This document shows positions 1 through 38,462 of a stretch of 38,462 nucleotides of DNA, in pieces. The stretch covers positions 1 through 38,462 of the IMG/VR virus record IMGVR_UViG_3300037110_000058. One strand, 5' to 3'. This stretch comes from a virus. How positions within the stretch are numbered: position 1 is the stretch's first letter; every line of letters begins with the position of its first letter. Below the pieces are notes generated by a model, which worked only from the letters and a program-made list of their open reading frames with translations, did no database searches and had not been told where the DNA came from. The position numbers and the translations under genes were made by a program.

Positions 1-98
1 AGGCAAAAGAACTCAGCTCCGCAATCGTCGCAGTTCCAAGAATCTCCGGTTGCCGAGCGGTTGACGGTTTCGTGCTTACAGGTCTTTTGGTCGCTCAT
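1..98 (-). CDS. Small zinc-ribbon protein, partial (3' end off window)
   Basis: The first 32 residues are visible and the gene runs off the left edge. It starts at the ATG at 98, which overlaps the TGA of the upstream HNH gene in an ATGA junction and is preceded by a GGAGGG ribosome binding site. The sequence has C7-x-H9 and then a CDDCG pair, so a small zinc-ribbon fold is likely. No function is recognised. Its position directly downstream of the integrase/HNH pair suggests it was the original downstream neighbour of the integrase before the HNH gene was inserted. Confidence 0.6.
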   Translation of the reverse strand, partial: MSDQKTCKHETVNRSATGDSWNCDDCGAEFFC

Positions 99-766
99 GC
101 AGTTGCCCTCCTCAATTGATTTTTCTCAAGATAGCGAACAGCTAACTCGGCAAGTATATCGTCTGGCGATACGCGACAACATATCCGATAACTGAGACGC
201 TCAACCAGAAAGGCGAGAGCTTCTATCGTAGATAGATCGTCAAGTGATTCTACGCCAACAGTTTCTTTTGGGAAGTTAAGTACAGCAAACTCTCCGTGAA
301 CGATCGCAGCTTCATCGTCGTAGGCGCGAGCAGCATCTTTAATGTCATCGAAATATCCTAAGCATATCTGCTTACCGCCCCTCTTGATAGACGCTATCCA
401 TGTTTCCCTGCCGCGAATCTTACTCCGAGAGACACCTTTGAATCCGCTGCTATTGTTTCTATTTGCCCTGCGATTGAAAGAATTCTGTCGGGAGTTGCAT
501 ATGCGCAAGTTGCATTTTCGGTTATCAAGAGTGTCATGGTTGATGTGATCTACGATGTGGCAACTTGCGGCGTTCATGATAAATCTATGCATCCCAACAG
601 CGACCCGTTTTCCCATTGGTAAACGCTCAGTCCTGTGGGCATAAAAACTTTTAGTATTCTCGCACCACTGAGATCTCCATTTTATAACGGAAACTCTCTC
701 GTAGTCGTCTGCGTCAATGACGGCAAATTGTCCCTGAGTTAGGGGTATCTTGATAGATTCCATCAT
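95..766 (-). CDS. HNH endonuclease with AP2 DNA-binding domain (homing type)
   Basis: This 223-residue protein has an HNH core at about residues 59-90 (His60-Arg61, Asp73-His74 and a DNRKCNLR segment). An AP2 domain follows at about 108-166, with GFKGVSR, a TWIASI strand, CLGYFD, and the AARAYDDEAAIVHG helix ending in LNFP. This is the standard layout of free-standing phage HNH-AP2 homing endonucleases, which cut DNA to copy their own gene into homing sites. The start ATG at 766 overlaps the integrase stop (ATGATGG). A tail of about 50 residues after AP2 is unusual. The gene is bracketed by a 16-bp direct repeat, which points to a precise insertion. It is homologous to the AP2-HNH gene at 2035-2610 on the other strand. 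Confidence 0.88.
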   Translation of the reverse strand: MMESIKIPLTQGQFAVIDADDYERVSVIKWRSQWCENTKSFYAHRTERLPMGKRVAVGMHRFIMNAASCHIVDHINHDTLDNRKCNLRICNSRQNSFNRRANRNNSSGFKGVSRSKIRGRETWIASIKRGGKQICLGYFDDIKDAARAYDDEAAIVHGEFAVLNFPKETVGVESLDDLSTIEALAFLVERLSYRICCRVSPDDILAELAVRYLEKNQLRRATA

Positions 767-778
767 GCTGTTGCCCTC
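95..778. repeat. 16-bp direct repeat (95-110 and 763-778) bracketing the HNH gene
   Basis: On the + strand the two copies read TCATGC[A/T]GTTGCCCTC, 15 of 16 identical. Each copy holds the stop codon of the gene before it, the start codon of the gene after it (ATGA) and the purine-rich ribosome binding site. As a result the integrase and the HNH protein both end in the residues RATA. The repeat recreates a working translational junction on both sides of the HNH gene. Confidence 0.75.
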
Positions 779-1911
779 TGTGAGAGAAATTCTACAATCT
801 TGCTATTCTCCGGACGCAACCGCTCCGCGTCGTCCTTGCCACCGTAAATATCGATCGTCGTCGCCAGTTTGCTGTGCCTCAAAAGGTTCTTCTGAATCTC
901 CAACGGTGTGTCCATCTTGCGGAGCAGGGCGCGGTAGAGATGTCTCAGAGAGTGAAAGCCCAGCCCTGGCACGCCGATGCGCTCTCCGGCGGGTTGTAGA
1001 TACTCCGAGCGCAACCAGTCCCGGTCCAGAGGCCTGCCGGTCCGCTCCGAGCAGAACACCCAGCGACTCTTCAGCGCCTCGTGCGCCTTCCAGCCGCGCA
1101 GGATCTCGATCAGGTTCTCATGCAGCGGCAACGTGGCCGCCGAGGTCTTGCTCTTCGTGTCGTTGGCCTTGCCGTGGACCACGCTGCGCTGAATGTGGAT
1201 GGTCTTGGACTCGAACGAAAAGTCCTCCCATTTCAAGCCGAGGATTTCCGATACGCGCAAGCCGAGTCCGGCGGCGAGCTGTGCCATTACCTTTACCGTC
1301 TCCGGCAGTTGCGGGTCGTCCAGCAGAGCCTGGTATTGGTCGAGGCTGAGAATGACGATCTCCTTGGCGCGCGCGTTCCCTTTCAATCTTACCAACTCAA
1401 GAGGATTTCTCTGCGTCTGCAGCGCGCCCCACTTCATCCCGTGCTCGATGAGGGTATGGAAGATATTCTTGACCTGGGCGCGAAACAGTGGGGAGACTGG
1501 CGGCTTGACGCCGGGCTTGGGGTGGCGCCCGACCACCTTGAGATCCTTGAGCCAATCCTCCACGGCAACCATGTCGAGTGAGAACTGGTCGAGGCGCACA
1601 TCACCCCACCGCTCGCGGATTCTCCGAAAGATTGACTTGTAGCTGGCCGCGGTCGCTTCGCGCTCCGGCATGGCCTCGCGCTCGTACTTGTCGATGAGAT
1701 TGCCCACGGTGATGATCTCTGTCGGCGTGAAGTTGATGATACTGCGCATCTTCTCGGCTGCTTTCTCTGCCGAGGCCTTCGTCGGATGCTGCTTGATAGT
1801 CCCGATGTAATCTGAGCGCTGAATGCCGTCGAGCCGATAGCGCAGCCGCCAGATGTCCCCCGACTTCTGATGGACCCGAACGACGCTGCCTTTTTGCCAT
1901 GAGGTTCGCAT
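763..1911 (-). CDS. int: Tyrosine-family site-specific integrase
   Basis: This 382-residue phage integrase catalyses recombination between attP and attB. The N-terminal arm-binding and SAM-like core region (about 1-180) includes a segment rich in paired basic residues. The catalytic domain (about 190-375) shows Arg in GLGLRVSEILGLKWED, a candidate catalytic Lys in the following beta-hairpin, HSLRH, a second His in LLRHSKLATT and the nucleophile Tyr in IDIYGG, so it looks active. ATG 1911 is preceded by AAGGAAAG. Transcription probably starts at the promoter at 1942-1970, whose -35 lies inside an operator-like repeat. The stop overlaps the HNH gene start. Confidence 0.95.
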   Translation of the reverse strand: MRTSWQKGSVVRVHQKSGDIWRLRYRLDGIQRSDYIGTIKQHPTKASAEKAAEKMRSIINFTPTEIITVGNLIDKYEREAMPEREATAASYKSIFRRIRERWGDVRLDQFSLDMVAVEDWLKDLKVVGRHPKPGVKPPVSPLFRAQVKNIFHTLIEHGMKWGALQTQRNPLELVRLKGNARAKEIVILSLDQYQALLDDPQLPETVKVMAQLAAGLGLRVSEILGLKWEDFSFESKTIHIQRSVVHGKANDTKSKTSAATLPLHENLIEILRGWKAHEALKSRWVFCSERTGRPLDRDWLRSEYLQPAGERIGVPGLGFHSLRHLYRALLRKMDTPLEIQKNLLRHSKLATTIDIYGGKDDAERLRPENSKIVEFLSQRATA

Positions 1912-1930
1912 CTGCTTTCCTTTCCTTACT

Positions 1931-1970
1931 CCACGCTTGCAAATATATCATGTCTCGTCCACGCTTGCAA
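1931..1970 (+). promoter_or_regulatory. Pair of operator-like CCACGCTTGCAA repeats
   Basis: Perfect 12-bp copies lie at 1931-1942 and 1959-1970, 28 bp apart, in the intergenic region between the divergent integrase and HNH genes. The same motif, complete or as ACGCTTGCAA, occurs at the other major promoters in the window (about 14,288, 14,336, 16,144, 33,281 and 33,318). Spacing and placement over promoter elements indicate binding sites for a phage regulator. The regulator is not identified. Confidence 0.65.
1942..1970 (-). promoter_or_regulatory. Integrase promoter
   Basis: On the minus strand, a -35 TTGCAA (1970-1965) and a -10 TATATT (1947-1942) are separated by exactly 17 nt, with an extended TG before the -10. 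The -35 is part of a CCACGCTTGCAA motif, and a second copy lies just downstream of the -10. A repressor bound to either would block the polymerase. The leader to ATG 1911 is about 24 nt and holds a good ribosome binding site. Confidence 0.65.
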
Positions 1971-1979
1971 CACATATTT

Positions 1980-1988
1980 TGCTATAAT
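1980..1988 (+). promoter_or_regulatory. Extended -10 element for the rightward HNH gene
   Basis: TGCTATAAT gives a TG-N extended -10 with a perfect TATAAT at 1983-1988. No -35 at normal spacing is evident, but extended -10 promoters do not require one. An operator-like repeat ends at 1970, just upstream. The start at ATG 2035 would have a leader of about 40 nt. Confidence 0.5.
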
Positions 1989-2034
1989 TATAGTGGGGTT
2001 AGGCGCTCCACATCTCAGGATTCACAGGATAACC

Positions 2035-2610
2035 ATGACGGCATCGACGAGTATCGCACCACGAAGAAACGGAAGACTTGTACCGCGTCCAAACCTAAGC
2101 AATGCCATACCTTTCAAGATTGATGGGGTGTACTGTCGCCTAATACCACTAAACCATGGATACTTCACAATCGTTTGGGAGTCTGATTACGAGTGGTTGT
2201 CTCAGTGGAACTGGGCTGTTCGTAAGTCTAATAACGGGGTTCCATACGCGACAAGAGTTGAAAGTATTAAAGGTAAGCGCCGTTACGTGAGAATGCACGT
2301 ACTTATTTCGTCTTGTCCTCCCGGTAAGATTCCAGATCACGAGAATGGATGTACGCTAGATAACAGACGTTCTAATATAAGAGTCGGAACCCGTGCACAA
2401 AACTCTTTTAATAGAAGAGTTTCCATTAACAACACGTCTGGGTATAAAGGAGTATCTCGGCATGGTAATAGGTGGAGTTCATACATTCAATATGATAGAA
2501 AAATATACCATTTGGGAAGTTTTTCTGATCCCACACTAGCAGCTCACGAGTACGACAAGGCGGCTGTGAGGTTGTTCGGGGCGTTCGCAAGACTTAATTT
2601 TTCTTCATAA
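2035..2610 (+). CDS. HNH endonuclease with AP2 domain
   Basis: This 191-residue protein is homologous to the gene at 95-766. An N-terminal region of about 80 residues leads to an HNH core (HENGCTLDNRRSNIR) and the QNSFNRR linker seen in both proteins. A C-terminal AP2 domain has GYKGVSR, a WSSYIQYD strand, HLGSF and the AAHEYDKAAVRLFG helix, ending in LNF. The ATG at 2035 is preferred over an in-frame GTG at 1993 because AGGATAA precedes it and the predicted transcript would begin near 1995. It is one of very few rightward genes in the window. Its codon use is more A/T-rich than its neighbours, in keeping with a mobile gene. Confidence 0.85.
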   Translation: MTASTSIAPRRNGRLVPRPNLSNAIPFKIDGVYCRLIPLNHGYFTIVWESDYEWLSQWNWAVRKSNNGVPYATRVESIKGKRRYVRMHVLISSCPPGKIPDHENGCTLDNRRSNIRVGTRAQNSFNRRVSINNTSGYKGVSRHGNRWSSYIQYDRKIYHLGSFSDPTLAAHEYDKAAVRLFGAFARLNFSS

Positions 2611-2646
2611 TTAAAACGACGGGCAACTTTACGTCACCCGCCGTCG
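2611..2646 (-). terminator. Rho-independent-like terminator of the long leftward operon
   Basis: On the minus strand a CGACGG/CCGTCG stem (2646-2641 with 2622-2617) encloses a loop of about 18 nt with further CGGG/CCCG pairing possible. TTTTAATT follows. It lies 29 bp after the stop of the last gene in the operon and separates it from the convergent HNH gene. The long loop makes it weaker than a canonical terminator. Confidence 0.5.
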
Positions 2647-2674
2647 ACTCGTCTCTTCTCGCCGGCAGATGCCG

Positions 2675-2980
2675 TTACTTGAGGGTGATAAAACTGGTGA
2701 AGTTGTCCTCGACGCAGATGGCAATGTAGTTCGCCACGGTGCGCCGTTCAGCCTTGGCCGCCGCTTCCAGGGCCGCGTACTGGTCCGGGTTGAGCTGCAA
2801 GAGAACGCCCTTGGTCCCTGCGGGCCGGTTGGATTTGCGCTCCTTCGTGACTCCGGCCGGAGGTTCTGCTGCGGGTGCTGCGGGTTGATGCGCCGGTTGG
2901 AGCTTCTCCAGGCGCTTGTTGGCTTCTTCGATCTGCTCTTCGCTGAGCCGTTCCGTGTCAAACGATGTTGCGTGTGCCAT
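2675..2980 (-). CDS. Ribbon-helix-helix (CopG/Arc-like) protein with basic, proline-rich N-terminal extension
   Basis: The protein has 101 residues from ATG 2980, chosen because GAGGAGAAAG lies just upstream and the longer frame would overlap the previous gene. The C-terminal ~45 residues fit a ribbon-helix-helix fold: a short strand (GVLLQLNPDQ), a helix (YAALEAAAKAERR), a turn and a second helix (VANYIAICVEDN). Such dimers usually bind operator DNA. The N-terminal half is charged and Ala/Pro rich. As the last gene of the early operon and a DNA-binding protein, it is one candidate for the regulator of the ACGCTTGCAA sites; this link is inference only. Confidence 0.65.
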   Translation of the reverse strand: MAHATSFDTERLSEEQIEEANKRLEKLQPAHQPAAPAAEPPAGVTKERKSNRPAGTKGVLLQLNPDQYAALEAAAKAERRTVANYIAICVEDNFTSFITLK

Positions 2981-3027
2981 TTTCTCTTTCTCCTCGTCTT
3001 TGGATTTGTGGTGCGTTGAAAGTGATA

Positions 3028-3357
3028 TTACTGTTTTCCGCTCAACAGTTTCGCGAGCATCTCCTCGCGTTGCCGCTTGAATGAGCCATAAGCAAAGGCG
3101 CACATAGACTCAGCCCTCGTTTGATCCCCAATCATCGAAGCGCCTAACATCTCGGCTTCTTCTCCATCGGATTCGTAGGAGTCTGCGTAGATCAGCAGGA
3201 TATTGGCAATCTTGTGCTTCTTGCGCAACTCCACGACTTCCTCGAAGAATTGGTGGTGCGCTGCTTGAAGAGCCTCCCGGCTCTCATGCGGTTCGCTCAT
3301 CTCTCGAAACAACTTCTGGTCTTGTGGCATATCCATTCCTTTGGGATTTATATACAT
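3028..3357 (-). CDS. Unknown protein, 109 residues
   Basis: No family is recognised. The ATG at 3357 has AAAGGGAG upstream. An internal ATG ten residues in (ATG 3330) has AAAGGAATGG around it and is an alternative start. The protein is helical and charged, with a hydrophobic strand (IANILLIYADS) in the middle and a cluster of basic residues at the C-terminus. The gene start lies within one arm of the inverted repeat that brackets the methyltransferase gene, so that repeat supplies its ribosome binding site and first codons. Confidence 0.6.
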   Translation of the reverse strand: MYINPKGMDMPQDQKLFREMSEPHESREALQAAHHQFFEEVVELRKKHKIANILLIYADSYESDGEEAEMLGASMIGDQTRAESMCAFAYGSFKRQREEMLAKLLSGKQ

Positions 3358-4217
3358 GACTCCCTTTTCTCATAAATCACGCGAAGTTTAGAACTTCTTG
3401 GCTTAGGCGCTTACCCGCGATGGACTGCGGACGGCTCATTCACCGCCTTACATGCACTACATTTCTTCTCGAAAGGGTCGGTCCCGTCGTCTGGCGCGTC
3501 CTCTTCTGTGAGATTGTCTCCACATTCGATGCAGGTAGGCCACTCGTCAAACAGGCTCGGCTCATCCTGCGGTTTAGGTTTTTCGAGGGGATGGTAGATG
3601 CACTCCCCTTCGTAGCACTCTTCCCATTCAATGTTTATCCAGACGGTCCAGAGAACCTCCATCGTGGGACTTCCAGACTTTGCGCCAAATAGGAAATCGG
3701 GCCTCCATGTCAGTGGCAGGACAAATTGCGGCTGTATCTCACGGAAGAGCTTCAATCGTGATGCGCTGTGCCAGTATTGGCTCTTGAGAAGGAAAGCGAA
3801 GCCGCACTCTGGATTGAGCTTGTTGGCGTGGCGGATAAACGCCTCAGCTTGATTGAACGGAGGATTGGTGATGATGAACGATTCGGGGCAGTCCTCAACT
3901 TCAAGGAAATCCGTTCCGGTCTGAATATCAGAGTCGCGCACTACATAGCCGTTGGCGCGGAGAACCTTGACCATGTGGCCCTCTCCGCAAGCTGGCTCCC
4001 AGATGGTCAACATCTTAGGGAGCATCAAGTGGTTAAGCAATGCCTGTGTGACAGGCGCGGGGGTGGGATAGAAGTCAGTAGCAGCACGATCCCGCCAGTT
4101 CTGCGTCGATGAATTTGCCAGTGTTACGGTCATAGTCCCTCATTCCCTTCTTCAGCGCCCCGCGTGCTCGTAGTATGGATTCATTCAGTCTCCAAGGGAG
4201 TCATGTATATAAGTCCC
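3343..4217. repeat. 24-bp inverted repeat bracketing the methyltransferase gene (arms 3343-3366 and 4194-4217)
   Basis: The left arm on the + strand begins GGGATTTATATACATG and ends ACTCCCTT. The right arm is its reverse complement with one difference (GGGACTTATATACATG on the minus strand), so 23 of 24 bases match. The arms lie about 830 bp apart and contain the 3411-4133 gene plus about 80 bp of leader. Each arm also starts with GGGA and ends with TCCC, so it is weakly palindromic itself. It may mark a cassette boundary or duplicated regulatory sites. Confidence 0.7.
3411..4133 (-). CDS. SAM-dependent DNA adenine methyltransferase-like protein with C-terminal zinc ribbon
   Basis: This 240-residue protein has motif I at residues 46-52 (EPACGEG) and the catalytic NPPF at 90-93, the pattern of N6-adenine methyltransferases. 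FYPTP near residue 21 is also typical of small phage methyltransferases of this type. Two CxxC pairs at 201/204 and 225/228 form a probable zinc ribbon at the C-terminus. There is no obvious target-recognition domain, so DNA specificity is unknown, and some relatives may modify other substrates. The ATG at 4133 has GAGG upstream. No partner nuclease is nearby, so a role in protecting phage DNA from host restriction is more likely than restriction-modification. Confidence 0.75.
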   Translation of the reverse strand: MTVTLANSSTQNWRDRAATDFYPTPAPVTQALLNHLMLPKMLTIWEPACGEGHMVKVLRANGYVVRDSDIQTGTDFLEVEDCPESFIITNPPFNQAEAFIRHANKLNPECGFAFLLKSQYWHSASRLKLFREIQPQFVLPLTWRPDFLFGAKSGSPTMEVLWTVWINIEWEECYEGECIYHPLEKPKPQDEPSLFDEWPTCIECGDNLTEEDAPDDGTDPFEKKCSACKAVNEPSAVHRG

Positions 4218-4352
4218 ATTCCTTTCTGCGTTGAAAGTTATGCGCGGTCCGGCCTCGATTTAGGCTTGCGCCATCTCCACTCCGGCTATGTGTACATGAC
4301 GATGTTCTGCCGCGCATCCCCCGCCGCATTACCCGAAGGTTGGGCGGAGAAG
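4134..4352. other. Gene-poor leader of 219 bp between two operon genes
   Basis: In an otherwise overlapping operon this is the largest gap. It holds one arm of the 24-bp inverted repeat and two very short minus-strand reading frames. One of them, at about 4181-4149, encodes MNPYYEHAGR and then stops. That peptide resembles the N-terminus of another common class of phage DNA methyltransferases, so it may be a remnant. No convincing complete gene or terminator is seen. Confidence 0.4.
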
Positions 4353-4976
4353 TTAAACTTGATCGACGGTGACCGATCCATCCCGATTGATCGTAACCGG
4401 CGTGTCGTCCTTGGAATTGAGTATCTTGTCCAGTTCGGCAATCGTCGGGCGCGATGGCGCGCCGACATAACAGGCAATCGCAAGATTGGCCTGCATAACC
4501 GAGTTGCGGATCGTGCGCATTGCCGCCGTCTTGTCGGCCCCGGCAGGAACGTGCTTGTTGATGGTCTCCGCAAATATCTTGGCAGCGGTGCGAATCTCGC
4601 CATACTGGATGACCTGTGTTTTGGTCGGCGCGCGATAACTGAACCAGTTGTTGATCTCTTCCTGTGCGAAACTGCGCTGGTCGGCAACGACGACATTCTC
4701 CCCAAAAGGCTCGTCCAGCGTGTTGCCCTTCTCGAACTGCTCGGCAGGACTGAAAGAGATGTAGCCGTCCTCGTACTGGACCAGATACCAGCCAGGCTGC
4801 GGAATGGGTTTGTTGAGGATATTGACGATACGCTCGGCGTAGCGCGAATCCTCAAAGGTTATGGCGGCATCGTGCTCAAACGCGCCAATTGTCACCTGGG
4901 CAATCTTGAGAGCCCAGACCGTCTTGTGCGACTTGTAACGCGGCATTTCAATTGCCGCAGTGTTTTCTGCGTTCAA
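4353..4976 (-). CDS. Two-domain phage protein with candidate Acb2/Tad1-type hairpin (cyclic-nucleotide sponge)
   Basis: This 207-residue protein has an N-terminal domain (about 12-92; HKTVWALKI and later GWYLVQYEDGYISFSP) matching a widespread phage domain of unknown function. The C-terminal part (about 110-170) has the pattern of the Acb2/Tad1 hairpin family: WFSYRAP, then QYGEIRTAAKIFAETI, then a helix with SVMQANLAIA. Acb2 proteins soak up the cyclic nucleotides made by CBASS, and Tad1 relatives bind Thoeris signals. The start is a TTG at 4976 that overlaps the acyl carrier protein stop (TTGA) and has AAAGGAG about 8 nt upstream. An ATG ten codons later lacks such a site. Family assignment is by pattern and needs a profile search. 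Confidence 0.6.
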   Translation of the reverse strand: MNAENTAAIEMPRYKSHKTVWALKIAQVTIGAFEHDAAITFEDSRYAERIVNILNKPIPQPGWYLVQYEDGYISFSPAEQFEKGNTLDEPFGENVVVADQRSFAQEEINNWFSYRAPTKTQVIQYGEIRTAAKIFAETINKHVPAGADKTAAMRTIRNSVMQANLAIACYVGAPSRPTIAELDKILNSKDDTPVTINRDGSVTVDQV

Positions 4977-5218
4977 AATGTAACTCCTTTCAAATTCTTC
5001 ACCGCGTCCACAACCTGTCCAACCGTCATCGCCGCGGTGATCGCGCTGTCGGGGATTATGATGTCAAACTCTTCTTCGAGATCCTGGGCAAGTTCGACCA
5101 GTTCGATCGAGTCTAGCTCAAGATCGTCTACAAGGGTATTATCATCCGTGACGCTTGCAATGTCAAATGCCACGACTTCGGCAATGACCTTGCGCACTGC
5201 TGCTGCGATTGTGTCCAT
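4973..5218 (-). CDS. acpP: Acyl carrier protein
   Basis: This 81-residue protein has the full acyl carrier protein fold: four helices, acidic throughout, with the phosphopantetheine attachment site DDLELDSIELVELA centred on Ser37. The usual motif is DSL; here it is DSI, a tolerated change. Length matches bacterial AcpP. It would need a host phosphopantetheinyl transferase for activation. It starts one base after the DnaB stop, with AGGGGG as ribosome binding site, and its stop overlaps the next gene, so it is a genuine operon member. No fatty-acid or polyketide enzyme lies nearby. Its role in the phage is unknown: it may act on host lipid metabolism or as a protein cofactor. Confidence 0.9.
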   Translation of the reverse strand: MDTIAAAVRKVIAEVVAFDIASVTDDNTLVDDLELDSIELVELAQDLEEEFDIIIPDSAITAAMTVGQVVDAVKNLKGVTF

Positions 5219-5219
5219 G

Positions 5220-6635
5220 TTACCCCCTTGCTAGATTGTCGAACCTTGTTAGTTGGCTGACGAATGCGAGCCTTACGATGCCAGTTGGTCCGTTGCGTTG
5301 CTTGCCGATAATCAATTCCGCCAAGGCCTTCTCTGACTCGCTTATATCCTCATCGTGATTATAGTAGGATTCGCGGTGGATAAACGCCACAACATCAGCG
5401 TCCTGCTCGATTTGTCCCGATTCACGAAGATCGGCGAGTATGGGCCGCTTGTTTGTTCTTTGCTCTGGACCACGGTGAATTTGTGCCAGGGCTATCACTG
5501 GAACTTCCAACTCCTTCGCGCACGCCTTGAGCGAACGGGAGATGTGCGCAACTTCTTCTTGGCGGTTGCCAGTCTTCACACCAGCCGACATCAGTTGCAT
5601 ATAATCGACGATGATGAGGTCGAGCCTGCCTTGCCTCTGCTTGAGCCGGCGCGCTTTCGCTCTCAGTTGTATCGGCGTCAGAGTTGCTGAATCGTCAATA
5701 AAGATGTTGTTGGACTCAACCAAATCCCCTAAAGCTGTCTCCAGTTTTATGCGCTCGTCCCGGTTGAGGTATATCCCCTCCTGCGCTTTCCGCACATTGA
5801 CCCAAGCCCTCGACGCCATCATTCTACGCTCAAGAGATGAGCGCGACATCTCCAAGCTGAAGATGGCCACGATATTTTTTTTGCCGATCGCTACATTTTG
5901 GGCTATGTTCATAGCCAGGGCCGTCTTGCCCATCGAAGGCCTCGATGCAATGATCGTCAACTCCGACTTCTGCAGCCCGCCGGTCATGGCGTCATAATCC
6001 AGAAATCCTGTCGGCAGCCCCGGCTTCATCTCTGGATCGGTGTATGCCTTGAGGTAGGGTTCCGTTCCCCCCGCGGCTTCGACCGACTGATAAATCGTCC
6101 GCAGTGCGCCAGCCTGGGCGTCTTGCGCGATCTCAAGGAGCTGGCCCTCGGCCGCTTCGAGTATAGATAGAGGTGTCTCCGACTGATCTTGAGCGCGTAG
6201 CAGCGCCACGTTGAAGAGTTGAATCATCCGGCGGAGCTGCGACTTCTCCAGTACCAGTTTGATGTAGTCGTTCACCACAGGTCTGCGCGGCAGCCCTTCG
6301 GTGAGTCCAGCCAGCGCAGAGATGCCGCCAATAGTGTCGAGTTCCTTCGTTCTCCTCAACCCGGCAGATACAGTGACAATATCGATTGCCGATCCCGCAT
6401 CGATCAACTCTCCAATGCAACGGAAGATGCGGCAGAATGAATCGCTGCTGAAGTCCTCAGGTCTCAACCGCTCTGCTATTTCGTTGTAGTAAACGGGATC
6501 TAGGAGGCACGCCCCGACGAGGGTCTGCTCAGCATGAAGATTTGAGGGAAGACCAGCATCTACCGGCGCGCCCTTCCGCTCTGCTGGCGGATCAGGCGCT
6601 TTGTCGGGCATCGTGAATTGTGAGAGGTCACCCAC
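5220..6635 (-). CDS. dnaB: Replicative DNA helicase (DnaB family)
   Basis: This 471-residue protein unwinds DNA ahead of the phage replication fork as a hexameric ring. The N-terminal domain (about 34-175) starts with the LHAEQTLVGACLLDP motif. The RecA-like domain has Walker A SRPSMGKTA at 231-239, a Walker B-like LIIVDYMQLM near 345, and the conserved ADLRESGQIEQDADVV region with Gln sensor and Arg finger. Length is normal for DnaB. The start is a GTG at 6635 overlapping the previous stop by 8 nt; ATG 6611 is an alternative. No phage primase or helicase loader is recognised, so host DnaG and possibly host loader are presumably used. Confidence 0.95.
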   Translation of the reverse strand: MGDLSQFTMPDKAPDPPAERKGAPVDAGLPSNLHAEQTLVGACLLDPVYYNEIAERLRPEDFSSDSFCRIFRCIGELIDAGSAIDIVTVSAGLRRTKELDTIGGISALAGLTEGLPRRPVVNDYIKLVLEKSQLRRMIQLFNVALLRAQDQSETPLSILEAAEGQLLEIAQDAQAGALRTIYQSVEAAGGTEPYLKAYTDPEMKPGLPTGFLDYDAMTGGLQKSELTIIASRPSMGKTALAMNIAQNVAIGKKNIVAIFSLEMSRSSLERRMMASRAWVNVRKAQEGIYLNRDERIKLETALGDLVESNNIFIDDSATLTPIQLRAKARRLKQRQGRLDLIIVDYMQLMSAGVKTGNRQEEVAHISRSLKACAKELEVPVIALAQIHRGPEQRTNKRPILADLRESGQIEQDADVVAFIHRESYYNHDEDISESEKALAELIIGKQRNGPTGIVRLAFVSQLTRFDNLARG

Positions 6636-7191
6636 GTTTACCTACCAGAATAGCCGTGGTGTAATCCGGCTCCCACAGTTGGATGCTCTCGTTGGCTTTG
6701 TTGAACGCAGCCAGCGCCGCTTCAAGTTCGTCAATGCCGTTCAGGTCGTTGCAGTCGACATCCTCCCACATATTGTCGATGATGTTGGTTGTGCAATCTT
6801 CAAGGTCAATCGTGGGTATGCCGTGCGTCGTGCAAGCCCAGACGTACTCAGGCTCCTGGCCTTTGTCATACTGGTCAATGGCATCCTCGACGGACTCGTA
6901 ATACTGATCTCCGCAGTAGACGTGATCGCCGGTATACTCGGCCTCGGTGATCTTCTTGGCCTTCTCGAAGCGCTCGGCCTCTTGTTTTTCGGCGCGCGCG
7001 CGGCTTTCGGATATATAGCACGCTTCGCACTTGTGGCGATAGTTGGTTTCGATCTTCTTCCCACAGGCGCATATCCGCTCGCCGTGGCACCAATCCGCAT
7101 CTGTCTTGTTTGTGTAAACGCGACGGCATTCTGAGCAGTAGAAGATGCCAGCCGCTGTTCCGTCTTGTTTGAATAATTCAATAGCGCTCAT
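6628..7191 (-). CDS. Zinc-ribbon protein of unknown function
   Basis: This 187-residue protein starts at ATG 7191 with AAGGAAAATC upstream; the longer open frame upstream covers another real gene and is not used. The N-terminal 70 residues carry many cysteines (FYCSECRRV, DWCHGERICACG, HKCEACY), predicting two zinc knuckles. A charged helix follows, and an acidic C-terminal half contains the WEDVDCNDLNG segment. It immediately precedes and overlaps dnaB, so it may be a replication accessory protein, but no family is recognised. Confidence 0.75.
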   Translation of the reverse strand: MSAIELFKQDGTAAGIFYCSECRRVYTNKTDADWCHGERICACGKKIETNYRHKCEACYISESRARAEKQEAERFEKAKKITEAEYTGDHVYCGDQYYESVEDAIDQYDKGQEPEYVWACTTHGIPTIDLEDCTTNIIDNMWEDVDCNDLNGIDELEAALAAFNKANESIQLWEPDYTTAILVGKRG

Positions 7192-7199
7192 GATTTTCC

Positions 7200-7325
7200 T
7201 TACCCTTCCAGTTGAATCACAATCCCAAAGCAGGGAACAGGCAGGATGTACACCCGGCGCTTCACGCGGTCGATGTACACCCCCACCCATAAATCGCAAG
7301 GCTCGAAGATGAAGTAGAACTTCAT
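7200..7325 (-). CDS. 41-residue conserved-type phage protein
   Basis: A very short gene: the ATG at 7325 overlaps the stop of the KTSC gene (ATGA) and the TAA lies 8 bp before the next start. The product begins MKFYFIFEPCDLWVGVYIDR and is followed by a hydrophobic strand-rich stretch (VYILPVPCFGIVIQL). Small proteins with a [K/R]xxDLWxGV pattern are common in phage early regions, function unknown. Evidence is the snug fit in the operon plus the recognisable sequence style. Confidence 0.65.
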   Translation of the reverse strand: MKFYFIFEPCDLWVGVYIDRVKRRVYILPVPCFGIVIQLEG

Positions 7326-7543
7326 CCGACCTTCGTGAAAGTATGCTGGCCTTTGATGTCGGAGTGAAGGAATTCCCCGTGGCTATCGGCGTCGGCGAAT
7401 GCCTGGGCTTTGTCTGCGCCCACGCCATCGTAGACGTAGGTTCCGCCGTGGTGAAAGCGAACGGTCAGCTTCTGTGAATCCGCGTCGTAAGCTGCCGAAT
7501 GGATGTTCTTGGACTGCTTGATGTTGAGAACTTGTTCTGCCAA
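7322..7543 (-). CDS. KTSC-domain protein
   Basis: This 73-residue protein is almost entirely one KTSC domain: SKNIHSAAYDADSQKLTV, then FHHGGTYVYDGV, then ADSHGEFLHSDIK, which match the SS.I..iGYD / F..G..Y.Y / A.S.G.yf...I. pattern of that family. KTSC domains occur in bacterial and phage proteins, sometimes beside Lys-tRNA synthetase; the molecular role is not established. The start is a TTG at 7543 with GGAGGTGTAAT just upstream, a strong ribosome binding site. A second KTSC domain begins the protein at 8162-9625. Confidence 0.85.
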   Translation of the reverse strand: MAEQVLNIKQSKNIHSAAYDADSQKLTVRFHHGGTYVYDGVGADKAQAFADADSHGEFLHSDIKGQHTFTKVG

Positions 7544-7544
7544 A

Positions 7545-7772
7545 TTACACCTCCGCCTTTCCGGTTATGACGACTCTGACGGCGACTGGCCGCCCCTTTG
7601 GACCATCCTCAATTGCTCCCTCAACAATATCTCCTTTGTCGAGCTTGCGATAACCATCCCCTTCTATTCCTGTGTAGTGAACGAATAGCTGAGGACGACC
7701 TGGGCCTATATCGATAAACCCATAGCCTTTTTCTGATGAGAAACTTACCACATTTCCCTTAAACGCTTCCAT
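7545..7772 (-). CDS. csp: Cold-shock domain protein
   Basis: This 75-residue single-stranded nucleic-acid-binding protein has a five-strand OB fold. It carries RNP1 KGYGFI at residues 15-20 and RNP2 LFVHY at 29-33, and the typical GDIVEG.IEDGPKGRPVAVRV end. A glycine/arginine-containing insert between RNP1 and RNP2 (GPGRPQ) differs slightly from CspA. The ATG at 7772 lies within the end of the upstream HNH gene, with AAAGGTGA upstream. In the phage it probably melts RNA structure or binds single-stranded DNA near the replication genes. Confidence 0.9.
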   Translation of the reverse strand: MEAFKGNVVSFSSEKGYGFIDIGPGRPQLFVHYTGIEGDGYRKLDKGDIVEGAIEDGPKGRPVAVRVVITGKAEV

Positions 7773-8223
7773 ACGTCACCTTTCTCACGAGAGCCTTGAT
7801 GGTTTTTGGACGTACCCCATATTTTCTTCCAACCTCTGTCCAGTTTTTCTTTCCGCCCTTCATTTCTTTTCGTATCTCAAGAACTTGCTCTGAATTAAAT
7901 TTCCCTCTCTCTGGTATCCTTCCCTTGCTTGCCGCATCCCGCATATTATCCTTCTGCGTTCCTAAGAACAAGTGTTCCGGGTTTGAACACTCTCGGTTAT
8001 CGCACTTATGAAGAACAAATAACCCGTCAGGAATATCCCCAAAGTGGACTATCCAAGAGGCTCGATGAGATGTGAACACCGGCATCACCTCTTCATGTCC
8101 TTTCTGCACACCAATTGACCCATACCCATTCTTCCCTACGTGGCCCTTCCACTTCCACCACCTACTTCTTCTTCCTGCGCACCGAAAGAGAACCGACCTC
8201 CTTGACGCTGAGGCCAGGAACAT
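7759..8223 (-). CDS. HNH endonuclease (homing type)
   Basis: This protein of up to 154 residues has the small HNH family layout: W-x-W-KGHVGKNGYGSI, then HRASWIVHFGDIPDGLFVLHKCDN, then CSNPEHLFLGTQKDNM. Cysteines flank the catalytic His. The C-terminal ~45 residues form a helix-turn-helix-like tail (NWTEVGRKYGVRPKTIKALVRKV) that probably binds DNA. The start is uncertain: ATG 8223 overlaps the upstream gene by 62 nt, while ATG 8085 has GAAGAGGTG upstream but would remove the first strands. The 3' end overlaps the cold-shock gene by 14 nt, as expected for a gene that has invaded an operon. Confidence 0.85.
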   Translation of the reverse strand: MFLASASRRSVLFRCAGRRSRWWKWKGHVGKNGYGSIGVQKGHEEVMPVFTSHRASWIVHFGDIPDGLFVLHKCDNRECSNPEHLFLGTQKDNMRDAASKGRIPERGKFNSEQVLEIRKEMKGGKKNWTEVGRKYGVRPKTIKALVRKVTYGSV

Positions 8224-9625
8224 TAAACGAAGCGCCGAGAGCTCCAGCCAACTTGTTCGCGGCTGAAAGATCCCACTTGAGCAATGCCGCCGCCTGCTGC
8301 ATATCGTACTTCCCGGCGATCACGGCGCGCATGAGAGCCACGATCGAAGCGGTATACGCTTGATCGTCTTCGATCAAATCCTCGTCCACTTTCCACTTGG
8401 TCGACGTGCTCTGCCCTTCGATCTTGGGCGCGGCCGGCGGGACATAGACTGGAGCTACATACGGACGCGGCACCTCGATGACCGGCGCATCGAAGAGGGT
8501 CTCGGCGCGCTGCTCGTCACCCTCGTCGAGCGCGTCTTGCACGTCGAGGAGCTTGAGCCGGGCCGCCTCCGCCTCCTGCAGACGGCGCGCCTCGGCATCA
8601 CGGCGCTCGTTGTCCTCGCGGATCTTTTGCTGCCGGATGCGCTCCTGGGCCTGATCCCATCCGAGGATCTGCGCCTTGACGTGCTTGATGCCAGCCTCCA
8701 GCGGCTCCAGACCGGCCTTAACCTTGCCGCCGGTCTCCATGTAGACCTCGTAGAGAACCTTGCGGAGCGGGTCCAGAGCGGCCTTGGTGGTGTCGGCCTT
8801 GCTCACCAGCCGGTTGAGTGTCTCGCTGGCCTCCACGCGCTTCTCGGCGGTGTCGATGCGCACGGCCAGCGCCTGCTGGCCCGTCTTGACGTTCTGGGCA
8901 ATGATCGCCTTGATCTCACCTTCGCGCTCGGAGAGCAGGTCCAGCGCCTCTGCCGCGGACTCAGGCGCGCGCCATGCGGCAAGGACTTCACCGACGGGCT
9001 GGCGAACGATGGCGGTCTGCCCAACGTCGATTCCTCCGTCAAGAGGCGTGAATGAGCCGTCTGGGTGCTGGCTGTAAACATCAACCCTGTCCACCTGCAG
9101 GTCCCACCGCCCTTCCGGAAACTTCTCCGGGTCGCCGGGCTGCTTGGACCAGACCACCTCTTGCGGCTCACAGCCAATGCTCCGCGCATACTCGGCCTGC
9201 AACTTCTCGAAGGTGATATTGCCAGCGTCTGACGGCGGGTAGTTGCCGATCTCAGAGACGTGCATCTGCGGCGCCGGGTCAATGCTGTGGCCGTTCCATC
9301 CCGGCTCGCACAGTTTTATGTCTTCATCCATCACGCTCAGGGATTCGACAGGCTTCGCCTTCGGCGGCTCCGGCATCTGGCTGGGGTCGGCGCCGAGAAC
9401 GTCGTACTCCCAGGACGGGTTACTTTTGATCTGCGAATTAAAGAATTTCCCGAGAGACTCAGAAGTTAACGCGCTGTCGGCCACCTCCGGCGCAACGTTT
9501 TTATAGCTCCGGATTTCGTGAGTGCTCTTGAACTCAAAGAGCAACAGCCAATTGGCTTCATCGTATCCGGCGCGAGAGAACATCGAGCTCTCGACCGGCT
9601 TCAGTGCTGCAAATTCATTTGACAT
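8162..9625 (-). CDS. KTSC-domain coiled-coil protein in the recombination operon
   Basis: This 487-residue protein starts at ATG 9625, preceded by AAGGAAAGGAAC. Residues ~12-80 form a KTSC domain (MFSRAGYDEANWLLLFEF, then GKFFNSQIK). About 150-220 is a beta-rich unknown region. From about 230 to 390 there is a long charged coiled coil (SEREGEIKAII through RRDAEARRLQEAEAARLKL). A Pro-rich linker and a small helical C-terminal domain end in a basic tail. A long coiled coil near a RecT/nuclease pair recalls phage host-nuclease inhibitor or recombination accessory proteins, but no specific family is claimed. It overlaps its upstream neighbour by 11 nt. Confidence 0.75.
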   Translation of the reverse strand: MSNEFAALKPVESSMFSRAGYDEANWLLLFEFKSTHEIRSYKNVAPEVADSALTSESLGKFFNSQIKSNPSWEYDVLGADPSQMPEPPKAKPVESLSVMDEDIKLCEPGWNGHSIDPAPQMHVSEIGNYPPSDAGNITFEKLQAEYARSIGCEPQEVVWSKQPGDPEKFPEGRWDLQVDRVDVYSQHPDGSFTPLDGGIDVGQTAIVRQPVGEVLAAWRAPESAAEALDLLSEREGEIKAIIAQNVKTGQQALAVRIDTAEKRVEASETLNRLVSKADTTKAALDPLRKVLYEVYMETGGKVKAGLEPLEAGIKHVKAQILGWDQAQERIRQQKIREDNERRDAEARRLQEAEAARLKLLDVQDALDEGDEQRAETLFDAPVIEVPRPYVAPVYVPPAAPKIEGQSTSTKWKVDEDLIEDDQAYTASIVALMRAVIAGKYDMQQAAALLKWDLSAANKLAGALGASFNVPGLSVKEVGSLSVRRKKK

Positions 9626-9851
9626 TGGGGTTCCTTTCCTTGTTGAAATTCTTCTTTGCTTGATCAACAGCCACTCTGGTCTCTGCGTTGACCACAATGC
9701 GGATAACCGAGTGAATAGATTGAAGCGCCATTTCGTAATCGCACTTCGCTGGGATATTGCCGTGGACGTACTCTTCGCCGTGGGCCTGCGCCGCACATTC
9801 AGCGTGGGCGCGAAGCAGTAGACCGAGGTGGCTTTCGTCTGTGTTACTCAT
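9615..9851 (-). CDS. Small helical protein of unknown function
   Basis: The product has 78 residues. The ATG at 9851 overlaps the stop of the nuclease gene (ATGA), with GGAGGCGG upstream, and is preferred over an ATG at 9869. The sequence is predicted almost all helical, with conserved-looking CDYEMALQSIHSVIRIVV and a basic Asn/Lys tail. No motif is recognised. Its place between the RecB-like nuclease and the KTSC coiled-coil gene suggests a recombination or replication accessory. Confidence 0.6.
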   Translation of the reverse strand: MSNTDESHLGLLLRAHAECAAQAHGEEYVHGNIPAKCDYEMALQSIHSVIRIVVNAETRVAVDQAKKNFNKERNPNVK

Positions 9852-10498
9852 GCTGCCACCGCCTCCCATAACTTCTGCTTATGATTCAATCTCCACCATA
9901 CCAATCGCAGCGCCGCAATCGCAATCGCCTCATCCTCCTGATGGTTCGTGTACGAATGCAACTTGTAGGTGCCATCCTTCTTCAACTGCAAAGCGTAGCG
10001 CCTGACTCGGCCAACGTGGTTCGACTTGTAAACTCCAAGTTCCTGAAGGGCGGTTTGAATCGCCCATGAATCCTGCACAGAGCTTGCGGCTTTGACCTCA
10101 ACAACAGCCTTGTCGCGTCCGAAAGAGCCGAACATATCGAGTTTCATTCCGATCTTCATGCCGCAGATCGTGGCAATAATCGGAACTTCGGTCCACGACG
10201 GGTCCGGTACGAAATGTGTGTCGCTCAGGAACTTCAAGTACCCGTGGAAGTATCCCTCGATCTCCGGCAAGAGCCAATTCGGATCGTAGTCGCCCTCACG
10301 GTTGTAGCACTCAACAAGTTCATGGAGTTCTGTCCCGCGCTCGGCTGCCGCATCCATGTCCTCTTGCCGCGCGCCGTCGAAATTGCTTAGGCCGGCGAGT
10401 TTGATGGCCTGCGTACATGACGGAACCCAGGCGTTCTGCTCATCCAGATATTGATGTGGCTCGTCACTGAATGACCCGCCTTGGATTTGAGTAATCAT
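9848..10498 (-). CDS. PD-(D/E)XK exonuclease, RecB/Cas4-like
   Basis: This 216-residue nuclease has the RecB-family core: RGTELHELVECY helix with His59, Asp121 in MKLDMFGS, the E134-x-K136 pair in AVVEVKAAS, and Gln148 in AIQTALQ, as in exonucleases of the lambda Exo/Cas4 group. It probably chews double-stranded ends to give single strands for RecT, which is encoded upstream in the same operon. The N-terminal YLDEQNAWVPSCTQAIKLAG is a common leader in this family. The start ATG 10498 overlaps the previous stop (ATGA). Confidence 0.88.
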   Translation of the reverse strand: MITQIQGGSFSDEPHQYLDEQNAWVPSCTQAIKLAGLSNFDGARQEDMDAAAERGTELHELVECYNREGDYDPNWLLPEIEGYFHGYLKFLSDTHFVPDPSWTEVPIIATICGMKIGMKLDMFGSFGRDKAVVEVKAASSVQDSWAIQTALQELGVYKSNHVGRVRRYALQLKKDGTYKLHSYTNHQEDEAIAIAALRLVWWRLNHKQKLWEAVAA

Positions 10499-11214
10499 TC
10501 CGGCACGTGCTCCGTTTCCTTTTGCGCATCATACTGCCTGATCGCCCATGCAATCGCGTAGCAGCACCAGATAAAGCGATAAGTGTACTCGCCTAAGCTC
10601 CACTCCCATGTGTCGGAGAACTCGTACTTATGGCCATTAGTGGGGCAGAAGCGATCTGGCCCGTTAAACGTGAATGAGAAGTCATTGAGCGCCCGCCGTG
10701 CCTCATGCTCACCGTCATCAGCACGCGAGGTAACGTCGTCTTCGACTGCTTCCCGCAACTCCTCTGCAAACGCTTCTCGCTGCTTGGCCGTCTCTTCCTT
10801 ATCGGAGTCGTACTCTTCCTTGAACTCTTCGATCCACTGCGTGACATGCTCTTCGACTCTCTCGCGGAAGATTTCAGGCGAGAACTGCTTTGCGCCCGGC
10901 TCTCGGCCACAGCGGTCAACGGCCTCCAGTTTCTCGGCCCAGTAGCCCAAGTTGATATGCAGAGCGTCCAGCTTCTCGTCGCGAGGACGAGTGCGGAAGA
11001 ACTCGAACATATCTTTCAGGCGACTGAAAACAAAGCATCCCATGTCTCCGGAATAGGCAAGAAATCCCGGCCAGGTCACGATGTCGAACCACATCACATT
11101 TGAGCCGTTGTCTTTGAATTGAAGATGACGGTAAACGCCCTTGTCGAGTAGCACGGCCATCGTATGCTTCGACACGTCTTTTAGAAAGGTCTCTTCGGTT
11201 GGTTTTCCATTCAT
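10495..11214 (-). CDS. Unknown phage protein, acidic, 239 residues
   Basis: ATG 11214 is chosen because it makes an ATGA overlap with the previous stop and has GAGGTG upstream; a GTG two codons earlier is possible. The sequence has an N-terminal beta region (GVYRHLQFKD..VMWFDIVTWPGFLAYSGD.GCFVFSR), then acidic helices, and an aromatic C-terminus (EWSLGEYTYRFIWCCYAIAWAIRQY). This layout is seen in hypothetical proteins of many phages in nuclease/recombinase operons. No catalytic motif is evident. Confidence 0.75.
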   Translation of the reverse strand: MNGKPTEETFLKDVSKHTMAVLLDKGVYRHLQFKDNGSNVMWFDIVTWPGFLAYSGDMGCFVFSRLKDMFEFFRTRPRDEKLDALHINLGYWAEKLEAVDRCGREPGAKQFSPEIFRERVEEHVTQWIEEFKEEYDSDKEETAKQREAFAEELREAVEDDVTSRADDGEHEARRALNDFSFTFNGPDRFCPTNGHKYEFSDTWEWSLGEYTYRFIWCCYAIAWAIRQYDAQKETEHVPE

Positions 11215-11408
11215 GCGCACACCTCAGCCGTGAATACGTCACTGATTACCGCCATGCAGTCCTTGCAGCGAAAGATACACCAACCGTCTTCGCGTTCAGG
11301 GTAGATGTAGCGATCTCCATTGACCCACATCGTCGGCACTTTCGAGTTCAGTATTTTGACGACTTTGCGGCCACAAGAGCAGGTTCCAGGGATACGAGTT
11401 TCGCTCAT
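11211..11408 (-). CDS. Small zinc-ribbon protein
   Basis: The product has 65 residues, with CSCGR near the N-terminus and CIFRCKDC near the C-terminus. The two cysteine pairs, about 33 residues apart, suggest one zinc ribbon with a strand-rich insert (TMWVNGDRYIYPERED). ATG 11408 overlaps the stop of the upstream gene (ATGA) and has GAGGTG upstream. Such small ribbons in phage operons may bind nucleic acid or host proteins; none is assigned here. Confidence 0.7.
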   Translation of the reverse strand: MSETRIPGTCSCGRKVVKILNSKVPTMWVNGDRYIYPEREDGWCIFRCKDCMAVISDVFTAEVCA

Positions 11409-11584
11409 CGAGGCACCTCGACAAACTCCACCGCCTTGTACTTGAAGCGGGAAATCCCCTGCCAGCCGTTCATCTTGTCCGCGGCGGCCGTCGCCTTGTC
11501 ATGGTCCTTGTAGAGATGATACGGCGTGTGGAGTCCCCAGGTCTTGCCGCCGTCGCGAGATTGCTTGATGATCCAGATGGTCAT
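11405..11584 (-). CDS. 59-residue protein of unknown function
   Basis: This short gene fills the space between two genes exactly: its ATG (11584) overlaps the upstream stop and its TGA (11405-11407) overlaps the downstream start, both as ATGA. The product begins MTIWIIKQSRDGGKTWGLHT and continues with a helix containing KATAAADKMNG and a C-terminal strand (YKAVEFVEV). An alpha/beta mini-domain is likely. The sequence style recalls small phage proteins that describe an amino-acid-rich strand-helix-strand fold, but no function is known. Confidence 0.7.
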   Translation of the reverse strand: MTIWIIKQSRDGGKTWGLHTPYHLYKDHDKATAAADKMNGWQGISRFKYKAVEFVEVPR

Positions 11585-12180
11585 GAGGCGCGAACCTTTC
11601 TGAGAATCTCTCTGCCTTCTCCGAGCAGCACCTGCATCCTGGAATACATCGCTTTGGCTGGCGGCTCATCGCGCTCATACTCGCCCGACGCGCAGGACTT
11701 CGGCCACACCTCTTCGAGCATCTTTTCCAGTTCGTCCCAGTTGTCAGTGAGGGGTTTCCATTCAGGATACCGCTGTCCCATCTCGCCGATGCGCTCGCGC
11801 CATTCTGAAGCAATTTTCAACAGCCAATAGCAGCGCAGAAAATCAGATGGATCAGATGGAGTCGTTGCACCAAAAGGTCCACCGGGACGGCTATGGATGA
11901 CAAAATGCGCCCATATGGTTTTACTGGAGGTTCCAATCTTGTCGCCGACAATCCATTCGTAGACAGTCATTGGCGGCTCCTTGATCGGAAGTTCCGCAAG
12001 AACGGTCGTGCAGGTCCGAATGCCGCGCGGATCTTCGAGATGCCTCTGCGAAACGGCCACGAATGCGGGGCCGCTATTCTGCATAACGAAATGCTTCTGC
12101 GCACCGATGTTGAAAGCGTAGAGCACGTCGCCTTTAGACCATGAATCAGGGAGGATTACTTCGAGGATGAAGGCCTTCAT
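11581..12180 (-). CDS. Unknown protein, 199 residues
   Basis: ATG 12180 is preceded by AAGGAAAGGA, the ribosome-site pattern used across this operon. A longer open frame upstream is not needed. The N-terminal half is strand-rich (AFILEVILPDSW, VLYAFNIG, FVMQNSGPAFVAV) with two hydrophobic stretches, not long enough to be clear membrane segments. The C-terminal half is helical with YWLLKIASEWRERIG. No family is recognised. It is followed by the 59-residue gene with an ATGA overlap. Confidence 0.65.
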   Translation of the reverse strand: MKAFILEVILPDSWSKGDVLYAFNIGAQKHFVMQNSGPAFVAVSQRHLEDPRGIRTCTTVLAELPIKEPPMTVYEWIVGDKIGTSSKTIWAHFVIHSRPGGPFGATTPSDPSDFLRCYWLLKIASEWRERIGEMGQRYPEWKPLTDNWDELEKMLEEVWPKSCASGEYERDEPPAKAMYSRMQVLLGEGREILRKVRAS

Positions 12181-12274
12181 TCCTTTCCTTTCGCGCCGCC
12201 CGGCCAGAATCCTGCTGCCCCATGAAGGCGAACAGGACTCTGACCCGTGGCGCACTCCACCGTCTCCGGCAAAG

Positions 12275-12745
12275 CTATTCAGTTTCGATGTCGTACCGCT
12301 CCAGTTCGCGCTCCAGCTCCTCGCAGCGCAGGCTGTGGTACTGGTACTCGCGCTCCAGGATGGCCTTGAGGTCGTCCACGGCGTTCTCCGCCTTGTCGAG
12401 ATCGGTGTCGATGCGTTCGATGTGCTGCTTGGCCTCTTCGAGCTGCGCGGCCAGGGTTTCACCTGCGGGCTGAACTGCTTGGCCGGTCAGTCTGTCGAAG
12501 TGGATCTGCGGCTGCAAGCGCAGGTCGGTGTAGTGAACCCCTTTGAACTTCTTTGCCCGCTTCTTCGCGGCCTTCTTCGCCGGCTTGCCGGTCACGATCT
12601 CCGTTACCGACTCGACCACCTTCTTCGCCTTCTTTTTGGTGGGCTTCCCGGCCATGACTGCCGCCCAGCGCTTCTTCTGCGCGTCTGCAATGCGCTGCCT
12701 GGCCTCGGGGCTCAGGACGCGCTTCGGTTTTGTCTCGTCTGCCAT
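12275..12745 (-). CDS. Lysine-rich, coiled-coil DNA-associated protein
   Basis: In this 156-residue protein the N-terminal half is very basic and Ala/Lys-rich (KPTKKKAKK, GKPAKKAAKKRAKK), resembling histone-like tails. It opens with LSPEARQRIADAQKKRWAA, a short helix common in nucleic-acid-associated phage proteins. The C-terminal half is an acidic coiled coil of about 60 residues (LEEAKQHIERIDTDLDKAE through ERELERY). It lies just downstream of RecT. Binding to DNA through the tail and self-association through the coil is a fair inference; no function is known. Confidence 0.65.
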   Translation of the reverse strand: MADETKPKRVLSPEARQRIADAQKKRWAAVMAGKPTKKKAKKVVESVTEIVTGKPAKKAAKKRAKKFKGVHYTDLRLQPQIHFDRLTGQAVQPAGETLAAQLEEAKQHIERIDTDLDKAENAVDDLKAILEREYQYHSLRCEELERELERYDIETE

Positions 12746-12870
12746 TGTTTCGATTGTCCTTTCTGGGTTAGTGGTGCTGTTGGACTCGCAGCGGATTTGG
12801 GTATCCCGCCGGCTGGCTTACGCCCACGAGCTGATTAAACCCGCCCCAGTCTATGCGTGGATCGCTCGTC

Positions 12871-13845
12871 TTACTCTCCGCGCTGTTCCTTGTTGCGCCG
12901 CTCGATCTCTGCGGCAAGTTCCTTGTCGATCGCCGTCCAGTCCGCCTTGTGCTCCTGGAAGAACTTCAGACGCTCCTCTTGATTCCAGCCAAGCGCCTCG
13001 AATTTGCTTTCGGCTGCGATGCGCGCCGGCGAGTGGGTATTGGCCCACTTCCACGCTTTGCCTTCCGGGAGCCACTCAGTAAGCGGAATATCTCGGCTAT
13101 CCTTCTTGTTGTGAGGTTCGCCGATCTGGAGAGTGTCGCGAAGGAAGGCACGGGAATCGTCGGCTGTCCATCCAGAGGCGCGGTAGGCTTTGTAGAACGC
13201 CGACCCGCCGCTTTGCCCGATCGTTTCTTCCGCCTTTTCTGCGGCTGGCGCCGGGGCGCTGGATTGCGGCGGGGCGTCGATGGTCTCGCCGGGATAGTCG
13301 CGGACCTCTTCGACGGTTTTGATGCCCTTGAGAGCGTCGGGGAACTGGTCGCGCATGGCAAAGGCCCGCGCGCGCATCTGCATCATGCGGAACGGGGCCG
13401 TCGTCCAGGGTCCAGCTTTCTTCCACAGCCCAGCGGTCGCGGCGTCGTCCTGCCCGAAGGTGATCTTCACCGGCGGCTGGCCACGCCTCTCTATGGTACA
13501 GGTCGCCTTGTTGTTCTTCTTGATAACCTCGATGTCATCCTCTTGGATAGATATGAAGTCTGGATGACCTTTGACGATCGCCAGCGCGCCGTCTCCCCAA
13601 ACAGATGGCCTTCCATTGATGACGGCAATTGATTGGAGAGCCTGAATTGGAAGTAGGCCGATCTCCATGCCCATTTGGATAGCCACGACGATTGCGCCGG
13701 GCTTGCCGATGTAATCCTTCGGTACCATCCCGGAGTCGGCAATGAGAGTTGCAAACTCAATTGCTTCTTTGAGGGTCCGAGGCGCGAAGGTTACTGGTTG
13801 TTCAAGTTGTGTGGGTGATTGAACTGCGAGTGCTGTCGATGCCAT
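12871..13845 (-). CDS. recT: RecT-family single-strand annealing recombinase
   Basis: This 324-residue protein anneals complementary single strands during phage recombination. The diagnostic region lies at about residues 20-200: LKEAIEFATLIADSGMVPKDY, then VVAIQMGMEIGLLPIQALQSIAVINGRPSVWGDGALAIV, and PFRMMQMRARAFAMRDQFPD. The C-terminal ~120 residues are variable and charged, as in other RecT proteins, and may bind host SSB or the partner nuclease. The ATG at 13845 has AAGGAAAG upstream. The partner is likely the RecB-like nuclease about 2.5 kb downstream in the same operon. Confidence 0.93.
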   Translation of the reverse strand: MASTALAVQSPTQLEQPVTFAPRTLKEAIEFATLIADSGMVPKDYIGKPGAIVVAIQMGMEIGLLPIQALQSIAVINGRPSVWGDGALAIVKGHPDFISIQEDDIEVIKKNNKATCTIERRGQPPVKITFGQDDAATAGLWKKAGPWTTAPFRMMQMRARAFAMRDQFPDALKGIKTVEEVRDYPGETIDAPPQSSAPAPAAEKAEETIGQSGGSAFYKAYRASGWTADDSRAFLRDTLQIGEPHNKKDSRDIPLTEWLPEGKAWKWANTHSPARIAAESKFEALGWNQEERLKFFQEHKADWTAIDKELAAEIERRNKEQRGE

Positions 13846-13859
13846 GCTGCTTTCCTTTC

Positions 13860-14282
13860 CTAGTTAGAGTGCATATCCATGCACATTGGAGTTCCGACAC
13901 CGCCATAAAAGGTAGCGTTGAACTCGTAGTCGGGGGCCACGTTGACCACCGCGCTCGGCCAAATCTCATCAGTCGCCCATTTACGCCCTGTGGTTCCGCG
14001 TATTCTCTCGTTTCGAGCGTTTTGGTATGAGAAGATTCGAGGTTGTTCGTCGTCCGGGTACATCTCCTTATAGCGCCTCTTGGTCCACACTGCCATATTG
14101 GAGTAAGCAACGAATATGTCGAATGTTTGCGGTAAGTTCTCGTGGATCAACTCCAACAGCGCCGCAGTCTTTCCCGTCTGCCGAGGCCGGATCACAACCT
14201 TACCCTTTCCGAGTTCGGCTTTGATCGAGTCGATGGACTCGCGCATCTTCGGATCGAGTTGAATCGCTGCTGGATTAGTCAT
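13860..14282 (-). CDS. Short P-loop NTPase-like protein, first gene of the early operon
   Basis: This 140-residue protein has a P-loop RPRQTGKTAALLELI (residues 32-46; Gly36-Lys37-Thr38) and a Walker B-like ATDEIW at about 103-108. The spacing matches the N-terminal half of helicase or terminase ATPase domains, but the protein stops there, so it is either a minimal ATPase or a truncated relative. ATG 14282 lies only about ten bases after a TACGCT -10, so the leader is very short. It begins the ~21-gene leftward operon. Confidence 0.6.
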   Translation of the reverse strand: MTNPAAIQLDPKMRESIDSIKAELGKGKVVIRPRQTGKTAALLELIHENLPQTFDIFVAYSNMAVWTKRRYKEMYPDDEQPRIFSYQNARNERIRGTTGRKWATDEIWPSAVVNVAPDYEFNATFYGGVGTPMCMDMHSN

Positions 14283-14287
14283 AACAA

Positions 14288-14344
14288 TTGCAAGCGTAGA
14301 GCATTAGACTGCCGCTGTCAAGCCTAAAATCTTTTCGCTTGCAA
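14288..14344. promoter_or_regulatory. Operator-like sites in the divergent control region
   Basis: Two inverted copies face each other: TTGCAAGCGT at 14288-14297 (minus-oriented ACGCTTGCAA) and CGCTTGCAA at 14336-14344. One covers the -10 of the leftward promoter and the other the -35 of the rightward promoter. This is the arrangement of a genetic switch region. Confidence 0.65.
14293..14321 (-). promoter_or_regulatory. Early leftward promoter
   Basis: On the minus strand a perfect -35 TTGACA (14321-14316) and a -10 TACGCT (14298-14293) are 17 nt apart. The -10 overlaps an ACGCTTGCAA operator-like site, so a bound protein would repress it. It reads into the ATPase-RecT-DnaB operon; expected start of transcription is within a few bases of ATG 14282. 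Confidence 0.6.
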
Positions 14345-14367
14345 TTATTTTCAAGGTTCCTTATACT
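14339..14367 (+). promoter_or_regulatory. Rightward promoter, probably leaderless
   Basis: A -35 TTGCAA (14339-14344), a 17-nt spacer and a -10 TATACT (14362-14367) end only 6 nt before ATG 14374. Transcription should start at or next to the A of the start codon. The -35 is part of a CGCTTGCAA operator-like site. Confidence 0.65.
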
Positions 14368-14373
14368 GAACCC

Positions 14374-14604
14374 ATGGCGAAGAAGAAACCATTGACGAGA
14401 AGGCACCTCAAGCCAGGGGCAAAAGAGAAGTTGACGAAGGATATGCCCGACTTCTACGCCAAGCTGGGTAGCCGCGGTGGCGACAACACACTCAGGAACA
14501 ACGGCCCGCTCTTCTTCAGCCGCATCGCCCACTTGGCCCACCAGAAGCGCCGCGAGAATGCCGCCGCCCGCGAACTGGAGAACGATGCCAGAGCCGCCCG
14601 TTGA
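14374..14604 (+). CDS. Small basic protein, 76 residues
   Basis: The product starts with a Lys/Arg-rich segment (MAKKKPLTRRHLKPGAKEKL). MPDFYAKLGSRGGDNTL and GPLFFSRIAHLAHQKRREN follow; this FY-LG-GG / FFS-I pattern resembles the short Gly-containing repeats of small stress-type and phage proteins. There is no ribosome binding site; the promoter -10 ends 6 nt before ATG 14374, implying a leaderless mRNA. The gene overlaps the next by 20 nt. It is the first gene of the only early rightward operon and so may be a regulator or antirepressor; this is inference from position. Confidence 0.65.
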   Translation: MAKKKPLTRRHLKPGAKEKLTKDMPDFYAKLGSRGGDNTLRNNGPLFFSRIAHLAHQKRRENAAARELENDARAAR

Positions 14605-15388
14605 GTCCATCTCCCTCGCTGATCTAGCGAAGGAACTCGGCGCGAAGGCTGACCGTCTCCCCCCGCTCGTCATCGAAGGATACCTCCACCTGGTCAAGTC
14701 CGGCTGCTATGCGGAGGACACCTTCGTCGAGAGGCCGGCGGCCGGCGCAAGGGAATGGCTTCGCACCATGTTCGCGCCGCTCAAGCAGCGCCCCATGCTG
14801 CCCATCAAGGATGTGGCTAGATTTCTTGAGATGAGCCTTTTGGAGTTGCGGCGCTGGTGTCTACACTTCAACATCCCGATCTATATGGATACCGCCTTCG
14901 GGGAACTGCTCTCGCTCAAGAGCTTCTACAGCCTGCAGAATGGGTTCTTCGAGATCCGAAACCCGCTGCGCACTGACCGCCAGGCGCTGCTTGTCCTCTT
15001 CTCCTTCGTCAAGCGGATTGGCCGGCATGAGCGGGTCCAACTAAGGAGATATGATCACCGGCTCGAAGAGGAACTCAAGCGTATCGTCGCCCTGCCGGAG
15101 CCGCAGAGGACAATCCAGGCTACATTGTTTTGGTCAAATTATCGGGATGCTAAGACGATAGCCGAGTGCATCTTTCATACGAAAAGAATTCCTTCTCATA
15201 GAATGAAAGAATTCGACAGAAAAGCAAAGGTCATCGATGCTTCTCTGAACAAGAAAAAAATGCGGAGGAAGAGTTGGAATCTTAGATCGCATTACCTCAA
15301 GGTTTCGAGGGGAGGTCAGCCGCCTCCGCCTGTTATCGAGACGGAGAACGGCGAACAGGCGCACGACGCTTCGGCTTCCGCGTCTTGA
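14585..15388 (+). CDS. Probable HTH-like DNA-binding protein, 267 residues
   Basis: ATG 14585 has GGAG upstream and overlaps the previous gene; a longer frame upstream is not needed. A central segment (about residues 70-110: MLPIKDVARFLEMSLLELRRWCLHFNIPI) looks like a MerR/excisionase-type helix-turn-helix. The rest is helical and basic, with a KKKMRRKSWN stretch near the C-terminus. Its divergent orientation from the replication operon, beside operator-like sites, fits a regulatory role such as repressor, antirepressor or replication initiator. No defined family is recognised. Confidence 0.6.
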   Translation: MPEPPVESISLADLAKELGAKADRLPPLVIEGYLHLVKSGCYAEDTFVERPAAGAREWLRTMFAPLKQRPMLPIKDVARFLEMSLLELRRWCLHFNIPIYMDTAFGELLSLKSFYSLQNGFFEIRNPLRTDRQALLVLFSFVKRIGRHERVQLRRYDHRLEEELKRIVALPEPQRTIQATLFWSNYRDAKTIAECIFHTKRIPSHRMKEFDRKAKVIDASLNKKKMRRKSWNLRSHYLKVSRGGQPPPPVIETENGEQAHDASASAS

Positions 15389-15440
15389 CCGTGCGCCCGT
15401 TCACTCGTTTGTAGGTCCAGCGATTCTTGCCGCGCGCCAT
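15333..15440 (-). CDS. 35-residue, very basic protein
   Basis: The product begins MARGKNRWTYKRVNGRTVKT, followed by RKPKRRAPVRR. The ATG at 15440 has AGGAG 5 nt upstream, placed across the stop of the preceding gene (15448), so translation coupling is likely. The last 56 nt are antisense to the end of the rightward gene. About half of the residues are basic, so nucleic-acid binding is likely. The strong ribosome site and the position support it, but the small size leaves doubt. Confidence 0.5.
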   Translation of the reverse strand: MARGKNRWTYKRVNGRTVKTRKPKRRAPVRRSPSR

Positions 15441-15447
15441 GTGGCTC

Positions 15448-16131
15448 CTAAGAAATCCTCGGTCCACGGAATGAGAACCGATTATCGAAGCCGTGGCCCT
15501 CAATCAGCGTCTTGTCGTCTTTGATTGTCACGATCTCCGGACTCGTTCCGCCAAGCACTCCACCAATCCACATTGAAAGTTCCTGAAATGCAGTGTAGGG
15601 ATCTACCGCCTTCGCAAAGCCTATCATTTTCAAGGTAGACGGGTTGACGAGAAAGAACCTTTCTTCGTGTTGGAAAACTTGTTCCTCGACCAAGATAGAG
15701 ATTTTGTTGGCGATCATGTATTTCCGCAAGTCTCCAGACGACTCATAGGGAGTGAAATACTCCTCCAGTGTCATCTTCTGGTCGCGCCAATGAGTCTCGA
15801 CTTCCACTGTTCTGCTCTTCTGTTGGCTCACAAAAGCGCGCGCCCTGTCTGCCGACCAGATACCCTCGTTTTTGTCTGGGCTGTGTAGGCCGAGAACGCC
15901 GCGATAGACTTTTCCGCAGAACGCAACCGCCATGCTATTAATGCCTAAACTAAAGGGTTCATTGCTGGCGTTTCTCCATTCCGGCTTCAACACCAGCCGA
16001 CGGTTGAGAAGACTTCCGCCGGCCTTGTTCACGTTGAGACTCTTACTCTCCCCGCGCAGCAATGTAATCGTCGGGTCAATACCCAGCGAGAGAACAGAGT
16101 CGTAATAGTCGTGACCGCCTCGAATGCGCAT
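15448..16131 (-). CDS. Widespread phage protein of unknown function, 227 residues
   Basis: The sequence MRIRGGHDYYDSVLSLGIDPTI and the end IEGHGFDNRFSFRGP match a well-known but uncharacterised phage protein family that starts with a YYD motif, has a FCGKVYRG strand, and ends with HGFDxxxSFR. ATG 16131 is chosen, not the upstream frame start at 16170, because the -10 of a clear promoter ends 7 nt before it; the mRNA would be leaderless. It is the first gene of a short unit with the 35-residue gene. Confidence 0.8.
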   Translation of the reverse strand: MRIRGGHDYYDSVLSLGIDPTITLLRGESKSLNVNKAGGSLLNRRLVLKPEWRNASNEPFSLGINSMAVAFCGKVYRGVLGLHSPDKNEGIWSADRARAFVSQQKSRTVEVETHWRDQKMTLEEYFTPYESSGDLRKYMIANKISILVEEQVFQHEERFFLVNPSTLKMIGFAKAVDPYTAFQELSMWIGGVLGGTSPEIVTIKDDKTLIEGHGFDNRFSFRGPRIS

Positions 16132-16138
16132 ATTGGCT

Positions 16139-16167
16139 ATTATCCACGCTTGCAATCTAAATTGCAA
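16139..16167 (-). promoter_or_regulatory. Promoter of the 15448-16131 gene with internal operator
   Basis: On the minus strand -35 TTGCAA (16167-16162), a 17-nt spacer and -10 GATAAT (16144-16139) are present. The spacer contains a complete CCACGCTTGCAA motif (+ strand 16144-16155). The first transcribed base would be at or next to ATG 16131. Confidence 0.65.
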
Positions 16168-16168
16168 C

Positions 16169-16200
16169 AAAAAAGGTCCGGCTGGTTGGCCGAACCTTTT
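16169..16200. terminator. Bidirectional Rho-independent terminator
   Basis: AAAAGGT (16171-16177) pairs with ACCTTTT (16194-16200), and CGGC (16179-16182) with GCCG (16189-16192), with a 6-base loop and one mismatch. U-tracts follow on both strands: TTTTTT on the minus strand and TTTT on the plus strand. It ends the late operon after the Ig-like gene and insulates the promoter just downstream. Confidence 0.75.
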
Positions 16201-16220
16201 CGTCGTTCAAGGAGAGTGGC

Positions 16221-16901
16221 TTAGGCGGGCGTCGAGAACTGCAAAGCGCTCGACTGCGAGAGTTGGCTGGGAGGAGGCGGCGCAACAGTGCCGGTCTGGA
16301 CGGTAAAAGGCTGCGTCCAGGTCGAGACAGCTCCGTCGGTATCGGTCGCAGTGAAGGAGACTGAACCATTGATCGGACCCGTGCTCGTGGCGACGCCAGC
16401 CACTGTGGCAGTAACGCCATCGGAGTTCAGAGTGACCGTCGCCGAGGGATCGGAGAACGTGTAGGTCGAGGCCGAGTAAGTAGCGCCCGAAGGGGTCACG
16501 CCGTCGGCGAGGAAGGTTACGGGCGAGGCCTGTGCGGACTGACCGACGTTGAGAGTGAGAGCGTTGTTTGCCATGGTGATTGATTCTCCTGTGAATTGCA
16601 CCGCACTTGAGCGGCTTATTGTTGTTGGGGTTGGAAGGTTGTGCCTGATTCGGTCAAGAATGCCGAGGATCTGTCCCTCGTAGTGGACGGTCTTTACCTC
16701 GATCCTCTCGATGGCCGTCTCAAACTTTTGGATGGCGTCGAAGACGATGGTTCCAGGGAACGTTGAGTTCGAGCTCCTTTTTAGCAATTCCAGAGCTTCT
16801 CGAATCGCGGCAATGTCTGCGGTGGATGCGCTCAACAGGCCGGAAACTTCTCCCATTTTGGCGTCCAATTCCGCTTGGAGGTTTTTTGGTTCTCTGTCCA
16901 T
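16221..16901 (-). CDS. Coiled-coil plus Ig-like domain virion-type protein
   Basis: This is one open frame of 226 residues. Residues 1-90 are helical with a coiled coil (LQAELDAKMGEVSGLL, IQKFETAIERIEV). Residues ~110-205 form a bacterial Ig-like beta domain (NALTLNVGQSAQASPVTF, then SATVTLNSDGVTATVAGV, then GSVSFTATDTDGAVSTW), as found on phage surfaces. SRSSAVQFTGES lies before the Ig domain and SQSSALQFSTPA ends the protein, a repeated linker. An internal ATG at 16574, with AGGAG upstream, could make the Ig domain alone (117 residues). The start at ATG 16901 is uncertain; GTG 16952 is possible. Confidence 0.6.
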   Translation of the reverse strand: MDREPKNLQAELDAKMGEVSGLLSASTADIAAIREALELLKRSSNSTFPGTIVFDAIQKFETAIERIEVKTVHYEGQILGILDRIRHNLPTPTTISRSSAVQFTGESITMANNALTLNVGQSAQASPVTFLADGVTPSGATYSASTYTFSDPSATVTLNSDGVTATVAGVATSTGPINGSVSFTATDTDGAVSTWTQPFTVQTGTVAPPPPSQLSQSSALQFSTPA

Positions 16902-16953
16902 GAAAGCAGTGTACTCCACTCCCCTTTCGCGTGAAAGAGCAAATTTGAACACG

Positions 16954-16975
16954 CCGGGATTTCCTCCCGGTTTTT
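16954..16975 (+). terminator. Rho-independent terminator on the plus strand
   Basis: CCGGGA-TTTCC-TCCCGG followed by TTTTT is a textbook terminator read rightward. No rightward gene precedes it; the nearest ends at 15388, with a bidirectional terminator between. On the minus strand the hairpin lies just before an alternative GTG start of the Ig-like gene, without a T-tract. It may end an antisense or small RNA. Confidence 0.65.
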
Positions 16976-17106
16976 ACGCCAGATGAGTGAAGATTGGGTG
17001 AACTTCAAGCGGATTACTACAAGGCGGGATGGTGTTGCGAGGATGTGGACTGGACTGGCTAATTGGAACCAGCATATCACCTAACCGGAAACACTCGCAA
17101 GTAGAA

Positions 17107-17400
17107 TCAATCTGGATACATCCAACCCTTTCCTTCGGGAAGGAGACCTCCAGAAAACATCTCGTCTGTAATCTTCGGCATGGCGGAAATGGTTTGCGCC
17201 CGCGGTTTGCTGCATTTGCGAATAAATTCACTCTGATTCTCAAAGGCTTGGTAGATTCTCCTGCGGCTTTCATCTGCCAGAATTCGCAGTTGCGAAGCAG
17301 CCCGTTCGCAGTTGGATTCGTCGGGGGCCGCCTGCGTCTTCGGCATAACAGCCGCAGCCGCCACGCCAAACAGTCCGGCAAAGAAATTACGTCGGTTCAT
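17107..17400 (-). CDS. Small exported protein with twin-arginine-like signal
   Basis: The 97-residue product begins MNRRNFFAGLFGVAAAAVMP: an NRRNFF motif, a short hydrophobic core and an AxA-type cleavage site near residue 25 (TQAAP), the pattern of a Tat signal peptide. The mature part is short, helical and has one Cys near each end. ATG 17400 overlaps the previous stop (ATGA). Small phage proteins with Tat-like leaders are seen now and then and are uncharacterised; a role in the periplasm during lysis or exclusion is possible. Confidence 0.65.
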   Translation of the reverse strand: MNRRNFFAGLFGVAAAAVMPKTQAAPDESNCERAASQLRILADESRRRIYQAFENQSEFIRKCSKPRAQTISAMPKITDEMFSGGLLPEGKGWMYPD

Positions 17401-17873
17401 CGGCTGGTTGCCTTCACGGATTTGAACCGTGGGTCCGATTTCACGTCAGAGTTTCGAGCATGGTAGTTGCACAGAGGATATTTCTTCCCGTTTTTTGATG
17501 TGGCGATCTTGGTTGCCTTGCGAGTGCAAACCATCTCCGGGCCTGTTTTACCATCATTTTCATCTCGAACGGTCACTTCGCAGTATTGCGGCTGGTAGGA
17601 CTTTTCAAATTCCTCCGCCGTCATGAAAGTGAAGTCGTAAAGGCCGCGCACCACATAATACATTCCTTCTTGTGGCTCCGGCTTATCCTTCACGTGCTTG
17701 AAACCGTAGGCATACACCCCACCTGGCCTAGCCTGCAACTCGAAAATATAGCTCACCGGACCTCTGGCTAACTTCGTTATTCGAGAGGCGTTGACGAAAG
17801 TTTGCCTACTCACGAAAACCGGCAATCTGTATCCTGTTGTGTCGTCCATCTTCGCCTTCCGTCTACTGGTCAT
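17397..17873 (-). CDS. Unknown protein, 158 residues, with C-terminal Cys/His cluster
   Basis: ATG 17873 has GGGAGGGG upstream; ATG 17849 (MDDTTGYRLPVF) is an alternative with its own site. The middle segment GMYYVVRGLYDFTFMTAEEFEKSY resembles, in outline, the GWYLVQYEDGYISFSP domain of the 4353-4976 protein. The C-terminus has MVCTRKATKI and KYPLCNYHARN, possibly a small metal site. A weak TTGCAAGCA sequence lies upstream at about 17,888. No function is recognised. Confidence 0.6.
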   Translation of the reverse strand: MTSRRKAKMDDTTGYRLPVFVSRQTFVNASRITKLARGPVSYIFELQARPGGVYAYGFKHVKDKPEPQEGMYYVVRGLYDFTFMTAEEFEKSYQPQYCEVTVRDENDGKTGPEMVCTRKATKIATSKNGKKYPLCNYHARNSDVKSDPRFKSVKATSR

Positions 17874-17903
17874 GCTTCACCCCTCCCTGCTTGCAATCAT
17901 ACG

Positions 17904-20900
17904 TCAGAACCGGCTGGTCGTCTTGTGCCGCCGTCCGTGGTGCGACGGTTCAACCTTCTTCGGAGCCATGCCGGGGAGCAGGTTGGTGCCGACGACCTCT
18001 TCGGCGAGCAGGCGCTTGATGATGTTTTTACGCCGATCATCAACACTCAGTTTGTGCTTGCCGGTGTCGGCGGTCGTGTTCACCATATCCTCAGTGGCCG
18101 TGGAGAATGCCTCCATATCCTGACCGGGGATGCCCATGACCTGCGCGGCTACGTCTTTCGTCAAGCCATGCCGCCCTGCCAGTTTCGCGTGATCTTTGGC
18201 GTTGTGGGTAGCCATCGCCTGAAACAAGCTCGACGGGCCTTGCAGACCGATCGCCATGGTGTAGTTCGCCATCGCCCACCAGAGAGCCTCGGACGAGGCG
18301 GGGTGCGCCGCCAGCCATTCGTTCCTCCGTTTCTCGATCTCCGCTTCCGGCGATCCAACCAAGCGATGACGCTGGTAGATCAACTGGTTGAGCGCGAATC
18401 CGGCCAGGCCGGCATTGAACGCGAAGCGTAGCAGTTGCTTATAAGTGTCTGAACTCTTGAAGCCCTCTTCTTTCATCTCATCAAACACCCGGTCTCCAAC
18501 TTGATTCGCCGTCTTAATCATGTACTGATGCAGCATCTGAGTGCAGCGGAATAGCGTGTTGAGGTGAATCATTGTAGGCGAAGCGTTCTTGTCTGGGCGG
18601 AAGATAGGCGGAAGCTCCGAAGCATATCCGCCGCCGACGATGTTGTTGGCGAGTCCAAGTTCCATGCGACGCACATCGTCTGGCCCGTAGCCGTTCTTGA
18701 TGATGTTGTCGAGGTGCTCGTCAGAGAACCCCCACAGGTTTCTCAATTTCCTTCTGAGCGCGGTGTTGGTTGGATCTTTGACAAGCTCTGGATACGCGTA
18801 TCTCTCGAAGAACGCGCGCCCTGTCGCGGCAAGAAAGATGCGCGACATTTGAATCTCGAAGTTAAACCCATTGAAGCGCAAGAATTTATTACCAATACTC
18901 TCCCTCTTGAGCCCGATCTCTCGCATATAAGCGCTCTGCGTGTAGTCGAGTAGGGCGTTGCAATCCATCGCCCGCTGTACCAGTTCTTTCGGGTGTGTCA
19001 TTCCACGCATAAGCCCAAAGAAGAGGCTCCTCGTGTTGGCGTCGGCTGCTGCTCTCCATATATGGGTTCCTACTTTAATAGGACTCCACAACATCTTGCC
19101 AGTAATGACGATCGTGGAAGTCGTGCCGAGAACTTCCTTGTCCACCTCTGGAAGATGCACGGGGTCCATATCGCTCGTAAGGATGCGGTCGATAATAGAC
19201 GCATCTCCATGAGAGAGTTTATTAAGAAGCGGTTCCGTCTTTTCGCGGAACTGGCCATGGACCTCGGTAGAAGCCAAAACAGATGATACTTGGTCAATGT
19301 AGCGTTCAATCGACCTCCGACCACGTTCATACAATGGAATATCAAACTCGCGCGCCCGCTCCGCATTTCCTTGTAGGCGAATGCCGCGGTCATTCTTATC
19401 GAAGAACGCTTGCGCCTTGTTCCTGGAAATGCCGTGCTCATCTGCAAACCTATCAACCAGTTTTTCCCGCTTAATATCAGCGGGGTCCATGTTCATTATT
19501 TCTCCGAGAGTATGGCGCTCAACCTTTCCTGTCTCCGCATTGATGCTCTTATACTCTTTGTTCCAATCGTAAATCCGATGAAAGTAATACGGGTCGTCCT
19601 CGATGGCAGAGTATGGCCTATGCTTCTGCATCCCATCTTCAAAATACACAACGACGCTCCCGACACTAGCGAACGTGCGGCGAATGTCTCTCATAAGGTT
19701 GCGATACTCGAAAGCGGCATTGACGATGCGTTCTGGTATATCTGGCACCACTTTCAACATCTTGGCATCGTACACATACCCCGGCAGCGCTCGGTTCTCC
19801 ACGACCCGCGACATGGTTTCGATGTCTTTTTCGCTCAGTTTGTGGCCTTCTATGATCCCATGGAAAGCGGTCTGTAAACGTCCCTGATACCCTCCCTTCG
19901 TGAGAATCCAATCCGTCCGACGCCGCCGCATTTCCTGGCCGTCTTCTTTCAAACCAGCGCGCCGGTAAACTTTCTCGATCACCCTATACCCGGAGGTGAA
20001 AACTGACCATCCGAGTTCTTGCGCAGCTTTTGCTTTTCTCTGTATGCTCTTTTTTCCATGATAAAGCGCATCTGAGTTGTCCATGAACAAACGGATGTCA
20101 TTTGCCATATCCCGCGTCTTGCGAGTAGCCGCGTTCTCCGCCGACTCTCCAGACCCCATCGCGGCCCGGCCCGCCTCTTCCGCTTCCAGGCGAATGACGC
20201 CCTCGTTGGCGGTGACGGCGCGCGCCTCCGGCGCCGACAGTTTTTTGAGTTTACCAAAGAGTCCATCCCACGCGGCGCTGCCCAGGCGCTCGAAGGGATC
20301 TTCGTCCTTCGGGCCTTGGTGGAGTTTTTCGCCTTTCCCCTTATACTTCATGCCTTTGTTCTTGGCTTTGGCCGCGCTGGGAATCTCGACATCATCAATA
20401 TGTGTGTAGCTGACTCCTTTGCCATCCTGCTCGAAGTCCGCGGCGTCCGGCTTCTCTTCGTCCTGCATAAAATCTCTCACTTCGGCAGGAATTCCAGCGG
20501 CGTCACGAAACGCCTTAGACACATCCGATTCATACTTCTCGCCATAGACCGCCGCCTTCAAAGAGCGCATCCTGGGAAGAGTCTTTGTCGCCAGCGTTTT
20601 CATCTCGGGAAGCGAGTCTGATGTGAAGAAATACATGGCCACATTCGACTTCGATCCGTAGCGCCACGGTCTAGCTGTGCCTTGCTCCAGCATCACTGGA
20701 GACCACGGTACGTCGATAAATAACGCCGCGCGAGGTTTGGTGCCTATTTTGTCTTGAGCGTTAGCCCCAATGGAACCAGCGGCAAAGCTCATATACATCG
20801 CATCTTTTTCACCAGCCTGAAAAGCCTTCAGTTCGCCTGCGCGAACCGCATTATGAGGACCGGCAAAGATAGCGATCTTGTCCCCAAAAGCCTCTCTCAT

Positions 20901-23900
20901 CTTCTCTACCACGTTTGGCAGAGGCGGCAGCATCTTGTTGATCTCCGCGCCCAGGCCGGCTGGCAATTCGTTAAAGAATTCCATCCCCTCCTCAGCCGGC
21001 GAGCGGTACTCGGTGAACATGATAGGCGACCACCCTTTTTCGGACAGATCCTTTGCCAATTTGATGACGTTCGGAAGCCTTGCCGCTGTCAAGTATCGCT
21101 TCAGGTAGATCACCTCATGCCCCTTGACAGGGGTAATGTATTTGCTCATTCCCGCCTTCTGGAATGCGGCCCCTGCTTTGGCGAACGCGGCACGAATACT
21201 GCGCACTCCAGCGCGAACTTCTTCCGTCTGAGGAACGAGCGCTACGCGCGCCTCGACTCCAGTCATATCCTTATATAGCGTCTGCCACTGGCCGCGTTCG
21301 ATAAGTTGCTGGCGCAATTTGGCGAGTTGCTCTGGCGTGGATCGGCTGCTGTATTCGTTTGGTCCGCTCTCGACCAATCCGAATTGCTTTGCCCACTGAG
21401 GGAATCCTCCTTTTGGCCACAGACCCAGTTTGTGCATATAGCCGATCTGCATGATCTTGGAGTATGGCGTGGCGCTGGAGTAGACAACCTTCTTGGCGAC
21501 ATGACCGAGAAGCGTTACAGCTTTCCCTTGCTCTGCTTCTTCCCAATTACTCGCCTCTGCGCTCTCGTCAAACAAGACGAAATCCCACGGTACGGATAGA
21601 ACATCTTTGTCGCCCCTTATCGACGTATATGTTGTGGCGTACATCCCCGTCTGCAGTTGCGACATATCGGATGGGAGATTATCCACATCAATTCCGAACT
21701 TGCGGGCTACGTCCATGTAGCCGTCATCATCCTCAATCAAGTTGCGACTTTTGGTTACAAGCAAACCGACCTTTTCGCCGCCATCTCCGAGAAGATGATG
21801 TGCTATGGCTGACAGAAGCCATGTCTTTCCTGCCCCGGCTGGCGCGGCGAGGATTGTTGCGTCCTGATGTTGAAGAGCCGAGAGGGAGCCTTCGGCGGCC
21901 TCTGCCTGCCCTGGATAGATCATCATCTCGCGCACATCAGGGTCCAGCCGAACTGTAGGCGGCGGCGTGCCCTCCGGCAAGCCGAGAGCTTCTACGTGGC
22001 CGCGCCATACATCAGGGTCTACCACAGGTGTCCCGCGAGGCCTCTTGGGAGCTTGAAGGCTTGCCGCCGGTACATCCGCAAGAGGATTCTTACTCGGCTC
22101 CGCTATTTTTCCTGTTTTTGTCTTTCTCGGAGAACTCTCCCCAAGCGAAACCGCCGTCGGATCACCGCGTACCTGTTGCACGGTCACAGCCTGCGCCGGG
22201 GTCGTCGGCTCATCTAGCCGCGGCATCTCGCTGACGCCGTGAACAAGTTGGATGATGCTGGTATCCTTCGGCTCCGGCTTCCCGGCCCCAATAATACTGG
22301 TGGAGCCGCGCAGTTTATCTTCGATATTGTTCAACTGGCCGCGCAGTAACGCTCGACGTTCAGGGTTATTCTCCCGCTTCAAATCATCTTCAATCGACCT
22401 GGCCTTGCGTGCCAACTCGATCGTTTCGTTCAACCCAGGTTGACGCAACTTCATTGATAAGCTACCAACCCTTATGTATGTAGTCTCCTCTCCTTTAACT
22501 TTTAACATCTCATAATATCCAATCTTTTTTGCATTTCTCTTGAGAAACGCCTTGGCGAGTTTTTCGTCAGTGAAAACCACATCCTGCGTCTTGCCGGACA
22601 CGGGTCTGGCTGACTTCTCGATCACCTTCGCTTCTTTAGGAATTTCTACCTTGTCGGCGAACTCGGCAATAGCATCAATATCCACTCTCTTTATAAATGG
22701 TTTGCGCTCAGCCGTACTCCAATCATGCCATTCATCAAACATGGCATCAAGTTCTTTGTTCCCCGGACCATTCGCAAACGTGCGAACTGAATTATAAATG
22801 GACTGCATCGCCCGGCTTATATGGGCAAACACGCCCTCCATTTTCTTCGTACCCTCCGCGTTGCCGCGCTTGATTCCTCCGTCGTGATAGTAGTGAACAA
22901 ACGCATCCGCGAATCTCTCTTCCTGCTCAGGTGACCACTCTCTTCCCTCTCCCGGAACAAAACCAACAAACTTGTTGGCGATGGCCTGGTATTCCGGTTT
23001 CATGAACCGGCGAATATAATGCGCCATCTCATGAAGATAAGTTGAAGAGTCTGCTGTGTCGCACAAGTGAATCATCGCTTGCGCTTCGTTGAGCATCATA
23101 AAATATCCGCTGCTCTTTGGAGCTTCGGAATCTTCGCCGCCGAATACATAGGTTAATCTGCGGTTGCCGAGAATATCCTCCATGAATTCACCCAACGCCG
23201 TCGGGAGAATATGCTCGAACATCTGCGTGATCTTCTCGGTAGTCTCGATGTCCTTATTGATTTCTGAATGTGCTGCCAGCGCCTTGCGTAATTCCCTCAC
23301 TGACCGCGGGCCTTCCGGCAGCGCCTCGACCACGCTCGACGAGTCCGGCATCACGTCGGCGACCACCGTCTCCGCGTGAACTTCCGGCTCAACCGGCAGC
23401 GGGCCGCGCGCATCCTCGATCGCCGCCTTGACCGCTTCGGGCATCGGCGCAACCGCGCCCCACTCTTCGGGGATGACGCGCAGTGGGTTACCTTCGCCGT
23501 TCTTGAACTTTCCAGCGATCTCAGCATTGAACACGTCTGCCGGGTGTTCGGCGCCAAACATAGATGGCTTTGTTCTATCGGCGTACTTCGCCAGCATCAA
23601 CGCATATTCGCGCGGCGTCTGCTCAAGAGCCATCGCCATAGCGGTAACCGCGTCTGTCTCTGGGTGGCCTAAAGATTGACCGTCCGCAAAAGAAAATGAG
23701 TCAAGACTAAGATCGCCTTGCTCCGCATTCAGACCGTTCTTATCCTCATAATTTCCAGTGTAGAGATACTTCTCAATCAGCGAAGAACTCCCCGCGCCTT
23801 TTGACGTTGCCTCCGAAGTTCCTCTAAGGCGAGACAGGCGATAGGACATTGCATCGGCTTTGGTATACAGCCGCACAGCGTCTGTGTTGTAAGACGCAAG

Positions 23901-26900
23901 GTTCCAATTTTCTCCGGCGCTCTTCGCTTTGACAAAGAACACTCCAGCCCTTGCTAACTTATTCTTCACGTCAGCGGGCGCGTCGGTGAGAACCTGCGGG
24001 TCAGTGACCGTCAACCCAATCAACATATTCTCTATCAAGTCTTTGGTTTTAGGTGTGAGATCCCCTTTGCTCTCTCCATTCTGGACGATATATTCTGTCC
24101 GCTTGTTGGGCGCGATAATTCCCGCGTCCACCAGCAACTGAACAATATCAGAGGAGCGAGTTCGCGTTGCCGTGCGCAACGAAATAGGATGTTCTCTTCC
24201 TTGTTTGTCTGTTTCAATATGCGGCAACGACGAGAAAATGTTGTCGAGTCGGTCGAGATACTCCGGCGTGAGCAGCCTGGACATTGCCACGCCTTCTTCT
24301 TCCGCGCTCGAACCTTTCATTGGATCACGGTTTGAGTCTTCGCCGAGCCTTGTCCACTCGATCTCGCTGGTAACAGGCTCATCCAAAAGCCTGTAAACGT
24401 CGTATGGTTCGCCTCCAAACTCTACATTCCCCGCAGCGTCCGAGAGGCCAAACCTGTCAATGCGCGTAGACCGGAAGTTCATCAACTTCTCATGCGCATC
24501 TGAATGAAGCAATCTTGCCCTCTGCCGAATCATCTCCCGGCCATTGCCGCCGACAACTTCGAGGACTGTCGCGCTTCCATCTGCGTCTGGACGCCACGCA
24601 ACCACAGGCGGACCATCCATCGTAAGAGGGGTGTCTGAGTATAGAATCCTGCCATCGGGGTTGGCGCCGTTGACGATCACGTCTACCTGCGCCGATTTAT
24701 CGGTGTCGTAATGGCGCTTCTGGACCTTCTGGTCGTATCCTTCGGTTGGTTCAAAAGTGACAGGGTGGTGAGAGGTGCGCACGGCCTTCGAGGGAAGCAG
24801 GGCGTAATGAGCCTTGAGGCCTTCTGGATGATTTGGGGTAACAATCTCCGTCACGCCGCCAAGAACAATCTTCGGACGAGGCCGACCAGGGGGCGGTGGC
24901 GGAGCTGGATTTTGAACCGACTCCGCGCCCGCCACAACGGCTTCCGCCTTTTGTCGGACGAAATCCGCCGTCTGCCGTGCGGCATCAGCCGCTGCCGCTT
25001 GACCTTGCGTTTGCAGGTCGTCGGCGGCTTGTTGCAGCTCGCTGGATTTATTTGAAAGGTCTACCACCTGCTCAATTACGACGGGCCGTGCCTCTTCCGC
25101 GTTCTCCCTGAAACTGGCCGCGGTCCGCTCCGCCAGTTCCGTCGCGATATGCGCCTGCGCCGCGGCGCGCACCTGACGCATCCGAACCAGAAACTCATTG
25201 ACCGCCGGCGTCCGCGTCCGCTCCGGCAATGCCTTCACATCTTTTTCGATCCTGAAAAGGTCTGCTGGTGAGTGGACTTCCCCGAGGCCCATCTTCGACG
25301 CCTGCTCCGAAAGTCCCTTGCTAACCCGGCTCACCTCATCCAGCGACGGCGAGCGCCCGGTTTCCGACGCAGTGATTGCCGCCGCAAGTTCGCTGTGATG
25401 GCTGTCACGCTCCTCTGTGACCATTTGCACAGCAAGGTCTTCGTCCATCGACCGGCGAATTGAGTCGCGCTGGTCCATGCGTAGACTGGCGCGCTGCCGC
25501 ATCAGGCCCGCCGCGTCCATGTTGGCAATGTCGATATGCTGGCCGGTACGCATCCGCTCGGTCAGGTCCACCGTCATGAAGGAGTGAACCTTTTCCGGCT
25601 TCGTGCGCAGATAGTCGGCCAGCGCCGCGGCGCGCATCTCGGCGGGAAGCGCGTCGAAAGATTTCCCGATGAACCGCTCGGTGTGCTCATTGAGGTCGCG
25701 GCTGGTTTCAGGGTCCGCTTTAAGCACGGAATCGATGTTGCTGCGCGCGAGGATGAGTTTGGCTGTGCCGGCGGCAATGTCCGCGCCCGGTGCCAGCGGC
25801 TGCTGGTCGCCTGTGGGGTTGCGCGCCAGGTACTGCTTGACCGCGGCATCGGCCAGGTCCGCGTGCTTCACATCGGAGAGGTGCCGCTCGTAGGCCGGAG
25901 TCTTCTTGAAGGCTTCCCATTGCTCGGGGTGACTCTTTTCCAGCCAGGCCGCGGCGAGCTTCTGGCGATCGACAGGCAGCGAGGTGAACGACTGGTCAAA
26001 CTTCTGCTCAGAAAGTTCTTGCACGGCGCGCTCGGCGGCTGTGACCTGGGCGTGCTCTTCGGGTGTGGGCTCTGCGGCAGCGGCGCGGCGGTCGACGACC
26101 GGGATGGCTGGTTCTGGACGCTCAGGATCGTACCGCTGGCCCGATTCGCGCTCAGTAGTCTTGCGCAGGCCGGTGACGGGCAGGTTCTCGGCGGTGCGGC
26201 TCTCGACGACACCGAATCCTCGCTGTTCCTCTTGTGGGATGATTACGTCTGCGCGGATAGCGAATTCTTGTAAATCCAAATCCTTCTGCTGCTGGCGCGC
26301 GGCTGTCTCCCGGCGAAGCGCATCCTGCTTATAGGCCTCTTCCCTCGTTTTGCGCTCGATAATCTGGCGAGTGAGTTTCTTGGCAGCTTCCAGGCGCTGC
26401 TGGCGAACCTCTTCCGTGGTCAGCTCGGCGGCCTCCGCTCCAGCTTTGGCCGCACGCGGGTCGATGCCAACCTTTTTGATTAGCGGACGCCCCTCTGCGT
26501 CTTTCCCTTCTCTGTGGAAGAATCGCGGAGCCACTCGCTTCTGATTGAGCTTCGCAACCTCTTGATACACCCGTTGATACACCCGCTTCTTGAATCGCGG
26601 GTTGGCGTCCTCAACCACCTCATAAAGAACAGAGGCTTTCTCGTTTGGAGTCAGGTCGCCGAACTTCTTCTCGTAGGCTTCCTGCGCCTTGTCGTTGAGA
26701 ATGGCAGTGGTGTCGCGATTTTGGAAGGCGTCCACGCCCTCTCTGATCTTGCCTTCACCGTAACCCATCGCAGCAATGACGGCGATGTTTCCGAGCATCC
26801 CACCCCAGGCTTCCGAACTGGCTCCTGCATCGCCCTTTGCGGCAGCCTCTGATGCTCCCGCAATCCCCTCGACGCCACTCTTCGCGATGTCGGCCTGGAA

Positions 26901-27899
26901 CACCAAACCCATCGGCTTCGAGATAGACTCTGGGGCCATGTAGATAGCGGCCAGAGAATAGATGTTATCAATGCTGGTCATGCCCTCGACAGACTTAGTG
27001 AAGCCGGTCACGCCGCGAGAAAACTTACTTTTGCTGTTTGGGTCAAATACTTTCTGGAAGGCCGCGCTGCCGCTGACGTTCACAAGTAGAGTCTCGAAGG
27101 TTTTCGCAATCTCTTGCTGGAGGCCGAGAGTTTGCTGGGCTTGCGCATCACCCTTCGCTGCTTGTTTCTGCAACATCACCTGCGGGTCAAGGTCGGTTCC
27201 GCCGATAATCGCTGGCGGGATGTTAGGCATTCCCCCAGGGCCACTGCCTCCAAGGAACAAGTCATACATGGCCGAGGAACCTTTTTTAGTTCGACGCCAC
27301 CATGCAGACTCGTGAATTGGCTCTGGCTCCTTTGTTGGCGCAGGCGGCGCGGCCTGCATATCCCATCGCTCAGCGCCATACACTTCACGCTGTAGTCTCT
27401 CGTCAATGGCGCGCGCATCTTTTACTGCGCCCGCGGCTGGACCATGTTTTACGTAATCCCAGACTCCGTTTGACGTAGCGCCCCTAGATGCACTCCGTAA
27501 GTTTTTCTCATAAGCGCTAAGATCGTCGCGGTAACGTTTTTCGTCCGCTTCTGTGACAAAGTTGGTGTGACCATAAGCGCCGAACGGCGCAATAGCGGCG
27601 ACGTGCGGAACCTTACTGAATGGAACCTGCTTTACTTGGCCGTTGATCTTGACGGCGTAGGTTCCCTCTTGGCTCGGGTTCTCTTCGATTTTGGACAGGT
27701 TGCCGGTTGGCGCTGGCGCGGCTGGCTTCTGTATCTTCGCTAATTTGGAGTTCACGAGATCAGCGAACTTGTCTTTGCGACCGCCTTCAATCTTGCGAAG
27801 TTTCTTGTTTACGAGATCAGCGAAGGCATCTTTACCCTCACCACTCTGAGGTGCGGTGGGCGCGGGCGGAGTGGCGGTATTCGTCTGAGTGTCGGCCAT
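17904..27899 (-). CDS. Giant polyvalent virion-type protein: ParB-like, metallopeptidase and SF2 helicase domains
   Basis: This protein has 3,331 residues in one frame. It opens with two copies of FADLVN-x-KL-x-KI (residues ~25-57). Two copies of a ~40-residue helical repeat lie at about 635 and 743 (both SF..LP..R...A..L). A ParB-like domain follows at ~1030-1180 (LLPSKAVRTSHHP, then VVGGNGREMIRQRARLL). A zincin HEMAHYIRR lies near 1622, with a possible third ligand Glu in EERFADAF. An SF2 helicase spans ~2000-2450: Walker A APAGAGKTW near 2016, FVLFDESAEA near 2108, YSSATPYS near 2138 and GTARPWRYGS near 2404. The C-terminal ~800 residues are mostly helical. This matches phage polyvalent proteins that are injected with DNA to protect or process it. 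It follows two probable internal proteins. Confidence 0.88.
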   Translation of the reverse strand: MADTQTNTATPPAPTAPQSGEGKDAFADLVNKKLRKIEGGRKDKFADLVNSKLAKIQKPAAPAPTGNLSKIEENPSQEGTYAVKINGQVKQVPFSKVPHVAAIAPFGAYGHTNFVTEADEKRYRDDLSAYEKNLRSASRGATSNGVWDYVKHGPAAGAVKDARAIDERLQREVYGAERWDMQAAPPAPTKEPEPIHESAWWRRTKKGSSAMYDLFLGGSGPGGMPNIPPAIIGGTDLDPQVMLQKQAAKGDAQAQQTLGLQQEIAKTFETLLVNVSGSAAFQKVFDPNSKSKFSRGVTGFTKSVEGMTSIDNIYSLAAIYMAPESISKPMGLVFQADIAKSGVEGIAGASEAAAKGDAGASSEAWGGMLGNIAVIAAMGYGEGKIREGVDAFQNRDTTAILNDKAQEAYEKKFGDLTPNEKASVLYEVVEDANPRFKKRVYQRVYQEVAKLNQKRVAPRFFHREGKDAEGRPLIKKVGIDPRAAKAGAEAAELTTEEVRQQRLEAAKKLTRQIIERKTREEAYKQDALRRETAARQQQKDLDLQEFAIRADVIIPQEEQRGFGVVESRTAENLPVTGLRKTTERESGQRYDPERPEPAIPVVDRRAAAAEPTPEEHAQVTAAERAVQELSEQKFDQSFTSLPVDRQKLAAAWLEKSHPEQWEAFKKTPAYERHLSDVKHADLADAAVKQYLARNPTGDQQPLAPGADIAAGTAKLILARSNIDSVLKADPETSRDLNEHTERFIGKSFDALPAEMRAAALADYLRTKPEKVHSFMTVDLTERMRTGQHIDIANMDAAGLMRQRASLRMDQRDSIRRSMDEDLAVQMVTEERDSHHSELAAAITASETGRSPSLDEVSRVSKGLSEQASKMGLGEVHSPADLFRIEKDVKALPERTRTPAVNEFLVRMRQVRAAAQAHIATELAERTAASFRENAEEARPVVIEQVVDLSNKSSELQQAADDLQTQGQAAAADAARQTADFVRQKAEAVVAGAESVQNPAPPPPPGRPRPKIVLGGVTEIVTPNHPEGLKAHYALLPSKAVRTSHHPVTFEPTEGYDQKVQKRHYDTDKSAQVDVIVNGANPDGRILYSDTPLTMDGPPVVAWRPDADGSATVLEVVGGNGREMIRQRARLLHSDAHEKLMNFRSTRIDRFGLSDAAGNVEFGGEPYDVYRLLDEPVTSEIEWTRLGEDSNRDPMKGSSAEEEGVAMSRLLTPEYLDRLDNIFSSLPHIETDKQGREHPISLRTATRTRSSDIVQLLVDAGIIAPNKRTEYIVQNGESKGDLTPKTKDLIENMLIGLTVTDPQVLTDAPADVKNKLARAGVFFVKAKSAGENWNLASYNTDAVRLYTKADAMSYRLSRLRGTSEATSKGAGSSSLIEKYLYTGNYEDKNGLNAEQGDLSLDSFSFADGQSLGHPETDAVTAMAMALEQTPREYALMLAKYADRTKPSMFGAEHPADVFNAEIAGKFKNGEGNPLRVIPEEWGAVAPMPEAVKAAIEDARGPLPVEPEVHAETVVADVMPDSSSVVEALPEGPRSVRELRKALAAHSEINKDIETTEKITQMFEHILPTALGEFMEDILGNRRLTYVFGGEDSEAPKSSGYFMMLNEAQAMIHLCDTADSSTYLHEMAHYIRRFMKPEYQAIANKFVGFVPGEGREWSPEQEERFADAFVHYYHDGGIKRGNAEGTKKMEGVFAHISRAMQSIYNSVRTFANGPGNKELDAMFDEWHDWSTAERKPFIKRVDIDAIAEFADKVEIPKEAKVIEKSARPVSGKTQDVVFTDEKLAKAFLKRNAKKIGYYEMLKVKGEETTYIRVGSLSMKLRQPGLNETIELARKARSIEDDLKRENNPERRALLRGQLNNIEDKLRGSTSIIGAGKPEPKDTSIIQLVHGVSEMPRLDEPTTPAQAVTVQQVRGDPTAVSLGESSPRKTKTGKIAEPSKNPLADVPAASLQAPKRPRGTPVVDPDVWRGHVEALGLPEGTPPPTVRLDPDVREMMIYPGQAEAAEGSLSALQHQDATILAAPAGAGKTWLLSAIAHHLLGDGGEKVGLLVTKSRNLIEDDDGYMDVARKFGIDVDNLPSDMSQLQTGMYATTYTSIRGDKDVLSVPWDFVLFDESAEASNWEEAEQGKAVTLLGHVAKKVVYSSATPYSKIMQIGYMHKLGLWPKGGFPQWAKQFGLVESGPNEYSSRSTPEQLAKLRQQLIERGQWQTLYKDMTGVEARVALVPQTEEVRAGVRSIRAAFAKAGAAFQKAGMSKYITPVKGHEVIYLKRYLTAARLPNVIKLAKDLSEKGWSPIMFTEYRSPAEEGMEFFNELPAGLGAEINKMLPPLPNVVEKMREAFGDKIAIFAGPHNAVRAGELKAFQAGEKDAMYMSFAAGSIGANAQDKIGTKPRAALFIDVPWSPVMLEQGTARPWRYGSKSNVAMYFFTSDSLPEMKTLATKTLPRMRSLKAAVYGEKYESDVSKAFRDAAGIPAEVRDFMQDEEKPDAADFEQDGKGVSYTHIDDVEIPSAAKAKNKGMKYKGKGEKLHQGPKDEDPFERLGSAAWDGLFGKLKKLSAPEARAVTANEGVIRLEAEEAGRAAMGSGESAENAATRKTRDMANDIRLFMDNSDALYHGKKSIQRKAKAAQELGWSVFTSGYRVIEKVYRRAGLKEDGQEMRRRRTDWILTKGGYQGRLQTAFHGIIEGHKLSEKDIETMSRVVENRALPGYVYDAKMLKVVPDIPERIVNAAFEYRNLMRDIRRTFASVGSVVVYFEDGMQKHRPYSAIEDDPYYFHRIYDWNKEYKSINAETGKVERHTLGEIMNMDPADIKREKLVDRFADEHGISRNKAQAFFDKNDRGIRLQGNAERAREFDIPLYERGRRSIERYIDQVSSVLASTEVHGQFREKTEPLLNKLSHGDASIIDRILTSDMDPVHLPEVDKEVLGTTSTIVITGKMLWSPIKVGTHIWRAAADANTRSLFFGLMRGMTHPKELVQRAMDCNALLDYTQSAYMREIGLKRESIGNKFLRFNGFNFEIQMSRIFLAATGRAFFERYAYPELVKDPTNTALRRKLRNLWGFSDEHLDNIIKNGYGPDDVRRMELGLANNIVGGGYASELPPIFRPDKNASPTMIHLNTLFRCTQMLHQYMIKTANQVGDRVFDEMKEEGFKSSDTYKQLLRFAFNAGLAGFALNQLIYQRHRLVGSPEAEIEKRRNEWLAAHPASSEALWWAMANYTMAIGLQGPSSLFQAMATHNAKDHAKLAGRHGLTKDVAAQVMGIPGQDMEAFSTATEDMVNTTADTGKHKLSVDDRRKNIIKRLLAEEVVGTNLLPGMAPKKVEPSHHGRRHKTTSRF

Positions 27900-27901
27900 G
27901 G

Positions 27902-29713
27902 CTATTTGATTGTACCGCCTTGCGCCTTGAAGTCTGCATCATCGGCAAGTTGCTTTGCTTCGGCATCGGTCAATTTGATTGTTCCGTGAAGTTGCCCGTG
28001 CTGGTAGATTTTGCGCTCTCGTGGCTCATCGCTTTTACCGCCCTGCGACGCCGGAGACGAGGCCGGCGCCGCTGACGGTGCGGCTGCGGCCTGTGGCGAT
28101 CCAGGCGATGCGCCGCCTCCCGCCGGAGCTGCTGTTTTGGCTAAGATAGGTTTCATCCTGCGCAGAGCAGCCCCCCTATCTTTTTTCTCAATAACCCCAT
28201 TTTTTGGGTCCGAGAGGACGTTCATTATCTGCCGCTGAAGGTCGCGCTCCATTTTGGTGAGGGAAACTGGACTATCTTTCTTGTCGTCAAGTGGAAGGTT
28301 TCCCGAATATCCTCCATCTTTGCGTGGAGGCTCTACGGTATCCCTATAGTGATACTCTCCATCGTCATCCTTGCCTACAATGTTTGCCAGTGCGTCATCG
28401 AAATCAGCAAGCCCTTTGTATTCCGAAGATTCTCTCAGATTATTGATTGCTGTCTTCAAGACCTTGCTATCAAATTCTTGCTGTTTTTCGGGGTCTTTTA
28501 AGTGAGAAAGTTCCCCTAAATTCCCTTCGTGAGAGATGGTCGCGCCGAATTCCTTCTGGCTTGCCAAGCTGTCGATTTGTTCGTCGGATAGTTCTGGAAA
28601 CTCGTGCTTAAGCCTGGCCTTGACAGCCTCTATGTTGTTCTTTCCGCCACCCGCGCCGCCGGTCCCGCTGCCGGTCCCGGTCTTCGTCACCTTGACCGTG
28701 CCGTCATCCAAAACGGTAATTACCGCCCCGGTCTTCTGGTTGTACCACTGCTTCTCGGTAGCATCCTTCTCGAAGCCGCCAAGCCTCAACATCTCATGGT
28801 CCTGCTGTGTGAGTTTGTATTTGGGATCAGCCTGAATCCGGCCAACCACATCGTCGGCTGCCACCAGCACGGCATCGCCCGGCTTGGGCTCTTTGATCTT
28901 CGGCGGATTCACCACATCGTAGGCCTGCTTGTACTGCGCGACCAACTGCTTCTCAGAATCAGCCCACTGATCTTGCGGCTTGTTTTGAATCTGCGCGATC
29001 TGCGGGCCGAGCTTGGAGATCGTAGATCGCGCCTGCAACTCGTCCGTCTGCAACCCCTGCGCCGTCCCCTGATTTGTGCGCTGCTGCTGCGCCTGCGGCG
29101 TGTAGAACCGGGCAACCTGCGCGAGAACCGGCGGCCCAGCCTGCATGGACACCTGATGCAGCGCCTGAGCCTTCTCCTGCGGTGTCGAGGCTGGGTTCGA
29201 GAGAACGGCTGCCGGCGGGAGTTGCTGCCCGTCTTTGCCCTTCCCCTTCTTTTTCTTGCCGCCTTCCTGCTGGTCGATGAGTTGGCCACGGAAGTCCTGC
29301 AGCGCGCCCCATGAACCGTTCACCGCGGACTGTGCCGACTTGAACGCATCCGAGTTCTGAGGAATGCCCGCCGAGGCCAACTGGTACAGCCGCTGGGCAT
29401 CCTGATTGTAGGAGTTCTGCAGATCGTCCGACTTGCGCTTGAGTTTCATCGCCTGCTGCGCGTTGACCATATTCCGGCCCTGCACGTAGCCACGGAGAAT
29501 GCCGTCGGCCAGGTAGGCAATTGCCCCGCCATGCGTCACGGCTCCGAGATTCTGCGGAGGCTGTTGCTGTTGCGGTGGCAGTTGAATCTGGGGCTTTTGC
29601 GGAATAGATGGCGCGTCCACTGTAGGGTAAGGGGAGTCGGCAGTGTTGTAGGTGGGCAGATCCTGCGCAGCAGGAGCAGCGGCCATGCTGTCGTCTTGTT
29701 CGTCTTGAGCCAC
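27902..29713 (-). CDS. Low-complexity probable internal/ejection virion protein
   Basis: This 603-residue protein is Gln/Pro/Ala-rich. It has a Gln/Pro-rich N-terminus (residues ~40-55), helical Gln/Ala-rich stretches (100-260), a Gly-rich hinge near 350 (TGTGSGTGGAGGGK), an acidic middle and an Ala/Pro-rich C-terminus before a small domain (KIYQHGQLHGTIKLTDAEAK). Such composition is typical of podovirus internal proteins that exit the capsid before the DNA. No enzymatic motif is seen. The start at ATG 29713 and the stop 2 bp before the giant gene point to a shared operon, and its product may act together with the giant protein. Confidence 0.65.
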   Translation of the reverse strand: MAQDEQDDSMAAAPAAQDLPTYNTADSPYPTVDAPSIPQKPQIQLPPQQQQPPQNLGAVTHGGAIAYLADGILRGYVQGRNMVNAQQAMKLKRKSDDLQNSYNQDAQRLYQLASAGIPQNSDAFKSAQSAVNGSWGALQDFRGQLIDQQEGGKKKKGKGKDGQQLPPAAVLSNPASTPQEKAQALHQVSMQAGPPVLAQVARFYTPQAQQQRTNQGTAQGLQTDELQARSTISKLGPQIAQIQNKPQDQWADSEKQLVAQYKQAYDVVNPPKIKEPKPGDAVLVAADDVVGRIQADPKYKLTQQDHEMLRLGGFEKDATEKQWYNQKTGAVITVLDDGTVKVTKTGTGSGTGGAGGGKNNIEAVKARLKHEFPELSDEQIDSLASQKEFGATISHEGNLGELSHLKDPEKQQEFDSKVLKTAINNLRESSEYKGLADFDDALANIVGKDDDGEYHYRDTVEPPRKDGGYSGNLPLDDKKDSPVSLTKMERDLQRQIMNVLSDPKNGVIEKKDRGAALRRMKPILAKTAAPAGGGASPGSPQAAAAPSAAPASSPASQGGKSDEPRERKIYQHGQLHGTIKLTDAEAKQLADDADFKAQGGTIK

Positions 29714-29721
29714 GAGTCCTC

Positions 29722-30495
29722 CTATGCCAAGAATGATGCTGCTCCACCACCGTCTGCTACTCCGCCACTATAGTCCATGCCGAGATCGTTAGCCCCGGTC
29801 ATACCTGAAACTGCTCCATTTCCACCTTGAGCACCGATGTTGCCAAAATTATCTGCAGGCATTGCCTGTGAAGGACTTTGCCCAGCCATAGACGGATTCT
29901 GTTTTCCGCCCGTCATCAAGTCCTGAGTGAACGAATTATAAGCTCCCAGCGTTTGGCCTTTCTGTTGCATATTCTGCTGGATGATGCCGCCCTGAATACC
30001 GGCAGCCCCTGTATATCCTTGATTCGCCGCCCCGTATCCAGATATTGCTTCGCCGTTCATCGAGGTACTCTCGCCAATTCCTTGCGCGCCCAGTTTCGCC
30101 AGAGCGTTGAACGACCCCAGGTATCCTTGAGACGCGATTTTTCCGACCTGCTCTCCCTGTTTTACGTCAGCATTTTCCAGCGCAAGCGCTTTGGTTCCGC
30201 CTGCCGGGGAGTTGTTCATGATATTGTCTTTGGCGCCGGCTGTGGCTTGAGCAATCTGCTGCGCGGCGGGAGCAGTGGCGTTCGAAATAGCGTAGGGATC
30301 CCCTGAAGCTAAGGTTTGATAAAAATTTTGAGCTGCGACAAACCCGGGATTTGACTCGTTGAAAAGTGTGTTGGCCTGGGAATTTTGCTGTGATGCGAGT
30401 GCGGTCAGTGCATCAGCATTAGAAGTCACCGCATTGGCACTGGTAGTCTCTGACGCCTGAAGAGAAGCATCCTGACTGGTTGCACTTTTTCCCAT
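29722..30495 (-). CDS. Probable ejection/internal virion protein, Ala/Gly/Gln/Asn-rich
   Basis: This 257-residue protein has strong bias to A, G, Q, N and S, and few charged residues. The N-terminal region contains TANALTALASQQ-like helical pieces and NPGFVAAQNFYQTLASGD, a pattern recalling the DNA-injection proteins of P22-like phages. The Gly-rich C-terminal half (SGYGAANQGYTGAAG, GGVADGGGAAS) probably remains unfolded. ATG 30495 has GTAGGAG upstream. It precedes the 603-residue protein in the late operon. Function is inferred from composition and place. Confidence 0.6.
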   Translation of the reverse strand: MGKSATSQDASLQASETTSANAVTSNADALTALASQQNSQANTLFNESNPGFVAAQNFYQTLASGDPYAISNATAPAAQQIAQATAGAKDNIMNNSPAGGTKALALENADVKQGEQVGKIASQGYLGSFNALAKLGAQGIGESTSMNGEAISGYGAANQGYTGAAGIQGGIIQQNMQQKGQTLGAYNSFTQDLMTGGKQNPSMAGQSPSQAMPADNFGNIGAQGGNGAVSGMTGANDLGMDYSGGVADGGGAASFLA

Positions 30496-30583
30496 CTCGC
30501 CACACTCCTACGGCGAAATGATAGCAGGACTGGCGGGCCGGGGAACTGGCTTGCGGGAGATGATTTTCAGGATTTTGCGGCGC

Positions 30584-31783
30584 TCAAAAGGGAAGTTCTG
30601 GCTGTAAATCGTCCTCGGTTGCCGCCACAACCTCGCACCTGCATCCAGGGAATCGGCGCTCGAAGACCTCGAATTGCACGGCAACCGCCTCGGCCGTCCG
30701 CTCCACGATCTTGTCGCGCAGCAGCGCGCCGTCCTCGCCGAACGCTTGGACGACGACCAGATCCTCGACGGCGACCGGCGCGGTGCGCTCTGCTTCGGGA
30801 ATGACCTCATCGACTTCCGGCCACTGTACATCAATTACGGGCGCGGGCGGAACCAAACGCGGCTGCGGAATAATCTTGAGCGGTCCAACTTGAGCTTCTT
30901 CGACCTGCCGTGGATTGAAGAAGTAGATGCCCGCCCCGTTCTCCCCTTGCGCGATCACCTTCAGGTCCATGCCCGCAGGAATCCCCGGCACGTAGGTCGA
31001 ACTGTACGGGAAGAAGACCGCGGCAATCTCGCCGGCAGCCAGCCGGGCCACCTGCTCGTCGATAGCCTCGCGGGTATCGTCGGCGGCTGGATACTCGACG
31101 ACCGGCTCGACAGCCACAGGCGCTAGAGTATCGACCTCTGCCGCCCGATACTGCTTGACCAGGAAGTCGGCCACGTAATCCTCGAAGTCCGTGCGCAGCA
31201 GCGTCGAGATGATCCCCGTCGCCAGTTTGTTGCCCTTCAACTGGTAGTAGGGAATGGCACCGTCCACTTTGAATCCAAACTTCGCCATGAACCGGGCGGT
31301 GAGCAGGTTCTCCTCGTAGCGGATTCCGTGCAAGGCGACAATATCGAGTTCCTTGAAGAGATAGGCGAGGCCCAGCATGGTGACGATCTCTTGGTCGGAT
31401 GTGCCCCATGCGTCTCGAAAAAAACCATAACCACCGAAGAGACTCTTCTCCGTGTGGGGGAAACCGCAAGAGATGACCGAAAAAGCAAATCCGAGTTCGT
31501 GAAACTTATCGCCCTCCCATCGGCCAAGGATTATAAGATATGAGCGCGAGACGAGATAGGCGACGATAGAGTTGAAGTCGGATGCGGGGTTGCCGCCAAA
31601 AAGAGCGTCGAGTATTCCGTTCCCAGACCGGCGCTTGGACTCGCGACAGCGATTGTACAGATGGCCAAGATAGTCGTCGGGGAAGAGATCGGCGTTCTTC
31701 TTGTCGTAGCGGATGGCTTGAAGGTCGCCGAGGCGGTAACCGTCTTCTTTCAAGGCCAAGAGAACGTCAACTTCATCCGCCAT
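30584..31783 (-). CDS. GNAT-like N-acetyltransferase-fold virion-module protein
   Basis: This 399-residue protein starts at ATG 31783, overlapping the preceding gene by 11 nt. Residues ~70-210 look like a GNAT fold: YLIILGRWEGDKFHELGFAF, GYGFFRDAW, then IVTMLGLAYLFKELDIVALHG and the late helix/strand LLTARFMAKFGFKVDGAIPYY. The classic Q/RxxGxG/A acetyl-CoA loop is not clear, so it may be an inactive relative. The C-terminal 180 residues are acidic and Pro/Val-rich. GNAT-like proteins occur in the structural module of many podoviruses; their target is unknown. Confidence 0.55.
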   Translation of the reverse strand: MADEVDVLLALKEDGYRLGDLQAIRYDKKNADLFPDDYLGHLYNRCRESKRRSGNGILDALFGGNPASDFNSIVAYLVSRSYLIILGRWEGDKFHELGFAFSVISCGFPHTEKSLFGGYGFFRDAWGTSDQEIVTMLGLAYLFKELDIVALHGIRYEENLLTARFMAKFGFKVDGAIPYYQLKGNKLATGIISTLLRTDFEDYVADFLVKQYRAAEVDTLAPVAVEPVVEYPAADDTREAIDEQVARLAAGEIAAVFFPYSSTYVPGIPAGMDLKVIAQGENGAGIYFFNPRQVEEAQVGPLKIIPQPRLVPPAPVIDVQWPEVDEVIPEAERTAPVAVEDLVVVQAFGEDGALLRDKIVERTAEAVAVQFEVFERRFPGCRCEVVAATEDDLQPELPF

Positions 31784-31985
31784 ACACCACCATCGCTTTC
31801 GGACCTTCCTTGACCAACGCCTGTGTAGGCTTGCGATTCCATGGTAAGTCGGCCATATCCCACGAGACGAAAGCAACTTGCGCCGGTCCTTCAAAGAGAA
31901 TCCGATTACCAATCTGACGGCGCATGAAGATCGTCCCATTACCGTTCTTGAAGTAACTCTCGCGGACTTCGACAAGGCCTTCCAT
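31773..31985 (-). CDS. Small protein, 70 residues
   Basis: ATG 31985 shares its A with the upstream stop (TGATG) and has GGAGG upstream; a GTG one codon earlier is an alternative. The product is strand-rich (GTIFMRRQIG, GPAQVAFVSWD) and could be a single beta domain. No family is recognised. Its stop lies inside the start of the GNAT-like gene, so the two are translationally coupled. Confidence 0.6.
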   Translation of the reverse strand: MEGLVEVRESYFKNGNGTIFMRRQIGNRILFEGPAQVAFVSWDMADLPWNRKPTQALVKEGPKAMVVYGG

Positions 31986-32452
31986 CACCGTCCAACCTCC
32001 AACGCCAGCAACACCACGCCGGCAATCAGCAACGCGACCGAAGAAAAGCCGAGCGAAAGAATCAGCGCGTATTTGTTGAGGGTGTAGTTGGACGGGCCGA
32101 TCTTCTCATACACGCCCCGCGCTTCGCTGAACTCCTTGCCGGGGTACTTCACTGTCATGTACCCTTTGTAAAAGAAGACCAGCAGCCAATTGAATAGCAG
32201 CGAGCAGAGCGCAGCCACCAGAAACACTCCGCAGACCCAAAGATTACCGGTGTACCTAAAGGTCCAGGATGCGCCATACAAGCCAAGGACACCGACAAAA
32301 TATCCGAAGGCCGAGTAGAGAATCAGCAGCGGGAAGAAGGTTCCCGGCTTCGTGCCCTGTCCATGGTCCATTTCATAAGGACCAGCGGGCAAGGCAAGGC
32401 GAAGGGCAATCCAGAGGACAAATGGCAGGGCTACTGCGAGTTCAATCGGCAT
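31985..32452 (-). CDS. Integral membrane protein, four predicted segments
   Basis: This 155-residue protein starts at ATG 32452, preceded by AAAGGAAA. Four hydrophobic stretches are visible: LAVALPFVLWIALRLALP, FFPLLILYSAFGYFVGVLG, VCGVFLVAALCSLLFNWLLV, and LILSLGFSSVALLIAGVVLL. A charged loop between the third and fourth segments contains GVYEKIGPSNYTLNKY. Being in the late operon, it could be a holin or a superinfection-exclusion protein, but holins are usually shorter and no lysin is seen beside it. Confidence 0.7.
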   Translation of the reverse strand: MPIELAVALPFVLWIALRLALPAGPYEMDHGQGTKPGTFFPLLILYSAFGYFVGVLGLYGASWTFRYTGNLWVCGVFLVAALCSLLFNWLLVFFYKGYMTVKYPGKEFSEARGVYEKIGPSNYTLNKYALILSLGFSSVALLIAGVVLLALEVGR

Positions 32453-32753
32453 TTGATTTCCTTTCTTCTTCGATGTGGTCGAGGGTCGCGGCTGCGCGTT
32501 TCCGGCCCGAATAGTCACTCCAGGCGTCCGGCATACCTGCCGACTTCCACTTGGAAAACGCGCCCCAGAAAGCAGACTTGTTGGATATTTCCTCTGTGAT
32601 GTTGGGAGAGCTGTAGATGAACCCATTCTGCTCTGCTACATCCCTCAGTATTTTTGCCTGATCCTCCGCAATACTCCCGTTCATGAATGGCTTCACGGGC
32701 ATGAATCTTTTTCTCAGGAGAGTGATCCCCTCCAAAAGAAATGCTTGATTCAA
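32442..32753 (-). CDS. Unknown protein, 3' part of a possibly frameshifted gene
   Basis: This frame has 103 residues with a likely TTG start at 32753, but the ribosome site is poor. Its C-terminal two-thirds read like real protein (EDQAKILRDVAEQNGFIYSS, then ISNKSAFWGAFSKWKSAG, then DHIEEERK), while the first ~20 residues overlap the frame of the 32515-32898 gene. The two may be one 150-residue gene broken or joined by a +1 shift near an A-run at about 32,712. The stop overlaps the membrane-protein start by 11 nt. Confidence 0.5.
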   Translation of the reverse strand: MNQAFLLEGITLLRKRFMPVKPFMNGSIAEDQAKILRDVAEQNGFIYSSPNITEEISNKSAFWGAFSKWKSAGMPDAWSDYSGRKRAAATLDHIEEERKSNAD

Positions 32754-32898
32754 ACCACACCGTTGATTCAGGATGGTTCCACTTGACGGTTACGCCAAGA
32801 GCTTTCAATATCCATCCTGAGTATTTCGGTTTGGAGATAAACCTCGCACCATGAAAGCCTTGAAGGAGAACCCCTCGTCTCAGTTGGAAGATCGGCAT
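32515..32898 (-). CDS. Unknown protein, 5' part of a possibly frameshifted gene
   Basis: ATG 32898 has AGAGGTAGCC upstream. The first ~65 residues (MPIFQLRRGVLLQGFHGARF, ILKALGVTVKWN, STVWFESSISFGG) look like a genuine domain. After about residue 66 the frame turns Cys/Gly-rich and unlike a natural protein, whereas the overlapping +1 frame becomes coding-like. If shifted near the GAGAAAAAG at about 32,712, the product would join the frame ending at 32442. Either a sequence error, a decayed gene or programmed frameshifting could explain it. Confidence 0.5.
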   Translation of the reverse strand: MPIFQLRRGVLLQGFHGARFISKPKYSGWILKALGVTVKWNHPESTVWFESSISFGGDHSPEKKIHAREAIHEREYCGGSGKNTEGCSRAEWVHLQLSQHHRGNIQQVCFLGRVFQVEVGRYAGRLE

Positions 32899-32973
32899 TG
32901 GCTACCTCTTTCCGGCGTGAAGGAGCGCGTCGAGTAATTCATCGGCGCGCTTCCCTTGTTCATGTTTAGGGTT

Positions 32974-33252
32974 CTACGATACCCGGCGCGGTCCAGGTGC
33001 CGGCTGCGGAAGAGCCAGGCCGGAAGCGGAAGGTCCGGCGTCGAAGGCGTCCGCGGAGGCCTTGAGTTGGATGGCGCTGTTCAACATTTGGCCCAGCGGC
33101 GGATCGGCCACCGAGTAGGAGCCGTCCAGAATAAGCGCGCCGCCAACGCGACCCAGGAAGGTGCTCACATCCCGTAAGGTGTTCACGAGTTGGCTTTTGG
33201 TGGGGGGTTGGTTGAAGGAGATTGCGTCAAGTTCCAAGTCTTTCACATCCAT
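32974..33252 (-). CDS. Small protein with in-frame amber stop before a plausible C-terminal tail
   Basis: This 92-residue protein from ATG 33252 (GAGGA upstream) is helical with a Leu/Gly-rich centre (LGRVGGALILDG, GQMLNSAIQL). It ends in Pro-rich LPQPAPGPRRVS and TAG. Reading through this TAG in the same frame gives 23 more codons, including GKRADELLDALLHAGKR, and a second TAG at 32902, three bases before the next start. That tail looks coding, so the 92-residue form may be a truncated version. It is the first gene after a motif-controlled promoter. Confidence 0.6.
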   Translation of the reverse strand: MDVKDLELDAISFNQPPTKSQLVNTLRDVSTFLGRVGGALILDGSYSVADPPLGQMLNSAIQLKASADAFDAGPSASGLALPQPAPGPRRVS

Positions 33253-33280
33253 GAATTGTCCTCGTCTCTAAGCGTTGGTT

Positions 33281-33326
33281 ACGCTTGCAATTCAAATGTA
33301 CACCCGGCATCCGATTCTTGCAAGCG
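33281..33326. promoter_or_regulatory. Late-region promoter flanked by two operator-like sites
   Basis: On the minus strand -35 TTGCAA (33323-33318), a 17-nt spacer and -10 TACATT (33300-33295) precede the 33252 gene. The -35 belongs to a CGCTTGCAA site (minus strand, 33318-33326). A second ACGCTTGCAA in the opposite orientation lies at 33281-33290, just downstream of the -10. The layout repeats that of the integrase promoter. Confidence 0.65.
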
Positions 33327-33331
33327 GAAAA

Positions 33332-33544
33332 TCAGGCGCTCACCGCCCGCGCCGTAAACTGCTTCATCGTCTCAGGGAAGTCGGATTCCTTGTCGGATAG
33401 GCGGTATATCCTGTGCTCATCGACGAAATTGATCTCCATGAATCTCTCGTAGCAGGCAAAGCATTTGAGGCGCCCGTCCACCTGAAACACCGCCTTCGGG
33501 TGTCTCGACCTGCATTTCTTGTCTTCACATAGCCTAAACGCCAC
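33332..33544 (-). CDS. Small zinc-finger protein
   Basis: The 70-residue product starts at GTG 33544 with AGGAGG 6 nt upstream, the best ribosome site in the neighbourhood. The N-terminal half has C6..C11 (LCEDKKCRSRHP) and later C28..C31 (LKCFACYERF), a C4 zinc finger. The C-terminal half is helical and charged. No family is recognised; a role in late transcription or as a structural small protein is possible. Confidence 0.7.
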   Translation of the reverse strand: MAFRLCEDKKCRSRHPKAVFQVDGRLKCFACYERFMEINFVDEHRIYRLSDKESDFPETMKQFTARAVSA

Positions 33545-33553
33545 AGTCGCCTC

Positions 33554-36500
33554 CTACGTTTGAAGTTCATACGGTCTGAAATTATTACCCGCGCCAACCG
33601 GCTTCCACTCGATCTTGATCGGAGCCCACATCTGGAAACGATCTGGCGGAACCGCTCCGGTTGCCAGCGCAACCAGTCGCCATGTCCTAAAGGTGAACGC
33701 CGTCGTCCCTGGGTTATTGTTTCCAAATCTCTGCCTAATCACCGTGCGCGTCGCGGCCGCCGGCAGTGTGAACGTGAAGTAGGGAATCGCGTTGTTGTCA
33801 GCGTAGAGGCTCACGGCGATCGGCGCCGGGGAACTGTAATCAAAGTAGGCCTGCTTGGCGAACTTCGATTCGTCCGTCCCAAACTTGATCCAGTAGGAAT
33901 CGATGGTCGCCGTCAGCTCCGCCAACTCGGCCGCGTAGATGTCCTCCTGGTAGAGAATTGGCGCAACCGTCACCGGGATGGTGTGAATGATTGATGCGCG
34001 ATATGCCTCCTGCCCGAGTCCGTTGTTGACGAAGAGATCCACTTTGTCTCGATGCGTGGTTGAGGCATTCGCCAGCGGAACCGAAATGAACCCGCCCTCG
34101 AAGAGCAGCGTCGAGGTCATCACTTGGCCCTGCGTATTCACATCTGTCTCGTAGCAGTTCCACTGCTTCTTGTTGTGTGGCTTTCCGAGGTCGCGGTACG
34201 GATGCTGGATGGTCATGGTGATTGGCGTCTGGATCAGCGCCGGGGGGCTGGCCGTGTTCCATCCACCGTCGTCGTAGTCGCCCACCTGGTCTTGCACCAC
34301 GGCGTACTTTCCGGCTCCGATCTGCTTGCCGACGAGAAAGACGTTCGTGTCCTTCTCCCAGAACATCGCGGTCGCAGCCACGTCGTCATAGCGGAAGCGC
34401 TTGTACTCGGTATCCCATATCATCCGATACCGGGGACTGCCAGTGCCAGTGCTGATATAGGATTCAATAACTTGATTGTTATAATAAGCGAACACATCCT
34501 GTCCGGCCTGGGTCGGGTCGGCCTGCGGCGGGATGCACTGCGGGTTGCCGCGGTAAATCCATTCGATAGGCAGCGTCATGTATTGGCCATCGGCGCCAGT
34601 GAACATCCGGATTCCATCCGCTGCGCGGTAGGCAATCGCTCCCTCAACCTCGATCCATCCATCCCTTGCCACGATGCCATGCACAGAGCCTGTCGTCTGA
34701 GGATAGGGCTGCGCGCCGCCCACAATGATCTTCCACGTCTTCATCGTGCCCACAACCAGCGTTCCGCGCCAGTTGATGACTGCGTTGATAATGTCGTCTG
34801 GCGTCGAGACGGAAATGTAGTCCTGCGGACCGAAATTCTCCGGTAACCCCTTTTTCGAGTAGTAAAGGTTGTTGGGATTGTTCTCGTCGCCAGCCAGCCA
34901 CACCTGGCCGTAGGCCTCGGCGCACAGACTGCATGGTTGCCGGGGAACAGCGTAGACGCTGACCGGCTCGCCTTGGTTGTGCTGCAGCCGCAAGATCGCC
35001 GTAAAGGTTCCCGTCCCGCCCGTGATGACCGCCACCACCTCTTCGTTCGACGGATTGCCGATGATGGCAAGTTGGTTCTGCACGAACACCGCGCCGGTTT
35101 GCGCCACAGTCACCGTCTGCGAGCTGAAAGTGCTGTAGATTGAATTCAAACTGGAAAGCGTGGTTGCCGCCGCCAGAGTCGTCTGGATCGGCGTAACAAG
35201 CGAGCTGGTCACAGGCGGATCGTTGTCGAGTACCAGGATCTGCGCCTGTTGAATATAGGCGTCCGCGATCACATCTTTGAAAACGAACTGGCCCGTTCCG
35301 GCGATATTCGGAATCTGACCAACCTGGACCCAATTATCGGCCATCGTTCCGCCGCGCCGGTACTGCCTGACGTGCGTCACCTGCGAGTCCGGAGAATACT
35401 GGCCCACCACCTGCGCGGCCTGGCGTAAAAAGATCGGCGCGGTTGTTGACGCGAGATAGCCAAAATCTGCATTGAACATCTGCTCCGGGTTCGGCGATGA
35501 TTCAGTCCCGGTGTTCGCGTTGTAATAAGTGTACCGATAGTCGTAGCCCACGCCCGCGAACGATGATGGTCCGTAACCCCATTGAAGATAAAGTCCATTG
35601 CAAGAGAATGATGCGCCGCCATTCGAGTTGGTCGTCACCGTCAACATCCATCCGGTGACGTTCGACCAGTCGAGTCCGGCTTGCCCTGCCTGTCCGACCG
35701 GCAAGAAGTTCCCGCGAGGAATATAGCATGACTGCCAAGCGTTGATCCCGGTGGATATATTCGTCGGCTGAAGTTGCGCTGTAGTTGTCCCTACCGGTTG
35801 CCCTGAAATCAAACCCAGGGTATCCGCGAGAATTTGATTCTCAGTGGTCTGATACGCCAACTGGTTACCATCCACTCCTTGCTGATAGTAAGCCGGGGAG
35901 ATAAACGCCGTGTAGTAGTTATTCAGTCCTGGACCCACGTAGAACTGTAGTTGGACTTGTGCTATATTCGCCGGGGCAGAGGTTAGAAACGTAAGTACGA
36001 TTAGATCGCTGTTTGTAACTTGATTACTCTGGTTCAAATCAAGATTTACAGAAGCGCTCACTGTTCCCGTAGAACTGGCAGATGTAATCGTTCCTGCCCA
36101 CGCATACACAGGAAAACTTGTTGTCGATGGAGGAACCCACTCGTAGAAACCCCACGCTGTTACCTGTGAAGGGTACGGATTGATGTATTGATCGGTCAAC
36201 ACACACGCGAATGGATGGTTGGCGTCTCCACTTCCCGATGTCGTATAAGTCACATACCCACCCGTAGCACCTATCTGGACAGCCGTCTGATACGCAACAA
36301 TGAGTGTCTTCGTCGTTGGAGCAGAGATCACCTGATAAAATCCGTCCACTATGTTGCTCGATGATCCATATATAGCCATTAAGTCGTTTGCCACCAAACC
36401 ATGAACGGTGTTCGTCGATACCAAAAGTTGAGTATATAGACCATTCACCATCGTCTGCGACGTAACGTTTGTTATGCTCACCGTTACCAGAGTATTCGTA

Positions 36501-37660
36501 TTGAGCAGGGAAATCATCCCGTTTTTCACTAGACCCAAGGCGAATGGATTATTGACCGTAACAGACGCCCACGTTATACTCCCGGAAGCAGTTACAGTAA
36601 ATGGGAGCTCTCCAATCCCTGCTGTCGCAACCGCCCTTAATTGCAAGAGGTTAAGGTTGGATATAACGATAGAAGTTATGAAATCTTGTGATGCCAATGT
36701 GGTATTGGTTCCGCCGAATCCATAGAATGTATTCCACGATGAACCTCCATCTACTGAATACTGGTAAGATACTCCGCCACCTCCGAAACCCTGATTTCCT
36801 GAGGATGTGACCGTTCCGTTTACGGTGACGGTGAGAGACACCGTTTCTCCGCCCGTAGGAACAACGGACCCGAATCCTGATAAAACAGAAGATGTGTTGC
36901 TTGAGATTCCTATCCCAAACTGCGTCACCGACGCCGACACTGTGCCTGATATTGTATAAGTGTTCCCCCCCGAGCTGGTCGCATTCAAAAATTGCGTAAA
37001 GTCGGTGATGAGACTCCCTGGGCTTGTCGTCAAGGTAGCTTGTATGCTGCTTCCCCATGTTGATAGTCCCGTGGTTGCATAGGTGTTTGTAGACGCAAAA
37101 CTATCTATCATTGTAAGCAGTGGTGCATAGGGAAGGACGTTTAGGGTGTACGGAGATGGATCGATGCCGGTGAGTTGCGGGTTGCCTGTTCCTTGGTCTT
37201 TGATTGACGCGTTCTGGTCGTAAATGAAAAGATAGGCTTGGCTCGTCTCGAAGCAACTTTGAACAATGGACTCGAATGGCTGGCCGGAGAGAACAACTTG
37301 TGTTCCGGTTACGGTCGTCGGTAGAGTGAGCTGCGTATAAGCTCCTTGTGTATTTCCTGAACGGCGCTGGAGAGAACCGTCGGCGAGACCGGCGTAACGC
37401 CATGCGCTGCCTTGGAATGTGAGTCGCGAAAGAGATGTAACCGGCTGGGTGAAATAATGATTGCTGGTTCCTGCGCCGGCGGGGTCGCGATTGATAATCT
37501 GCGTGCCGAATCGACTCGACATCGCGTTTTCCTCACGCTCCAGGCAATTAAGCACTTGAAGATAGGTGTACTCTGGAGCTTGGTCCTCGATGCTGCGCGC
37601 AACAAGTCCTTTCGACTTATAGACAAATGGTACTGGCCGATATTCTGTATCCTGAGCCAT
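33554..37660 (-). CDS. Large tail/packaged-DNA-stabilisation-like protein
   Basis: This 1,368-residue protein starts at ATG 37660 with AAGGA upstream. The N-terminal ~180 residues (PFVYKSKGLVARSIEDQA, QVLNCLEREENAMSSRFG, then QGSAWRYAGLADGSL) and the C-terminal ~450 residues (AEAYGQVWLAGDENNPNNLY, INWRGTLVVGTMKTWKI) resemble, in outline, the stabilisation (P22 gp10-like) tail proteins that seal the portal. The region in between, ~190-560, is Ser/Thr/Gly/Asn-rich beta sequence, and its DNA (about 35,930-37,100) is visibly A/T-richer. This may be inserted receptor-binding or Ig-like domains. It sits between the tail-fibre-like gene and small late genes. Confidence 0.6.
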   Translation of the reverse strand: MAQDTEYRPVPFVYKSKGLVARSIEDQAPEYTYLQVLNCLEREENAMSSRFGTQIINRDPAGAGTSNHYFTQPVTSLSRLTFQGSAWRYAGLADGSLQRRSGNTQGAYTQLTLPTTVTGTQVVLSGQPFESIVQSCFETSQAYLFIYDQNASIKDQGTGNPQLTGIDPSPYTLNVLPYAPLLTMIDSFASTNTYATTGLSTWGSSIQATLTTSPGSLITDFTQFLNATSSGGNTYTISGTVSASVTQFGIGISSNTSSVLSGFGSVVPTGGETVSLTVTVNGTVTSSGNQGFGGGGVSYQYSVDGGSSWNTFYGFGGTNTTLASQDFITSIVISNLNLLQLRAVATAGIGELPFTVTASGSITWASVTVNNPFALGLVKNGMISLLNTNTLVTVSITNVTSQTMVNGLYTQLLVSTNTVHGLVANDLMAIYGSSSNIVDGFYQVISAPTTKTLIVAYQTAVQIGATGGYVTYTTSGSGDANHPFACVLTDQYINPYPSQVTAWGFYEWVPPSTTSFPVYAWAGTITSASSTGTVSASVNLDLNQSNQVTNSDLIVLTFLTSAPANIAQVQLQFYVGPGLNNYYTAFISPAYYQQGVDGNQLAYQTTENQILADTLGLISGQPVGTTTAQLQPTNISTGINAWQSCYIPRGNFLPVGQAGQAGLDWSNVTGWMLTVTTNSNGGASFSCNGLYLQWGYGPSSFAGVGYDYRYTYYNANTGTESSPNPEQMFNADFGYLASTTAPIFLRQAAQVVGQYSPDSQVTHVRQYRRGGTMADNWVQVGQIPNIAGTGQFVFKDVIADAYIQQAQILVLDNDPPVTSSLVTPIQTTLAAATTLSSLNSIYSTFSSQTVTVAQTGAVFVQNQLAIIGNPSNEEVVAVITGGTGTFTAILRLQHNQGEPVSVYAVPRQPCSLCAEAYGQVWLAGDENNPNNLYYSKKGLPENFGPQDYISVSTPDDIINAVINWRGTLVVGTMKTWKIIVGGAQPYPQTTGSVHGIVARDGWIEVEGAIAYRAADGIRMFTGADGQYMTLPIEWIYRGNPQCIPPQADPTQAGQDVFAYYNNQVIESYISTGTGSPRYRMIWDTEYKRFRYDDVAATAMFWEKDTNVFLVGKQIGAGKYAVVQDQVGDYDDGGWNTASPPALIQTPITMTIQHPYRDLGKPHNKKQWNCYETDVNTQGQVMTSTLLFEGGFISVPLANASTTHRDKVDLFVNNGLGQEAYRASIIHTIPVTVAPILYQEDIYAAELAELTATIDSYWIKFGTDESKFAKQAYFDYSSPAPIAVSLYADNNAIPYFTFTLPAAATRTVIRQRFGNNNPGTTAFTFRTWRLVALATGAVPPDRFQMWAPIKIEWKPVGAGNNFRPYELQT

Positions 37661-37670
37661 TCTGTTATCC

Positions 37671-38180
37671 TTACGTCGGAGACGTAAATGCAGTTATAAG
37701 ACCCGCGGCGAACGTCAGGCTTCCATTCGTTCCGCCGACTGTTAGTTTGACCAGCGTCACCGTTCCGCTCACTCCAGTTGCCAAGGTTGCCGTGATCGTT
37801 GCAAGTGTTGATGCCTGAGAATTTGAGGTCATCTGCAACCCCGTCAGACCCTTCAATGCGTTTTTACCGCCAATGTCGAGTTGCGGCCCGAGAGACGATG
37901 CGCTGTATTGGTTTGCCGCGTGCCCCGCCGATATTGCATCTGACGGGGAAGTGGGCGCGGCCAGGCCTGTGATCGTGCTGCCGGCCACGTCGATGCCCGA
38001 AGGGAGAACACTCGGGCCGCTCGATCCTTGCAGAGATTGAATCGCTCCGATGACCTGGTTCAGCGTTACATTGACGCTCCCTGGGTTCTCCGCAAAGTCT
38101 TTGGCGGTGAATTGGACGCGCTGAATTGGAAGCGGTGTAGCGGTCGGGGGTGTGGGACGGGATGTAGGAGAGTTGGCCAT
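37671..38180 (-). CDS. Tail-fibre-associated protein
   Basis: This 169-residue protein starts at ATG 38180 with GGGAGGATTG upstream; the longer frame start at 38192 is not needed. It has a Pro-rich N-terminus, a short helix (VTLNQVIGAIQSLQ) and the segment GSTITGLAAPTSPSDAISAG, a form of the ITGLA-P-S-DA-S-K repeat found in phage tail-fibre and baseplate proteins. The C-terminal part is beta-rich and Thr/Gly-rich. It is likely a trimeric fibre or adaptor piece; the host receptor is unknown. Confidence 0.65.
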   Translation of the reverse strand: MANSPTSRPTPPTATPLPIQRVQFTAKDFAENPGSVNVTLNQVIGAIQSLQGSSGPSVLPSGIDVAGSTITGLAAPTSPSDAISAGHAANQYSASSLGPQLDIGGKNALKGLTGLQMTSNSQASTLATITATLATGVSGTVTLVKLTVGGTNGSLTFAAGLITAFTSPT

Positions 38181-38462
38181 CAATCCTCCCAATCCGGAAT
38201 CTCAACCGTCTGCCCGGCGAGCGCATGGAAGCAGTCACCGAGGAATTGAATGCGGCCATCAGTCACGAAACTATGGCAGCGATGCGGCGGGTCATCGGCA
38301 TTGCAATTGATCGATGGCGTGAAAGTTGGCTTGTCCATTGAACTGTTCCATCCCCAACTTGCGCCGCAACTATTCTTCTTTCCGTTGACAGTGACCGCGT
38401 GACCGTAGCCGCAACCTGGGCAGTGGAAGGCGTAGTAGTTCTCTTCGATCTGGTGAACCTTC
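38180..38462 (-). CDS. DUF6527-like small protein, 5' end off window
   Basis: The last 93 residues are visible: FHCPGCGYGHAV, WGWNSSMDKPTFTPSI, HRCHSFVTDGRIQFLGD, then LAGQTVEIPDW. This is the pattern of the DUF6527 family (often misnamed ammonia monooxygenase in phage annotations), a small zinc-binding domain. The stop shares its last base with the start of the fibre-like gene (TGATG). The gene continues beyond 38462. Confidence 0.8.
   Translation of the reverse strand, partial: KVHQIEENYYAFHCPGCGYGHAVTVNGKKNSCGASWGWNSSMDKPTFTPSINCNADDPPHRCHSFVTDGRIQFLGDCFHALAGQTVEIPDWED

Follow-up and report, generated by a model that had tools for sequence, protein, structure and literature searches.

Why would a temperate phage keep a gene for an acyl carrier protein (ACP) beside the gene for its replicative helicase? 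We examined this question for a viral record of 38,462 nt (IMG/VR IMGVR_UViG_3300037110_000058; "the window" below), in which acp lies directly downstream of dnaB on the minus strand. Phage ACPs as such are already known. They occur in published phages and prophages, with a function stated as unknown or hypothetical (PMC3037559, PMC5463345, PMC8224337, PMC11705849), and they are usually filed, without tests, as auxiliary metabolic genes of lipid synthesis. The original prediction for this locus called them uncommon, which needs qualifying: in addition to these published cases, a narrow pattern scan of IMG/VR returned 309 ACP-encoding viral contigs, part of them probably bacterial DNA. New here are a fixed dnaB-acp module, a clade-wide shift in helix II and the lack of companion enzymes in the available sequence. 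The features of the locus are:

4353..4976, minus strand: downstream gene with an Acb2/Tad1 hairpin domain (PF24729, E 4e-7), in a variable slot where other genes replace the hairpin gene in relatives; 4-base overlap with acp
4973..5218, minus strand: acp, encoding an 81-aa single-domain acyl carrier protein (PF00550, E 5e-12; phrog_5934; AlphaFold model and PDB fold match)
4984..4990, minus strand: ribosome-binding site of the downstream gene, AAAGGAG, within acp (junction sequence)
5066..5110, minus strand: helix II (residues 37-51), the usual ACP partner-recognition helix, with family-specific changes (model secondary structure and residue counts)
5108..5110, minus strand: codon of Ser37, the predicted 4'-phosphopantetheine attachment site (LDSIEL; D36-S37-I38)
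5149..5218, minus strand: N-terminal part of the ACP (helix I and loop), exchanged between relatives by recombination (dS and dN, window against L004)
5220..6635, minus strand: dnaB, replicative helicase (PF03796, E 5e-98), which lies just upstream of acp in each of the 17 related contigs, with a homing gene between in two
5223..5229, minus strand: ribosome-binding site of acp, AAGGGGG, just 5' of the dnaB stop codon (junction sequence)

The window encodes a complete ACP in a replication operon

The acp reading frame runs from ATG to TGA and encodes the protein MDTIAAAVRKVIAEVVAFDIASVTDDNTLVDDLELDSIELVELAQDLEEEFDIIIPDSAITAAMTVGQVVDAVKNLKGVTF. This protein scores 46.2 bits against the Pfam PP-binding model (PF00550; cut-off 20.8), its best PHROG match is PHROG 5934, "acyl carrier protein" (E 8e-11), and a sequence search of the PDB matched it to solved ACPs at E of about 1e-10. 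The ACPs of relatives L058, L128 and L125 also score above the PF00550 cut-off, and PHROG 5934 is the best match for all four subgroups of dnaB-linked ACPs, these relatives included. AlphaFold2, given an alignment limited to the window and its relatives, predicted the helical bundle of the PP-binding fold (pLDDT 88.7, pTM 0.76; helices at residues 3-16, 37-51 and 66-77) with Ser37 at the start of helix II, and Foldseek placed several complexes of E. coli AcpP at the top of its matches to the model (38% identity, query TM 0.83). Together these results show that the protein is a genuine member of the PP-binding family with a predicted ACP fold, and they bear out the original proposal of a complete phage ACP in a replication operon with a predicted prosthetic site at Ser37.

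The protein shares its fold, length, Ser position and acidic helix II with bacterial AcpP of type II fatty-acid synthesis (PF00550, TIGR00517), but it is only about 38-40% identical to AcpP, whereas many other ACPs of our comparison set reach 56-68% identity to E. coli AcpP. Several NCBIfam ACP models match it, every one below its equivalog cut-off; for the AcpP equivalog TIGR00517, the score is 54.9 bits against a cut-off of 70.45. The dnaB-linked ACPs also differ from AcpP at A34, L37, D38, V43 and M44, and the window acp lies beside dnaB instead of fabG or fabF.

On the coding strand, dnaB ends in ...AAGGGGGTAAC|ATG..., such that its stop codon and the ACP start codon are one base apart. 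At the other end of acp (...TTTTGA...), the stop codon overlaps the TTG start of the 4353-4976 gene by four bases. The operon had been described as overlapping; this holds for the junction between acp and the 4353-4976 gene, and not for that between dnaB and acp. The product of the 4353-4976 gene, earlier named a candidate sponge, does contain an Acb2/Tad1 hairpin domain (PF24729; 30.5 bits, cut-off 27).

A long antisense ORF on the plus strand (4164-5234) covers acp; we regard it as spurious, since family matches and selection favour the minus-strand gene.

dnaB-acp is the constant unit of one phage lineage

A survey of dnaB neighbourhoods in related phages had been suggested as a check on the prediction. 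Scanning IMG/VR with the window ACP identified 12 contigs with close orthologues (75-100% identical), in all 12 of which the ACP is directly downstream of dnaB. A broader ACP scan contributed L057-L059 (ACP identity 48%), and a search starting from DnaB contributed L125 and L128, with acp again immediately behind dnaB in each case. In total, therefore, 17 other viral contigs have the ACP behind dnaB, with ACP identities to the window of 39-100% and DnaB identities from 100% down to 52%. L003 and L004 carry an insertion of an HNH homing-type gene between the two, and retain acp behind it with a GTG start. Conservation in 17 other contigs excludes a chance ORF, and we rejected an artefact on the grounds of conservation and selection (see below). 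Nor is acp a near-identical copy of AcpP lacking conservation in relatives, the outcome named beforehand as speaking against the prediction: the gene is conserved and diverged, with the host's own AcpP lying outside the comparison.

The linkage is confined to part of DnaB diversity. No PP-binding domain was found in the whole records of 23 DnaB relatives at ≤47% identity, or within 3 kb downstream of dnaB in L129-L132 (DnaB identity 45-53%). Among the other viral ACP contigs sampled outside the clade, dnaB is adjacent to acp in none, and DnaB is encoded a few kb away in two. The dnaB-linked ACPs form one clade against 59 other viral and bacterial ACPs (FastTree local support 0.954; IQ-TREE SH-aLRT 79.2, UFboot 84). 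This support is moderate, in keeping with an alignment of some 78 positions, and the other ACPs had been chosen for their similarity to the window. These trees show that, as judged from their sequences, the dnaB-linked ACPs share a common origin. In one lineage of uncultured temperate phages, acp is a core gene, made together with the replicative helicase.

The genes that follow acp vary. The Acb2/Tad1 hairpin gene is found there in the window, L001, L006, L007, L011, L012 and L128, a 91-aa gene without a family match in L002, L004, L005, L008 and L009, and neither of these in L010 and L057-L059. What stays constant is hence dnaB-acp; the stretch between it and the integrase gene is exchangeable and counter-defence-like in content. 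A Mom-like DNA modification protein (L002:4484-4942) and a DNA methyltransferase (window 3411-4133) are encoded between dnaB-acp and integrase; their presence in the same variable region suggests that it is a counter-defence island.

Several observations concern the mosaic structure of this region. In the window (4353-4976), the PF24729 hairpin is the C-terminal part of a fusion whose N-terminal domain also occurs in other phages; the hairpin stands alone in L011 (4064-4384), and the hairpin gene of L128 is at 4683-5276. The homing genes of L003 (3246-3791) and L004 (4405-4950) are of the HNH/AP2 type and have relatives in the window at 95-766 and 1993-2610. Upstream of dnaB, a gene at 6628-7428 overlaps a small KTSC-like gene (7322-7543); its first approximately 76 residues are common to most relatives and the remainder is exchanged, marking a further mosaic junction near dnaB.

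Helix I is exchanged and the rest of the ACP is under purifying selection

When acp of the window is compared with that of L004, strong divergence is seen in the first 24 columns of the alignment (dS 0.53, dN 0.45) and the rest is nearly identical (dS 0.02, dN 0.02): acp contains a recombination junction, with helix I exchanged and helix II constant. The whole-gene dN/dS (0.9, window against L004) is misleading owing to this recombination, and selection was therefore measured on the C-terminal part. In the comparison with L011, dS is 0.92 and dN is 0.09 for that part, showing that helices II-IV are under purifying selection, with a dN/dS of about 0.1.

The near-identical C-terminal halves of the ACPs from the window, L002 and L004 are combined with different downstream genes and with DnaB proteins that are 61-85% identical to that of the window. 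Conversely, L005 has a DnaB that is 98% identical over 256 residues, yet a different allele of ACP helix I. Since the same C-terminal half pairs with differing DnaB proteins and downstream genes, the ACP does not co-vary with its phage neighbours. We infer that the partner of the conserved surface, which comprises helix II and everything after it, is not inherited along with these phage genes; a host protein is the simplest candidate.

Helix II carries a clade-wide signature

We aligned 11 distinct dnaB-linked ACPs with 59 others (E. coli AcpP, bacterial and other viral ACPs), using mature E. coli numbering. The attachment Ser is kept in all 11 and the preceding Asp in 10; the ACP of L057-L059 (e.g. 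L058:4986-5231) has Gly-Ser-Leu in place of Asp-Ser-Leu, and may be modified more weakly by AcpS-type enzymes. The fold, the Ser and the acidic helix II residues E41, E47 and E48 are kept in nearly all copies. By contrast, A34 is replaced by Leu or Met in 11 of 11 dnaB-linked ACPs (Ala in 54/59 others), D38 by Glu in 11 of 11 (Asp in 52/59), V43 by Ala or Gly in 11 of 11 (Val in 36/59), and M44 by Gln in 8 of 11 (Met in 45/59). The change at residue 43 argues against a wholly unique shift, in that Ala is found there in 9/59 other ACPs. Mutations of L42-V43-M44 in E. coli AcpP weaken binding to SpoT and to fatty-acid enzymes, and some of the mutants still support growth (PMC3340395). Our literature search found no assay of the exact substitutions seen in the dnaB-linked ACPs; the shift in helix II may reflect an altered choice of partner.

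Companion enzymes and other phage ACPs

The scan of the window proteins turned up no fatty-acid enzymes, in line with the original prediction. In 13 records (the window and 12 relatives), we also found no phosphopantetheinyl transferase (PF01648; present in 10 of 14 control genomes) and no ketosynthase (PF00109; controls positive), in records that are probably fragments, at most 38-70 kb for clade members, such that a distant partner gene may be missed. Because PF01648, PF00109 and lipid enzymes are all missing from the available sequence, the phage would, on this evidence, depend on its host for modification and acyl loading of the ACP, a statement that is strong only for the available sequence.

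Among other phage ACPs, those of PHROG 5934 (moron or auxiliary metabolic gene) belong to the same family as the dnaB-linked ACPs, and adjacency to dnaB distinguishes the latter from the others sampled. Cyanophages P-HM1 and P-HM2 likewise have a stand-alone ACP with Asp-Ser-Leu, but theirs is longer and lies in a baseplate neighbourhood, and these phages reportedly encode an ACP synthetase of their own (PMC3037559), whereas no synthetase (PF01648) was found in the probably fragmentary records of the window lineage. The ACP-like protein of Serratia Miltonvirus (Ackermannviridae) is annotated as an ACP and belongs by sequence to the carrier-protein family; unlike the window ACP, which keeps its Ser, it has this residue replaced (LDELD) and is not a canonical carrier. 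Some phage ACPs are thus not classical carriers, as the protein of Serratia phage Kevin (L052:3890-4162), a Miltonvirus, lacks the attachment Ser. The acpP of Rhodobacteraceae prophages, with fabG-fabF in some (PMC8224337), and the ACPs of Erythrobacter phage R6L and Alteromonas phage R22Y (PMC5463345, PMC11705849) are also phage-encoded, and are set apart by their described neighbourhoods and hosts.

Two groups of matches were not counted as phage sequences. Most fecal "phage" ACP matches (MT83...) look like pieces of bacterial chromosome, with ACPs adjoining ribonuclease III- and SMC-like, FabD/FabG-like or acetyl-CoA carboxylase-like genes, and were used only as bacterial comparison sequences. 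H3 is a misfiled bacterial chromosome contig with secretion-system genes and was left out of the analysis.

Possible functions of the dnaB-linked ACP

The explanation that we tentatively favour, and to which we give a little less than an even chance, is that the phage ACP is a dedicated carrier, phosphopantetheinylated by the host, that acts on a host ACP-binding protein during phage replication. Host holo-ACP synthase would load the 4'-phosphopantetheine arm onto Ser37 during infection, and the holo- or acyl-ACP would then engage a host ACP-binding protein through its altered helix II, displacing or outcompeting host AcpP while phage DNA replicates. The target would be a host protein and not the adjoining phage gene; candidates are enzymes of fatty-acid or phospholipid metabolism, and regulators, for instance of the Rel/SpoT type. 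Binding to a host ACP partner seems more likely than simple redirection of lipid synthesis, because helix II is changed and partner enzymes are lacking. With acp welded to dnaB, under selection, changed in helix II and found with no metabolic companions, a non-metabolic role in host takeover is directly testable, and the lineage warns against taking every viral acpP as a membrane-lipid gene.

Phage ACP genes are usually interpreted in print as ordinary auxiliary metabolic genes (PMC8224337, PMC11705849): the product would add to the host ACP pool and thereby raise or retune the synthesis of fatty acids and membranes. Binding to host fatty-acid enzymes is plausible given the retained fold, Ser and acidic residues. 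We nonetheless consider this explanation unlikely, if a serious candidate: no companion fab genes were found, unlike in roseophages with fabG-acpP-fabF (PMC8224337), the low identity to AcpP lies outside the range that E. coli AcpP shows with many other ACPs, central recognition residues are altered clade-wide, and the position of acp is fixed in a replication operon. Quite unlikely, in our view, is a replication-coupled carrier that involves no lipid chemistry, in which holo-ACP would seize a host ACP-regulated switch so that phage DNA replication proceeds. Examples of such a switch would be an alarmone enzyme of the Rel/SpoT type or an SMC complex, possibly a defensive one, that binds ACP.

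The linkage to dnaB could equally reflect a role in replication itself, with the ACP binding and regulating phage DnaB or another replisome or DNA-organising protein, by analogy with the stimulation of MukB by AcpP. Indeed, dnaB-acp is invariant in 18 contigs including the window, and AcpP is a known partner of MukB, a DNA-organising ATPase (PMC8602292). The pairings described above make this role improbable, however: nearly the same C-terminal half follows divergent DnaB proteins in L004 and L002, nearly the same DnaB is accompanied by differing helix I alleles in L005, and most DnaB relatives lack any ACP.

Another improbable explanation makes the ACP part of the variable anti-defence island behind dnaB, as a decoy or cofactor directed at an ACP-using or ACP-sensing defence protein of the host. 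It would account for the proximity of acp to hairpin genes in seven contigs, the window among them, and for the Mom-like gene and methyltransferase nearby, but a typical island gene would vary, and here the ACP persists as the genes of the island turn over; moreover, a literature search on ACP and anti-phage defence yielded nothing relevant. This explanation and that of a host target overlap. A cofactor role in DNA hypermodification, prompted by the Mom-like gene of L002, was rejected, as that gene is in no other relative examined. Recent capture of host acpP, or a neutral passenger, is very improbable: acp is slightly lower in GC than the genome (0.50 against 0.55; GC3 0.56 against 0.63-0.78), but it is conserved over deep divergence and under purifying selection, and no close bacterial relative was found in phages, plasmids or the PDB.

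Host and other features of the genome

Scans of genome contigs by ACP and integrase alignment gave no confirmed host match, and the first 25 kb of the window have no DNA-level relative among 50,697 phage records. The hairpin domain has a match in Tunturiibacter phage Tunturi_1, and PMC11924767 reports an ACP in vOTUs linked to Acidobacteriota. A host among soil Acidobacteriota is no more than a lead, because all five Tunturi phages lack a PP-binding domain. Elsewhere in the window, a giant protein of 3331 aa is encoded at 17904-27899; one region of it resembles a helicase (weak match to PF13872), and the protein is conserved in a 65-kb relative (L213:9709-19590).
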